This document shows, in pieces, positions 1 through 64,000 of a DNA stretch of 64,000 nt. Numbering within the stretch: position 1 is the first letter of the stretch; the number at the start of each line of letters is the position of its first letter. The notes under the pieces were generated by a model. It did no database searches, had not been told where the DNA came from, and saw nothing but the letters and a program-made list of their open reading frames with translations. This DNA is from Eriocheir sinensis. Taxonomy: Eukaryota; Arthropoda; Malacostraca; Decapoda; Varunidae. Location: NCBI RefSeq assembly GCF_024679095.1, contig NW_026110518.1, forward strand, positions 372,001 to 436,000, read 5' to 3'. The position numbers and the translations under genes are program-made.

Positions 1-835
1 GCATCAAAGTGCATAAGTTCAAAGTTCCAATCGACACAACACAGGGCATTACGAATCTTGTCGTATTTACTTCGAGCCCAGTTCAACAAGGGAGGCCTAG
101 CTCTGTCATGGAGGGTATTGCCTTGGAATAGTAATAAGGCTTTGACAACACAATGACCACAGCGGGGAAATGGGGGATAAGTGCTGACGTCTTGGATTAT
201 GTCATATTCAGAAGAAAGGATGAGATCTAGTAAATTGCCTGAGGTTGTAAAGGTGGGTTCTAAAACTAACTGATGAGAACCAAGAGTTAGTATAAGGCCC
301 AGAACATGGCGTCAGTTTCACTAATGTTAAGGTCAGGAACGGCATCATTCCAAGAGATGGAAGGTAGGTTAAAATCTCCCATCAAAAGAAGTTCCTTACC
401 CAGGCTAATGTTATACATATAATTAATAAGTGCTACATAGCCGGTATGTGTCATGAGTGTAAGAGGGGGGGGACGATAAACAGTTAATATATATAGGTTA
501 AATGTGGGGAGAAATATGGTCTAAGTATTAGGGAATGGCTCTGGATCATTGTGAACAACTGCCTTGATATTATTATTGATATATTTACAAACACCAAACT
601 TAGGAATAAGAGAAGCAAAATAATTATGAAATATTGATTACCCATTAATATTAACAACTGAATCTTGAGTAACAGGGTTAAGCCAAGATTCAGTAACAGA
701 AAATTGAAAATTCATGCTCAAAACAATTTTTTTTTGACCCAAGGTAATCAACCTTATTAGATAAACAATTCAAGTTAGAGAGAGCTATGTACAATAGACT
801 GTATCCTGTAGAGATAGGGAAGAAAGGTGTTGCAT
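1..835 (-). pseudogene. LINE ORF2 endonuclease domain, cut by window edge
   Basis: Read right to left, the minus strand gives the endonuclease (EEP) half of a non-LTR retrotransposon ORF2. Near 480 it reads TVYRPPPLTLM and near 395-345 LLLMGDFNLPSISW, the YRPP and GDFN blocks typical of this nuclease; near 215 follows SGNLLDLILSS, the usual stretch after the catalytic blocks. The family enzyme nicks the target DNA that primes reverse transcription. Stops and frame changes show it is dead. The reverse transcriptase would lie left of base 1. The ORF1 of the same element is probably 1044-1834. Clade (CR1 or jockey group) cannot be settled from this part. Confidence 0.75.
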
Positions 836-1043
836 GGTTAGATGTTAATGAGTAGGGACCAGAGTCCCTGTCCCATCAACATTCGGTAAAGGGGCACCAG
901 TGCCGACACCACCGTGAAGTATACCACAGGTCCCCAAGATCGTTTAGGGAAGGGGATAGGCATAACTTGAAAAGAGGTATAACTCGAAAAGTAGACGTTT
1001 GCGACAGAAATGAGGTACAAAATCATGCAATTCACTACATCTA

Positions 1044-1834
1044 TCACCAGAAAAACATGAACCACGTAAGAAAATCGTTGGTTGGGTGAAACTGTAAATT
1101 GTCCGATCGTAATGAGGTAGTGTCTTTAATCTTGGCCAGTAATAGGTCTGACTTGATAGGCACCACCTCGTCGAGGGTGATGGACGTATTACTATCTAGA
1201 AAAAAGGTGGTAACATCATTAAATTTCTGAGGAAGGGCATCAACATCTGATCCTAAACCTCTTATAATTACAGAATCAGCACTTTTCTCTCTCTTCCTAA
1301 TTTCCAAGGCTTCTTCATGTAAGAAGGTGTGAATTTCAGCTGTAGAGGGTAGTGAGGAGTGGTCAAGAGTGGTGAGAAGATTCTGGTGGTTAGTTTTTGA
1401 ATTGCTTATTTCTACAGTTGGGTTGGCAACAGCGCTGGCATGGTTAGCTTTTAAATTGCTTATTTCTTCAGTTAAGTTGGCAACAGCACTGGCAAGACCC
1501 TTTACTGTCTTAAAGAGTTGAGATATATCCTTGCTGTTGGAAGACTAACTATTATTACGATTTAGGCATCGGCAACAGGAAGTGCAAACATAACATAGGC
1601 CATGATCAGAATAATCAACAACATTATTGAAGGCTTTGTAGGGAAGTCCTGAGCACCATGGGTCCATACAGAGCAATGCTCACACTCCAGTGAGTCTTCG
1701 TCCCCAATGGCAATCCCACAAGTGCCACAAGGGTAAACTGATGGAACAAATTTACTGGTATTTATCGCTTCACTCAAACAAGGATCTGAGGTAGATGTAC
1801 TGCGTACACCACGACCCTTTTCCCTACCAGTCAT
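1044..1834 (-). pseudogene. LINE ORF1 with PHD-type zinc finger
   Basis: The frame opens at 1834 with MTGREKGRG and near residues 36-60 carries C-x2-C-x11-C-x2-C-x4-H (CGTC ... CEHCSVWTH), the start of a PHD-like zinc finger of the kind found in ORF1 of CR1-group LINEs. The frame breaks near 1562 and another opens at 1307-1044 (LPQKFNDVTTFFLDSNTSI), reading like the charged middle of an ORF1. It lies just upstream, in transcription order, of the endonuclease at 1-835, so both probably belong to one element. ORF1 proteins of this group bind RNA; that role is known for the family and not shown here. Confidence 0.55.
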
Positions 1835-3359
1835 GGCTGGGACTTACCGGTGGGCTAGGCTCACCAAGGTGCGACGAAAGGCTGACCTTTCATCCTTGGG
1901 GCTGACCGGGGTGGAGACAGGCCTGTTACTATTTCGTTTATTTTGTTTATCCTTTCCACTATTCGTCTACTCACTTTCTTCGTTTATTTACTTCCTTCCG
2001 TCACAATTTACACCCTCAACTCACTGCTACAATCATGACACACAGGTAAGGTTAGTTAATGGAGTATCACACGTTAGTTAGAGTTAGAGAGAGGAGAGGC
2101 GCCTTGCTATCTTGAAGACATCATTGTACTTCATGGCCAGCAGCAGCTCCTCGCTGGCGCCCACATCGCCGCGGCACATTTTTATCCCTTCCCTCTAAGG
2201 CTCAAGGCCTCTCCTTTTCTCCTCCCCTGGGGTGCTCTCACGGCTTCACTCCCTCACCCTCACGCGGGACGACCTGACATTGGATTAGGTTTACGGTAAT
2301 TTACACTTCGGGGTCCACAGAGAAGGAAAGTGTTAATATTATGTTCCTTTTTGTACACGCGTCTCGCCTGGCGTCACCTTGTTTACATTCTACAAAGTTA
2401 TCTTTTACTTACCAGCTGAATGTAAATGGATACCAATATAAATACGTACGCCTCAAAGGTGTCCTTCTCCATGCTGTTGAGATCTGAGGTGGTCTGTACC
2501 GCAAGTTTGCGGAAGAAAGTCCATTCACTAGTCAGAGCGAAGTCAGCGATAAACAACCTCCCTTCTCTCTATCTAGTAAGCAACTGAGATTAATCGGCGG
2601 TGAGCGGCTGAGGGGGAGTGCGTCGTGCGCCTGGCAGGCGACAAGAAACGAGTCTCGCGAATCGGTCAAAATATTTCGGCGAGCCTTAATCGGTCACAAT
2701 ATCTCGCCACACCGGCGGTCTCTCTGGCCGCTCCAAGGACGCGGGGACAGCCAGGCAAGGACGAGGGCAAGCCAGCCGAGAACGAAGGAGTGCCATGGGC
2801 ACCATCTTCACATGTTTTATGGTATCCACATGCATGTAGCTGACACAACACTTATACACCACGTGTTAATGACATTTCAGGTGATTTTTACGTGCTTTGT
2901 GTGTCTCCGTGTGGAGCCGCATCTAGTCTCCCTTAGGCTGTTGAATTTTATTCAAGTGTAGAGGGATGTTTAATATTTTTTCCTGATTTGTGAACATTGT
3001 TTGCATTTTAGGTATAATCATTCATTTTCTTTTCTCCTTTCTTTTGTGTGTTTTATTGCAGTGGAGAAGTTTAATATTTTTCTTGAGTAACATTGTTACG
3101 CATTATATATATAATCATTCATTTTCTTTTCTCCTTTCTTTTGTGTGTTTTATTGCACAGTGAAGAAGTTTTTATCATGCTAAGTATTCACTCCTTATTC
3201 TTTTCCCTCTTTTTAATGCGTTTTGAAAGCATCTGAGGCGAGTGAGCACACACTTAGCGGTGATACTTTTTCCTTTTACCATTTTTTTCCTCATGAAGCC
3301 ATATTTTACTAATGCCTTTTTTTTAAATGGCAGGTAAACCAGAGAAGTAGTTTGACTCG
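1835..3359. other. Intergenic or element leader sequence, no gene seen
   Basis: Open frames here (1833-2081, 2625-2843) have no recognisable domain and low-complexity composition. The left part may be the 5' region of the minus-strand LINE and the right part the leader of the gypsy element that follows, but no LTR pair was found. Confidence 0.4.
2964..3157 (+). repeat. Imperfect tandem duplication, period 97 bp
   Basis: A 47-bp block starting ATAATCATTCATTTTC is identical at 3014-3060 and 3111-3157. The preceding sequence (GTTTAATATTTTT ... AACATTGTT) is also repeated with changes. It lies just upstream of the gypsy gag. Confidence 0.8.
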
Positions 3360-4018
3360 TTGACCAGAGCATATCAGCAGTTGGTACAGAATTCGGAAAA
3401 GACCGTCGAGGACGACAATTCCAATGTCCTAAGGAGCGGGTCAACTCATGACAGAGTTCCTCCTCCTCCTCCTCCTCCTTCTCTCCCGCATGATAGCACA
3501 GGTAATATCTTAACTAACCAAGAATCCACAATGGGTACTAACACTATTAAACTTCTGCCGACTACGGCATCAGTCAGAGCTTTCGCAGGCAATGAACCGG
3601 ATTACAGTGCGAGAGACTTCATCCACAATGCGAGGATGTTATGAACAACTCATTTGTGTCAGAACCGGGAGATAAAATCTCCTTCATTAGGTCTAGATTA
3701 AAGCCGGGAACTGAAGCGTCAGCTCTTATGTACACCAGCGCGTTCATGGAACCGCAACAAACCAAAGATTATGGCCAGTTTCGGTCACATTGTCTGGAGT
3801 CTTTTGGGGAAGATGTTAGGCACAGCCTCGACAAAGGTGTTAATGTAGCTGTGACCAAATTGATTTCAGCTGTGGAGAGTAAATGGCTTTTTGCCGGACA
3901 AGTGGACGCCTATCGGTTGTCTACTGATTTGGGCTCATATTTGAGAGCTGGTGGCTGGACAGAGGGAGAGAATATGTCTCTATCTAATGTTCTTAAATTT
4001 TTGGATTTTTTTGTATAA
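3360..4018 (+). pseudogene. Gypsy gag, N-terminal and capsid part
   Basis: Two adjacent frames (to 3644, then 3641-4018) form the first half of gag. A proline run occurs near residue 35 and the line TIKLLPTTASVRAFAGNEPD begins the capsid-like segment. After a frameshift the sequence continues as a helical capsid-like region (KISFIRSRLKPGTEASALMY). The first frame has no ATG at its start, so the true start is unknown. Gag packages element RNA. A stop at 4016-4018 separates it from the nucleocapsid part. Confidence 0.6.
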
Positions 4019-4540
4019 ATGGCTGTCATCAAGGGTCAGTTTCGAACAAAAAAATTATCTCTAGCCTACGGCCCCGCTGACAAGTTGCACGATTTCGTGC
4101 TGAAAATCAAGACAAAAATTGAGGAGAAAGACGGAGCGCCAGTTCCCACTGTAGCCTCTGTCGACCAGAAGGCCGCTAATGTTAGCGCGTCCTCATCGAT
4201 GGTGGCGTCCGCCACCGAAAAGCCTAGGCGCCACTGTTCGTACTGTCAGCGCGACGGTCATACGGTTGACTATTGTGTAAAACGTCAGCGGGATCGCAAG
4301 GCTAAAAGGGAGAGAGGAGGTTCGCCGATGTCAGGCAAATCTGCTTCTCAGAAGACCCCGGCCGCTTCAAAAAGTCGAGCCGCGGGCAACAACACTGGAA
4401 AGTTTTGTTTTATCCACGGTACTGGTAGACACACCACAGATGAGTGTTTCTCTGTGCTACAGTTAAAGAAAGAGCGAGCAGGAAAGTTCGTGAAGGGGTC
4501 AGGGGAAGCCGAGCGCCCCCCAAAAAACGACCCAGGGTAG
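4019..4540 (+). pseudogene. Gypsy gag nucleocapsid with two zinc knuckles
   Basis: This frame continues gag. It holds a classical CCHC knuckle, CSYCQRDGHTVDYC (C-x2-C-x4-H-x4-C), near 4233-4276, and a variant knuckle CFIHGTGRHTTDEC (C-x2-H-x4-H-x4-C) near 4408-4449. The pair with a basic linker is typical of gypsy nucleocapsid, which binds the element RNA. The frame ends at 4540 and overlaps the protease frame. Confidence 0.8.
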
Positions 4541-5364
4541 CAACCCGGGGGCCAGAGGAAATTGAGACTGCAGTGCAGGCTGACAATAGTAACTTGTATG
4601 AATCTGCTGTGGCCGCGTGCAGTCAGCCTGAAATTATGGCGCTTAAAGTCAAGCTGGGTCCGCTACAAGCGTCATTTGCGGTCGACACCGGTGCTGCGGT
4701 TAATGTGTTGTCTGAAAGGACATACATAGCTTTAAAAGGCGCGTCGCGGGGAGGCCGCTACCAGCTACGGCCCTCTGACCTAAGCCTTTGCGGTGTCACC
4801 GCCGACAGGCTTAACATCCTTGGGTTGGTGAGTTTGCCAGTGAGTTTGGGACGAAACACCCCTGTCATACGTTTGGATTTTTACGTGACGTCAAACTTTT
4901 CCCTGCCGTCTGACGGTCTTCTTGGGTTGTCGTCTCTGAGGTCTAACAGCATGGTAATACTTCCAGATAGTAATACAGTAAGGTTTCAAGGGAGATGTTT
5001 CAAGGCCATGGATCAACCTGTGCGCCTCGCTTCTCCCTGGGAAAGAAAAAAAATACCCAGCAAGGGTCGGGAAAGTGTTTCTCCTGAGTCGGTAGTGTAT
5101 ACCGTGCCGACTCTTTCCACGGTGCCGGTGCATGGCACGGGCACCAACTCACTTCATGATCAACAACCAACACCACCTGACGTTTGCAGGGGATGGATAA
5201 ATGTCAATGCGATAGTCGTGGGGAATCACGAAATCCCTCAACGAACCGCAATGCACGTCCCCGTGTCAGTCCCTAACGCCACCATAGGTTGTGACATCTG
5301 CCTAGAAGGGCTTAGTCGTGTCAACACGCTAGCGATAGAGTCCACCCTTAACACGGTACGCTAG
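4444..5364 (+). pseudogene. Gypsy aspartic protease and linker
   Basis: FAVDTGAAVNVLSERTYIAL (about 4675-4735) is the D-T-G-A active-site loop of a retropepsin. DGLLGLSSLRSNSMVILPD (from about 4912) matches the second conserved block (ILG-like). The enzyme cuts gag and pol. The frame ends in a stop at 5364 and pol resumes in another frame. Confidence 0.8.
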
Positions 5365-5499
5365 GGAAGTAGGACCGTAGCTTTTGTGGTTAATGCCACT
5401 AGCGGTCCGGTCAAACTAAAAAATGGAGCTATTTTGGGTCGCGCTTTAGCGTTCGACGGACAGGTGTTCCCAGACCCTTTATAGTTGTAGCGGCCTTGT

Positions 5500-6514
5500 G
5501 TCGGCGCGGTGGGTCGACCCTGGGGCAAGGGAATACTATTTTCAGTAGTCTTGACCTTTTAAGTAGGTACTGGCAGGTGCCGATGGCAGCTGAATCCAGA
5601 GAGATTACAGCCTTCAGTACCCCTAGCGTCATTTTGAATGGTTAAGGATCCCATTCGGCCTCAAAACCGCACCCATTACTTTTCAGAAGATGATCAACAC
5701 ATTGTTCTCAGACATGATAGGCAAAGAAGTCTATGCATATTTAGATGATTTAATCATCTGCAGCAAGGATGGCGCCAGTCACCTAGCTAAACTAGAAGCA
5801 GTTCTGCTTAAACTCAGAGGCGCTGGCCTTAAGGCCAAGCTGACTAAATGTGAATTTTTAAAGCCAATAATCACCTGTTTAGGCCACACTGTTGATGGAG
5901 ATGGTATCCACACGATGGACGATAAAATATCGGCCATAAAAAAAATTCCGCAACCCCAAACCGTCGAAAACGTTCGGTCTTTCCTTGGGTTGTCCGGCTA
6001 TTATAGGCCTTTCATACAAGGTCTTGCCAAAATTACTTCGCCTCTAACGCAACTTCTAAAGAAAGAGGTACCTTTTCATTGGAATGCCCCACAACACAAA
6101 AGTTTTACTTATTTGAAGTCAGCGTTAATCAACGCTCCAGCCTTGGCATTCCCGGACTACAACGGCCCTTTTACATTTTATACTGATGACTCAGTCCTAG
6201 GTCTTGGTGCTGTTTTGATGCAACCGGACGCTCGCGGTAAAAATAGCGCTATTGCGTACGCAAGTCGTACTTTAAACCAGGCTGAGTCGAACTATTCAGT
6301 GACCCACCAGGAAACCCTAGCGGTTGTTTGGGCTCTTAAACATTTTAGGGATATTATCCTTGGCTATCCTATCACTGTCTTTACGGACCACGCGCCAGTC
6401 ACCGAGCTTTTTAAGGGTAGAAACCTCACCGGTCGACCTTTAAGTATTTACCTGGCCGCGCGAATGTCGTCGCGGATTCACTGTCTAGAAACGAACCTGT
6501 TTGCTCAGTGGTAG
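5500..6514 (+). pseudogene. Gypsy reverse transcriptase and RNase H, N-terminus deleted
   Basis: From about 5545 the translation shows the middle of RT (LSRYWQVPMAAESREITAF, then PFGLKTAP), then YAYLDDLIICS near 5730 with the YxDD catalytic motif, and LGLSGYYRPF near 5985. RNase H follows with FYTDDS near 6176, THQETLAVVWALKHF near 6303 and TDHAP near 6393. The segment before the first block, normally carrying the KKDG and DYRxLN motifs, is absent, which implies an internal deletion near 5480. Several stops occur. Confidence 0.85.
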
Positions 6515-6543
6515 AAGAGCCTACTGAAATTTTTTAAAATCAG

Positions 6544-7899
6544 TCTAAAGGATTTAGCAGCAGCCCAGCGTCGCCATGACGTTTGGGATAAAGTAATATA
6601 CGCTCTGGAATCGGGTGACGAAAAAAGTCTCCCACAGCTACCTGTGTGTTTTTCACAATTTTCCTTGTCGCAGGACGGTGTCCTGTGCCGTTACTGGCCC
6701 CGCAAAAAGGAGTCTGTTGCACAGTTTGTGATACCGGAGTGTTATGTACCGGCGGTGCTGAACTTGATTCATGACGCGGTCATTGCTGGTCACCCGGGGA
6801 GGGAGCGCACATTAACAGCGGCCCGAGCGGTCTATTTTTGGCCAACTATGCGTGTAGATATTGACGCGTATATGGCTAAGTGTGTCAAGTGTGCCCAACA
6901 TAAAGGGACGGTGCCTAAGCCTGCGCCGATCCTAGAATACCCGCTCCCTGACCGGCCTTGGGATGTAGTTTCTATTGACTTGCTACAGCTTCCCGCCAGC
7001 CACCAGCGCTCTAGGTACCTCTTAGTTTGTGTAGATCACTTGTCTCGGTACGTTGTTTTAGCCCCGGTGAAAGATAAATCTGCTAAGGCCATTGCTCATG
7101 CCCTAATAACTCATCTCATTTGTCCGTATTCCACACCAAGAGTGTTGTTAAGTGATAATGGAACCGAGTTTCGAAATCAACTTTTAGCAGAAATATGCAA
7201 ACATTTTGCCATTACACAATCTTTTACAGTCAGTTATCACCCAGTCAGCAACGGCCTTGTTGAACGCGCGAATAGGAAGATTTTAGATGTCTTGCGCCCG
7301 TCGTTAGCGAACTTCAACATACCTGGGAGGACTGGCTAGCATATGTTGCAGCAAGCATAAACAGCCGTGTTTGTGAGTCAACGGGACAATCTCCCCACTA
7401 CTTAATTTTTGGGGTTGAGAAGAGACTCCCGTATGACCTGCTTAGTAGTTCTCATTCACCTGTATATGATGTAGATGATTATTCTAAGGTTCAACTCAAG
7501 GTTTTCACAGATATTCATAGAGAAGTCAGAAAGAGACTACAGGCTACATCTGAGGCTATGTGCTTGCAGTAACACAAGCGTGCAGCCCCTGTTTCCTTGA
7601 AAGTGGGTGACTTTGTTATGATTCGAGTCCCAGAGAGACATTCGAAGTTGTCCCCTAAATTCGTGGGCCCACGCCAGATAGTTAGACAACTAGATGGTCA
7701 CAAATTTGAGCTTTATGATCTCATTTTTAATTCATATGAAATTGTGCATAGTGATCGCCTCAAAAAGACAGACGCCCAGCCTGAGGCCAGCGATGCGCCT
7801 TTAGTTGAACCAGCGAGAACCGCTTGTTTGCCTCAGCCTGACGATGCTTTGTCTATCTTTCCAACACACGACTATAACCTGCGTCCTCGCAATTACTAA
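6544..7899 (+). pseudogene. Gypsy integrase with C-terminal GPY-like module
   Basis: The zinc-binding part has HDAVIAGH and CVKC (6765-6895). The catalytic core has D in SIDLLQL (about 6975), D in SDNGTEF (about 7155) and E in SNGLVERANRK (about 7247), a full D,D-35-E set. After a frameshift near 7322 it continues (SPHYLIFGVEKRLPYDLL), crosses a stop at 7570-7572 and ends with KFVGPRQIV (GPY/F-like) and YNLRPRNY at 7899. The enzyme inserts element cDNA into the host genome. At least two breaks make it non-functional. Confidence 0.85.
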
Positions 7900-7904
7900 T
7901 TTAT

Positions 7905-8763
7905 GTTTGGTTCCTGAGTCCATCGATCGTTGGGGACACATTTTGTCGACACTCATTCTTCCAGTGTCCCTTTTCTCCACAGGTCCAGCACTTGGGTACT
8001 TCCCAGGGCTTCTTCTTAGCGCCACCTTCATATTCCTTTTTCCTCTTATAGCATTCGTTCTCCTTGTGCCCAACCTTCTCGCAGTACCAGCACGTTCCTT
8101 AGAACCTGTCTCTGTCGCTGACAGCGCCCTTTCGTGCCCTAAAGCCAGAAGTCGAGTCGTCCCTGAAGCTTGAAAAGCTAGACCTAACAAGGGACTCAAA
8201 CTCCATGGCACGTGCCAGAGCTTCCTGCATTGAGGCTGGCTTAGCTTGCTTCACTTGTATCTTCAGCTGCGGGCTGTCCAGGGCATCAATGAATTGATCA
8301 CGTAGCAAAACCGTCAGTAGGTCAGGGCTGGCACCTGGGTATGCCTTGTGCGCCATGCTCTCAAGGTCCTCCTGAGCGAGTTCCTGAAGAGACTCGCAGC
8401 GCCTCCTGTTGCGGGTTCTGAACGTAACCCTGAAAAGCTCGTACTGGTGCTTGGTCCCATATCGTTGCTCCAGCGCCTGTGCCAGCCAGCTGTAGCTGCC
8501 CTTTGTCGCATTGTCGAGCTGAGCAAGGACCTCCAGCGCCGCCCCTTTCAGGCTAGTGGCCAGCTGAACCGCGCATTCCTGGTCATCCCATCCATTCCGA
8601 GCTGCCAACAGCTCAAACTGAGCGCGGTAAGCCTCCCAGGAGACCTTGCCATCAAACTCCTGAGGCTTCTTTCTAACAGGCGACCCCAGCAGACTCAAGG
8701 GGCTGGCGGAACTTCTCGCGGGGGTAAACTCAGGCGTAATAGGGTTCAAACTACCCCGGAGTG
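7905..8763 (-). pseudogene. Gag of a second gypsy element with two CCHC knuckles
   Basis: The minus strand encodes QEFDGKVSWEAYRAQFELL, then ATSLKGAALEVLAQL and a helical capsid domain, a gypsy gag signature. One in-frame TAA (8084-8086) precedes two zinc knuckles, CWYCEKVGHKENEC and CWTCGEKGHWKNEC. Nothing of its pol is present. On the left it abuts the stop of the first gypsy element; on the right it joins a LINE fragment in frame near 8764. It is a fragment left by recombination or truncation. Confidence 0.8.
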
Positions 8764-9156
8764 GAGCCTTAGCCTCCACTCTGTCCAGAAGAGCTGTGTG
8801 AGTGGAGCCCCCCCACACATGAGATGCATACTCCATACGAGGGCGGACAAGGCCCCTGTATATGGACAGCAACTGTGCAGGGGAAAAGAACTGGCGGAGA
8901 CGGTACAGAACGCCCAGCCTCGAGGAAGCTGATTTAGTAAGAGATGAGATATGAAGTTTCCAGTTGAGATTTTGAGTTAAGGATAGACCGAGGATGTTTA
9001 GTGTTGAGGAAGGTGATAGCTGGGTGTTGTCAAAGAATAGGGGATAATTGTTTGGAAGATTGTGTCGAGTGGATAGGTGGAGAAACTGTGTTTTTGAGGC
9101 GTTGAAGGACACCAGGTTCTTCTTGCCCCAATCGGAAATAATAGTAAGGTCTGACC
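8764..9156 (-). pseudogene. LINE family A, RT thumb fragment
   Basis: Minus-strand translation VSFNASKTQFLHLSTRHNLP, then LGLSLTQNLNWKLHISSL and RPRMEYASHVWGG, is the post-catalytic RT part of a LINE present several times in this window (23707, 25061, 28205 and others). It ends near 9156, the same truncation point as the copy at 24545. Its left edge runs in frame into the gypsy gag, giving one 337-codon chimeric frame. Confidence 0.8.
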
Positions 9157-9202
9157 TATGACCTATGACCTACTATGACTGGGACTGACTCCTCTCGCCC
9201 TC

Positions 9203-9340
<138 letters not shown>

Positions 9341-9561
9341 AAACAGTACAGTCTAGAACGTTACAGTATATTCGATCATACAAGAGTGAACATGTAGCAA
9401 AAGTATGGGCGAGTTGGCAACACTTCCCGCCTGGCGCCTGACCGCGGGCCCCGAGGGGCGCGGGCGGGGCCTTCCTCCCCGCCCCCATGCTCGCTCCTCC
9501 CGGAGTCTTCCAGAGGCCCATAGACCACGGGGGAAACTTTCAGTATAATAATATGTTGTCT

Positions 9562-9707
<146 letters not shown>

Positions 9708-9849
9708 GAAATGAAGGGAGGCTTATGGTGGGGTCTACTTCACACTTGAACTCAAATCCCACAACTGGAGACAGAGATGTGGCAGCGTGGTACGGAAGGA
9801 GAGACCTCCGCAGAAACCCCCCGTACGCTAATTGCTCCTGGATTGACTA

Positions 9850-9871
9850 TACAACTATTACTACCACAACT

Positions 9872-9903
<32 letters not shown>

Positions 9904-9905
9904 AT
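9850..9905. repeat. (ACT/ACG)n trinucleotide tract
   Basis: Runs of ACT followed by ACG triplets; a plus frame through it gives poly-threonine and is not credible as a gene. Confidence 0.85.
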
Positions 9906-9959
9906 CTTCAAATATAACAACTACATCCCCTCCCTATAACGTACTCCTTGTAATAGCAT

Positions 9960-10265
9960 GTAATGATACCTTCCCTCCTGCTCCTGCGCCTCACAGCTGC
10001 TCCTCTTCGTCATCATTATTCCTCCTCTTCCTTTCTCTTCTCAGTTTCCTCTCGGTCATCTCCATTTACTGTCATGTCGCTTTTTCACGTATTTCAATCT
10101 CATCTCCCGTAGCTCCTCCTCTTCATTCTCCTTTCCCCTCCTCCTCTTCCTTCTTCTTCAGAGCCACCATGAAGCTTACCACCTCTTGCAATTCTTCTCC
10201 TTCTCCTCCCATTCCTCCTCCTCTTCCTCCTCCGCCTCCTCCTCCGCTTCTTCCTGCTGATACCA
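9960..10265. repeat. Polypyrimidine (TCC/TTC-rich) tract
   Basis: About 300 bp of C/T-rich sequence with short CTC and TCC runs. No coding signal. Confidence 0.8.
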
Positions 10266-10374
10266 AAATGTGAATCGATAAGAACACAACAAAAACAACA
10301 AAAGCACATCGTTGGAGTCACGTGGGAGGCCTCAAATAAGGGAGGAGGAAGAGGAGGAGGTGCGTGTTTTTATT

Positions 10375-10376
<2 letters not shown>

Positions 10377-10411
<35 letters not shown>
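10377..10411. repeat. (TG)n microsatellite
   Basis: About 17 TG units. Confidence 0.95.
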
Positions 10412-10413
<2 letters not shown>

Positions 10414-10467
10414 ATAGTCTCGTTCCCATAAGAAATTCGTGGTGAGGAGGTGGATAGGAGGAGGGGC

Positions 10468-10485
10468 CAGTGGCGTAGCTACGGG
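10468..10485 (+). repeat. hAT left terminal inverted repeat
   Basis: CAGTGGCGTAGCTACGGG. The reverse complement of the other end (18331-18348) matches 14 of the first 15 bases. Confidence 0.7.
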
Positions 10486-10874
10486 GGAAGGGGGGGGGGG
10501 CATGGGGGGGCGTGCGCTTCCCCCACAGAATCGTCACGCCCCCCCCAGTCGCCCCCACACTGGCGATCTGGGTAAAAAAAAATAACTCGCCTGGACTTCT
10601 TCAACTACATTTCATTCACACGTGTATACAACACATTGCTTTGATACGTAGCTATCTGTAGAGCATGGCTATCATGGGTTTGATAGTCACAAATATGTAT
10701 TTAAATGTATTAGAAAAATATATATTTACAATAATAAATTAATTATTATTTATGCAATGCTGATTGTTTATTTCCAAAGCTATTTCCAATGCATACAGTT
10801 GCCATATTTCTAAACCTATCAAGCCTACATAAGTCACCCTTGAATAGGAAAAAAAGAAATTGGGATGAACCAAG

Positions 10875-10921
10875 ATGGCCGCATCCTCTTTCAGGAAGGA
10901 CCTCGCGCTTCCAAATTTCTG
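10875..10921 (+). pseudogene. Candidate first exon of the hAT transposase
   Basis: ATG at 10875 opens MAASSFRKDLALPNF and ends in TG at a strong donor (GTAAGT at 10922). Joined to the acceptor TGCTCTACAG before 14587, the frame runs on as CDPFQYFPDVVMACKDLR, so the splice is in frame. The 3.7-kb intron holds the nested SINE, microsatellite, LINE and LTR-like block. The exon is inferred; no transcript was seen. Confidence 0.5.
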
Positions 10922-11785
10922 GTAAGTTTTCGTTTTTTACAGTGCTTGATGTAATTTTCTGTTATTGATATAGTGTATTATGACTGAATATGTTGTGACT
11001 TTGCTGGTAAGGGTTTAGATGGTGAAAATAATCATATCTCAAAGATATCGCAGTGAAAAGGGTTTGTTTAGCGTAGTCGTTGCCCATGCGGTGGATGAAG
11101 TAGAAGAAGATGGCCATTGGGTCGGAAGCCCCTGCCCGCAGTGCACTGCAGCCTACTTATTTCCGCAGCCCCCCGCAGGGGTCAGTGTTTGTTAGTTTAC
11201 TGGGGGTAGGTTTACTTTTCCCTTCACCCCACAATTTCGATAACTTTGCGTAGGAATCACAATGGGAGTATTTTCGAAAATATTCCATGGTTAGTTTAGG
11301 AGTTATACCCGAGCGTCATCCCAGGAAGGGGGCAGGCGGGACGCGCGGCGCTGAGGAATGAATGGACCGATCACAGGACGAGCATCAGCCGATGAGCGAA
11401 TCGCAGGGCGAGCATCAGCCGATGAGTAAGCTGCAGTGCACTGCGGGCAGTGGCTCCCATTGGGTCTCGTATCGTACAACACAGTATGGTACCAACCCGC
11501 ATTGTTAAGTTCAGTGTTCCTTTACTTGAACTGAGTACATGTAAGTGTTAAGTTTGGGGTGAAGGACACCTTCCAGTTCCCCAACATTGAATGAAAAGTT
11601 ATGTGAGGAGGGAAATATTTTAATAAGGATGTCGTTTAAACCTGTTTAATGTGCCTTTATTTGAGTACAAAACGAGGATTTTTTTATTTTTATGTAGCTT
11701 CATGGAACTACTAGGAGAATATATCTATTTTTTTCCATAATTATTTGCTTTATTTAGTAATATTAGAACCTTGATTGTATAAATA

Positions 11786-12098
11786 AAAATAAATTGAGGG
11801 GCATACGCTGGGACGTAGCCTTGGGCGCTCATCTCCTGTCTCCTTGGCCCTTGAGCCTGTGGTGGATAACAATCCCTTACCCCGGGACACAGGGCCAGTG
11901 TGACATCCGCGTTTCCACAGTTTACCTTCTCAGGATACGGGCCACAACCCCCGACTTACACCTGGTACCCATCACTGCTGGGTAGGTAGAGGCGTAGGGT
12001 ATTAATGAAAAATCGCCCAAGAATTTTCCGCTCCGCCCGGGATTCGAACCCGGGCCCTCTCGATTGTGAGCCGAGCGTGCTAACGACTATGGTGTGGT
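11786..12098 (-). repeat. tRNA-derived SINE (family V), complete copy
   Basis: On the minus strand the head (about 12090-12030) resembles a tRNA: TAGTCGTTAGCACGC as A box and GGGTTCGAATCCC as B box, with an anticodon-like loop CTCACAA (CAC, valine-like). A body with GATGTCACACTGGCCCTGTG follows, then an A/T-rich tail near 11790. The body recurs at 35190-35335, which shows a mobile SINE rather than a tRNA gene. The boxes are the internal Pol III promoter. Confidence 0.8.
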
Positions 12099-12498
12099 AA
12101 CATTTTTTACTTGAAAAAAAAAAAGGTTCCTTATACTATTCCTTACAGAAAATTTAAAATTTCTAAAATGTCTATAACTGGAAAAAAAAAAACTTAAGAA
12201 GCATTCTTATATCTTAAAGAAAGCCTATCACCTGAGGTATATTTTCCACACCTTGCTTTTCCTCTTTCTTATTATTCTGATTTAAAAAACAATATTTTTC
12301 TACTAGTAGTACGATACCACCCACCCTCACCAACTATGTGTTGATGGCGTATCATACGGTATAGCCTAGCTCAGTCAGAAGACAATTATGAAGTTGAACA
12401 ACATATTATTTTTCAAATCTTCACTAACAACAATAATTAATTTTTCATGTTATTTTTTTATATATTGTATTTAGTCAGATAAAAATGTATATACTAAA

Positions 12499-13511
<1,013 letters not shown>

Positions 13512-13689
13512 AATTGTCTTAAAATTGAACATTAATTGATTATGTAAGAAACGTAAAGAGCCTCCCTCGCACGGTAAAACAAGGCCCATGTATTATAAGG
13601 ATTAACTGAAATACATATGTTACTTAGCATTTCACGATTTCGGAACTATGAGGAAAGATGGATCCCTTCAAATGATATGATACTTTTAC

Positions 13690-14285
13690 GCTGGGGGGAG
13701 GGGGATGTGGAACATCCCAGGGACACGTGGTGTCTCCCCGAGGCTCTAGAAGTACCCAGACAGGACACGATGTACGTCTCGACAAGTCTCGGCTTGTCTG
13801 GGAACGGAGGCGGAGCCACCTGTGTGTGGCGCGACGAGTGGCGAGGCCCTTCCGCCGCGCTGGCTCATGTTGACGTAAAGGTGTTTGTCATGTTCATTAA
13901 CTGTACTGTAATGACCTTATTGGGTAGGAGTGTTCTATATTGTATTAGATGTTTCTAGAATAAGAAGTTACCTGAATGTACTAGTTATAAGTTCTGAAGC
14001 ATATATACGAGTAAGAAGCCGTGTGTGCTTGTCCACCAAGTTCGTCCACCGGAGTCCGTCCTCAGTTCCTACTTAGTTCACCAACGGTCCACCTATAGAG
14101 TCCACCGAGAGTAGTTCACAGAGAGTTCCCAGCCAGGAAAAGGAAGCACCACGGAGAAGCCTCGCCTTTGTAAATAACTAGAGAGGAATAAACACCCTGC
14201 AAGTTCACCGCTACTCTCCTTCACCTCGCCTGGCAGTGAGTGTGAGTTTCCTGACGGCGACACAGTGACAGAACGAACACACCGT
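13690..14285 (+). repeat. Possible solo LTR
   Basis: The block has a TATA-like ATATATA (about 14003) with a GC-richer stretch after it and AATAAA (about 14188) 170 bp further on, the spacing expected of an LTR U3-R-U5. No second copy is in the window, the exact ends were not found and no target duplication was seen. It could equally be another unclassified repeat. Confidence 0.3.
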
Positions 14286-14586
14286 CGAGTAGGAACGACG
14301 AGTAACCCCCGTCTGAGTAACAATACTTTAACTAATTTGACCTAACCCTATCTAACCTCTGAATAATTTTGAATTAATTCGGATTGACTGTGACAAGCTT
14401 ATTTATTGTTCAATCGTCGGGCTTTCTTGATGCATAATATTCTTCCAGACTTGGAAAGTTTTTCTTGTCTCTTATTTGTGTAGGATTTTGTCTATCATGC
14501 CAATACGCTGCCTCCTTTATCGTAGGTACTAAGCTGTGATGTGGCTGGAAATGAAATATTTCATACTGTTTTTCTTTGCTCTACAG

Positions 14587-17324
14587 TGACCCGTTTCAAT
14601 ATTTTCCAGATGTAGTCATGGCATGTAAAGATCTAAGATCCATGATCTCTGCTTTGAGAAAACGTCAGAGTGGGGAGCCACCTGGGAGAGAAAGTGAACC
14701 ACAAAAGAGAACTTCCAAGCCACAGATGATTCACCAGGGACATCATTCCATATTGAGGAGTCCGATGCAAGCAGTCTAGATGGTGGCATCAAGAATTCAA
14801 GAGAGGATGACCTATCAGATAAAAAGCCAGTTTCCCAGAACTTTGAACGAGAAGGTGACTAGATTCGAGCTCTCGTTTGATACCACATTTAGAGATGGGC
14901 CAAATCGAAAAAAACTCGATGGATTTCTTTTTACAATTTGCTTTTTTCTTCTTTCATAAAGTACCATAACGTCCATAAGCCACCCGGTGCTGATGATATT
15001 TCATAGACTCCATCAGATGGCCCAACACAGCCGAAAATTTCATTTCCCATGAAGCAACAGGACTGCAATCGATCGTTCCGGGCTGCGTGGTACCAAACAC
15101 ACCCTTGGTTGGAGTATTCTGAGAGTTCTGATGCTGCTTTCGGCTTTGCCTGTAGGCATTTCCTTGGCCAGAGTGCTTATGCTGAAGAAACCTTCATCAG
15201 TGGGGGGATTCTCGAATTGGAAGAAGGCTCAAGGAAAGAAAGGGAAGTTCTCGAAGCATCGTGCGGCAGACTATCATGTCAAAGCGATGGTTACGTGGTC
15301 GTCATTCAAAGCAAGTAAAAAGGTTAGTTATCAGTTATTAATATAAGCTAGGGTTATACAAAGAGTTTCTTTAAATACCCCTTTCATTTCGTAAGTTCCA
15401 AATTGAGTCTGACATATATACCTATGATATATAACTAGGTTCTAGTAAAAAATTCCTTGCCTCAGCCTAGAATGTCCTGTTCTTTTCCATGCAGATCTGT
15501 TCTGTTCAACAGCTATTGAGTGACCAATACAAAAAAGAGATCCGAGAGAACGGCCACTTCATCAAGACAGTTGGTGAGATCCTCCTCGTGACGGGTGTGC
15601 AGAACCTTGCCCAGCGAGGCCGCCGGGAAGACGCATCGGAGAATGTTGGTAATCTAAAACGATTGCTGTGGTTGGTAAGTGGCCATGATGAAGTTATCAG
15701 GAAGCGCCAGGAAGAGGGTCCTCGGAATGCCAAGTATACATGTCCTGAGATCCAAAACGAGATGTTAGCAACCCTTGCCCAAATGGTCCGGGAAGAGATC
15801 CTGACAGATGCCAGTTCTCCATTTTGGTTGATGAGACCAAAGACATTCGGAAAACGGAGCAATTGTCACTAGTCGGGAGGTACTATCACAACGGGAAGAT
15901 CAAGGAGAGTTTATTGAGCTTCAAGGACACAGATGGTCTGGATGCTGCCTCTATAAGTGATACCATCATTGAGCTGTTGAGCGGGTTTGGCCTCGGCTAT
16001 AGGTTGATTCTAGTTGATCAAGGTTATGATGGGGCAGCAGTGATGAGTGGAGCCTTGTCTGGTGTGGCGAAGCGAATTCAAGATGTTTCCCCTTCAGCAG
16101 TCTATGTACATTGCTACGCACATAGACTGAATCTTGTTATTGTAGATTCCTGCAAGTCTGTCAAGGAGGCGGGTCATTTTTTTGCCCTACTTCAACAGCT
16201 TTATGTTTATATGTCAGGCTCATGTCCACCTGAAGTGGCTGAACATACAGAGAGATATGTTCCCGGGAGAGCAAGTCATGGAGCTCAAACGACTGAACGA
16301 CACAAGATGGGTTTGCAGGGCTGATGCCTGTCACGTGATGCAGGCAAGACTACCGGCAGTTCTTCGCTTGCTGCAAGTAATGAGCGAATAAGGCCATGGA
16401 GAACGCGCAGTGGAAGCCAGAGGTATCCTTGCCCAGTTGGATGAGCATTTTGTTGCGAGGCTGGTCCTAATGACAGAGTTGTTACATAAAACAAAGTCAC
16501 TTTCCAGCATGCTCCAGCGAGAAAGACCAGGACCTATCTGAAGCAATAACTTGGCAGCAGTCGTCATTCAGCAGTTACAAGACATGCGGGCCAATGAGGA
16601 GGATCTTGATGATATTTGGAATACCGTGAATCAGGTCGTCAAGAACTGCAAGGATGACATCAAAGTGATCACACCTTCCAGAACAAGGCGAGTTCTACAA
16701 CCATCGAGGCGTATGGTTGAGTACCATGTGCTAGAGACCACTGGTCCACGGGAGTGCATAACCCCTAAAATCGACTTCAAAGTCAACTTCATGTTTCCGG
16801 TGCTTGACAGGATACTCCAGGAACTAAAGAGAAGGTTCTGTGAAACAAATCAAGGACTAATGAAGGGTATTGATGCGCTGACTCCGATGACCAAGGGCTT
16901 CCTGGATCTAGACAGCCTCAAAGTTCTCCAGGAGACGTACGGGATCAACCAGCAGGACCTGAAGCATGAAGTCCATCAGGTAAAGAGACTCATGGAAAGG
17001 AAATCTGGTAAGGGTGAGATGGTACCGAAGAGCATGCAAGGTCTACTAATTTTCCTGGAGCCGTACCGAGGTGCCTTTTTTTTTAGCTATATCGACTCGC
17101 AAAGATTGCTGCTGTAATCCCAGTGACGTCCGCCTCATGCGAAAGGAGTTTATCAGCTATGAAGCTCATCAAGACGTTTCTGCGAAACTCCATGGGTCAT
17201 GGTCGTCTTAGTGATCTCGGCATGCTGTCCATAGAGAGGATGAGGGCAGAAGGTCTCAACATGGAGAGGTTTGGGGATAAGTTTGCTTCTGCTCACAATA
17301 ACAGGATAATTAAATTGGTCTAGG
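14587..17324 (+). pseudogene. hAT (Tip100-type) transposase, broken
   Basis: Exon-like segments run 14587-14850, about 14975-15322 (donor AAG/GTTAGT), then 15495-17324 (acceptor CCATGCAG). A TTF-type zinc-finger part reads RAAWYQTHPWLEYSESSDAA and FGFACRHFLGQSA. The core reads MVDETKDIRKTEQLSLVGRY, DQGYDGAAVMSGA and VHCYAHRLNLVIVDS, with DET and the DGA block as acidic positions. The C-terminal dimerisation region reads SASCERSLSAMKLIKTFLRN (about 17125-17180). Frameshifts near 15200, 15820 and 16240 and stops near 16390 and 16540 inactivate it. The family cuts and pastes DNA with 8-bp target duplications. Confidence 0.88.
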
Positions 17325-17387
17325 TCCTGTTCTGATGTTTTAGACCAAGAGAATAAAATAATTGATTTGTATGCATTGATTTTTTTA

Positions 17388-17643
17388 TATTTTTTTTTAC
17401 GTCGCGGTCTATTGTGCCGGTTGGCTTCTTTCCGGTGGGGCCTGATGGTCGGCCCAGCCCATTCTGGCGCAGGCGAGTGTTTATAGTCCGGGTTGATAGG
17501 TGGTCTTCTGGACTGCATGTGGGTAGTTTTAAGCCACTCGGCGGCGGCTGAAAAATCCCAGCTTGGTGACACCGGGCGGGGATTGAACTCGCGTTCTCCT
17601 GGACGCTGCGCCGTCACTCTGTCGACTCAGCCACCGCCTCCCC
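17388..17643 (-). repeat. tRNA-derived SINE (family G), complete copy
   Basis: On the minus strand the head starts at about 17643 with GGCGGTGGCTGAGTCGACAG (A box) and GAGTTCAATCC (B box near 17580). The body contains GGGCTGGGCCGACCATCAGG and the tail is A-rich at 17388-17400. Tails of the same family occur at 17752-17903 and 37575-37685. Confidence 0.8.
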
Positions 17644-17751
17644 ATATTATTTGCATTATAATGTATTAGCCTTTAGGCTACTTAACCATCCTTTTATGCA
17701 TGTTATGTTGCTCAAAATTTCATAAATTTTCGTCACTTTCCACACCTTGCA

Positions 17752-17903
17752 AGATGGCGCCACTATAAACACTCGCCTGCGCCAGAACGGGCTGGGCCGA
17801 CCATCAGGCCCCACCTGGAAGAAGCCTTGGGCCAACCATCAGGCCCCACCGGGAAGATGCCTACCGACGCAATAGGCAACAACGTAAAAAAAAAAAAAAA
17901 AAA
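17752..17903 (+). repeat. SINE family G, 3' part, plus strand
   Basis: It matches the body of the neighbouring copy in opposite orientation (GCGCCACTATAAACACTCGC, GGGCTGGGCCGACCATCAGG), with an internal short duplication of the CCATCAGGCCCCACC block, and ends in a run of about 18 A. Confidence 0.8.
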
Positions 17904-18330
17904 ATAAGGACAATGTCATTCTTTGTGTATAATTTGGAGGGAGGGGATCAACAGTTCTATTTTTTGTGGCAAAATGATAATCACAAACATTGCTCAATTA
18001 TTTTTATTAAAAGCACCATAACTAAAATTGCTTGAAAAATCAATGTTTTCATGAGATTCAATGGGAATTTATTTATTACCCCCAAAACACACACTTCTCA
18101 CAGCTCCTTGGCATATTTTTTTTCCACCAAAATTGTGTATCTTGATGGTTGCTATCAAGCCTGGCAGAGTCATACTGCCATTTCCGGCAACCTGGGATGT
18201 AATACAATCTAATTATCTAAAATTATCTTTGTACGCTCCGCGCCAACCGATGATAGCGCTATGCTTAGGTAGTCAACTCGCGCCCCCCCAAAAAAGACAC
18301 CTGCCCCACCGGCGCCCCCCCATGGGAAAA

Positions 18331-18348
18331 ATCCTAGCTACGCCACTC
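18331..18348 (-). repeat. hAT right terminal inverted repeat
   Basis: ATCCTAGCTACGCCACTC on the plus strand; its reverse complement matches the left end at 10468. Confidence 0.65.
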
Positions 18349-18593
18349 AAGTACCTGGATGCATTTTTAATGATGCCAGAAGGCAATGAGCAAATGTTAC
18401 ACTGCCCACTTACCGCCTTGAGTCTTTAAACCTTATTCAGTAATCTTGTATTTCTTGCTTTGAACTTGTGAATCAGTTTGTACATCTTGCTTCTAGGGGA
18501 AGATGCCTTTTTTCAGAGGAACAACTTTTACCTGCAAATTAATTCAAAACATATATATTGCCAGGTATGTACAACGGTAAAGAGAGAAAATAA

Positions 18594-19000
18594 TCAAAGG
18601 AATTGCAAGATAAAGCTAAGGCAAGGAATGAAGAAGAGAAGATAAGTTAAATATTTTTGGGTGTGGGAAAGTGTAACATGAAAATCAGAAAGTGGTTTAT
18701 AAGACAACATGAGGTGAAGACATATGAAAGGTGCATAACAGAACATTAGCATTAAATAAATCAGGAGGAAATGTGAGAACAGAGTAAAGAAATGCATCGA
18801 GGAACCAAAATCATTCTACGAATTTGTGAATATCAAAATGGGAGCAAAAGACCGTAAATCAAGATAAAGAGTAGGAAATTTAATATATGTGAAAGGGAGG
18901 AAATGTGTGAGGTAATGATAGATAACAGACAGTGCAATATTCACAATATAGGAAGATACTGTCCTGAAAGAAAATCAAATGATATCAGTAAGGGAGTTTG
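18594..19000 (+). pseudogene. Very old LINE linker fragment
   Basis: Near 18805-18850 the plus strand reads EEPKSFYEFVNIKMGAKDR, resembling the linker between endonuclease and RT (usually FYKYVNSK-like). Downstream frames are broken. Weak, seen by pattern only. Confidence 0.35.
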
Positions 19001-19427
19001 GATTCAGGGGAGGTTATTCATATGGTATGGACTGAATAAGTTTTTGCAACAGGGTGGTGGATATTATACAAGAGAGAGGAGGGTGGGTGGACCGTATTTT
19101 TATTTATACGGTTACATTAAAAACAATGCTTTGAAAACTGGTAATATTTGGCTGGGTACATAATAAATTACTGAAGAGGATGGAGAGCTAAATAACAAAA
19201 AGGCAGATGAGAACAGTTATATGTAGGATAAGATATCTTCATGGAGGAATGTGACAAGTGGACATGTTTGTGAACGATGACGAAGTAATGAAGTAAATTT
19301 GGAATGTTGACTGCTACCTGGAAAAAAAAAAAGTAAACAGAGAGAAAGGACAACAGGAACTTAGCTCAAGTCATCTATCCTGCAGCTAGGTAGTTATATG
19401 TTTCTACATAATTATACTATATGTTAC

Positions 19428-19547
19428 CTTTTACTTTAGGGATTTGCCCTTTTGTGTTTACAAATGAACTGATGGCGGCAGTGGTACTTGACTCAGAGTC
19501 AAAGGATTCAAGGTGGCCTTCATTGTCTTCAATGGCTTCTGCATTGC
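19428..19547 (-). CDS. Candidate host-gene cassette exon (E5), 120 nt
   Basis: On the minus strand an acceptor (TTTACAG) precedes 19547 and a donor (G/GTAACA) follows 19428. The exon has two leading bases, 39 open codons and one trailing base, so it is symmetric phase 1-1. The peptide starts NAEAIEDNEGHLESF and ends KGQIPKVK; it is acidic and serine-rich with no recognised domain. The other candidate exons E1 (end), E2, E3 and E4 (starts) use the same phase. Either the product is a disordered tail of a host protein or the fit is chance. A frame open through it runs on into the flanking intron. Confidence 0.5.
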
Positions 19548-19599
19548 CTGTAAATGATTTTAAAATTACTATGTTAACCTTGTAGGTAAAAATAACCTT

Positions 19600-19831
19600 T
19601 AATCCGGCAGCTTCGGCGGACCCCGTTTGGGGCTCCCGCGAGTCGATCCGCTGAAACAGCATACCCCGTTTGGGGCTTGGTTCAAAACCCCAAATACAAG
19701 CTAATTGTAGGCGGTGGCGGCATAGGGCAACCCACCATGCATGCTCTGGGTCATTGTGGTGGGTGAGTGATCTTGAGGTGGGCTTATTTGTCATAGGTGG
19801 TGCTGTAAGGTCATGACAGACTGAATTAACT
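19600..19831 (+). repeat. Unclassified 232-bp dispersed repeat, copy 1
   Basis: Same length and orientation as 33109-33340. Shared blocks include CTCCCGCGAGTCG, CAACCCACCATGCATG, GGGTCATTGTGGTGGGTGA and GATCTTGAGGTGGGCTTATT. No ORF, A/B box or clear inverted termini. Confidence 0.85.
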
Positions 19832-20523
19832 AGATGACACGCGTCACAACACTTTATTTTGTAACAAACACCACCCAAAAAGAATGGAGTTCAAGTAAAA
19901 GTAAATATTTATAACGGCTTTATGGTTATGAGAGGAGAAATCTGATATACGTCCTATGCTCTTTTCTTAGTCTCAAAATGCAGTGTAATGTTGACGTTTC
20001 TCGGCCACTTCTCGGCTTTCCCGTAGCCGAGGCCCACGAGTTAAGACAGTAATTGTATAATATCGATGTGGAATAATCACAAATAATTATGCACACACAG
20101 TTGTTTAGTGCTTTACAACCTGTGAATCATAATCACTATATGTGATTATATCGCTCTCCCAAAACACTGCCATACATTATGTTATAACTTGAAATTATTT
20201 AACATCCATTATGTACCTATACCATCAATTTCCACATACAAATGTAATACCAAAGACATTGACATTTTCATAATATACAGACCACATACGCCTATACGTG
20301 ACTGTCTCTGGTCTCTCATCTGGTTTTCTGCAGTACTTTGAAATTATGTATGCAGGATACCTAATTAAAATTATGCAATGAAGCATAACATTAGTAGTAC
20401 GTAGTTAATGTGTAGCAATAAGCTGCATTTAACATGTATAAATATAGTAAGTTAAAAAAAAATGTTAATATTCAGTATATATACAGTATTCATTCCTGTT
20501 TAGTTCATACTGCACACATATGA
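19832..20523. other. AT-rich intron-like sequence, nothing recognised
   Basis: No ORF, repeat match or RNA gene seen. It lies between candidate exons E4 and E5. Confidence 0.5.
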
Positions 20524-20636
20524 TTATGGTACTTGTGACATATCAAAGTTGATATCAGCTTCAAAATTATCATCAATATTGATTGATGCACCCTGGTCAG
20601 GGACATAGTCATGACTTTGCACAGTTCTTTCTGTAC
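20524..20636 (-). CDS. Candidate host-gene alternative terminal exon (E4)
   Basis: The acceptor CCTTTCCAATTTCAG precedes 20636. Two leading bases, 36 codons and TAA (20524-20526) follow. The peptide runs TERTVQSHDYVPDQGAS ... DMSQVP-stop, rich in Asp/Asn. Its phase-1 start fits the phase-1 ends of E1 and E3. Because a stop ends it while E5 lies further downstream, E4 would be an alternative last exon. No domain recognised. Confidence 0.5.
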
Positions 20637-20752
20637 CTGAAATTGGAAAGGTATCATTTTACTCTCACTAAATATCTTATTTATGTTATTTAGTGCAGGT
20701 TAATAAGCCATGATCTACCTTCACTAGAGGTAGATCGTGCCTCACTAATATT

Positions 20753-21230
20753 TTGTCCTTCTACAGGATGGTAGATAATACCAGAAAATGCAACATATTC
20801 TACATGGATTTCAGTATATCATTTGATAAAGACAAAGACTTGAGTGTAATACAGCCCATGGTAAAGGGGGTAAAGTGTTGGACTGAAATAGACTGTGGTT
20901 TGGGATGTTACAGGACGAACTCCAAAAAACTTTATGAGTGGAGAAATAAATATCAGCTGAAATTATATTTCAGCAAGTGAAACGTAGTGTTTACTATAGG
21001 AAAAAACAATCACTGCAATAATTACACTTTAAACCCCACCAGTTAGGGATATCAAATTGTGAGGGACCTTAGAGTTCTACGTAATAACTTTTCATCTCTG
21101 ATCATGGATCCAGTGCATATGCCTGACTGCAAGGAAGCAAGTCAACATGGAAGTAGGATTTATTACTAGAAGTATGTAGATAACTTTTTTCGTATTTATA
21201 TGTGATTTGTAAAGGTGGCGGTGAAACTGT
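20753..21230 (+). pseudogene. Degenerate LINE RT fragment
   Basis: The plus strand reads IFYMDFSISFDKDKDL (compare the YLDFSKAFDKV block of RT), then KKLYEWRNKYQLKLYFSK, and after a stop FTIGKNNHCNNYTLN and VRDLRVLRNNFSSL, matching the region after the YADD box in CR1-type LINEs. The catalytic box itself is gone. Old relic. Confidence 0.55.
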
Positions 21231-21450
21231 TAGTGTAGCTGCAAAAATAGAAGCGAATGGAGAAAATTCTGGGAATTGTTCCTCTCATTGACACTGAGGG
21301 AATTATCTCATAGATCCAAGGGAGTGTACGTATCCATTGTTAGATGTAATGTTGTGTGCTAGCAAAACCTAGGGTGTGTAGGAGGACAAAGTTCACAGGC
21401 TTATGCAGACAGACATGACATGGGACCTTGAAGTAGGAAGATCACAAATG

Positions 21451-21610
21451 ATGAATGCAGGGAGAGGATGAGAATTGAGTGTATTAATCTAGTGGTGAAA
21501 TGATGTAGACTGAGGTGGTTTGGGCATGTTATGAGGATAATAGAAACGGATTGGGTAAACAGAATCAGAGATATGAAGGGTAATTTTTTAGAGGAGAGGC
21601 CTAAGAAAAA
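21451..21610 (+). pseudogene. LINE RT C-terminal tail relic
   Basis: The translation RMRIECINLVVK, stop, CRLRWFGHVMRI, then ETDWVNRI resembles the RLRWFGHVxRM tail common at the C-terminus of some LINE RTs. No RT core adjoins. Confidence 0.5.
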
Positions 21611-21713
21611 TTGCCCTGTTTGTTTGTCATAAAGCCTTCTCTTGATTATATGATGATCTGTTATCTCTGTTATGTGTTGGATCCAATACAGGGCAAGTAA
21701 ACGACAGCGGTGA

Positions 21714-22935
<1,222 letters not shown>

Positions 22936-22939
22936 TTGA

Positions 22940-23410
22940 ATTTTTTTTCAACAAAGGAGGCAGCTCAAGGGCACACAAAAAAAAAACAATAATAAAAAAA
23001 GCCCGCTAATCGCTGCTCCCATAAAAGAATCAGAAGAAGTGGCCAAAAGCAAGGTCAAATTTGGAAGGAGAGGTGTCCTGAAACCCTCCTCTTGAAAGAG
23101 TTCAAGTCGTAGGCAGGAGGAAATACAGATGAAGGAAGATTGTTCCAGAGTTTACCAGCGTGAAGGATGAAAGAGTGACGATGCTGGTTGACTCTTGCAT
23201 AAGGGGTTTGGACAGTATAGGGATGAGCATAAGTAGAAAGTCGTGTGCAGCGGGGCCGCGGGAGTGAGGGAGAAATGCAGTTAGCAAGTTCAGAAGAGCA
23301 GTCAGCGTGGAAATATCGATAGAAGATAGAGAGGCAACATCGCGGCGGAATTTAAGAGGTTGAAGACTATCAATAGGAGGAGGATAGCTAATGAGACGAA
23401 TGAATGTCAA
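22940..23410 (-). repeat. LINE family A, 3' end fragment
   Basis: The minus strand gives KLWNNLPSSVFPPAYDLNSF near 23150-23090, followed by the family 3' UTR (CGGGCTTTTTTTATT) and a T-rich plus-strand edge at 22940 that corresponds to the A tail. The 5' truncation is near 23405. Confidence 0.85.
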
Positions 23411-23706
23411 TCACATTTGTTGATTTCCATGTATTCACAAACTGGAAATGTGCATGTGCCACATCTATCAAAATCCTGCTCTGTTGATTTACAGATGAAA
23501 TGAAACGGACTAATTCCACAGAATATCAAGGTAACAATAAGAATAACACGAGTTGGACGGAGGTGGTTTGATAAAACCAAAGTCACTTATACCAAGTCAA
23601 TCATACGCAGCTCTGTGGGAGGAGACACGGCAGAGGCGTGGTTTATGCGTGACGCTGCTTGGTGCCAAACTAGTAAATGTACAAACTGGGATTTAGAGAA
23701 AACGAA

Positions 23707-24548
23707 GCGAAGGAGACAGTTCAAGGGCGGAAAGAAAAATATAAAAAAAGCCCGCTACTTACTGCTCCTGAATAGAGGTCAAAGGAGTGGCCAAAAAGAG
23801 AGGTCAATTTCGGAAGTAGAGGTGTCCTGATACCCTCCTCTTGAAAGAGTTCAAGTCGTAGGCAGGAGGAAATACAGATGAAGGAAAATTGTTTCAGAGT
23901 TTACCAGCGTGAGGGATGAAAGAGTGAAGATGCTGGTTGACTCTTGCATAAGGGGTTTGGACAATATAGGGATGAACATGAGTAAAAAGCAGTGTGCAGC
24001 GGGGCCGCGGGAGGGGGGGAGGCATGCAGTTAGCAAGTTCAGAAGAGCAGTCAGCATGAAAATATCGATAGAAGATAGAAAGACAGGCAACATGGCGGCG
24101 GAATTTAAGAGGTAGAAGACTATCAGTATGAGGAGGAGAGCTGATGAGACGAAGAGCCTTTGACTCCACTCTGTCAAGGAGAGCATTGTGAGTGGAGTCC
24201 CCCCACACATGAGATGTATAATCCATACGAGGGTGGACAAGGCCCATGTAAATGAATAGCAACTGTGCGGGGGAGAAGAACTGGCGGAGATGGTACAGAA
24301 CACCCAGCCTCGAGGAAGCTGATTTAGTAAGAGATGAGGTATGAAGTTTCCAGTTGAGATTATGAGTTAAGGATAGACCGAGGATGTTCAGTGTTGAAGG
24401 TGATAGCTGAGTCTTGTCAAAGAATAGGGGATAGTTGTTTGGAAGATTGTGTCGTGTGGATAGGTGGAGAAACTCTGTATTTGAGGCGTTGAAGGACACC
24501 AGGTTCTTCTTGCCCCAATGGGAAATAATAGTAAGGTTTGAGGCTAGT
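23707..24548 (-). pseudogene. LINE family A, RT 3' part and 3' UTR
   Basis: The minus-strand frame 24499-23894 reads NASNTEFLHLSTRHNLPNNY, LGLSLTHNLNWKLHTSSL and RPRMDYTSHVWGD, then the C-terminus and a 3' UTR to about 23707. It is truncated at about 24545, the same place as the copy at 9156. A frame change occurs near 24100. Confidence 0.88.
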
Positions 24549-25060
24549 TAAAATCAATCACTTCAACATCCATCTCCTCACACTCTACACCGCCGTTTGT
24601 AGGCATTGGAATCACAGTCACGCATAGCACATTTTTTTTTTTTTTTTTTTTTTCGTCAGTGGCATGCCTACACACGCGGTAAAAGAAGGCGAGGATTCAC
24701 ATCCAAAGTGCACACACGGCCGCGACTTTAGTCACCTCTGATCTGGCGGGAATATGGATTCAAGAGACGTCATCACGCTGATCCGCCCCAAACTACCTCG
24801 TGCGCGTACCGGTCGCAGTTTTGAAGAGAGTAACTTGACTTGGTATAAGTAACTTTGGATAAAACAATCCAAGAATGTTAGAACTTTATCAGCGGATACA
24901 TTTTGGGGGGAAATATTAATCATTAATACCAAATAGTTGTATCGGATGAAACGATTTACTTCTATTGTTGCATATTCTGTTGCAGTTCAGCATGCTCTCT
25001 AAAGACAGTTCCTCTCTCTTTCTACACAACACACACACCTTTTCCCAAAACAAAAAAAAA
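24549..25060. other. No gene; poly-T tract near 24630
   Basis: Unique-looking sequence with about 24 consecutive T at 24630-24653. No coding signal. Confidence 0.5.
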
Positions 25061-25182
25061 TCAAAATGGCGAAAAATAACATTGCCTCGGAGTCCCCGCC
25101 TGGGGGGGGACCATAAATTCCCCCAGGGAGGACTCTCCTTCTGGCTGCCGACTTGAGAGGTGTCCTGGTAACTCCTCGAACC

Positions 25183-26290
25183 TCCTCCTTATCAATTTCT
25201 GCAACATTCGCGGTCTTCGTTCTAATTTCCATTATGTGGAACACCATATCTCTTCCTCTAAACCTCACCTTCTCTTCCTCACCGAAACACAGGTTTCTGG
25301 GGCTACTGACAGCAACCTCTACTCTGTTCCCTCCTACTATCTCTATCCTAAATTTCAATTCAAAGCTGGATGTTGCGCCTACGTGCGCAACGACATCACT
25401 TGCTCTCGTGCCCACGACCTTGACCCTTCTGAATTTTCCACCATCTGGCTGAGACTTCATTGTCATTCTATTACTAAATACATCTGTGCTGTTTATCTCT
25501 CACCTAACTCTACTAACTATGTAAAATTCTTTGACTATTTGAACTCTAAAGTGGAGCACATCTTGACTCTCTCTCCCTTCGCTGAAATCTCCATCTAGGG
25601 ATATTTCAGTGTTCACCACCAGCTTTGGTTTTCATCCTCTTTCACTGACCAGCCTGGTGAACAAGCCAACAACTTTGCTCTCCTCAACGACCAAGAACAG
25701 TTGGTTCAGCACCCTACTCGTATTCCCGACCGTCTTGGAGACAAGCCCAACATTCAAGACCACTTCCTTACTTCTAATCCTTCTGCTTACTCTGTCAAAC
25801 TGTACTCTCCGTTGGGCTCCTCCGATCATAACCTTATTTCTGCATCCTGTCCTATCGCTTCTGTACATCCTCTGGACCCATCGGAGAGGCGATGCTTCTG
25901 GCATTTTGCTTCAGCTCGGTGGGACGACCTGAGGATGTACTTTTCCGATTTCCCGTGGAATGATTACTGCTTCCAGGAGAGAGACCCCTCTGTGTGTACC
26001 CAGCGCATCACAGAGTTGATTGTCTCTGGAACGGAGGCATACATTCCACGTTCTTTCTCTACTCCTCATGCTAAAAAGCCTTGGTTTAATCATGCTTGTT
26101 CTCGTGCTATTAAAGATAGAGAGGCAGCTCACAAAAGGTTCCAGAGCCTTCGATCTTTGACCTTTACATTTCAGCTCGGAATCATGCCAAATCTATTCTC
26201 CGACTTACCAAAACTTCATTTATCAATAAAAAATGTCAACTCCTTCCTTCTTCTAATTCTTCCCGTGACTTCTGGCACCTAGCCAAAAAT
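25183..26290 (+). pseudogene. LINE family A endonuclease
   Basis: From about 25183 the frame reads LINFCNIRGLRSNFHYVEHH, then LLFLTETQVSGATDSNLY (TET block), and 25701-26282 carries [19 protein letters not shown] and [14 protein letters not shown], the SDH block of EEP nucleases. The YRPP position reads VYLSPNS and the GDFN region is damaged by stops near 25600. It would nick target DNA if intact. Confidence 0.8.
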
Positions 26291-27995
26291 ATTTCCTCCA
26301 ATTCCACTTCTTCCTCTTTCCCTCCTCTCCTTAACCCTGACGGCAGCACTGCCGTCTCGTCTGTCTCTAAGGTTGAACTCAAAATTTCTGTAAAAACTCC
26401 ACCTTGGACGATTCTGGGCATATTCCTCCTTCTCATCCCCCCTCTGACTCCTTTATGCCTGTTATTAAGATTCTTCCAAATGATGTTTTCTATTCCATCT
26501 CTGGCCTCAACTCTCAGAAGGCATATGGACCTGATGCAGTGCCTCCTATTGTCCTTAAAAACGGTGCTTCCGTGCTGACACCCTCCCTGGTCAGACTCTT
26601 TCGTATCTGCCTATCAACATCTACCTTTCCTTCCTGCTGGAAGTATGCCTTTGTACAGCCTGTGCCTAAGAAGGGTGACCGTTCCAATCCCTCAAACTAC
26701 CGTCCTATAGCTTTACTTTCATGTATATCTAAAGCTTTTGAATTAATCCTTAACCGGAACATTCAAAAGCACCTTTCCACTTCTAACCTTCTATTTGATC
26801 GCCAGTATGGGTTCCGCAAGGGGCGTTCTACTGGCGATCTTCTTGCTCTCTTAACTGACTCTTGGTCATCCTCTCTTAGTCGTTTCGGTGAAACTTTCTC
26901 TGTTGCGCTAGACATATCGAAAGTCTTCGATAGAGTCTGCCACCAGTCTTTGCTTTCTAAACTGCCCTCTTTCGGATTCTATCCCTCTCTCTGTTCATTT
27001 ATCTCCAGTTTCCTTTCCTGCCGTTTTATCTCTGCGGTGGTAGATGGTCACTGTTCTTCCCCTAAACCTATCAACAGTGGTGTTCCATAGGGCTCTGTCC
27101 TATCACCCACTCTCTTCCTGTTATTCATCAATGATCTTCTTTCCATAACAAACTGTCCTGTCCACTCATACGCCGACGACTCCACTCTGCATTATTCAAC
27201 TTCTTTCAATAGAAGGCCATCCCAACAGGAAGTACACGACTCCAGACTGGAGGCTGCAGAATGCTTCACCTTAGACCTTGTTATCATTTCCGATTGGGGC
27301 AGAAGGAACCTTGTGTCCTTCAATGCCTCAAAAATTCAATTTATCCACCTATCAACTCGACACAATCTTCCAGACACCTATCCCCTATTCTTCGACAACA
27401 CTCAGCTGTCACCATCTTGAACAACAAACATCCACGGTCTATCCTTAACTCAAAATCTCAACGAAACTTCACATCTCCTCTCTCGCTAAATCAGCTTCAT
27501 CGAGGTTGGGCGTTCTGTATCGTCTCCGCCAGTTCCTCTCCCCCGCGCAGTTGCTATCCATATACAGGGGCCTTGTCCGCCCTCGTATGGAGTATGCATC
27601 TCACGTGTGTGTGTGTGTGGGGGCTCCATTTGGAGTCTAAGGCTCTTCGTCTCATCAGCTCTCCTCCTCCTATTGATAGTCTTCTACCTCTTAAATTCCG
27701 TCGCGATGTTGCCTCTCTTTCTATCTTCTATCGATATTTCCACGCTGACTGCTCTTCTGAACTTGCTAACTGCATGCCTCCCCCCCTCCTGCGGCCCCGC
27801 TGCACACGACTTTCTACTCATGCTCATCCCTATACTGTTCAAACCCCTTATGCAAGAGTTAACCAGGATCTTCACTCTTTCATCCCTCACGTTGGTAAAC
27901 TCTGGAACAATCTTCCTTCATCTGTATTTCCTCCTGCCTACGACCTGAACTCTTTCAAGAGGAGGGTATCAGGACACCTCTCCTCCCGAAATTGA
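26290..27995 (+). pseudogene. LINE family A reverse transcriptase
   Basis: The frame 26404-27090 holds KKGDRSNPSNYRPIALLSCI, QYGFRKGRSTGDLLALL and VALDISKVFDRVCHQSLLSK; after a stop at 27088-27090 follow GSVLSPTLFLLFINDLL and SYADDSTLHYST with the catalytic Y-A-D-D (about 27169). Frame breaks near 27417 and 27600 divide the thumb and C-terminus, ending about 27995 (FKRRVSGHLSSRN). CR1/jockey group; exact clade not assigned. Confidence 0.88.
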
Positions 27996-28204
27996 CCTTT
28001 CTTCCGCCCACCTCTTTTGATTCTTTTTTGGGGAGCAGCGAGTAGCGGGCTTTTTTATTGTTTCCCTTTTTTGTGCCCTAGAGCTGTCTCCTACGTTGTA
28101 AAAAAAATGGTAATACAGCTTTCAGAACACAAGACGTACACTCACTCCGATAAGTATAGTTACACATTCAGCATGATACAAACTGAGACCAAGAACGAAG
28201 AAAT

Positions 28205-28635
28205 GGATTGGTCAAACTCTTTCGCCTCTGCCTGTCAACATCTACCTTTCCTCCCTGCTGGAAGTATCCCTTCATACAGCCTGTGTTTAAGAAGGGTGAC
28301 CGCTACAACCCCTCAAACTACCGCCGTATAACTTTACTTTCCTGTCTATCTAAAGCTTTTGAATCAATCCTTAACATTAAGATTCAAAAGCACCTTTCCA
28401 CTTCTCACCATCTATCTGATCGCCAGTATGGGTTCCGACAAGGGCGCTCAACTGACGATATTCTTGCTCTCTTAACTGATTCTTGGCCATCATTTCCTAG
28501 CCGTTTCGGTGAAACTTTCTCTGTTGCGCTAGACATATCGAAAGCTTTTGACAGAGTCTGCGACAAGTGTTAGCTTTCTAAACTGCCCTCTTTCGGATTC
28601 TATCCCTCTCTCTGTTCCTTTATCTTCAGTTTAAC
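28205..28635 (+). pseudogene. LINE family A, second RT fragment
   Basis: The frame 28208-28573 reads KKGDRYNPSNYRRITLLSCL, QYGFRQGRSTDDILALL and VALDISKAFDRVCDKC, stop. It lies 90 bp after the 3' end of the previous copy, same orientation, and stops short of the catalytic box. Confidence 0.88.
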
Positions 28636-28759
28636 AACTAAGGGAGTGGACGTGACAGGTAAATAAGGACAACAGCATAAATATTATCATATGATGGATC
28701 ATTACAGAAAGAAGGTCGGGGAGGCAGAAGACCAAAACTAAAGGAGAGGGATGAAAGAC

Positions 28760-30000
28760 TGAAACATAATATGACGGACCATATTAATAGATTTCCACGA
28801 ATGGAGTCTCATTATTGCAGGCAGAGCACTACTAAGGAGCATTTATTCCCTGGCCTAACTGTAAGTTAAATTAATCAGCTGTATAATAATGAACATTCTT
28901 AGGATCAAGTTAGCTTTTCTTATTATAGGAAAATATTTAGTGGCCTTAATCTAAAATTCCATATTTCTAAAAAGGACTTATGTGGACTTTGTGACACATT
29001 TTGGAATGGGAATAAGGATGATCAAGAAGCAGTAAAAGAACGTTTTAAAAACATGTTATTGAGAAGGAGAATGTTAAAAAAATTGAAATAAAAAGAAAGA
29101 GAGAGAGGAAAGGTGGATGAGAAATTCCTTGTAGCAACATTTGATTTACACCTAGTGATTTATTTGCCTATATCAAAACGATGTGAACTGTTCTACAGAC
29201 GAAAGTTGTCCTGCTATAATTTCAAAGTGTACAATCTTGGAAATGGGGAAGGTGTCTGTTATTTTCGGCATGAAGCAACTACCAGTCGTGGGGCAAATGA
29301 GATCGCTCGTGTGTGTATGATTTGTTGGTGGATGCTGACGAGAAAGGTGTACGTGAAGTTGTATTTTCTAGCGATGGCTGTGGAGGCCAAAATACGAATT
29401 CCATCCTTCCAGCCATGTTTATATATTTCTTGGACTGTTCTGTTTCCATCCAGCGCATCACTTTATGCTTTTATAAAACCAATCATGGGCAAAGTGAAGG
29501 TGATGCAATACACAGTACACTTGAAAGAGCCGTCAAAAGAGCTGCTGATGTTTTTTTATCCCCACACAGTTGCCTATGATAATCCGGCTTGCAAGAAAAG
29601 TTCCATATAAGGTTATTGAAGTACAACCATCAATGATAAAATATTGGAAGCAACTCTCAACAGCTTAGGATCCCTCGCGTTAGATAATCTGATGAGAGTG
29701 CGCCAGTGGACTGGACCAAGATAATGCAACTGCACACAGACAAAAAGAAAAAGCAGAAGCTATTCTACAAAGCGTCTCATTGTGTTGAAAATTTTCTAAC
29801 TCTGTCACTCCAGGATACTAGACGCAACTCTACTATGAGCAGCCAGACCAGGACCTGTGTTACAGCTTCCAAAGCTGTCAAACTCGAAATACAAAGACCT
29901 TATAACTTTATGTGGTGGTCCGACTCCAGTCATTCGCAAGCAAGATCATGTTTCTTTTTATCAGGATCTACCACACTTGTAGCAACAATACAATGCTGAA
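28760..30000 (+). pseudogene. DDE-like transposase relic of an unclassified family
   Basis: From about 28768 the translation reads MTDHINRFPRMESHYCRQST, then FHISKKDLCGLCDTFW. The frame 29113-29300 gives FDLHLVIYLPISKRCELFYR and YNFKVYNLGNGEGVCYF, and 29313-29579 VFSSDGCGGQNTNSILPAMF. This order (SHYCR, KKDxCxxC, LFYxRxLxxYNxxVYNL, SDxCGGQN) is one I know from a widespread animal family of uncharacterised transposase-like proteins; I cannot name its superfamily. The SDGCGGQN block probably holds an acidic catalytic residue. Frameshifts and stops throughout; no terminal repeats identified. Confidence 0.6.
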
Positions 30001-30063
30001 CTATGGAATGTAACAAAATGGTTGATTGTAAAGTGCTTTAAACACTCATTCAGTATGTTAAAA

Positions 30064-30079
30064 CCCTAGAACACTAACC
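30064..30079 (+). repeat. piggyBac left terminal inverted repeat
   Basis: CCCTAGAACACTAACC, exact inverse of 32131-32146. Confidence 0.95.
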
Positions 30080-30262
30080 TGGGTAGGATTTCCGCCCCGC
30101 TCAGTGCGGGTCAAATGGCCCGCTCCTTTCTTTATCATACCCACAATGCATGCATTGTTTTGGCAACCATTTGCTTTCCAGTCTGAGCTCTATGCTAATC
30201 GGTGGTGGGCGTGTGGTGGTAGTAAGTGACATTATTAGCGTTGTTCGTGATTTATGGGCTAT

Positions 30263-31017
30263 GCTGGGTGGAAAAGCACCCATGGTTATAAATAGTGTTC
30301 CATATAGACTAAGCACGTACATCACGTAATGAACATGTTTGTGTGTGTGTTGTACGAAATAACATAATGTGTTGTGCTCTATAGTGTTGTCGAGAGTTGA
30401 ACCGTGTTGTTATGTTGTGATACTCGCGTTTCTCTGTATGTGTATATTATTTTCACGATATTTCCTACGACAGGTATTGCTTTTCACGTGTAACGTGGAC
30501 AGTTGCTGGTAATTCAGGAGCAGGGGAGCAGTGCTGGTGGTGAGGAGCTAGGTGGACACTCCTGGCACCGGTGCTAGCTTTCTCCAGGGTTGCAGGTAGG
30601 CCTAAAAGTGACGCCAGGCCTGTTATCAGTGCTGGGTGGAAAAGCACCCATGGTTATAAATAGTGTTTCATATAGACTAAACACGTACATCACGTAATGA
30701 ACATTTTTTTGTGTGTGATGTACGAAATAACATAATGTGTTGTGCTCTATAGTGTTGTCGAGAGTTGAACCGTGTTGTTATGTTGTGATACTCGCGTTTC
30801 TCTGTATGTGTATATTATTTTCACGATATTTCCTACGACAGGTATTGCTTTTCACGTGTAACGTGGACAGTTGCTGGTGATTCAGGAGCAGGGGAGCAGT
30901 GCTGGTGGTGAGGAGCTAGGTGGACACTCCTGGCACCGGTGCTAGCTTTCTCCAGGTTTGCAGGTAGGCCTAAAATTGACGCCAGGCCTGTTATCAGTGC
31001 TGGGTGGAAAAGCATCC
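30263..31017 (+). repeat. Tandem duplication, 368-bp unit, two copies plus 19 bp
   Basis: GCTGGGTGGAAAAGCA starts at 30263, 30631 and 30999, so the period is 368 bp. The two full units are almost identical; the third stops after about 20 bp and passes into transposase coding sequence. The same short block at both borders marks the likely exchange site. Confidence 0.95.
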
Positions 31018-31658
31018 ATCCCAAAAGTCATGTACAAACTGGAGAGAAAGAGGAAACCCAACACCAGCATCTTCCTCTTCTCAAGAAACATGATGTTGAC
31101 CTCATTCAAGGCCAAAATGAACAAAATTGTGGTGATGCTGTCATCCAAGCATAATGAGAGTGAGATGGCCAGAAAAACAAGCCAGAAGTGATACACTTCT
31201 ATAACCGCACCAAAGGTGGTGTTGATGTACTGGATCACATGTGTGCTACGTACTCTTGCAGCCGCAAGACCAGAAGATGGCCTCTGTGTCTCTTCTATGG
31301 CATCCTCAACATTGCTGTTGTGAATGCCTTCATCCTCCAACATGGCCATCAAGAGACAACAGTAAAAAAGAGGCGCCTCTTCATGCACGAGATGGCGCGG
31401 GAGATGGTGCTGCCATGGGCCCAAGAAAGGCTAAATATAGAACAAATGCCCAGGAGGGTAGAGACAATCATCTTGGGCTGTTTTAACATGGAAGAGGAAC
31501 CAGTTCAGAGAGAAGAACAACTCCCCAAAATAAAGAGGAGATGCGCCTTCTGCAAGTATCACCCAAACATGCCGAAGGTCGCGGCTGTATGCAACACCTG
31601 CAAAATATCTGTATGTGTAAGGCACTACGTACATCAGTGTCCTGAGTGCAGAGTGTGA
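30999..31658 (+). pseudogene. piggyBac transposase, C-terminal part
   Basis: It reads YKLERKRKPNTSIFLFSRNM and NKIVVMLSSKHNESEMARK; after a frameshift at about 31185 follow HFYNRTKGGVDVLDHMCATY and SRKTRRWPLCLFYGILNIAV. TKGGVDVLD carries the third catalytic aspartate of piggyBac enzymes. The tail has the cysteine-rich domain CAFCKYH ... CNTCKISVCVRHY ... CPEC, which recognises transposon ends in the family. It ends at 31658. The first two catalytic aspartates are absent. Confidence 0.9.
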
Positions 31659-32130
31659 AAGGTAACTATCCATATTGCCACTACAGGAAGAGTAATACTG
31701 TATATACCATTACTTTTTATGACAGGAATACATTATGTGTATATTTCATGTTCCTAAAATTGCCTATTTTCATTGTTCCAGGTCAGACTGAGGAATGCAT
31801 CTTGGTGGAGTGCTGTGGGCAGGAATAACTGCAGCAACTCTCCAACTAATAGATATAAGTAGTCATTAAGCTGTAATTTATTTATTTTATTTTTTTTTAG
31901 AATATTTTTTGAAGCAACATGAAATTTTGAGATTTATTTTTATACATTTTCTAGAATAAAAACTAAGCCATATTTCTCTTTAAACTTTGTTTCACTGTCT
32001 TCCTGAATCCCTATTCTTAACACTACAAACCACCAAGTATTAAAAAAAAAGATAGAAATATTTTATTTTATTTTTTTCTTGACGGGGTTCTTTTTTACCC
32101 ATGGTTAGGTTTACTGTGATAACTTAACAA

Positions 32131-32150
32131 GGTTAGTGTTCTAGGGTTAA
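32131..32150 (-). repeat. piggyBac right terminal inverted repeat and TTAA
   Basis: GGTTAGTGTTCTAGGG followed directly by TTAA, the family's target site. Confidence 0.95.
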
Positions 32151-32502
32151 CAATATTTATAGCGTAGCTATAGTTTTGATTTTATGCATGCATTAAGGAA
32201 ACCTAAGGTTTAAAAAACTTCATTGAATTTAAAAAAAAAAAATCGTGAATGGACACCTAGGTTTTATCACAACAAATAATAAAACAAAATCAATTGTGGT
32301 AACAAATACATAGTAACGTGGTGTATATGATTTTCTTGTATGAATACATTTTATAGGATACGTACAGTTTTGGTTTTATGTATATATTATGATAATTTAA
32401 GTTTTAATGGAAATGAATATGTGACGAATTTTAATGACGATGAATAAATCTGCTTCACAAACTGACGAATCAGTGTCGAATCACTAAAATGTCCATGCTG
32501 AA

Positions 32503-32733
32503 TGTTTTCACAAACCGCCGAATGTCTTGCAATTGAATTTACTCCATGGTACTAAGACTAAACAAAGATATTGTAAAGCCTTACCAAACAGACAACTAAA
32601 GGCTTTGAAAACACAAAATATTGTCAGAACACTGTAAATAATAATCAAGAGAGGGCATCTGAAAAAGGGGACAATCTTCAGAGGCAATTTTCTAGCAAAA
32701 GGAATGATGAACATTCGCCGGTTTGTGAAAACA
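32503..32733. repeat. Inverted-repeat element, possible MITE, 231 bp
   Basis: Arms 32503-32525 (TGTTTTCACAAACCG, then CCGAATGT) and 32711-32733 are inverse complements with one mismatch over 23 bp, separated by 185 bp with no ORF. No target duplication was recognised. Confidence 0.6.
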
Positions 32734-32825
32734 CCGACGAATTCTACCTCCATGCCTCGCACCCACCAAGACAACATAATGTCACCTCTTTGCCACGCCT
32801 CTCCTGCGTCTGAAATTACTTGTTA

Positions 32826-32945
32826 TGATTATACTTTGCTACATCGCAGCGCTCAGGCCTTCTATAAGAAGGACTGGCAGGACGCGAACCTGGATCCTCC
32901 ATGCCGTGGCCGCACGCCGACCACTCAGCCACCATCACCTCCCGT
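32826..32945 (-). repeat. tRNA-like SINE head
   Basis: The minus strand reads GGTGGCTGAGTGGTCGGCG (A box) and CAGGTTCGCGTCCTGCC (B box), with correct spacing. A body similar to the other SINEs was not seen, so it is a truncated or third SINE type; a real tRNA gene is unlikely because no acceptor stem closes. Confidence 0.6.
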
Positions 32946-33108
32946 CTCGTGAGCGGTCCCATACTGGCTAAAGGTAACATGAGATGTTTCGTCTCCTGAA
33001 TGTTACGTTCACGGCTGTTTTAGTTTCTTTCTAGCATCTCTAGTATATTTTGATTTGATGTAAGATGGCTATTATTTCTGATGGTGTGGTTATTTTGACT
33101 GTTGGTCT

Positions 33109-33340
33109 TAACCCGGCAGCGTCGGTGGACCCATTTTTGGGCTCCCGCGAGTCGGTCCGCTGAAACGGCGGACCCAGTTTTGGGCTCGGCTCAAAACGCC
33201 TAATTCGAGCTAATTGGAGGCGGTAGCGGCATAAAGCAACCCACCATGCATGAACTGGGTCATTGTGGTGGGTGATTGATCTTGAGGTGGGCTTATTTGT
33301 CATAGGTGGTGCTGTAAGGTCATGGCAGAATGAATTAGCT
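33109..33340 (+). repeat. Unclassified 232-bp dispersed repeat, copy 2
   Basis: Aligns end to end with 19600-19831 by eye, with scattered substitutions. Confidence 0.85.
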
Positions 33341-33511
33341 ATCCATGCAGTAATCACTTGTCAAATTCTCTAAAGAGTGGAGTACTCTGATATACGTTCC
33401 ATGTCTGACTGGATGCGGCGGCCTTTTCGAGCAAATCTGAGGTTGTGGGAGCAACAGAATTGGCTGTGGCAGAACGGCGATTGGCATGGGTATTGAGGGC
33501 AGAGGCATATG

Positions 33512-34770
33512 TCATTCCTGGTCTCGACATTTTGTTGAGAGCGAGTTACTTCGCCTCAGCACAGCCACCCTTTCCTGGTTGCGTATGGTGAGTAATTCTT
33601 TTACAAATTTGTCGCACTCACAATCCTTTGATGAGGCGGGATGTGGCTCAACACAGTGGTAGCACCACACAGGGCCACGGCAGTCGTCACCGTGGTTATC
33701 CATGCCACAGGACACACACATTTTTGCGATGCCATTTTTCAAGCGCCGACAGGTCTGGGTGACGTGACCAAACGCTTGACAGTGAAAGCACCTTCTGGGG
33801 TTGGGGACATAGGGCTTCACATTTAAATTTAGCCAGGCCAGCTTGACAGTTTTAGGCGGTACTAGTCGGTGAAATTAATAAACCGTGTTGGTGTGGGTGT
33901 GAATACTAAGTTTACTTTTCCTTGAACTCGTCGCACTGATGTCACATAGTAGTGTTTGAGTTCATTCACCAACCTCTCTTCTGAGTAGCGGAGAAGGTCC
34001 CGTGAAAAGACAGCTCCCCGAGATTGGGTCATGATGGCATGGGGAGAACAGGACACGGATGAAACAGGAACCGAGGTAAGGGCGCGGAGCTTTGAGCTCT
34101 CTTCAGATGCCGAGATTTCGACCAACAAGCTACCGTCCCCTTGTGGCATGATCTTGGGTTCACGGCCACACGTCTTGACCAAAGAACGGTGTACTTAAAA
34201 ATATCGAGGTCATTAATCGAGCATCCATCAACAGACTTTAACAACAATGTACTTCTGAAAATTGACAGGCTCATATATGCCAGGCATAACTTCTATTTTG
34301 AGACTGAGGAGCTCCCAGGTACACATGAGCCTGCTAAACTATTCCGTGGACCTTTTGGTCGCACGGACTTGTCTTGGGCAGACCCTCCAGTAGGTAGGGA
34401 CTTCACAGAGGCACCACCGGGAGCCGTGAAAGGCTCCAGGGTGGCGATGAGAGTAGACCGTGAGGGGGTAATCGGGGACAGGCGGACGTCAGGAAGAGAG
34501 GCAGGCCGAGGCAGGGAAAGCTTATCCATACACAGGGGGTTCGTTTCACTCCCCCACACCCCTACCCACCACGGAGACCAACAAGGGGAGGCTGGATGTT
34601 GGGGCCAGACCGCACCCAACAGCCCCAGGGGTAATGGAGACGTATACGAAGCCATTGATAGACGTTTACTGGCGACCGCGGGACCGTTGCGACCAAAGAG
34701 ACTATATACGAAGAGATAGTGGTATGTTGTAATTCCTCGGGCGTGCGGAAGTAGCGCCATCTATTGCAGC
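33512..34770 (-). pseudogene. LINE ORF1 (jockey-like) with three zinc knuckles
   Basis: On the minus strand the N-terminal part (about 34530-34400) reads ATLEPFTAPGGASVKSLP, followed by VDGCSINDLDIFKYTVLW near 34230. The C-terminus (33820-33512) reads VPNPRRCFHCQAFGHVTQTC, CVSCGMDNHGDDC and CYHCVEPHPASSKDC, three knuckles of the kind found in ORF1 of jockey and I-type LINEs, which coat element RNA. Frame changes near 34180 and 33850 break it. No ORF2 follows on the left. A related ORF1 start is at 41440-42345. Confidence 0.7.
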
Positions 34771-34981
34771 CCACCAAAAACGTCACTTTTCAGGGGTAGC
34801 TTTACTATTTTTGAAGTACCTGCCACAGCACCCTATCCAGCCTTTAATTATTTTTTTCATTATTGTAAAATTATTTACTAATGGGATCTTGAAAAATATA
34901 TTTGTTCTTATGTTTTATTAGGTATTATCTACACTATATCAATTTGTTATTTTAGGAAAAATATGGTGTAGAAAGCATTTG

Positions 34982-35109
<128 letters not shown>

Positions 35110-35189
35110 CAAACATATCCAGTGCTTTAAATACAAGCAAAGCATACAACATTCTATACATGCTAGATTACTATAATGCCTTTGCAACT

Positions 35190-35335
35190 GTGGTAACCCG
35201 GATGTCACACTGGTCCTGTGTCCCAGGGTAATGGGTTCCCTAACATCACAGCCTCAAGGGCCAATGTTACAGAGATGAGCACTGAGGCCACGTGCTGCTA
35301 CAGCGTATGCCCCTAACCGTACCTTTACCTTTTGC
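35190..35335 (+). repeat. SINE family V, 3' part
   Basis: CGGATGTCACACTGGTCCTG and CAGCGTATGCCCCTAA match the body of 11786-12098 in the opposite orientation. The tRNA head is missing. Confidence 0.8.
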
Positions 35336-35429
35336 AAAATGCTCTTAGCTGAGTAAAAATATCATACTAACTGTACAAGTGCCAGATAATGGCAAGCATT
35401 GCATACTGCTTGACATGGCAGAGAACAAA

Positions 35430-36720
35430 AGCTTCTAAGCATTACAACTGAAATAAACAATGGGAGACACTTAAAGCTTCTTAACTGAAAATGACCCGAT
35501 TCATAACAGGCAAAACCAACAATGGTGCGTTATATACAATAAAAACTGTATAAAAATGTTGCAAGGCACATCAATATAAGAGCAAAGCATCATAAAACAT
35601 GCTGAAATACATGATGGAGGACATCAAGAAGGTAACAAATGAGTTGTCTTAAATGGAATGCAATAACTTGGTGGTCCTGGGAGACAGCCGAGCCTGGAGG
35701 TGAAAATGGGATGAAGGACACGGTATGATCTCAAGCTCTGACCATGGTGTCAGGGTCATGAAGATATTAAGCTCAGTAGGCACAACTATGCAGCGGAGGC
35801 ACATATGATAAAAGCAAATGAGACAAAATAAGGCAACTCATAGTGTAAGAAAATAGCAGGAAAGTTATGCTGCAATATGACACACCAAATTACAGGGCAG
35901 ACAGTGATTTGTATTTCATAGGCTACATCAGTAAACATGTAGCATTTATTGTAGGAACCACACATTAAAGTTGGATGTAATAAAATATATGTTTTTAGCA
36001 CACATTAAAGTTGGATGTAATAAAATCATTTGATATGAAACTCCTTGAACTAGCCAACCAAACAAACCACTCTCTGTCCATCCCCCCCCCCTTCAAAAAA
36101 GCATTATTTTTCACAAGGTTTATGAAGCATTAGTCAAGAATATCAACTGCCATTACATTTTGTCAAAAAAAAAATCATACCTATGTGATTATGTATATCC
36201 TATAAAACAGAAAAAAAATTGCATGCTGTAATACAAACAAGATTACTCCTGGAAGCCACATTAATGATGCCAGACACGTGATGATAGACACTTAATGTGA
36301 TGAAATTACATGCTGTATTTCACATTATGAAACCAAGCCAAGTGTCACTGCAGCACATTATTAGGTAAGGCAGACATCAAAAGCTTGTTACCTGAACAAG
36401 ATTAAACATAACAGGCAAAATCCACAATAAAGTATTGCACACTGTTGGGTAGGGAAGAAAACAAATGTTTCCAAGCATTACACCTGAAATAAACAATGGC
36501 AGATATTCAAAGCTCGTGAGCTGAACAAGATCTGATTTATAACAGGCAAAACCAACAACGGTGCATTACATGCGATATCTGGCAGGGAAGATAAATGATT
36601 CCTTGCATTACAACTGGAAAGTGGCAGACACCCAAAGCTTGTTAATTGAACAAGATCTGATTTATAACAGGCAAGACTAACAATGGTGCATTACTTGCAA
36701 TATTTGGCAAAGTATATGGA
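35430..36720 (+). repeat. Degenerate tandem repeat, unit about 120-130 bp
   Basis: Blocks such as AAGCATTACAACTGAAATAA, TTATAACAGGCAAAACCAAC and AATGGTGCATTACATGC recur in the same order near 35440-35560, 36370-36460, 36470-36600 and 36600-36710. The middle (35570-36360) is unrelated or too diverged. Confidence 0.65.
35959..36026 (+). repeat. 28-bp direct repeat, 40-bp spacing
   Basis: CACACATTAAAGTTGGATGT plus the following 8 bases occurs at 35959-35986 and 35999-36026. Confidence 0.9.
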
Positions 36721-37574
36721 GATTTTTTTTTGGCGTAACAAGAGTAATACTAAATAATGGCAAATCCCACGAAGTTTCTCTTCTTTTGACAAAGCCTGTG
36801 CTCTTTGCTGCAGGGCTGTCAGAGTCTGTTTGCTCCAGCTAACATGTACTGAAATACCCCTGAGTCATGAGTGAAGTGTTGAAACTGAAGGCAAGTGAAA
36901 TACTGTGCTTAGAAATCTATTAGCATTTGGACTTTGATAGTATTAGGCCAGAGCAAACCTCCTCTCTTGTAACCCATATCTCCTACTAGGCTTAGATCTT
37001 GCAGCATGTTGAACCTGACCTCAGAAAAAATCCATCCCTATTGGACCTAAAAAATTGCTGGCTCTGGGCAAAAACTGCCCAGGAGTTGTAACAGCCTGGG
37101 CTTTGAGCTGCCTTGCCTCCCGGTGCAGACAGCAGGCTGTTGTGTGCAGCAATTTTCACTTTTCATGTCTGAAAATACATGAAAAATATTTAATCACAAT
37201 TCTAATAAAATATGTGCATCTAATTGCACTATTTTCAGTGCTATACGGACAGTGAATCTAAGCATTGACATTATGTCTGCACACCAGCTTCGATGGAAGG
37301 CTTCACTTAGATTGCCTGATAAGAGTAATATATTCAGGAGATGGGGGAGAGGATACAACTGGAGACTCTTGACAGATATAATGTCAAGATCTACAAGCAC
37401 TCATTTACCATATATATCTTTGATGATCAGTCCATACTAAAACATTTGTCAATGTGTTGCCACACTAAAAATCTAAAAATTCCCTGTTTCTGCAATGTTA
37501 GCCATACCTAAGCCCTGCTAAACCATCCAAGTGAATCAAGAATGAGTTCCGGGCGGCAGCATGAGCCAATATTA
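36721..37574. other. Intron-like sequence, nothing recognised
   Basis: No domain, splice-supported exon or repeat match found on either strand. Confidence 0.45.
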
Positions 37575-37685
37575 AATGGCGCCACTATAAAAAAAATTGC
37601 CTGCATCATGACAGGCCTGGGCCGACCGTCAGACCCCTGAAGAAAACCTACCGGCGCTATAGGCAGGTGGGGGAAAAAAAAAAGG
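37575..37685 (+). repeat. SINE family G, 3' part
   Basis: GGCGCCACTATAAAAAAAAT, GGGCCGACCGTCAGACCCC and an A-rich end match the family seen at 17388-17903. Confidence 0.7.
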
Positions 37686-38156
37686 ATCACATCAGAAGAA
37701 TGGACAAAGGTTTGTTAGTGGCACTTCAAGGTTATGCTACCTCTTCAAAGACTGGCCAGTCATGGTTTAAAGTGGAACAGGATAAACAAGAAACAGGTAG
37801 GTATCTGTGGACACTACTGTTACTATCAATTGCCAGCCTATGGCAAAATTTGAACCTATGCTATCAAAAACATAAGACCCATATGCTGATCACTCGACTA
37901 ATCGTAACGGTACTACAGCAATAGAAACATAATAAAGAGTTTAAATATATCATTCAAAATGTCAACCTTTTTACATACCTTTTTTTAAGATATGAAGCCT
38001 ACTGGTGTAACAGTTAAATATTGAACTCAATTTGTATGCAGAGATGTGAAGTATGTTATTAAGCTGTAATATTTCCAACACATAAGTTGTGATTAAAACA
38101 ACATGGAATAGTAACTAAAGAGGATAAATTATCACTGAGAACAAGAGGTTCCTTAC

Positions 38157-38216
38157 TATATTGTGATGAGCTTGATGGTCGAGTCGAGTTTCCTCCAACC
38201 CCATCAAGTTCACACC
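38157..38216 (-). CDS. Candidate host-gene cassette exon (E3), 60 nt
   Basis: On the minus strand TTGCCTCTCAACAG precedes 38216 and the donor A/GTAAGG follows 38157. The exon is two bases, 19 codons and one base, phase 1-1; it can be included or skipped without changing frame. The peptide is CELDGVGGNSTRPSSSSQY. Joined to E4 or E5 the frame stays open. The small size means chance cannot be excluded. Confidence 0.5.
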
Positions 38217-38796
38217 CTGTTGAGAGGCAATTTTTTAATCAAAGTGAAAAATGGATGCAAAAGGTCACTAAAACTAGTTATTATACTTGGTGTCACAAAT
38301 TTGGACAAATAATTTAGGGAAGGACTTGGCGTCACTGATGAGGTAAATGATCTCGTGCACTCATTGGGCTATGATATATACATTGTTATAATGTGTATTA
38401 TTGTCTTGTTACTATATATTACCTATTGATAATGGAAATACATGTCAGGATTAATCATCAAATACAAGGAAAAAAGAATCATGTATAGAAATTGTGAACT
38501 TTTAAGTTCATGTAACAAACAAAGTTTATTATACACAAAAAGGTTGGATACTTCTGATGTAAAAGATTTTTGGATATAACATCACCCCCTTCCTCCATAT
38601 TGGTTCTTTAAAGCAAGGGTTGACTACAGCTCATTATTATTTGCGGCAGGTTACACGACACTTTTTTTAGTGCAAACCATCTGGAAATCAATGATCATTA
38701 TAAGGAATACTTCTCATGAGTAGCTACTAAAACTTGACAACCTAGAAGGATGCACCATCAGACTGTAAAGGAGAGATATATTATAAGACATAGCTA

Positions 38797-39052
38797 CATT
38801 GGTGGATCCAAAGGGGGGCCCAGGCCCCCCCAATGTTCCTGAGTGATACAGGAAAACTAGCTTAAAAGCGCACTGCGGCTAAAACAATGCTTTGGCACAA
38901 AGTCCAGGCCGTTATACCCATTGATTTAGGTCACTCCACCAGTTTTTCAAGACCAGGACTGCCGAGAATGGCTAATCGGTAATGCTAATGCTCCTTCCAC
39001 CCGCAAAAAGTCTGACGTCCTCCCAAAAACTCATTTCCTGGATCTGCACCCA
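38797..39052. repeat. Possible short hAT-like non-autonomous element
   Basis: The left edge CATTGGTGGATCCAAAGGGG and right edge CCTGGATCTGCACCCA (inverse TGGGTGCAGATCCAGG) resemble diverged Tip100-type termini (CAGTGGCGGATCC-like). No ORF between them. Flanks AAGACATA and AGGACATA look alike but do not abut the left end exactly. Confidence 0.35.
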
Positions 39053-39378
39053 AGGACATACCGTAACATGGTTCAATGATCATGGACAAAAAAAAAATGT
39101 TAAGACAATCAATATCCAATCATTTCAGGATACATAAATCAGCATCCATATGAAGGAATTCTACAACTTAAAAGTGATGCTGTGCAGGGCATGTGTTAAG
39201 TGACTTGCACAGTCTATTTTGTGAAGTCATAATTAGATTAATAACACAACAATCAACAAACACTAGCTGAAGTATTCATACCAAAATCAGTACATGGAGC
39301 TGGTGCACTGCAATGGGAAGCACATTCCTGCAGCTCACCAAGAGGGTTGAATGATGCCATGTATTTCAGGGGGAGTGG

Positions 39379-39464
39379 CTAAATGTCTTCACCCTTGGCC
39401 TCTTTCTTGGCCTCTCCCCCTTCAGCTGCCACATTCTCTTGGATGATATCGGACGTGTTCGGGT
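39379..39464 (-). CDS. Candidate host-gene alternative terminal exon (E2)
   Basis: The acceptor CACATCCCAACAG precedes 39464; two leading bases, 27 codons and TAG (39379-39381) follow. The peptide is acidic and lysine-rich, NTSDIIQENVAAEGGE then AKKEAKGEDI. Its phase matches the end of E1, giving an Asp codon across the junction. The sequence after the stop would be 3' UTR. No domain recognised. Confidence 0.5.
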
Positions 39465-39639
39465 CTGTTGGGATGTGGTTGTGTTAGATGTGGAATAACA
39501 TACGGCAGTGGAACATGGAAGGAAAGAGTATGTCCACACGGTAAAATACAGAGATGAGGATTGCACTGCATTAGTTGAGTGATTACAAGATGTAAATTGA
39601 AATTCTTTGGATACTGAAAGGATGTACGGGGACAACTGG

Positions 39640-40183
39640 GTGAGAAGAGAGAGATGATTTTGTTATATAGCTAGTTACACCAATGAAGACTTAGGGCATA
39701 CACATTGAGAAAGACCACAATTTTGGCTGCTAGATGGAAAAGCACTAGATGTCAAAGTGCCAGGACATTGAAGGAAGTAATAATAAGAAAAGCAATAATA
39801 ATTAATGAGTGTAAATATATTTCTGATATTTTTGTTTATCTTAATACTAGTATTGGAATTTTCAAACACTAAGAATATAATAAATAAATAGATAAATTAA
39901 TTAAAATAAATACATTAATTGTACTAATACTACCACTAACAATATTAACAGCACTGCATCTAATAGACTGAACAATAAACTGAGTCTGATATGTAACCAT
40001 AATTAAACTGTCTCTGTCTGAGTGTTATGTGAGGCTTGCTCCATGCACCATGATAGGAATGGCATAGATGCATGCAGGTTGCTGAGATGCTTACAGTCAC
40101 CAGCCACTTGTAGATATGTCACCAAAATGTGTTGGAAGCATTGGCGGCCAACTTCCATTTATTTAATTATTATTTTCTTTAAA
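39640..40183. other. AT-rich intron-like sequence, nothing recognised
   Basis: No coding or repeat signal beyond short AT-rich stretches. Confidence 0.45.
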
Positions 40184-40702
40184 CAAAGGAGACAGCTCAA
40201 GGGCAACAAAGCGTACTAGAAAAAAAAGCCCCACTACTCACCGCTGCCAAACAGACAAAAGTAGAGTCTTGATACACTCTTCTTGAAGGTCAAATTATAG
40301 GCAGGAGGAAATGCGGACAATGGAAGGCTGTTCCAGTTTATCAGCGTAAGGGATGAAAGAGTGGAGATGCTGGTTAACTTTTGCATAAGATGTTTGGCAA
40401 GATAGAACATGCAGTAATTGACTTAAATTAGAAAAGTATAAATTTAGGAGGGAATTAAATGGGCAGGCATTGGTTTAATAATAGGGTGGTGGGGGAATGG
40501 AATAGATTCCGCAATCACATAGTGGGCGCAGGGACGATAGCTTGTTTTATGAGTAGACTGGATAGCTACATGGACGAGGCTGACAGGTGGTAATGGGGAG
40601 GAATCTGGACCTGCCGTGTGTAGGCCATTCGGCCTCTTGCCGCGGGAGGAGGGGAGGCATGCAGTTAGCAAATTCAGAACAGCTGTCAGCGTGAAAATGA
40701 TT
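40184..40702 (-). repeat. LINE family A 3' fragment split by a CR1 3' fragment
   Basis: 40184-40410 matches the family A 3' UTR and C-terminus on the minus strand, and 40639-40702 resumes it (CCGCGGGAGGAGGGGAGGCA). Between them 40440-40638 is a plus-strand CR1-type tail, NRVVGEWNRFRNHIVGAG, so it entered the older family A copy. The composite ends 39 bp from the donor of candidate exon E1. Confidence 0.75.
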
Positions 40703-40741
40703 AGAATTTCCACATTATCATTATTTATATATGTCACTTAC

Positions 40742-40908
40742 CCCGGCTGGCATCCTTCCGTAATAAATGTAGCTTCACACCAGGCTGTGTCCTCTTTATC
40801 ACCACAAAGGGACATGATTTGAGGCTCCGGCTGGTAAACGTGGCGGCCGCGGCGGTGTTAGGATTTTTGAACGAGGCAGCGTTGCAATCAGAGCAGAGAA
40901 AGATATTG
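40742..40908 (-). CDS. Candidate host-gene exon (E1), 167 nt
   Basis: On the minus strand the acceptor ATCGCTATTCGCAG precedes 40908 and a consensus donor G/GTAAGTGA follows 40742. One leading base, 55 open codons and one trailing base (phase 1 end). The peptide includes NIFLCSDCNAASFKNPNT and CPFVVIKRTQPGVKLHLLRK, with a CxxC pair and one more Cys; I do not recognise the domain. The strong donor and the phase fit with E2-E5 are the main support. It would be an internal exon; the promoter lies further right or the start is missed. Confidence 0.55.
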
Positions 40909-41439
40909 CTGCGAATAGCGATATAATAAACAGTATAAGTTAGACCAAGATAATTATATTCACCCACTCTTTCCCCCTACAAACCAATGACTCAATGTCT
41001 ATATATCATCATCACTGATGGAAGTCAGCGTGCGTGCTAAAACAATGAGTTTGGAAGAAAAACATGATCACATAGTTTTTAAAGAACGGCAGTAGGGCTA
41101 CAATTCCTTGGTTCATTCCAGTATGTATACAGAAAGGTTAAACACATAAAACACATCTAACCACACATGCAGAGAAAGTAATATAATTGCGGTATAATAA
41201 TATAACGATAATAGCATTACTCATGACATGCAGTCAGGCTATATCTACCTAGTAAATATATACAGTATATATAGTTCCTACTGTTCATTTTAATATTTAT
41301 CTACCTTTATTTATTTTTTTTTTAAATGGGAAATAACCAGACTGAAGAAAAAAAGTAGCAACATTTGCTGCTTGATCCCATGTAGCAACACTGCTGATTG
41401 GTTCTAGGGGTTGGGGTGGGTCTTTAAGGGGGGGAGGCG
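40909..41439. other. No gene recognised
   Basis: AT-rich sequence with no splice-supported frame. Confidence 0.4.
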
Positions 41440-42345
41440 CCTGAATGTAAACAAAGCTGCTCCTGCGCCATCTATTGCAACCGACATACACCAACACCCG
41501 CCCACGGTCTCCCATAGAGGCCCCCTCTCCTGTTCTATAGTCTCCTTGGTTGCGACCGCCCACCCGGCAGTGACCGCTTGACCCTAGCCATCGCATGGCC
41601 CTATCCAGCATATGACCAGCCGATTGATTCAGTGGGGCCACACTGAGCCGCCCGTCTTACCCCAACCCTCCCACCAAAGGAGCGTGTTGCCCACCGAGTG
41701 GAACTACACTCTGCCCCGCGTTGGACCCAACTCCCAGATGAGAGGGCACGGGGAGTTTGCGGGACGCCACGCACGGCAAACACGTGGGGAAACAATAGCA
41801 CTGCCCTAGGTGGTGAAAGGGCGGGCGCAGGTAACATCACCAGTAAGCCTCCTGTACCGGTGATGACGGGTAAGTACTTGGTCCACGAGGCCAGCGGACA
41901 TCGAGCCCTATCAAGGTAGGCAAGCCACCATTGTAGGTGGTGCCGCCGACCTCCGTTCAAGCCCCGTCACCACGACAAGGTAACTCCCCTTCGACGGGGT
42001 CAAAGATGTCGAGGTCCATGATGGATTGGCCATTTACGGTCCTGGGTGTCACGTATTTGTCAAAGCTAGCAGTATCTCAACAGTGGGTTCCCGAAGGCAA
42101 GGAATTTGCCTCGCTCTTTGTCTCCGGTCCCTAGGACTGGTACCGCCAGACGTAGAGGGCGAGGCAGAGGGGGCAGAGCGCCCCCTAGGGGGTAGGGTCT
42201 TCCCAGAAGCACCACCAGGAGCCGTGAAAGTCTCCAAGATGGCGATGAACGAGGACCGTGTGAGAGTTTTCAGGGACAGGCGGACGGACGTCAGGGAGAG
42301 AGGCAGGCCGGGGCGCATATTCACGAGAAGTCGCACACGTTTTCA
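41440..42345 (-). pseudogene. Jockey-like LINE ORF1 start, second copy
   Basis: On the minus strand AILETFTAPGGASGKTLPPR (about 42245-42190) and NGQSIMDLDIFDPVEGELP (about 42045-41990) correspond to ATLEPFTAPGGASVKSLP and VDGCSINDLDIFK of 33512-34770. The conserved protein between diverged DNA supports a real ORF1. The zinc knuckles are missing and the frame is broken. Confidence 0.6.
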
Positions 42346-42435
42346 GCCCCGCGCCGCCCTCCTCTCTGATTCGCCGGCTGGCTCTCAAGCTCCGCCCCCC
42401 TCCTCTGCACCTCTGCCTCGCCTGTCAGTGTTACA

Positions 42436-42437
<2 letters not shown>

Positions 42438-42517
<80 letters not shown>
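42438..42517. repeat. (TC)n microsatellite
   Basis: 80 bp of TC units directly left of the outer gypsy LTR. Confidence 0.97.
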
Positions 42518-42519
<2 letters not shown>

Positions 42520-42520
<1 letters not shown>

Positions 42521-43569
42521 GTTACGTCACCAGTATCGTAACACTGGTGTGATCATGGGTCTCGGGAAAAGTACAAAAAAAATAAAAAGACAAAACAAAA
42601 AATGGGTAGGTTAGGCCTCAAAACAACAGGTTATTTTCCCCTGAACCGAACAACAAAATAAAAGGAAAATTAATAATTTAAAACAAAGGAAACAGTGAAC
42701 GGAAACGCCAAAATGAACTAGAGATAAGATATATTTACAAGAAGTTAATATTTACATTAATTACAAAAAAAAGGAAAACCCAAGATTACCTTAGGAACAC
42801 ACTCCTTTAAAAAAAAAAAAACATGAAACAAATAACAAACACAAAACACTACTGAAAAACACTTGAACGAGGGAGGCAGCACGTAACACGGCACAAGCGT
42901 GATAAACACGCAAACAGTGACGGCACACGAAAGCACACACAAAAACCTACCTTACACCAGTAACGACCCTCTCTCTCCCGTAAAAAAAAACACACGCTTA
43001 CAGGCATGGAAAACCTGCAGAAGGCGCTGCTGGGACACAAAAGGGGGAGAGAGGAGCCGGCCTCCCTTCAAACTCGACGGTTGCACGGGAAAACAAGGGA
43101 AGAGCAAGTGACCTAGGGTCACTCGCTTATAATGGGGTGGCTGCTGCCTCGGCGCCCCGCGAGCGGACTGCCAGACGTCGCGGGCGGTGCGGGGCAACAA
43201 ACCCCACGACAACAACAAAATACATTGTTTATATACAATACATAAATATTTAATCCTAAACATAAAAAGGAAACATACATAATATCATACAATACATTGA
43301 AACGGGCCGGAGAGACATAAATGAAAAGCACAGCCCGCTACAAGCCCCAGCGCGGGAAGGTGAGGCCAGGACAGGGAGCGGGTGGTGGGAATATTCCGCT
43401 CCCCCAACCAGAAATATCCAGTTAATGCTGGGTCGGTGTGGGTGGACATACCACCGAATCCGGAAAATACCGGCCCAAACAAAGGTGTCACATAGGCGAG
43501 CCACGTGGTGACTGCCCGTGTCTGTGGAAAATAATAAAACAAGGCGGCGGGTGAAGCCCAGCCGTAACA
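42520..43569 (-). repeat. Outer gypsy LTR, uninterrupted copy
   Basis: About 1050 bp from TGTTACGTCACCAG to CAGCCGTAACA. Internal blocks (GACCTAGGGTCACTCGCTTA, CGCGGGAAGGTGAGGCCAGG) are the intact versions of the two sites occupied in the other LTR. A purine-rich tract on the minus strand (GGTGGTGGGGAC) adjoins its right edge, as a polypurine tract should. Confidence 0.85.
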
Positions 43570-43599
43570 GTCCCCACCACCAAGAGCAGACACGGGGTG

Positions 43600-43975
43600 T
43601 CACAGCGGCCCGCCGTGTGCTGTGACGGGAAACAACAAAATATATAATAAGTCACACAAAAATCTCTCAAAATAAACTGGAAAACAAAGTAACTAAAGTT
43701 AAAAAAAAATCATGACACAAAAATATGGTTATAATCCCTCTCAAAACTGAACACACAATAACAGACAAATAATTCAACCCCCCAAAATAATAAATCTTCA
43801 AAAATGAGTCACAAAGCAAATAAATCAGAGACAAGTAAAAATAATGAAAATAACACAAATAATCACACAAATATAAATATAAATAAATTTGAAAACTAAC
43901 TCTAACCTACCCTATCAACAAAGGTGTCAATCCTGAGAAGTAAGGTAGGCGCCCTTCGCTGTCAAACTAACTTAA
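43600..43975. other. AT-rich interior of the outer gypsy, pol missing
   Basis: No RT catalytic box, RNase H or integrase is seen where they are expected. Confidence 0.5.
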
Positions 43976-43977
43976 AC

Positions 43978-44290
43978 AAAATGCAGGGGTGGACCAGGCC
44001 CTCTGCCTTGAACACAACTCGAGCGGACACCACCACTTGTGCCTCTCACGCTGATGCCTGTCCGGAGTAAGGACTCGACTTCCTTCCTCACGGCCAGCAC
44101 ATGACGGGGATGGAGCCTGAGTATCGCCTGGCACAATGGCGGGGCGTCTCTGGCGTCCATATCAGGGGAGATGGGGTCCCTGTGGTCTTTCCGGCCTCGA
44201 AAGAGAACCGGTGCCAACAAAAGGGCCTGGTAAGCACGCCGGTCGGCCAGGGGCCTCCCGACGCGGTCCACCCTAGGGGTTGAAACGACG
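43978..44290 (-). pseudogene. Outer gypsy RT, N-terminal start only
   Basis: Minus-strand frame 44271-43972: HPRHVLAVRKEVESLLRTGI, then a short degraded piece before a stop. It resembles the RT entry (EVxxLLxxGII, then SPW-SP). The catalytic part is gone. Confidence 0.55.
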
Positions 44291-44447
44291 CGGTGAGCCA
44301 GCCGCGCCTCCCCTGAGGTAAACAGACCTACATTTACCTCCTCCTATACCCCGACAGAACTCTGGCCAGCGAGACTGCCTGGGGCCTGAGGGTCTTCTGG
44401 AGGCGGCACTCCCACATGCTCCTCCAGGAAACTGACACGGCTCCCCG

Positions 44448-45790
44448 TTAGCTTGCGACGCCCTTCTGGGGTCGCCAAAACACAGGTGGTGCCCGAACCG
44501 CACTCTGAAAAACTGAGTGGTCCTTGATACTTAAATGAAAATGGATGACTAGTGACACATGAAACTTGGGCTTTGCCTCCCACCTCAACAGATTGACAAA
44601 TAACAGGTTCCTCGGGAATATTAAACACAAAAATGTGCTCGTAAGCACAGGAGCTACTCTCCGAGGGTAAATCACAGAGGGAAAATGAAAATTGGGGCGG
44701 TAAATTATACAAGGAAAATTACTGGTGTGGGTGCGCTCGGCGGCGCCCCGACTCAGGTAAAATGAGGATACAGTCACAGTAGCCAAGACACGTCCAAACT
44801 CAACAAAACCTGATGTCCCGCCCGCCTGAGCGCGGTGCATGAGCTCAAACACAAAAGAAGAATCAGGGACTGGCGCAGAATGCACGCCAGCCTGCCGACT
44901 CTTGTCCTGAACGGCAAGCTGCGTGTCAGGGCGGGAAGCGAGCAGCAACCGCCTCCTCAAAGGGGCCTCACTCTTGAGGGGCCCGTCGTCACTCTGCTGC
45001 ACGTCCTCCTGCCCCTGGAGGTACATCATTGTCTCGTCCTCCCTCTGGACGTCGACCAAGGCCGTCCTCCCCACAGGTGCGCTACTGCTGGTAAACTGAG
45101 GGATGCTAGAACAAACAGTGGGGGTAAAAATGCCGGAGATGTTTAAGTCTCCCTGGCAAAAATGGTCTGGCTCGGGCGTCTCTGTTTCCTCTGCGTCTCG
45201 CCTCTCCGCAGCGGCGAAGGCCGTAACGGCAGAGCGGGGAGGAACCTTCGACGTTGTTGCCCCCAGGTCAGGCGTTGTCGGCGGGGCCTCCGGCATCTCG
45301 CACGACACAGAAGCGGGGGACTCGATTTCCACCCGACTTCCCGCCAAATCGTTCCCCAAAACAAAATCAGCCTCCCGGACAGAAAGGTGCTTAACAGCAG
45401 CCACGGTTGCCAAGCCAGTGAAACAGTTAGAGTCCTGGTAAATGTCCACGAGGGGACATGACTCTTCTACACCAAACATGCCCTTTAAGGCAACAAAATT
45501 ACCCGTTTCTCGGCCGATCGCCACATCAGCCTTCACGAGCGAAAAGAGACCACCCGTGTCTCTCAAAACAGTGACGGGAACAGTCTCGCCGTCGTGCGTT
45601 ATGGAGCCCCTAGATTAAAAATGGCTTGTAGGAACCCTCCACAGGTTCCTTGCCTTCAAACAAAACAGCCTCCCTAGGCAAAACACTAGGGGTCTCAGAC
45701 AAATGCTTACCCTTCTGAGAAAAGCGGTCTGACTTCTCGCCAGCCGATCTGGACTTAAACTGGTAAGGGTGTGGTGTCTTATTACAAAAA
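44448..45790 (-). pseudogene. Outer gypsy protease and gag-pol linker
   Basis: The frame from 45566 reads RDTGGLFSLVKADVAIGRET, with D-T-G as the retropepsin loop, and later READFVLGNDLAGSRV, the second conserved block of the same protease type. A long low-complexity linker follows. Right of 45600 is the end of gag (KSDRFSQKGKHLSETPSVLP). It retains a 372-codon open frame, so decay of this part is moderate. Confidence 0.7.
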
Positions 45791-46138
45791 AAAAGTAAAG
45801 CCCAAGATTACCTTAGGAACAAACTCCTTTAAAAAAAAAACATGAAACAAATAACAAACACAAAACACTACTGAAAAACACTTGAACGAGGGAGGCAGCA
45901 CGTAACACGGCACAAGCGTGATAAACACGCAAACAGTGACGGCACACGAAAGCACACACAAAAACCTACCTTACAATAGTAACGACCCTCTCTCTCCCGT
46001 AAGAGAAAACACACGCTTACAGGCGTGGAAAACCTGCAGAAGGCGCTGATGGGACACAAAGGGGAAAGAGAGGAGCCGGCCTCCCTTCAAACTCGACGGT
46101 TGCACGGGAAAACAAGGGAAGAGCGAGTGACCTAGGGT
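45781..46138 (-). repeat. Outer gypsy right LTR, piece 1
   Basis: Matches 42759-43140 with small indels. The first 240 bp of the LTR are absent. It ends in GACCTAGGGT, where the young gypsy element begins. Confidence 0.9.
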
Positions 46139-46550
46139 TGTTGGTGGTAGCGAGTGTTCTAAGTGCTAGTCGGTTCACGGATAATGAAACTCAGAATCCG
46201 TTAGGGTTGCTTTATTGCACAAAAATACAACAAGTCATTGAGACAAACACAACACAAAAAAAAGGTGTTTGTGTGGGAATGCGTTTGTGTGAATGTTGTT
46301 TGTGTAGGTTAACATTTAAGTGTTGGTGTATGTGTATAACAATGTGTAACGGTGGACAACAAGAGAACGTGGACGGACAGTCAAAGGTAAACGAATACAA
46401 GGAAAGTTAACGATGAAGACGCGACAAGACAGACACAGTGACGATGGACATTACATGAAAACACTGAGAATCTTAGTCTCTCTTTGCAGCACCCCATTTT
46501 CTTGTGTCACTGAGGGGAAGGAACACGCGATTCGAGCGGTGACTGCTACA
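46139..46550 (-). repeat. Young gypsy 3' LTR
   Basis: Starts TGTTGGTGGTAGCG on the plus strand and ends GACTGCTACA. The adjoining GATATTCCCCCCCAGTG gives the minus-strand polypurine tract. Confidence 0.96.
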
Positions 46551-46570
46551 GATATTCCCCCCCAGTGACT

Positions 46571-49500
46571 TCATAGAAGGAACGATATCTTCCTGGTGCG
46601 GAGTGGTGCAGATGGTGTTGTTTCGGCGACGGAGAGATGGGGCGCCTGGTCTGGGGCCAGTAGGTAAGCCGGCTTGACCCTGTCTACGGAGACCGCGTCC
46701 TGAGAACCCAGTCTGTCTATCGTGACAGTCTTTCTGGTCCGTCTCAGGACGCGGTAGGGTCCTTGGTAGGGCTGCTGCAAGGGCCGCCGAACGGCATCCA
46801 CGCGCACGAAGACGTGGGTGCAGGTGTCGAGGTCCTGGTTGACGAAGGTCTTCTTCGGGGAAGAGCGAGGCTGCACCGGCTGGAGGCTCCTCATGGCACC
46901 TTTGAGGCGGGCGGCGAAGTCCTGGACGCCGCAGGGGGCGGTGTCAGGTGTGGGCGCCAGAAGTTCGCCTGGGAGCCGGAGGTTGGTGCCGTACACTAGT
47001 TCAGCCGAGGAGTGGTGCAGGTCTTCCTTCAGGGAGGACCTGATGCCGAGGAGGACCAAGGGAAGAGCCAGGGACCAGTTGTCGCGTTGGGTGGATGCCA
47101 TGAGGGAGGATTTCAGCTGCCGATGGAAGCGCTCGACCATGCCGTTAGCCTGCGGGTGGTAACTTGACGTTCTGTAGCGGCGGATGCCAAGGAGGGTCAT
47201 GACTTTGTTCCAAACTTTAGCCTCGAACTGGCCGCCGCGGTCGGAGGTGAGGCTGAGAGGACGCCGAACCTGGAGACCCAAGTAGCAATGAAGGCGTGGG
47301 CGACGGCGTCCGTAGTGATGTCAGCGATGGGGGCGGCCTCAGGCCAGCGTGTGAAACGATCCACGCAGGTGAGGATGTAGCGGTGGCCTGCGGAGGGCGG
47401 CAGGGGACCAACAAGGTCGATGTGGACATGGTCGAACCTCTCCGTGACGGGCGTGAAGGTGCCGGGTGGAGAGTGTGTGTGTCGCGTCACCTTGGAGGCT
47501 TGGCAGTCAGTGCAGGTTTTGGTCCATAGTCTGACGTCTTTGTTAATTCCTCCCAAATGAAGCGGGACGTCATCAAGCGCTGCGAGGCTCGAATGTCAGG
47601 ATGAGAGAGGTCGTGAAGCTGACGGAAGGCCTGGTAGCGGTGTCGCTGTGGCAGGTAGGGACGGATGGTGGCCGTAGAGACGTCAGCGTAGAGAGTGACC
47701 TTGGTGCCTGGGAGTGTGATTTTCTTCACTTTAAGCGCCGGGTTGTTCAGAAGCCTCTCCAGCTCTGCGTCGCCGGACTGATCGGCGGCTATGGCGGCGT
47801 AATCAAGTGAAGAGGACGTCACAGCGGTAATGTTGCGGAGAGGGCGTCAGCTGGAGCGTTGTCTGCACCTTTGATATACCGGATGTCAGTGGTGAACTGC
47901 GAGATGTAGTCCATGTGGCGGAGTTGACGTGGTGTATAAGAGTCTTTGTTCCTCAGGAAAGTTGTAGTGAGGGCTTGTGGTCGGTGAACACGTGGAAACG
48001 CCGGCCTTCAATGAAGTAGCGGAAACGTTTGACAGCCTTGAAGATGGCGAGAAGTTCCCGGTCGTAAGCGCTGTACTTGGCTTCAGACTTGGAGAGCTTA
48101 CGGGAGAAGAAGGCGATCGGCTTCCAGGCGTTGTCGACGAACTGTTGAAGGACAGCACCAGTCCCAGTGTCGGAGGCGTCTGTTGCAATCGAGATCTCCG
48201 CGTCATGGGCAGGAAGGACAACATGACTGTGTCGCTGAGAGCCTTCTTAGCAGCGAGAAAGGCGGCGTCAGCGTTCGGAGTCCAGGCGAGAGTGACAGAC
48301 TGGCCACGCTTGCAGGGCTTCACCATGGCGTAGAGGGCTGGAGCATGAGAGAGCAGTGTGGGACGAAGCGGTTGTAGAAGTTAACCATACCCAGGAATTC
48401 CTTGAGTTGGCGCTGGGTGGACGGCTTCGGGAACTGCTGGATGGCTTCAGTCCTTGAGTTGAGTGGAGCGATGCCCTCTGGAGTAACAGTGTGGCCAAGG
48501 AAGGTGAGGGTAACACCGAACTCAGACTTGTCCACGTTGATCTGTACTCCGTAGTCTTGCAAGCAGGTGAGGACTTGGTGAAGGTGCTGTTTGTGGAGGC
48601 TTCATCCGGGCTAGCGATGAGTAGATCGTCTATGTAGGCGAAGCAGAAGGGTAAGCCGCGGAGAACTTCGTCGATGAAGCGTTGAAAGGTCTGGGCCGCA
48701 TTCATGAGTCCAAACGGCATCCTGACGTATTCAAAGAGACCGAAGGGCGTGATGACGGCAGTCTTCGGTATGTCGTCAGGATGGACTGGAATCTGGTGAA
48801 AGGCCTTGACGAGGTCCACACGTGAAAAGATGGTGGAACCAGCAAGTTGAGACGAGAATTCCTGGATGTTTGGCACCGGGTATCTGTCCATCTTAGTGCG
48901 CGAGTTAAGGGCTCGGTAGTCTCCACAGGGACGTATGTCGCCGTTCTTCTTGGGGACGACGTGGAGGGCTGATGACCAGTTGCTGCTACTGGGCCGTACA
49001 ATACCTTGACGCAACAGGGACTCGAACTCGGCCTTGGCTTAACGGTAGCGTTCAGGAGCTAAGCGACGGACCTTGGCGTGTACTGGAGGTCCTGTAGTCT
49101 CTATGTGATGCGTAACGTGGTGCTTGACGGGCAGGCTGGCTGAATAGGGCTGTGTCAGCGTGGGAAAGGACTTGAGCAGGGCGGCGAACTGGTGGTCCTT
49201 GTGAACGACGGCAAGTTGCGAGCTGTCACCTGGTGCTGGTTGAGCATTGGAGAAGATGGAAGTGAGCGGGTCAACCAACCTCCGTCCTTTGACGTCGACT
49301 AAGAGGTTGAAGTGCCTTAGGAAGTCAGCTCCGAGGATTGCCTGCGAGACGTTCCCGACGTAGAAGGTCCATTCGAAGCAACGTCGTAGGTAAAGGTCCA
49401 CTTGCATGGTGTGTCGCGAGTAGACAGGTATTTTGGTACCGTTGGCGGCGTACAGGTGCAAGAGTGGAGGTAGAGTTCGCTGACTGGCGGTTGCTGGGAT

Positions 49501-49663
49501 TATACTGACATCAGCGCCGGTGTCAATCAGGAACTTTGTGTTGGAACGGCAATCATGAAGGTGGAGCAGCGCTGAGGGTTGATGACGAGCGCTATGCTGC
49601 ACTAGTGCTCGTCCTGGAGTTTGACGCCTTGTAAGTGCACGGGGTGGTACACCTCGTAGCTTT
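46571..49663 (-). pseudogene. Young gypsy pol: protease, RT, RNase H, integrase
   Basis: Protease: TKFLIDTGADVSII and ILGADFLRHF (about 49540-49310). After an in-frame TAA (49039-49041) RT follows: [36 protein letters not shown], then [13 protein letters not shown] with Y-I-D-D (about 48640). After a frameshift: [13 protein letters not shown] and [10 protein letters not shown]. RNase H shows ELLAIFKAVKRFRYFIEGRR and TDHKPS (about 48075-47965). Integrase has LHDLSHPD and CTDC, then the acidic residues in [21 protein letters not shown] and NGMVERFHRQL, and GPYRVLRR. The full set of domains is present, but a stop and at least four frame changes interrupt it. Confidence 0.93.
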
Positions 49664-50398
49664 CTCGCCGAAGTTTTTGTGGTACCAGCAGAGTCCTGGG
49701 CTTTTCGAACGGGAGCGGCGCCGACGTCGGTGAGGAGTGGGGGAGCGAGAGCGGCGGCGATCGAGCCGCTCCTCAAGAGAGGTGACTTTCGTCGCGAGCA
49801 GGGAGACTTGCTTGACGAGTTCGTCAAATTGAGTGGTCCTTTCGGAGACGACGGAAGACACTGAGGAAGTTACCGGTCCAGGTAGAGTTGCCATGAATTC
49901 GTCTGCTAACTTGGCAATGGCGTCGGGCTTCAGGTCGTCCTTAACGCTGAAGAGGCTGCGCTGGACAGCAGGGGGCAGACGTTGGTAAAACAGCTGTTTG
50001 AACAAGTCTGGGTCGAAAGACTGGTACTTTTCGCCGAGCAGCTGCTTCATGCGGCGTAGGAGGTCCGTCGGTTTCTCATTACCCAACTCTTCTTTGGAGA
50101 GGAGTTCACGGAGGCGGGTGGCGACAGAAGACTGAAGGCGTTGGAGTAGGGCAGTCTTCAGGTCTTCATAGGCATGATCAGAGTTGTAGGCTGAGGCGAT
50201 GACGTCAGAGACTTGTGGAAGGACGTCGGCGGGCAGGAGGCTAACAGCGTGAGTGTACTGAGTAATGCTGTTAGTAATTTTGGCGGTCTTGAATCCGCAC
50301 TCCAAAATCGAGAACCATATGGACGGGTCGTGTGAGCAGAAGGGCGGCGCTTTGAAGGACACCGCCGCCGCAGCGGAAGAGTTGTCGTCGTCAGACAT
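49592..50398 (-). CDS. Young gypsy gag
   Basis: ATG at 50398 opens MSDDDNSSAAAAVSFKAPPF. WFSILECGFKTAKITNSITQ and VSLLPADVLPQVSDVI are the capsid N-terminal region usual for this group. An Arg/Ser-rich stretch (RRRSRSPTPHRRRRRSRS) precedes LCWYHKNFGEKATRCTTPC, the C-x2-H ... C-x3-C motif before the protease. The frame is open for 268 codons and overlaps the protease frame, which lies in the +1 frame, so a frameshift or separate start may connect them. It assembles the particle in related elements. Confidence 0.88.
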   Translation of the reverse strand: MSDDDNSSAAAAVSFKAPPFCSHDPSIWFSILECGFKTAKITNSITQYTHAVSLLPADVLPQVSDVIASAYNSDHAYEDLKTALLQRLQSSVATRLRELLSKEELGNEKPTDLLRRMKQLLGEKYQSFDPDLFKQLFYQRLPPAVQRSLFSVKDDLKPDAIAKLADEFMATLPGPVTSSVSSVVSERTTQFDELVKQVSLLATKVTSLEERLDRRRSRSPTPHRRRRRSRSKSPGLCWYHKNFGEKATRCTTPCTYKASNSRTSTSAA

Positions 50399-50599
50399 GG
50401 TGAAGTTGAACGGTGTTGGCAAGGGCGCTGGCGTACAACGGGCCAGGAGCCACGGCAGTCCGTGAGAGTAGAACGAACTGCGTGTAGTATAGGCACTGGC
50501 GCGTGCTAGGGACCTCAGTGGCCCGGGGAGTGAACCAGTGTCCAAGAAAGCACTGTAAAACAACACTGTACACTTAGTGGGAACACTGTGACACTAACT

Positions 50600-50930
50600 G
50601 TTGCTGGGGACTTGCTGCACTGAACTGTTGCTGGACACACTGCACTGTACACATAGATCCACAAGTGTAGGATAATCCAAGAGGGCGGTGGTAGATCCAG
50701 GAGGCGGTGGTTAATCCAGGGGGCAGCTAGTAATCCCAGTGGGGTGTCACACTGTGTTTGCGTGTACACTGAGTCTGCGGTGTGTGGTGTATACACTGTC
50801 TGTATGGCGTGTACAATGAGTCTGTGTGTGGCGTGTACACTGAGTGTGTGGCACTGTGTGTCTCAGTAATATGTCGCACTGTGTTTGAGTGTTCACTGAG
50901 TCTGTGTAGTGTGTCACACGATGTGCGTGT
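50600..50930. repeat. Degenerate GTGTACACTGAGTCTGTG-type repeats in element leader
   Basis: Repeated words such as GTGTACACTGAGTCTG, GGCGTGTAC and ATCCAGGAGGCGGTGG lie between gag and the 5' LTR of the young gypsy element. No ORF is credible. Confidence 0.6.
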
Positions 50931-51039
50931 CTCAGTCGCCGGACCAGCAGAAAAGCAGGGAGGAGGAAGGGTGGGGGTGGGTGGGTGAGCGCCGGGAGAA
51001 GCACCAGGGGGCACAAAAGATGCCTGAAGGGCGCTGAAG

Positions 51040-51290
51040 ATGCCTGGAGGAGGCGCACAGAGGGAGCCTAGAAGAGGCGCACAGAGGGAACCTGAAAGAG
51101 GCGCACAGAGGGTACCTGGAAGAGGCGCACAGAGGGTGCCTGGAAGAGGCGCACAGAGGGTGCCTGGAAGAGGCGCACAGAGGGTACCTGGAAGAGGCGC
51201 ACAGAGGGTGCCTGGGGAAGGCACAGAGGGTGCCTGGGGAAGGCACTGAGGGTGCCTGGGGAAGGCGCAGAAGGCGCCTAGGGGAGGGCA
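51040..51290. repeat. 24-bp minisatellite in the young gypsy leader
   Basis: GCGCACAGAGGGTGCCTGGA plus four bases repeats about ten times with variants. Because 24 is divisible by three, both strands stay open through it (for example repeats of GAQRVPGR), which makes false ORFs. Confidence 0.95.
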
Positions 51291-51502
51291 GGGGAAAACC
51301 CTGAAGGTGGCAACTACGCCTATGGCGTAATGTTTCTCCCGACCTGAGTGCTCAGCCCCACGAACCCCGAATGGAGGTGAGGATTTTTGCCCCAGGAGAG
51401 GGCGGACGAATGGACAAGTTACCCTGCCCAGGTCCTCCACTCTAGGAGAGAGTGCCCTTAAAACGGCACCGGCTATAAGCCACCTTGAACCATAGCAACA
51501 CT

Positions 51503-51514
51503 CCAGGGTCACCA
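51503..51514 (-). promoter_or_regulatory. Primer-binding site of the young gypsy element
   Basis: The minus strand reads TGGTGACCCTGG two bases after the 5' LTR. TGG at this place pairs with the CCA end of a tRNA that ends in GGGTCACCA. tRNA identity not assigned. Confidence 0.8.
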
Positions 51515-51516
51515 AT

Positions 51517-51928
51517 TGTTGGTGGTAGCGAGTGTTCTAAGTGCTAGTCGGTTCACGGATAATGAAACTCAGTATCCGTTAGGGTTGCTTTATTGCACAA
51601 AAATACAACAAGTCATTGAGACAAACACAACACAAAAAAAAGGTGTTTGTGTGGGAATGCGTTTGTGTGAATGTTGTTTGTGTAGGTTAACATTTAAGTG
51701 TTGGTGTATGTGTATAACAATGTGTAACGGTGGACAACAAGAGAACGTGGACGGACAGTCAAAGGTAAACGAATACAAGGAAAGTTAACGATGAAGACGC
51801 GACAAGACAGACACAGTGACGATGGACATTACATGAAAACACTGAGAATCTTAGTCTCTCTTTGCAGCACCCCATTTTCTTGTGTCACTGAGGGGAAGGA
51901 ACACGCGATTCGAGCGGTGACTGCTACA
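51517..51928 (-). repeat. Young gypsy 5' LTR
   Basis: 412 bp, same length as 46139-46550, one difference seen by eye. It holds the promoter and start of the element RNA on the minus strand. Confidence 0.96.
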
Positions 51929-51932
51929 GGGT

Positions 51933-52186
51933 CACTCGCTTATATTGGGGTGGCTGCTGCCTCGGCGCACCGCCAGACGTCGCTGGCGGTGCGGGGCAAC
52001 AAACCCCACGACAACACAAAATACATAGTTTATATACAATACATAAATATTTAATCCTAAACATAAAAAGGAAACATACATAATATCATACAATACATTG
52101 AAACGGGCCGGAGAGACATAAATGAAAAGCACAGCCCGATGGCGACATTGACCCCGGGTCGCTACAAGCCCCAGCGCGGGAAGGTG
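51933..52186 (-). repeat. Outer gypsy right LTR, piece 2
   Basis: Matches 43140-43362, with a 22-bp extra segment containing GATGGCGACATTGACC near 52139. It ends GGGAAGGTG, where the DNA transposon starts. Confidence 0.9.
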
Positions 52187-52340
52187 TAGTCCAGTCAAAA
52201 TATGAAAAAAACACCTCTAACCCTAAAAAAATTCCAAGAAAGCGTTTTATTGTTTCTTTTGGTAGTATTACATGTGGGGAAAAACATATTAAAAGTTTAC
52301 CAAAATATGGTTACCACAAAGGGTCCAAATGTGACGTCAA
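52187..52340 (+). repeat. Left terminal inverted repeat of the XPG transposon
   Basis: Begins TAGTCCAGTCAA. The inner part shares AAAAATTCCAAGAAAGCG, AAAAGTTTACCA and ACCACAAAGG with the inverse of 55208-55361. Confidence 0.92.
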
Positions 52341-52853
52341 AGAATATGGCCGCCAAAGCTATAAAATGTGAGTGTGAGGAGTATAAAAACAGTAGTCTTG
52401 TTATATTCATAGCGCGGTATATAAATTGTGCCGTGATTTTCTTCAAAAGTGAGTTTTTCAAACTTTACTCTGATTCTTGATAAACATTATGTCTAGGACG
52501 TATGGTTTGAATTATTGCAAGTCCAAGGTATTTATAACATTTAGAAAAATGGTCAACTGTGGATTTATTAAAATTTACTTAAATATAAAAGATACAACAT
52601 TAGTAAACGGAGCTAAATGAAATATGGAATGTTCAGAGTGAGACTGGTAATGAAATATGTAACAGAAATAAATTTATAAATAGGCTTTTTTTCTGCTGCT
52701 TGAGAGTGTTTAGAAAAATACGTAGAGAGAGATATATTTATCTTTATATAGTTCTCTCAAAATATAAAAGTATAAAACGACTACACTTGTTTATTTTTTC
52801 GATTTTCATTATTGAGAAATATACTATGTTATTCCACTGCCAGAGGCAGTGGA

Positions 52854-54682
52854 ATGTCCGAACATCAGAGGGCCTTGTGGACTCTGTCTGTGCCAGTGTC
52901 CTCTTCCTACAGTGATGCGATGCAGGGTTTCACTCAAAAGAGCTTTGTCACCAGTGAACAACACAAGGAGGCAACAACGTCAAGGATGAGAAGAGATCGT
53001 GAAGACCTGGAGAAAATTACAGATAAACTCAAGACCTTTTCACCTTTCTCCGATGAAGTGTGTCTTCACAACATTATCACCGGTGTCAATGCAAATGAGG
53101 ATGTGAATGTCCATAACCTGTTTACCATTGGCAGTGAAATAGTGGCAACAATGGAGGGTCAATCACTGTTTTCCTTTTCGTACAAGCGGTCTATGAAAGC
53201 CAAGACCCTGGCATCTACGGTGGCAGTTGACGTTGCTAAGGACAAAACAATAGACCCCGCTCTTTTGTTCCAAAGGTTTCTTGTGGTGTCTCAAACTGCA
53301 GATCTTTCCCTTGATGAGGTGATGGCCTATGAACTTTCACCATACCCACCATCCCTCTTTGAGGCAAAACATCTGTTACGCAAACCAGACAAAGCATAAC
53401 TGATGGATGCTATGAAAAAACAGGTCACAGAGAGTTCAGATGACGCAGTACTCAAAGATGTACCAGAAGTGGAACATAACGTTCTTGACGGAGGTTCTCT
53501 TCTCCATCGACTGAAGTGGTCACAAGGGAAGACATATTGTTCAATCGCTGACGACTATGCATCTTTCACAGTAAAGCACTATGGTAAGGCTACCATAGTA
53601 TTTGATGGTTACATTGGAGGACCAAACACTAAGGACATTACCCATCAGAGACGCCGCCAAAATCGAACCATCAGAGACGCCGCCAAAATCGAACAAGTAA
53701 CAAAGTGAACATTGCTGAAGGAACGAAATTTGTCGGGAAAAAAGAGGATTTCCTTTCGAATGTGGAGAACAAACAGTCTCTTATCAATCTCATTTCACAA
53801 CGCATGAAGGACAGAGGTTGCCACGTAATACAATCAGAGGGGGATGCAGATGTGGAGATTGTAAAGGCAGCAGTGTCAATGTCATCCAACAAAAGTACTA
53901 GTCTTATTGGCGAAGATACAGATCTATTGGTGTTGTTACTTTATCATGCGTCAACCAGCGATGGCAACAAGCTGTATTTCTACTCGGATAAAGGGAGTCC
54001 TGCAACAGTATACGACATTAAGGTTATGAAGAAGTTGCTTGGATACGATGTTTGCAGCAGTCTTCTGTTCTTGCATGCATTCACGGGATGCGATACCACT
54101 TCCAGGGTTTTTGGAATCGGAAAAAAATCGGCTCTACACAAGGTTTTGAAGGGAGATTCTGTCTTAAAGAGCTGCGCTAAGATGTTTTCCACACCTAAGA
54201 AAAACACAGCTGAGATTGAAGACGCTGGGTGTAAAGCGATGGTGGCATTGTTCGGTGGCAAACCTGGAGACAGTCTGTCTGACATGAGGTATTCTAGTCT
54301 CTGCAAAAAAGTTGGTTCAGCCAAAAGCTTTGTAACACCTGAACGACTGCCACCGACCTCCTCTGCAACAAAGTATCATTCCCTTCGGAGTTACCTCCAA
54401 GTGATGCTATGGATGGACAATGGTGAGGCCATGGACACTACTGAATGGGGATGGGAATTGCAGAACAACAGTCTAGTTCCAGTGATGATGGACACTTCAC
54501 CTGCGCCAGAAACACTTTTGAAAATTATTCACTGCAACTGTTCTGGTGGTTGTAGTACATTTCAGTGCACTTGCAGAAGACACAGACTTACCTGTTCACG
54601 GGTATGCGGACCATGTCAAGAAGGGCATTGTGACAACATGAGTGAGGAAGCAGTGTCTGATGATGAAAATAGTGACTGTTGA
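52854..54682 (+). pseudogene. XPG/FEN1-like nuclease with CXC domain, transposon-encoded
   Basis: ATG at 52854 opens MSEHQRALWTLSV. The N-terminal third (QHKEATTSRMRRDREDLEKI; DPALLFQRFLVV; MAYELSPYPPSLFEAKHLLR) matches a widespread uncharacterised transposon protein type. Then come PIN/XPG signatures: ATIVFDGYIGGPNTKDITHQ (about 53590), EGDADVEIV (53837), LIGEDTDLLVLLLYH (53905), LHAFTGCDTTSRVFGIGKKS (54070-54130). These match the N- and I-region acidic residues and the helix-hairpin-helix of FEN1. The C-terminus (IIHCNCSGGCSTFQCTC ... CSRVCGPC) resembles the tesmin/TSO1 CXC DNA-binding domain. One TAA (53397-53399) and a 26-bp duplication (frameshift) are the only breaks. Catalytic function is inferred from residues only. 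Confidence 0.85.
53643..53694 (+). repeat. 26-bp tandem duplication causing a frameshift
   Basis: CATCAGAGACGCCGCC plus ten bases occurs twice without a gap (53643-53668, 53669-53694). Since 26 is not a multiple of three, it moves the reading frame inside the XPG gene. Confidence 0.95.
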
Positions 54683-55207
54683 ACTGGCGCGCGGTTATTC
54701 AGTGATGAAGTATGTCTTATGATGCACTGTGTATTCTAATCTTTAGAAATGTACATGTATGTCATGATGTCATTGATGACGTCATGACCTCGCCTGTCGG
54801 CCTTTCAAGAATCATTGTTATATCAAAATAAAACATGTACTTAGTATAAAAAATTGTTGTATCAAAATAAAACATGTACCTAGTATAAAAAAATGTTGTA
54901 TCAAAATAAAACATGTACTTAGTATAAAAAAAAATTGTTGTATCAAAATAAAACATGTACTTAGTATAAAAAAAATTGTTGTATCAAAATAAAACATGTA
55001 CTTAGTATAAAAAATTGTTGTATCAAAATAAAACATGTACTTAGTATAAAAAATTGTTGTATCAAAATAAAATATGTACTTAGTATAAAAAATTGTTATA
55101 TCAAAATAAAACATGTACTTAGTTTAAAAAAAATAGCAAAATCTTCTGCAACCTACAGCTACAGCTTTGAATTAAGGAAATATTGGCTATTTTCAGTGCG
55201 ATGGCTG
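54683..55207 (+). other. 3' non-coding part of the XPG transposon
   Basis: Holds a 38-bp tandem array (54816-55131) and AATAAA-type motifs inside each unit; no second gene. Confidence 0.7.
54816..55131. repeat. 38-40-bp tandem array, eight units
   Basis: Units built on ATCAAAATAAAACATGTACT and TAGTATAAAAAATTGTTGT recur eight times, varying in A-run length. It lies just inside the right inverted repeat. Confidence 0.95.
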
Positions 55208-55361
55208 TCATCGTTTTATGACATCCTAGTTAGGACCTTTGTGGTGATCATTTTCTGGTAAACTTTTAGTATGTTGTTCCCCACACATAATAGTAATAAG
55301 AAACATCATAAAACGCTTTCTTGGAATTTTTTTGGGGTCAAACACTAAATTGACCAGACTA
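55208..55361 (-). repeat. Right terminal inverted repeat of the XPG transposon
   Basis: Its inverse starts TAGTCTGGTCAATTTAG and aligns with 52187-52340 apart from small indels. Confidence 0.92.
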
Positions 55362-55571
55362 GTGAGGCCAGGACAGGGAGCGGGTGGTGGGAATATTCCG
55401 CTCCCCCAACCAGAAATATCCAGTTCATGCTGGGTCGGTGTGGGTGGACATACCACCGAATCCGGAAAATACCGGCCCAAACAAAGGTGTCACATAGGCG
55501 AGCCACGTGGTGACTGCCCGTGTCTGTGGAAAATAATAAAACAAGGCGGCGGGTGAATCCCAGCCGTAACA
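55362..55571 (-). repeat. Outer gypsy right LTR, piece 3
   Basis: GTGAGGCCAGGACAGGGAGC to CAGCCGTAACA, matching 43360-43569 with very few changes. Confidence 0.93.
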
Positions 55572-55595
55572 CTGCGCATGTGTGTACACTGTGCA

Positions 55596-55600
<5 letters not shown>

Positions 55601-55632
<32 letters not shown>

Positions 55633-55651
55633 CTCTGCCTGCCTGTCAGTG

Positions 55652-55691
<40 letters not shown>

Positions 55692-55719
55692 ACAGACACA
55701 CACAGTCTCTCTCTCTCTC

Positions 55720-55804
<85 letters not shown>
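55601..55804. repeat. Compound microsatellite (GT)n, (CA)n, (CT)n, (GT)n
   Basis: GT 55601-55627, CA-rich 55653-55704, CT-rich 55705-55754, GT 55755-55804. The opposing CA and GT blocks could pair with each other. Confidence 0.95.
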
Positions 55805-55807
<3 letters not shown>

Positions 55808-56169
55808 TCACCTCTTGATGCTGCGGTTCTCTCTCGAGACAGCCAGCCGTTCCCCTTCGGAAGAGCAGAGCTCGTAGTACAAAGTAACACAAAGAAAGAA
55901 CAAACAACAGCAGACCTGCTGGTCCTTACGAGGCTGTTTGTGACACGCTACACTAACTATCTAATCAAAGGTGGAAGATGAAGGACAGCAAAGGCGAAGG
56001 CTCCTTCCCACCCCCTCATCCCTCCAGCCAAAGCTGGCAGGGAAGGAAAAAGAACCATGCAGCATGGAAAAACTGCATGGAAATGATGTAGGAAAGAGGA
56101 AAGAACTACCATTACTGCTACCACTAACCGGGCGATAAAAACGGACAAGGAATAAAGTATTCGAAAGAA
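55805..56169. other. No gene recognised
   Basis: Includes TTCCCACCCCCTCATCCC and a GCATGGAAAAACTGCATGG short repeat. No coding signal. Confidence 0.45.
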
Positions 56170-56179
56170 CTTAACGTTA

Positions 56180-57660
56180 TTACGACAATGAGTAATATCT
56201 TAGTTGCTGGTTGGATTCAAAACACTTGTCTAATCTATCCTTGAAGGGCGTAACTGTTGTACTATCAACGACATCACAGGGTAGAGAGTTCCAAACATTA
56301 ACAACTCGATTGAAGAAGAAGTGTTTAGCTTCGTGCGACGATAATCTTTTACCACTTATCTTCAAATTGTGATTTTTTCTTGTTCTATTTGATCGATCAA
56401 TTGTAAAGTAATCATCCGCATTAATATCACTGAATCCTTTAAACATTTTAAACACTTCTATTAGATCGCCTCGCATTATTCGTTTTGATAGACTGAATAA
56501 ATTTACTTCTTTAAGCCTTTGTTCGTATGATAAATTTCTCAATCTAGGAATCATCTTTGTTACTCTTCGTTGAACCCGTTCCAACTTTTCTATGTCTTTT
56601 CTGTATTAGGGAGACCAAAACTATACACAGTACTCTAGACGGGGTCGAACCAACGAATTATACAGTTTTAATATTACTTTTTCCGATTTATTTTTAAAGA
56701 CTCGTCCGATGAAGCCAACCAATTTGTTTTCAGTTTTAACTACATCTGAACAATGCTGACCGGGCTTTAAATCGCTTGATATAGTGATTCCAAGATCCTT
56801 TTCTTTACTTACTGTAGAAAGTTGTTTGCCATTCATTACGTACCGAACGCGATTGTTATTTTTTTTCCGATGTGCAACACTTTACATTTGTCAACGTTAA
56901 ATTTAATTTGCCATTGATTGGCCCAACGTGCAAGTCGATCTAGATCTGATTGTAAAGCTTCTTCGTCGAGTGTCGCAGTTACTTTACTAGCAATTTTTGT
57001 GTCATCAGGAAATGTTGATACTTTGCAAGTGAGCACATCGTCGATATCATTAACATAAATTAAGAAGAGCATGGGGCCAAGCAATGATCCTTGAGGTACG
57101 CCGCTTCTGACGTCGAGCCAGTTAGATGTAACACCGTTTAGAACTACTCTCTGTTTCCGCTCAGAGAGCCAGTCCACAAGACACTTGTGAAAGTTACCCC
57201 GAGCAATCGTTGGTGGGGGACCTTATCAAATGCCTTTTGAAAATCCAGATATATGATATCTACCTATCTGCTTTCATCGAACACCTCAAAAATATAGTGA
57301 AAAAAATCAAGTAAGTTAGTTAAACACGAACGTTTACTACGAAAGCCATGTTGCGAATTATTTATTATATTATTTTCTTCGAAGAATTTCACCATATTGT
57401 CGCGAATGATAGTCTCCATTAACTTACAAACAATCGTTGTCAGGCTAATTGGTCGATAGTTTCCTGGATGAGACTTGTCCCCCTTTTTGAAAATTGGTGT
57501 GACATTTGCTAGTTTCCAATCTGACGGAACTTTTCCAGCTGTTAAAGATTTATTGAATATGATGGAGAGCGGTTTACAAATTTGATGTTTGATTTCTTTA
57601 AAGACCTAGGGTAATTTTGTCTGGACCAGGGCTTTGCTTACTTTAATCTTTTCAATTGTG
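56180..57660 (-). pseudogene. CR1-type LINE (family E) RT, copy 1
   Basis: Minus strand: LDFFHYIFEVFDESR (about 57310), MDWLSERKQRVVLNGVTSNW, VRSGVPQGSLLGPMLFLIYV, then FPDDTKIASKV, where the catalytic YADD/FADD box has Ala changed to Pro (about 57020). Further: RWANQWQIKFNVDKCKVLHI, KEKDLGITISSDLKPG and MERVQRRVTKMIPRLRNLSY. The Pro in the box and several frame breaks make it inactive. Belongs to the ORF1 with the esterase at 58950. Confidence 0.88.
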
Positions 57661-57679
57661 CGTAAATGTCACTTTCTAC

Positions 57680-58930
57680 GATGAGCACGCCATAACATCT
57701 TTTCGGTCCTTCTAACCTCCGGCGGTTGAGGTGATAAACAATCTTCGTCGGTAAATACGGATGCGAAAAAGTTATTTAGGATTGTAGCTATTTCATTTTC
57801 ATCGTTCGTGTGGTTACCATTATCATTAGCAAGCGGTCCGATACCACAAGTGAGTGACTTTTTATTATTTACATAGCTACAAAATTCTTCAGGATTTGAT
57901 TTACTCGTTTCCGCTATATATTCTTCAAGATTTTTCTTGCTCCGTTTTATTAATATCTTGGTTTCGCGGCGAATTATGCACTACTCTAGTTTGTCAGCCT
58001 CACTCTGAGTTGATATGTATCTACTGTATACGCGTTTTTTAAGAGATAGGCTATTTTGAATTTCGTTATTCCACCATTTGGGTTTCCTCTTAAAAGCTGA
58101 ACGTCTGTTACGATAGGGTACGCATATGCTTATGGCATTGTTCAATATTGTGGTGAAGGCCCCCCAAGATTTATCAATATCTGTTTCCGCCGAGATTTCA
58201 GTCCAGTCAGAATTATTTAGAATTGATCGGAGCCTTACGAAATTCGCTCTCTGATAATCAGGCACCTTTTCTTTACTAGGAGTTACTTTACTTTCTTTCA
58301 TATTGATGCTGAATGTGATTGTTCGGTGATCGCTAGAACTAAAAATTGGACCAACATTTACTTCGTTAACTAGATCAGCTGTCATTGAAAAGATAAGGTC
58401 AAGTATATTATTTTCCCGAGTCGGTTCTTGAACATGTTGATGTAAATCACTTTCTAGTAAATTTTTGCACAGGTCGAGCCCTGTATGAGAGTTCAACGGT
58501 TCACCCCATCTTTTCACTGGCAAGTTAAAGTCCCCCATAATTACTGCCTCGCAACTGCTACTTGCTTCTAATAATAATTCACTTAATGCGTGGTCGATAT
58601 CAAGAGTCTGCCTTGGCGGTCTGTAGATAAGTCCAATTACTATTTTACGAGATCTATTTTTAATTTCAATGAAGACCGTGTCTACATTGGTTATAATATC
58701 TGTTTTCACGGATACTGGATGGAGAGAGTTGTGGATATAAAAGATAACGCCTCCACCCTGTCTGTTCTCTCTTTCATGACTAACATGGTATAACCCGGTA
58801 ATCTATATCCGCAATGAAATCTCAATTTGAAGTATCTATCCAGAATCTCTGGACTCCGATGATGTGATAATGATTTGTAGCTGCGAGGACATCTAAGTCT
58901 TCAAATTTGTTACGTAGGCTACGAGCGTTT
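57680..58930 (-). pseudogene. LINE family E endonuclease, copy 1
   Basis: The frame 58709-57981 reads KIVIGLIYRPPRQTLDIDHA, EAVIMGDFNLPVKRWGEPLN, ENNILDLIFSMTADLV and FSSSDHRTITFSINM, the YRPP, GDFN and SDH blocks of the EEP fold. The upstream part continues to about 58930. A TAG near 57978-57980 separates it from RT. Confidence 0.88.
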
Positions 58931-58949
58931 ACATAGCTTTAATGTGATT

Positions 58950-59794
58950 CGAGTCAGGGGTTTCGCGGGTTGAGGTGTTCCCTTACGGTGGCGCTGCTGG
59001 TGTTCTCGCCTCCGCATTTTGGCTTTCGAAGAGCCACTTGGTCACAGAGCAGCCTCCCGAAACGGGCTGCTCCAACAGGACTTATGTGGATGCCATCAGC
59101 AAGGAACAAGTCTGAATCGTAGTAAAACTGTTCCACATGGACGTTTTTGTGAGCAAAGGGACTGAAGTCTGTTGTTTGTGCTGAAGGCCTTACTGTAAAA
59201 GCTAGATTCGGCACCGACCCTCAGGAGGATTCCTGAGATTATGATGTTACTGGCATCCGTTTTACGTTTATACTGCTTGATCATGCGGCGGTATTTCTCA
59301 AGCAGTTCCTTAGAACAGGTTGTCTTTACGTCATTTGTCCCCGCGTGAATGACAAAGAGGGTGTTCGTCGGCATTTCTCGTGACATCATCGCACGCTGCA
59401 GTGATGTCGTCCAGTCTGGCACCTGGATAGCAGTAACGTTTTCTGCGCCTTTTGATGAAAACGACCACATAACTCAACAGCTGGCCACGCACCATGGAGT
59501 CCCCAACCAGGCGAGTCTCAAACTCATCCTCCATGGTGTCTGCCATCACCTGGAACCTATTAAAGGTAGTGGGGCTCAGTAAATCCTTGCTTGTCTGCTT
59601 CGGTTTGGCTCCATTCCTTACAGGTTGGAACTGACATCCTGTAAACAGGAAGATAAGCGTTAAATGGGGCAGGCTGGAAGTTGTCCTGTGAGGCAGGCTG
59701 GGAGTTAGTCTTTGAAGCAGGCTGGGGTTAGCCTGTGAGGCAGGCTTGGGTTAGCCTGTGAGGCAGGCTGGGAGGTCAGCCTGTGGGAGCAGGT
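58950..59794 (-). pseudogene. LINE family E ORF1 with SGNH esterase domain, copy 1
   Basis: The minus strand gives RLVGDSMVRGQL (GDS block, about 59510), FVIHAGTNDVKTT (GTND block, about 59350) and LADGIHISPVGAARFGRLL (DGIH block, about 59090), the Ser, Asn and Asp-His blocks of an SGNH hydrolase. CR1-clade ORF1 proteins carry such an esterase. Frame breaks near 59470 and 59215 and loss of the N-terminus make it inactive. Its right edge is the tandem-duplication junction. Confidence 0.85.
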
Positions 59795-60300
59795 AAATGC
59801 CTTTGAAAATCCAGATATATGATATCTACCTATCTGCTTTCATCGAACACCTCAAAAATATAGTGAAAAAAATCAAGTAAGTTAGTTAAACACGAACGTT
59901 TACTACGAAAGCCATGTTGCGAATTATTTATTATATTATTTTCTTCGAAGAATTTCACCATATTGTCGCGAATGATAGTCTCCATTAACTTACAAACAAT
60001 CGTTGTCAGGCTAATTGGTCGATAGTTTCCTGGATGAGACTTGTCCCCCTTTTTGAAAATTGGTGTGACATTTGCTAGTTTCCAATCTGACGGAACTTTT
60101 CCAGCTGTTAAAGATTTATTGAATATGATGGAGAGCGGTTTACAAATTTGATGTTTGATTTCTTTAAAGACCCTAGGGGTAATTTTGTCTGGACCAGGAG
60201 CTTTGCTTACTTTAATCTTTTCAATTGTGCGTAAAATGTCACTTTCTACGATGAGCACGCCACTTAACATCTTTTCGGTCCTTCTAACCTCCGGCGGTTG
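59795..60300 (-). pseudogene. LINE family E RT N-terminal part, copy 2
   Basis: The frame 60270-59830 reads IKVSKAPGPDKITPRVFKEI, FKKGDKSHPGNYRPISLTTI and NSQHGFRSKRSCLTNLLDFF, the RT finger region up to the junction at 59795. The palm with the catalytic box is not repeated here. Confidence 0.88.
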
Positions 60301-60309
60301 AGGTGATAA

Positions 60310-61500
60310 ACAATCTTCGTCGGTAAATACGGATGCGAAAAAGTTATTTAGGATTGTAGCTATTTCATTTTCATCGTTCGTGTGGTTACCATTATCATTA
60401 GCAAGCGGTCCGATACCACAAGTGAGTGACTTTTTATTATTTACATAGCTACAAAATTCTTCAGGATTTGATTTACTCGTTTCCGCTATATATTCTTCAA
60501 GATTTTTCTTGCTCCGTTTTATTAATATCTTGGTTTCGCGGCGAATTATGCACTACTCTAGTTTGTCAGCCTCACTCTGAGTTGATATGTATCTACTGTA
60601 TACGCGTTTTTTAAGAGATAGGCTATTTTGAATTTCGTTATTCCACCATTTGGGTTTCCTCTTAAAAGCTGAACGTCTGTTACGATAGGGTACGCATATG
60701 CTTATGGCATTGTTCAATATTGTGGTGAAGGCCCCCCAAGATTTATCAATATCTGTTTCCGCCGAGATTTCAGTCCAGTCAGAATTATTTAGAATTGATC
60801 GGAGCCTTACGAAATTCGCTCTCTGATAATCAGGCACCTTTTCTTTACTAGGAGTTACTTTACTTTCTTTCATATTGATGCTGAATGTGATTGTTCGGTG
60901 ATCGCTAGAACTAAAATTGGACCAACATTTACTTCGTTAACTAGATCAGCTGTCATTGAAAAGATAAGGTCAAGTATATTATTTTCCCGAGTCGGTTCTT
61001 GAACATGTTGATGTAAATCACTTTCTAGTAAATTTTTGCACAGGTCGAGCCCTGTATGAGAGTTCAACGGTTCACCCCATCTTTTCACTGGCAAGTTAAA
61101 GTCCCCCATAATTACTGCCTCGCAACTGCTACTTGCTTCTAATAATAATTCACTTAATGCGTGGTCGATATCAAGAGTCTGCCTTGGCGGTCTGTAGATA
61201 AGTCCAATTACTATTTTACGAGATCTATTTTTAATTTCAATGAAGACCGTGTCTACATTGGTTATAATATCTGTTTTCACGGATACTGGATGGAGAGAGT
61301 TGTGGATATAAAAGATAACGCCTCCACCCTGTCTGTTCTCTCTTTCATGACTAAATATGGTATAACCCGGTAATCTATACTCCGCAATGAAATCTCAATT
61401 TGAAGTATCTATCCAAGAATCTGTGACTCCGATGATGTGATAATGATTTGTAGCTGCGAGGACATCTAAGTCTTCAAATTTGTTACGTAGGCTACGAGCG
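60310..61500 (-). pseudogene. LINE family E endonuclease, copy 2
   Basis: Frames 61280-60870 and 60873-60553 repeat the blocks of copy 1 (LIYRPPRQTLDID, MGDFNLPVKRW). A single missing A near 60915 shifts the frame in the SDH region (SDHRTITFSINM in copy 1). Confidence 0.88.
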
Positions 61501-61539
61501 TTTACATAGCAAGCTTTAATGTGATTCGAGTCAGGGGTT

Positions 61540-62600
61540 TCGCGGGTTGAGTGTTCCCTTACGGTGGCGCTGCTGGTGTTCTCGCCTCCGCATTTTTTGG
61601 CTTTCGAAGAGCCACTTGGTCACAGAGCAGCCTCCCGAAACGGGCTGCTCCAACAGGGTTTATGTGGATGCCATCAGCAAGGAACAAGTCTGAATCGTAG
61701 TAAAAACTGTTCCACATGGACGTTTTCTTGTGAGCAAAGGGACTGAAGTCTGTTGTTTGTGCTGAAGGCCTTACTGTAAAAGCTAGATTCGGCACCGACC
61801 CTCGGGAGGATTCCTGAGATTATGATGTTACTGGCATCCGTTTTACGTTTATACTGCTTGATCATGCGGCGGTATTTCTCAAGCAGTTCCTTAGAACGGG
61901 TTGTCTTTACGTCATTTGTCCCCGCGTGAATGACAAAGAGGGTGTTTCGGTCGGCATTTCTCGTGACATCATCGCACGCTGCAGTGATGTCGTCCAGTCT
62001 GGCACCTGGATAGCAGTAACGTTTTCTGCGGCCTTTTGATGAACGACCACATAACTCAACAGCTGGCCACGCACCATGGAGTCCCCAACTAGGCGAGTCT
62101 CAAACTCATCCTCCATGGTGTCTGCCATCACCTGGAACCTATTAAAGGTAGTGGGGCTCAGTAAATCCTTGCTTGTCTGCTTCGGTTTGGCTCCATTCCT
62201 TACAGGTTGGAACCCGACATCCTGTGAAGCAGGAAGATAAGCGTTAAATGGGGCAGGCTGGAAGTTGTCCTGTGAGGCAGGCTGGGAGTTAGTCTTTGAA
62301 GCAGGCTGGGGGTTAGCCTGTGAGGCAGGCTTGGGGTTAGCCTGTGAGGCAGGCTGGGGGTCAGCCTGTGAGGCGGGCTGGGGGTCAGCCTGTGAGGCAG
62401 GCTGTCGGTTGTCCTGTGAGGCAAGCCGGGAGTCAACCTGTGAGGCAGGTAACACGTCCTCCCGTGAAGCAGGAGATTCGTCTGGAGAGGGCACAGTCTC
62501 GGTGGAGGGCCTCTCCACCATTGATGGTGGAGTCACTGCCACATTATTTGAAACAAATTCCTGAAGGGCCTTGAATTTCTTTTCAAGATCATTATGTTTG
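61540..62600 (-). pseudogene. LINE family E ORF1 with esterase, copy 2, longer N-terminus
   Basis: Right of the shared part this copy keeps the start: KHNDLEKKFKALQEFVSNNV (coiled-coil-like), then a run of eight-residue PASQxxPQ repeats (62443-62258), then RLVGDSMVRGQL (about 62080), VIHAGTNDVKT (about 61915) and LADGIHINPVGAARFG (about 61680). SGNH block residues are all present. A frame change near 61940 and another near 61740 break it. Confidence 0.85.
62258..62443. repeat. 24-bp coding minisatellite in LINE ORF1
   Basis: GCCTGTGAGGCAGGCTGGGG plus four bases repeats about seven times and encodes PASQxxPQ on the minus strand. Copy 1 has fewer units (59670-59794). Confidence 0.93.
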
Positions 62601-64000
62601 ACAGAAAACACACGGAGACACCAGACTACTGTGCCTCGAAGCACTGAAGTCAAGAAGGACATTTCTGTCCTATACACCAACGCGCGGAGCTTAATACCCA
62701 AAAGGGATGAGTTACTTGCCTACGTTGACGTAGAAAGACCGGACGTGATTGCCATCACCGAAACGTGGGCCACCTCTGACCACCTAATGACCGAATTCTC
62801 AATTCCGGGATACGAGAGCTTCTACAAAAACAGACTTCACAAGAAAGGAGGAGGTGTTATCTGTTACGTCAAGAACAAATACCCGGCCGTGAAAATATCA
62901 AAAGAGGACTCAGAGAAATATGACTCTGTATATGTTGAACTAGAGACTAGTAAGCACAACAAAATAACGATTGGAACCGTTTACAGACCTTCAAAGCAAC
63001 AAGCAGCGGACGACGAAGCGCTGTACGAGGAAATTCACACCATAACACAAAACAAACAGTCAGTCATTATCGGGGACTTTAACTGTTCCAACATTGACTG
63101 GACCAGATGATTGGAGATCGGGAGGGTGACAGATTGCTCGAAATGTTAGAGGACACTTTTCTAACTCAGATTGTTACCCAACCGACAAGGGAAAATAACT
63201 TATTAGACCTAGTACTCGTGAGTGATTCAGATCTCACACGTGAATGTCAGGTCGGCGAAAAACTAAGTGGTTGCGAACATCACCTAATTCGCCTAAAGAT
63301 CAGAACAGACCATGAACCCACCAAAAACACGTCCAGGATTCCAGACTACAAAAGAGCCAATTTTAATCTCGCTCGTGAGCTGCTAACCCAGACAACTTGG
63401 GAACCCATGAACCTCACTCCTGTGGACGGCGCGTGGAACGGTTTCAAGAACAAATTCCTAGAGGTAGAGAGAACAACTGTTCCCATGAAGACTAGGAGAA
63501 CAAATAATGCCACAAGCCCACCATGGATGATTACCCAAGTTCGACAGGCGATTAATTTAAAGAAGATAAAATACAACTTGCTAAAGGACAACAGCACTGA
63601 CAAGGCTCGCGAACAGTACCAGCAAAGCCTCGGAGCTTGCAGAACTCTCATACGCCAGCGTAAACGCGGCTATGAAAAACAGATTGCGCGCGAAGCCAAG
63701 TCCAACCCGAAAAAGTTCTTCACGTATATAAGAACCAAAAAGAAGACAAAAAGCAATATCGGTCCCCTAAAAGATGAAAGTGACGTACTAACACAGGACA
63801 GTAGACAAATGGTCGAAATCCTAAACAGAAACTTCGCGTCTGTGTTCACGGTCGAGAACACCCAGTCCGTACCCGAGAGCCCTACCCCACCGATGGGAAT
63901 TACTCCCCTAGAAATTGGCACAATCGACGAACGGGATGCGAAAAAGTATCTATACAAACTCGAGACAAACAAGTCCACCGGACCCGACGACTTGTCACCC
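62571..64000 (+). pseudogene. CR1-type LINE endonuclease and RT start, cut by window end
   Basis: 62595-63110 reads VKKDISVLYTNARSLIPKRD, DVIAITETWATSDHL, GTVYRPSKQQAADD and SVIIGDFNCSNIDWTR: NAR, TETW, YRP and GDFN blocks of the EEP nuclease. After a one-base frame change near 63107 the frame stays open to the window end: TQPTRENNLLDLVLVSDSD, KLSGCEHHLIRLKI, NPKKFFTYIRTKKKTKSNIG, LNRNFASVFTVENT, then the RT start NKSTGPDDLSP. Only one break in 1.4 kb suggests a younger copy. It is head to head with LINE family E, and differs from it. Confidence 0.88.

Follow-up and report, generated by a model that had tools for sequence, protein, structure and literature searches.

Transposons of the Academ superfamily carry a DDE transposase, an XPG nuclease and a Cys8 zinc finger; to our knowledge, an XPG nuclease has been described in no other superfamily. 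Its AcademX lineage is reportedly treated in work by Kapitonov and Jurka from 2010 and by Kojima from 2020. The P element makes 8-bp target duplications and is not known to carry a fused nuclease. In PMC10045372, target duplications are given as 3 or 4 bp for AcademX and 9 or 10 bp for AcademH, a difference that the author relates to the nuclease of the one and the helicase of the other, and PMC10294476 gives curated bivalve Academ elements a mean length of 5565 bp. Here, we describe an element from a 64,000-nucleotide stretch (hereafter the window) of the 1.765-Gb genome of Eriocheir sinensis, which is very probably a non-autonomous derivative, produced by internal deletion, of a DNA transposon resembling AcademX.

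The element occupies positions 52187-55361 of the window, and both of its ends are exact to the base, as read from the sequence and from comparison with an empty site. At the left junction gcgggaaggtg runs into TAGTCCAGTCAA and at the right junction TTGACCAGACTA runs into gtgaggcc, and the uninterrupted sequence, gcgggaaggtgaggcc, is found at 43351-43370 (plus strand) in the twin of the LTR that the element interrupts. The trinucleotide GTG flanks the element on the left (52184-52186) and on the right (55362-55364) and is single in the empty site, and it is thus a 3-bp target duplication. The terminal inverted repeats lie at 52187-52322 (plus strand, starting with TAGTCCAGTCAA) and 55236-55361 (minus strand, finishing with TTGACCAGACTA), with element positions 34-136 matching 3050-3152 over 105 columns at 86% identity (E 7e-29) and 10 of the 12 end bases pairing. 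The exact end motif TAGTCYRGTCAA occurs only twice in the whole window, at the two element ends, and with up to two mismatches allowed it shows no excess in the window (13 found, 17.5 expected by chance). Additionally, a subterminal minisatellite of eight tandem, A+T-rich units of about 39 bp is present at 54810-55131 (plus strand; units counted by eye and from repeat matches).

The interrupted sequence belongs to a repeat of approximately 810 bp, with an intact copy at 42760-43569 and a second copy in three pieces (45781-46138, 51928-52186 and 55362-55571), interrupted once by a Gypsy-type element and once by the DNA transposon. The ends, the GTG duplication and the LTR flank had all been read in this way by the first-pass annotation of the window, and the junctions, the empty site and the repeat pair bear this out. 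A stretch of 23 bp, present in the interrupted copy 26-48 bp to the left of the insertion site, is missing from the twin. The region at 42760-55571 as a whole holds three nested elements (an LTR element, a Gypsy-type element and the DNA transposon), whose types were read by eye from the frames; the Gypsy-type element lies on the minus strand at 46138-51929 inside the right LTR, and its own LTRs of 414 bp are 99.8% identical. Elsewhere in the window, 57228-59785 and 59795-62370 form a near-tandem duplication of 2.58 kb (98.4% identical), with frames that resemble LINE endonuclease and reverse transcriptase.

Three frames of the window copy, at 52776-53399, 53400-53708 and 53633-54682, are pieces of a single gene. 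The gene is defective in this copy, which the first-pass annotation had not mentioned: a TAA at 53397 interrupts it, and the frame shifts within the XPG N-region, at a tandem duplication of 26 bp (53643-53694, plus strand). On the plus strand, a gene remnant from the first ATG after a deletion junction to the in-frame TAA (52854-53399) represents the region between DDE core and nuclease, and is followed by the XPG N-region at 53400-53668, with the Asp of DGG at 53487-53489 and that of FDGY at 53604-53606. The frames and the L002 model place the XPG I-region, a GIGK helix-hairpin-helix motif and a Cys-rich tail at 53669-54682 of the same strand, with I-region acids in DAD (53843-53851), EDTD (53912-53923) and the Asp of GCD (54092-54094), so that the acids expected of a FEN1/XPG nuclease are present. 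The tail, at 54533-54631 with the stop at 54680, has nine cysteines in the spacing C-x-C-x3-C-x4-C-x-C-x6-C-x3-C-x2-C-x4-C, which resembles that of a CXC domain. In L002, the nuclease frame is open for 575 codons, until a stop within the CXC tail. Pfam and NCBIfam scans of the window frames, L011 (see below) and the relatives gave no XPG model, and phmmer and profile searches against PDB sequences gave nothing relevant to the nuclease; where these sequence-level searches failed, the nuclease was identified by fold comparison of a predicted model (VIA), which matches EXO1, FEN1, XPG and Rad2. Both the XPG/FEN1-type nuclease and the CXC-like tail had been proposed in the first-pass annotation from the motifs, and these were found again here.

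Twelve copies of the window family were located in the genome, nine of them (the window copy and eight others) with both ends; L012, L015 and L018 have one end only and were left out of the count of target duplications. One two-ended copy, L011, is 5751 bp long, and the remaining eight, of 1773 to 3246 bp, are without internal DNA. L011 has a frame of 1292 codons (stop to stop) that continues into the region matching the window nuclease gene; its gene is broken near the helix-hairpin-helix, with the tail in a separate open piece of 170 codons. The first-pass annotation, which could see no DDE core in the window copy, had suggested a search for longer copies with the same ends, and L011 is such a copy: it encodes the same nuclease, joined in one fusion to a DDE transposase, and relative to it the DDE part of the window copy is deleted. 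By alignment, L011 position 647 is joined in the window copy to position 3280 through a 6-nt filler (52834-52839, plus strand) that replaces about 2.6 kb and is an inverted copy of the nearby sequence at 52847-52852. The deleted DNA includes the presumed start codon and encodes the N-terminal Cys/His motifs and the complete DDE triad.

Another copy, L013, has a junction and filler identical to those of the window copy, and its target duplication is TAT, as opposed to GTG in the window; therefore, the deleted form transposed after its deletion had arisen. Between the two copies there are 6 substitutions over 3149 aligned bases, apart from the 26-bp duplication and one more base. The window copy is a recently moved, non-autonomous derivative, and, with no DDE core in the deleted form, mobilisation by another copy follows naturally, so that it probably depends on other copies. 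L013 and L015 appear to represent a single insertion, because their right flanks are nearly identical. Among six other copies of the family (L014, L016, L017, L019, L020 and L021), the right deletion breakpoints are clustered, five of six within full-length positions 4151-4377, and the left breakpoints of these clustered deletions are at 341-557.

Every one of the 20 two-ended elements, nine from the window family and 11 from other families with ends such as TAGTCCAGGAGC, TAGGCCAGTCAA and TAGTCCAGGCAA, has a 3-bp duplication, although three of the 20 fit a 2-bp match equally well and one also fits 5 bp. The 20 elements represent 19 separate sites, because L042 and L043 are one site mirrored. 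The 11 elements of other families were initially found by a scan that required a 3-bp repeat; when ends were relocated by motif with no such requirement, the same 3 bp were obtained at all 13 loci with a paired motif, two of which (L030 and L033) are repeats of L011 and L013. Duplications mostly of another length, or longer copies with a clearly different transposase and no XPG gene, had been named beforehand as outcomes that would speak against the first reading, and neither was seen.

With the L011 frame as protein query, 453 of 6956 candidates reached E <= 0.001, and of the 120 listed, 98 are 1380-1540 aa long. Named sources among those listed include Seison nebaliae, Mytilus edulis, Porites, Xyrichtys novacula and Dendrobates tinctorius, and the source name "5'-3' exonuclease" stands on four of the 120. 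Models and residue counts are based on 70 of the 83 representatives (<72% mutual identity) of these 98 proteins, and the D, D and E are kept in 70 of 70 aligned relatives. According to the models, full-length relatives encode one protein of about 1460 aa in which a predicted DDE transposase core is fused to a predicted XPG-type nuclease, in the order N-terminal Cys/His motifs (probable zinc fingers), DDE core, linker, 5' nuclease and CXC-like tail. The N-terminal motifs and the nine-Cys tail are conserved among the relatives, and the Pfam CXC model reaches no better than E 4.9, in one of the six relatives scanned.

Structure models predict an RNase H-fold DDE core with a helical insertion in L011 and, from copy L002, a FEN1/EXO1-type 5' nuclease with helix-hairpin-helix, which full-length relatives carry in the same protein as the core. 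The best fold match of the DDE core is the P-element transposase (6p5a and 6pe2; 10% identity), which likewise has a helical insertion before the helix bearing the last acid; CACTA and MuDR structures are absent from the VIA fold listing for the core, an absence that is no proof. With EXO1, FEN1 and XPG/Rad2 the nuclease shares the fold, seven acidic positions and the helix-hairpin-helix motif, at 13-16% identity in the rows listed, and unlike these enzymes it is an internal domain of a fusion protein. Two proteins, P0030 and P0138, are close to the window family. P0030 is named for the frog Dendrobates tinctorius and covers 41% of the query at 85% identity, and P0138 is named for the crab Chionoecetes opilio, with 94% identity over 59%; horizontal transfer, kinship or contamination could each account for this closeness.

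The models also bear on DUF6589 (Pfam PF20231), a family of unknown function. It matches the DDE region in five of the six relatives scanned, all under the cut-off (best 26.4 bits against 27), and covers the stretch of the core between roughly the second D and the E, with no match in L011 itself. Above the cut-off it occurs at 24 places in the genome, and both of the two examined (L060 and L061) have XPG motifs downstream of DUF6589, read by eye. L060, whose gene is split over frames and whose DUF6589 scores 37.5 bits, can be aligned with the protein P0003 over 879 columns (22% identity, E 7e-28), and the alignment preserves the positions of the D, D and E. Taken together, this alignment, the matches in the relatives and the downstream XPG motifs make it most likely that DUF6589 belongs to the DDE core in this group of DDE-XPG transposons. 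No paper came up when a paper library was searched for the name DUF6589. Whether the DUF6589 loci might be of the helicase-type AcademH was checked at two of the 24, and both have the XPG motifs downstream.

Copy counts for the genome are lower bounds, with 36 of 1986 candidates scored in the protein search. Long open frames run through the Cys tail in L031 (1485 codons) and L043 (1461 codons), and in L037 a frame of 1445 codons ends without it. Several families include elements or loci with the C-terminal nuclease part only (L035, L040, L047-L052, L054 and L055), in frames of 710-942 codons that in L047, L048 and others start within the DDE insertion and in L049 before the second D; L045 has kept only the N-terminal half (721 codons, target duplication ATA). 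Such nuclease-only frames could have been kept for a protein that works in trans to repress or assist transposition, and their openness in several short elements of different families, each with its own target duplication, is in keeping with this, as is dN below dS in three of three comparisons among four copies of a 3.27-kb family (0.0028/0.0058, 0.0057/0.0106 and 0.0022/0.0077). That signal is, however, weak, because each pair shows only 3 to 5.5 synonymous changes and a stop is present in L059, and it may reflect inheritance from the parent element. For the window family, the comparison of L002 with eight copies is mixed (dN above dS in the window copy, L011, L014 and L019, below it in L017, L020 and L021, and no change in L016), and the window copy's own frame is broken. 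We regard maintenance of the frames for a product acting in trans as highly improbable, and a nuclease-only protein that works as a trans-acting repressor or excision helper favouring such derivatives as very unlikely; if true, DDE-XPG masters and XPG-only dependants would make up a system of two tiers.

With AcademX, the full-length elements share a DDE transposase and an XPG nuclease, and their CXC-like tail may correspond to its Cys-rich finger: the DDD/E transposase domain is present in L011, deleted in the window copy, and the XPG-type nuclease lies in the same protein. It is highly doubtful that the elements form a separate, non-Academ superfamily that acquired its XPG nuclease independently. 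The best fold match of the core, the P element with its 8-bp duplications, would suit such an origin, and the likeness to Academ is one of description, but we know of no other superfamily described with an XPG nuclease, and duplication and element lengths agree with the published values. The 3-bp duplications at all 19 sites compare with 3 or 4 bp for AcademX in PMC10045372, and the 5249-5751 bp of L011, L037, L042 and L043 with the bivalve Academ mean in PMC10294476. AcademH, which belongs to the same superfamily if filing under AcademX is correct, differs in its SF2 helicase and its published 9-10-bp duplications; no helicase was matched when the 1292-aa frame and 170-aa tail piece of L011 were scanned with Pfam. 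Domain set, duplication length and element length fit AcademX.

The first-pass annotation had left two options, an AcademX-type copy without its DDE part or a related group in which the nuclease acts alone. The former stands, on the DDE fusion of L011 and by description rather than by reference sequences, and the latter is unsupported, because eight of the nine two-ended copies are internal-deletion derivatives of the fused gene. A transposon type driven by an XPG-like nuclease alone, to which the DDE-less window copy, the C-terminal-only frames and the open L002 frame might point, is extremely unlikely given a full-length relative with a fused, conserved DDE core, a derivative with the N-terminal half only (L045) and short window-family copies that internal deletion explains. 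The element is a DNA transposon, as first claimed, and its lone nuclease gene is a remnant of a DDE-XPG fusion, not a new transposon type.

As for mechanism, the Cys-rich parts of the full-length protein would bind the element ends, and the DDE core, like those of P, hAT and RAG, would most likely cut these ends and join them to the target with a 3-bp stagger. Judging from its fold and its fusion, the nuclease would most likely trim 5' flaps or other branched ends at excision or joining. A derivative with both ends kept would be moved by protein from another copy, and its leftover nuclease frame, not being needed, would have decayed.

For this transposon family, the open choice is settled in that the lone nuclease was left over from the DDE-XPG fusion after deletion. 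The models provide a structural view of that fusion, in which a nuclease like EXO1/FEN1 and then a CXC-like tail come after a predicted P-element-like DDE core, and suggest that Pfam DUF6589 belongs to the DDE transposase core. Further, they make concrete what a transposon might gain from a flap nuclease of its own.
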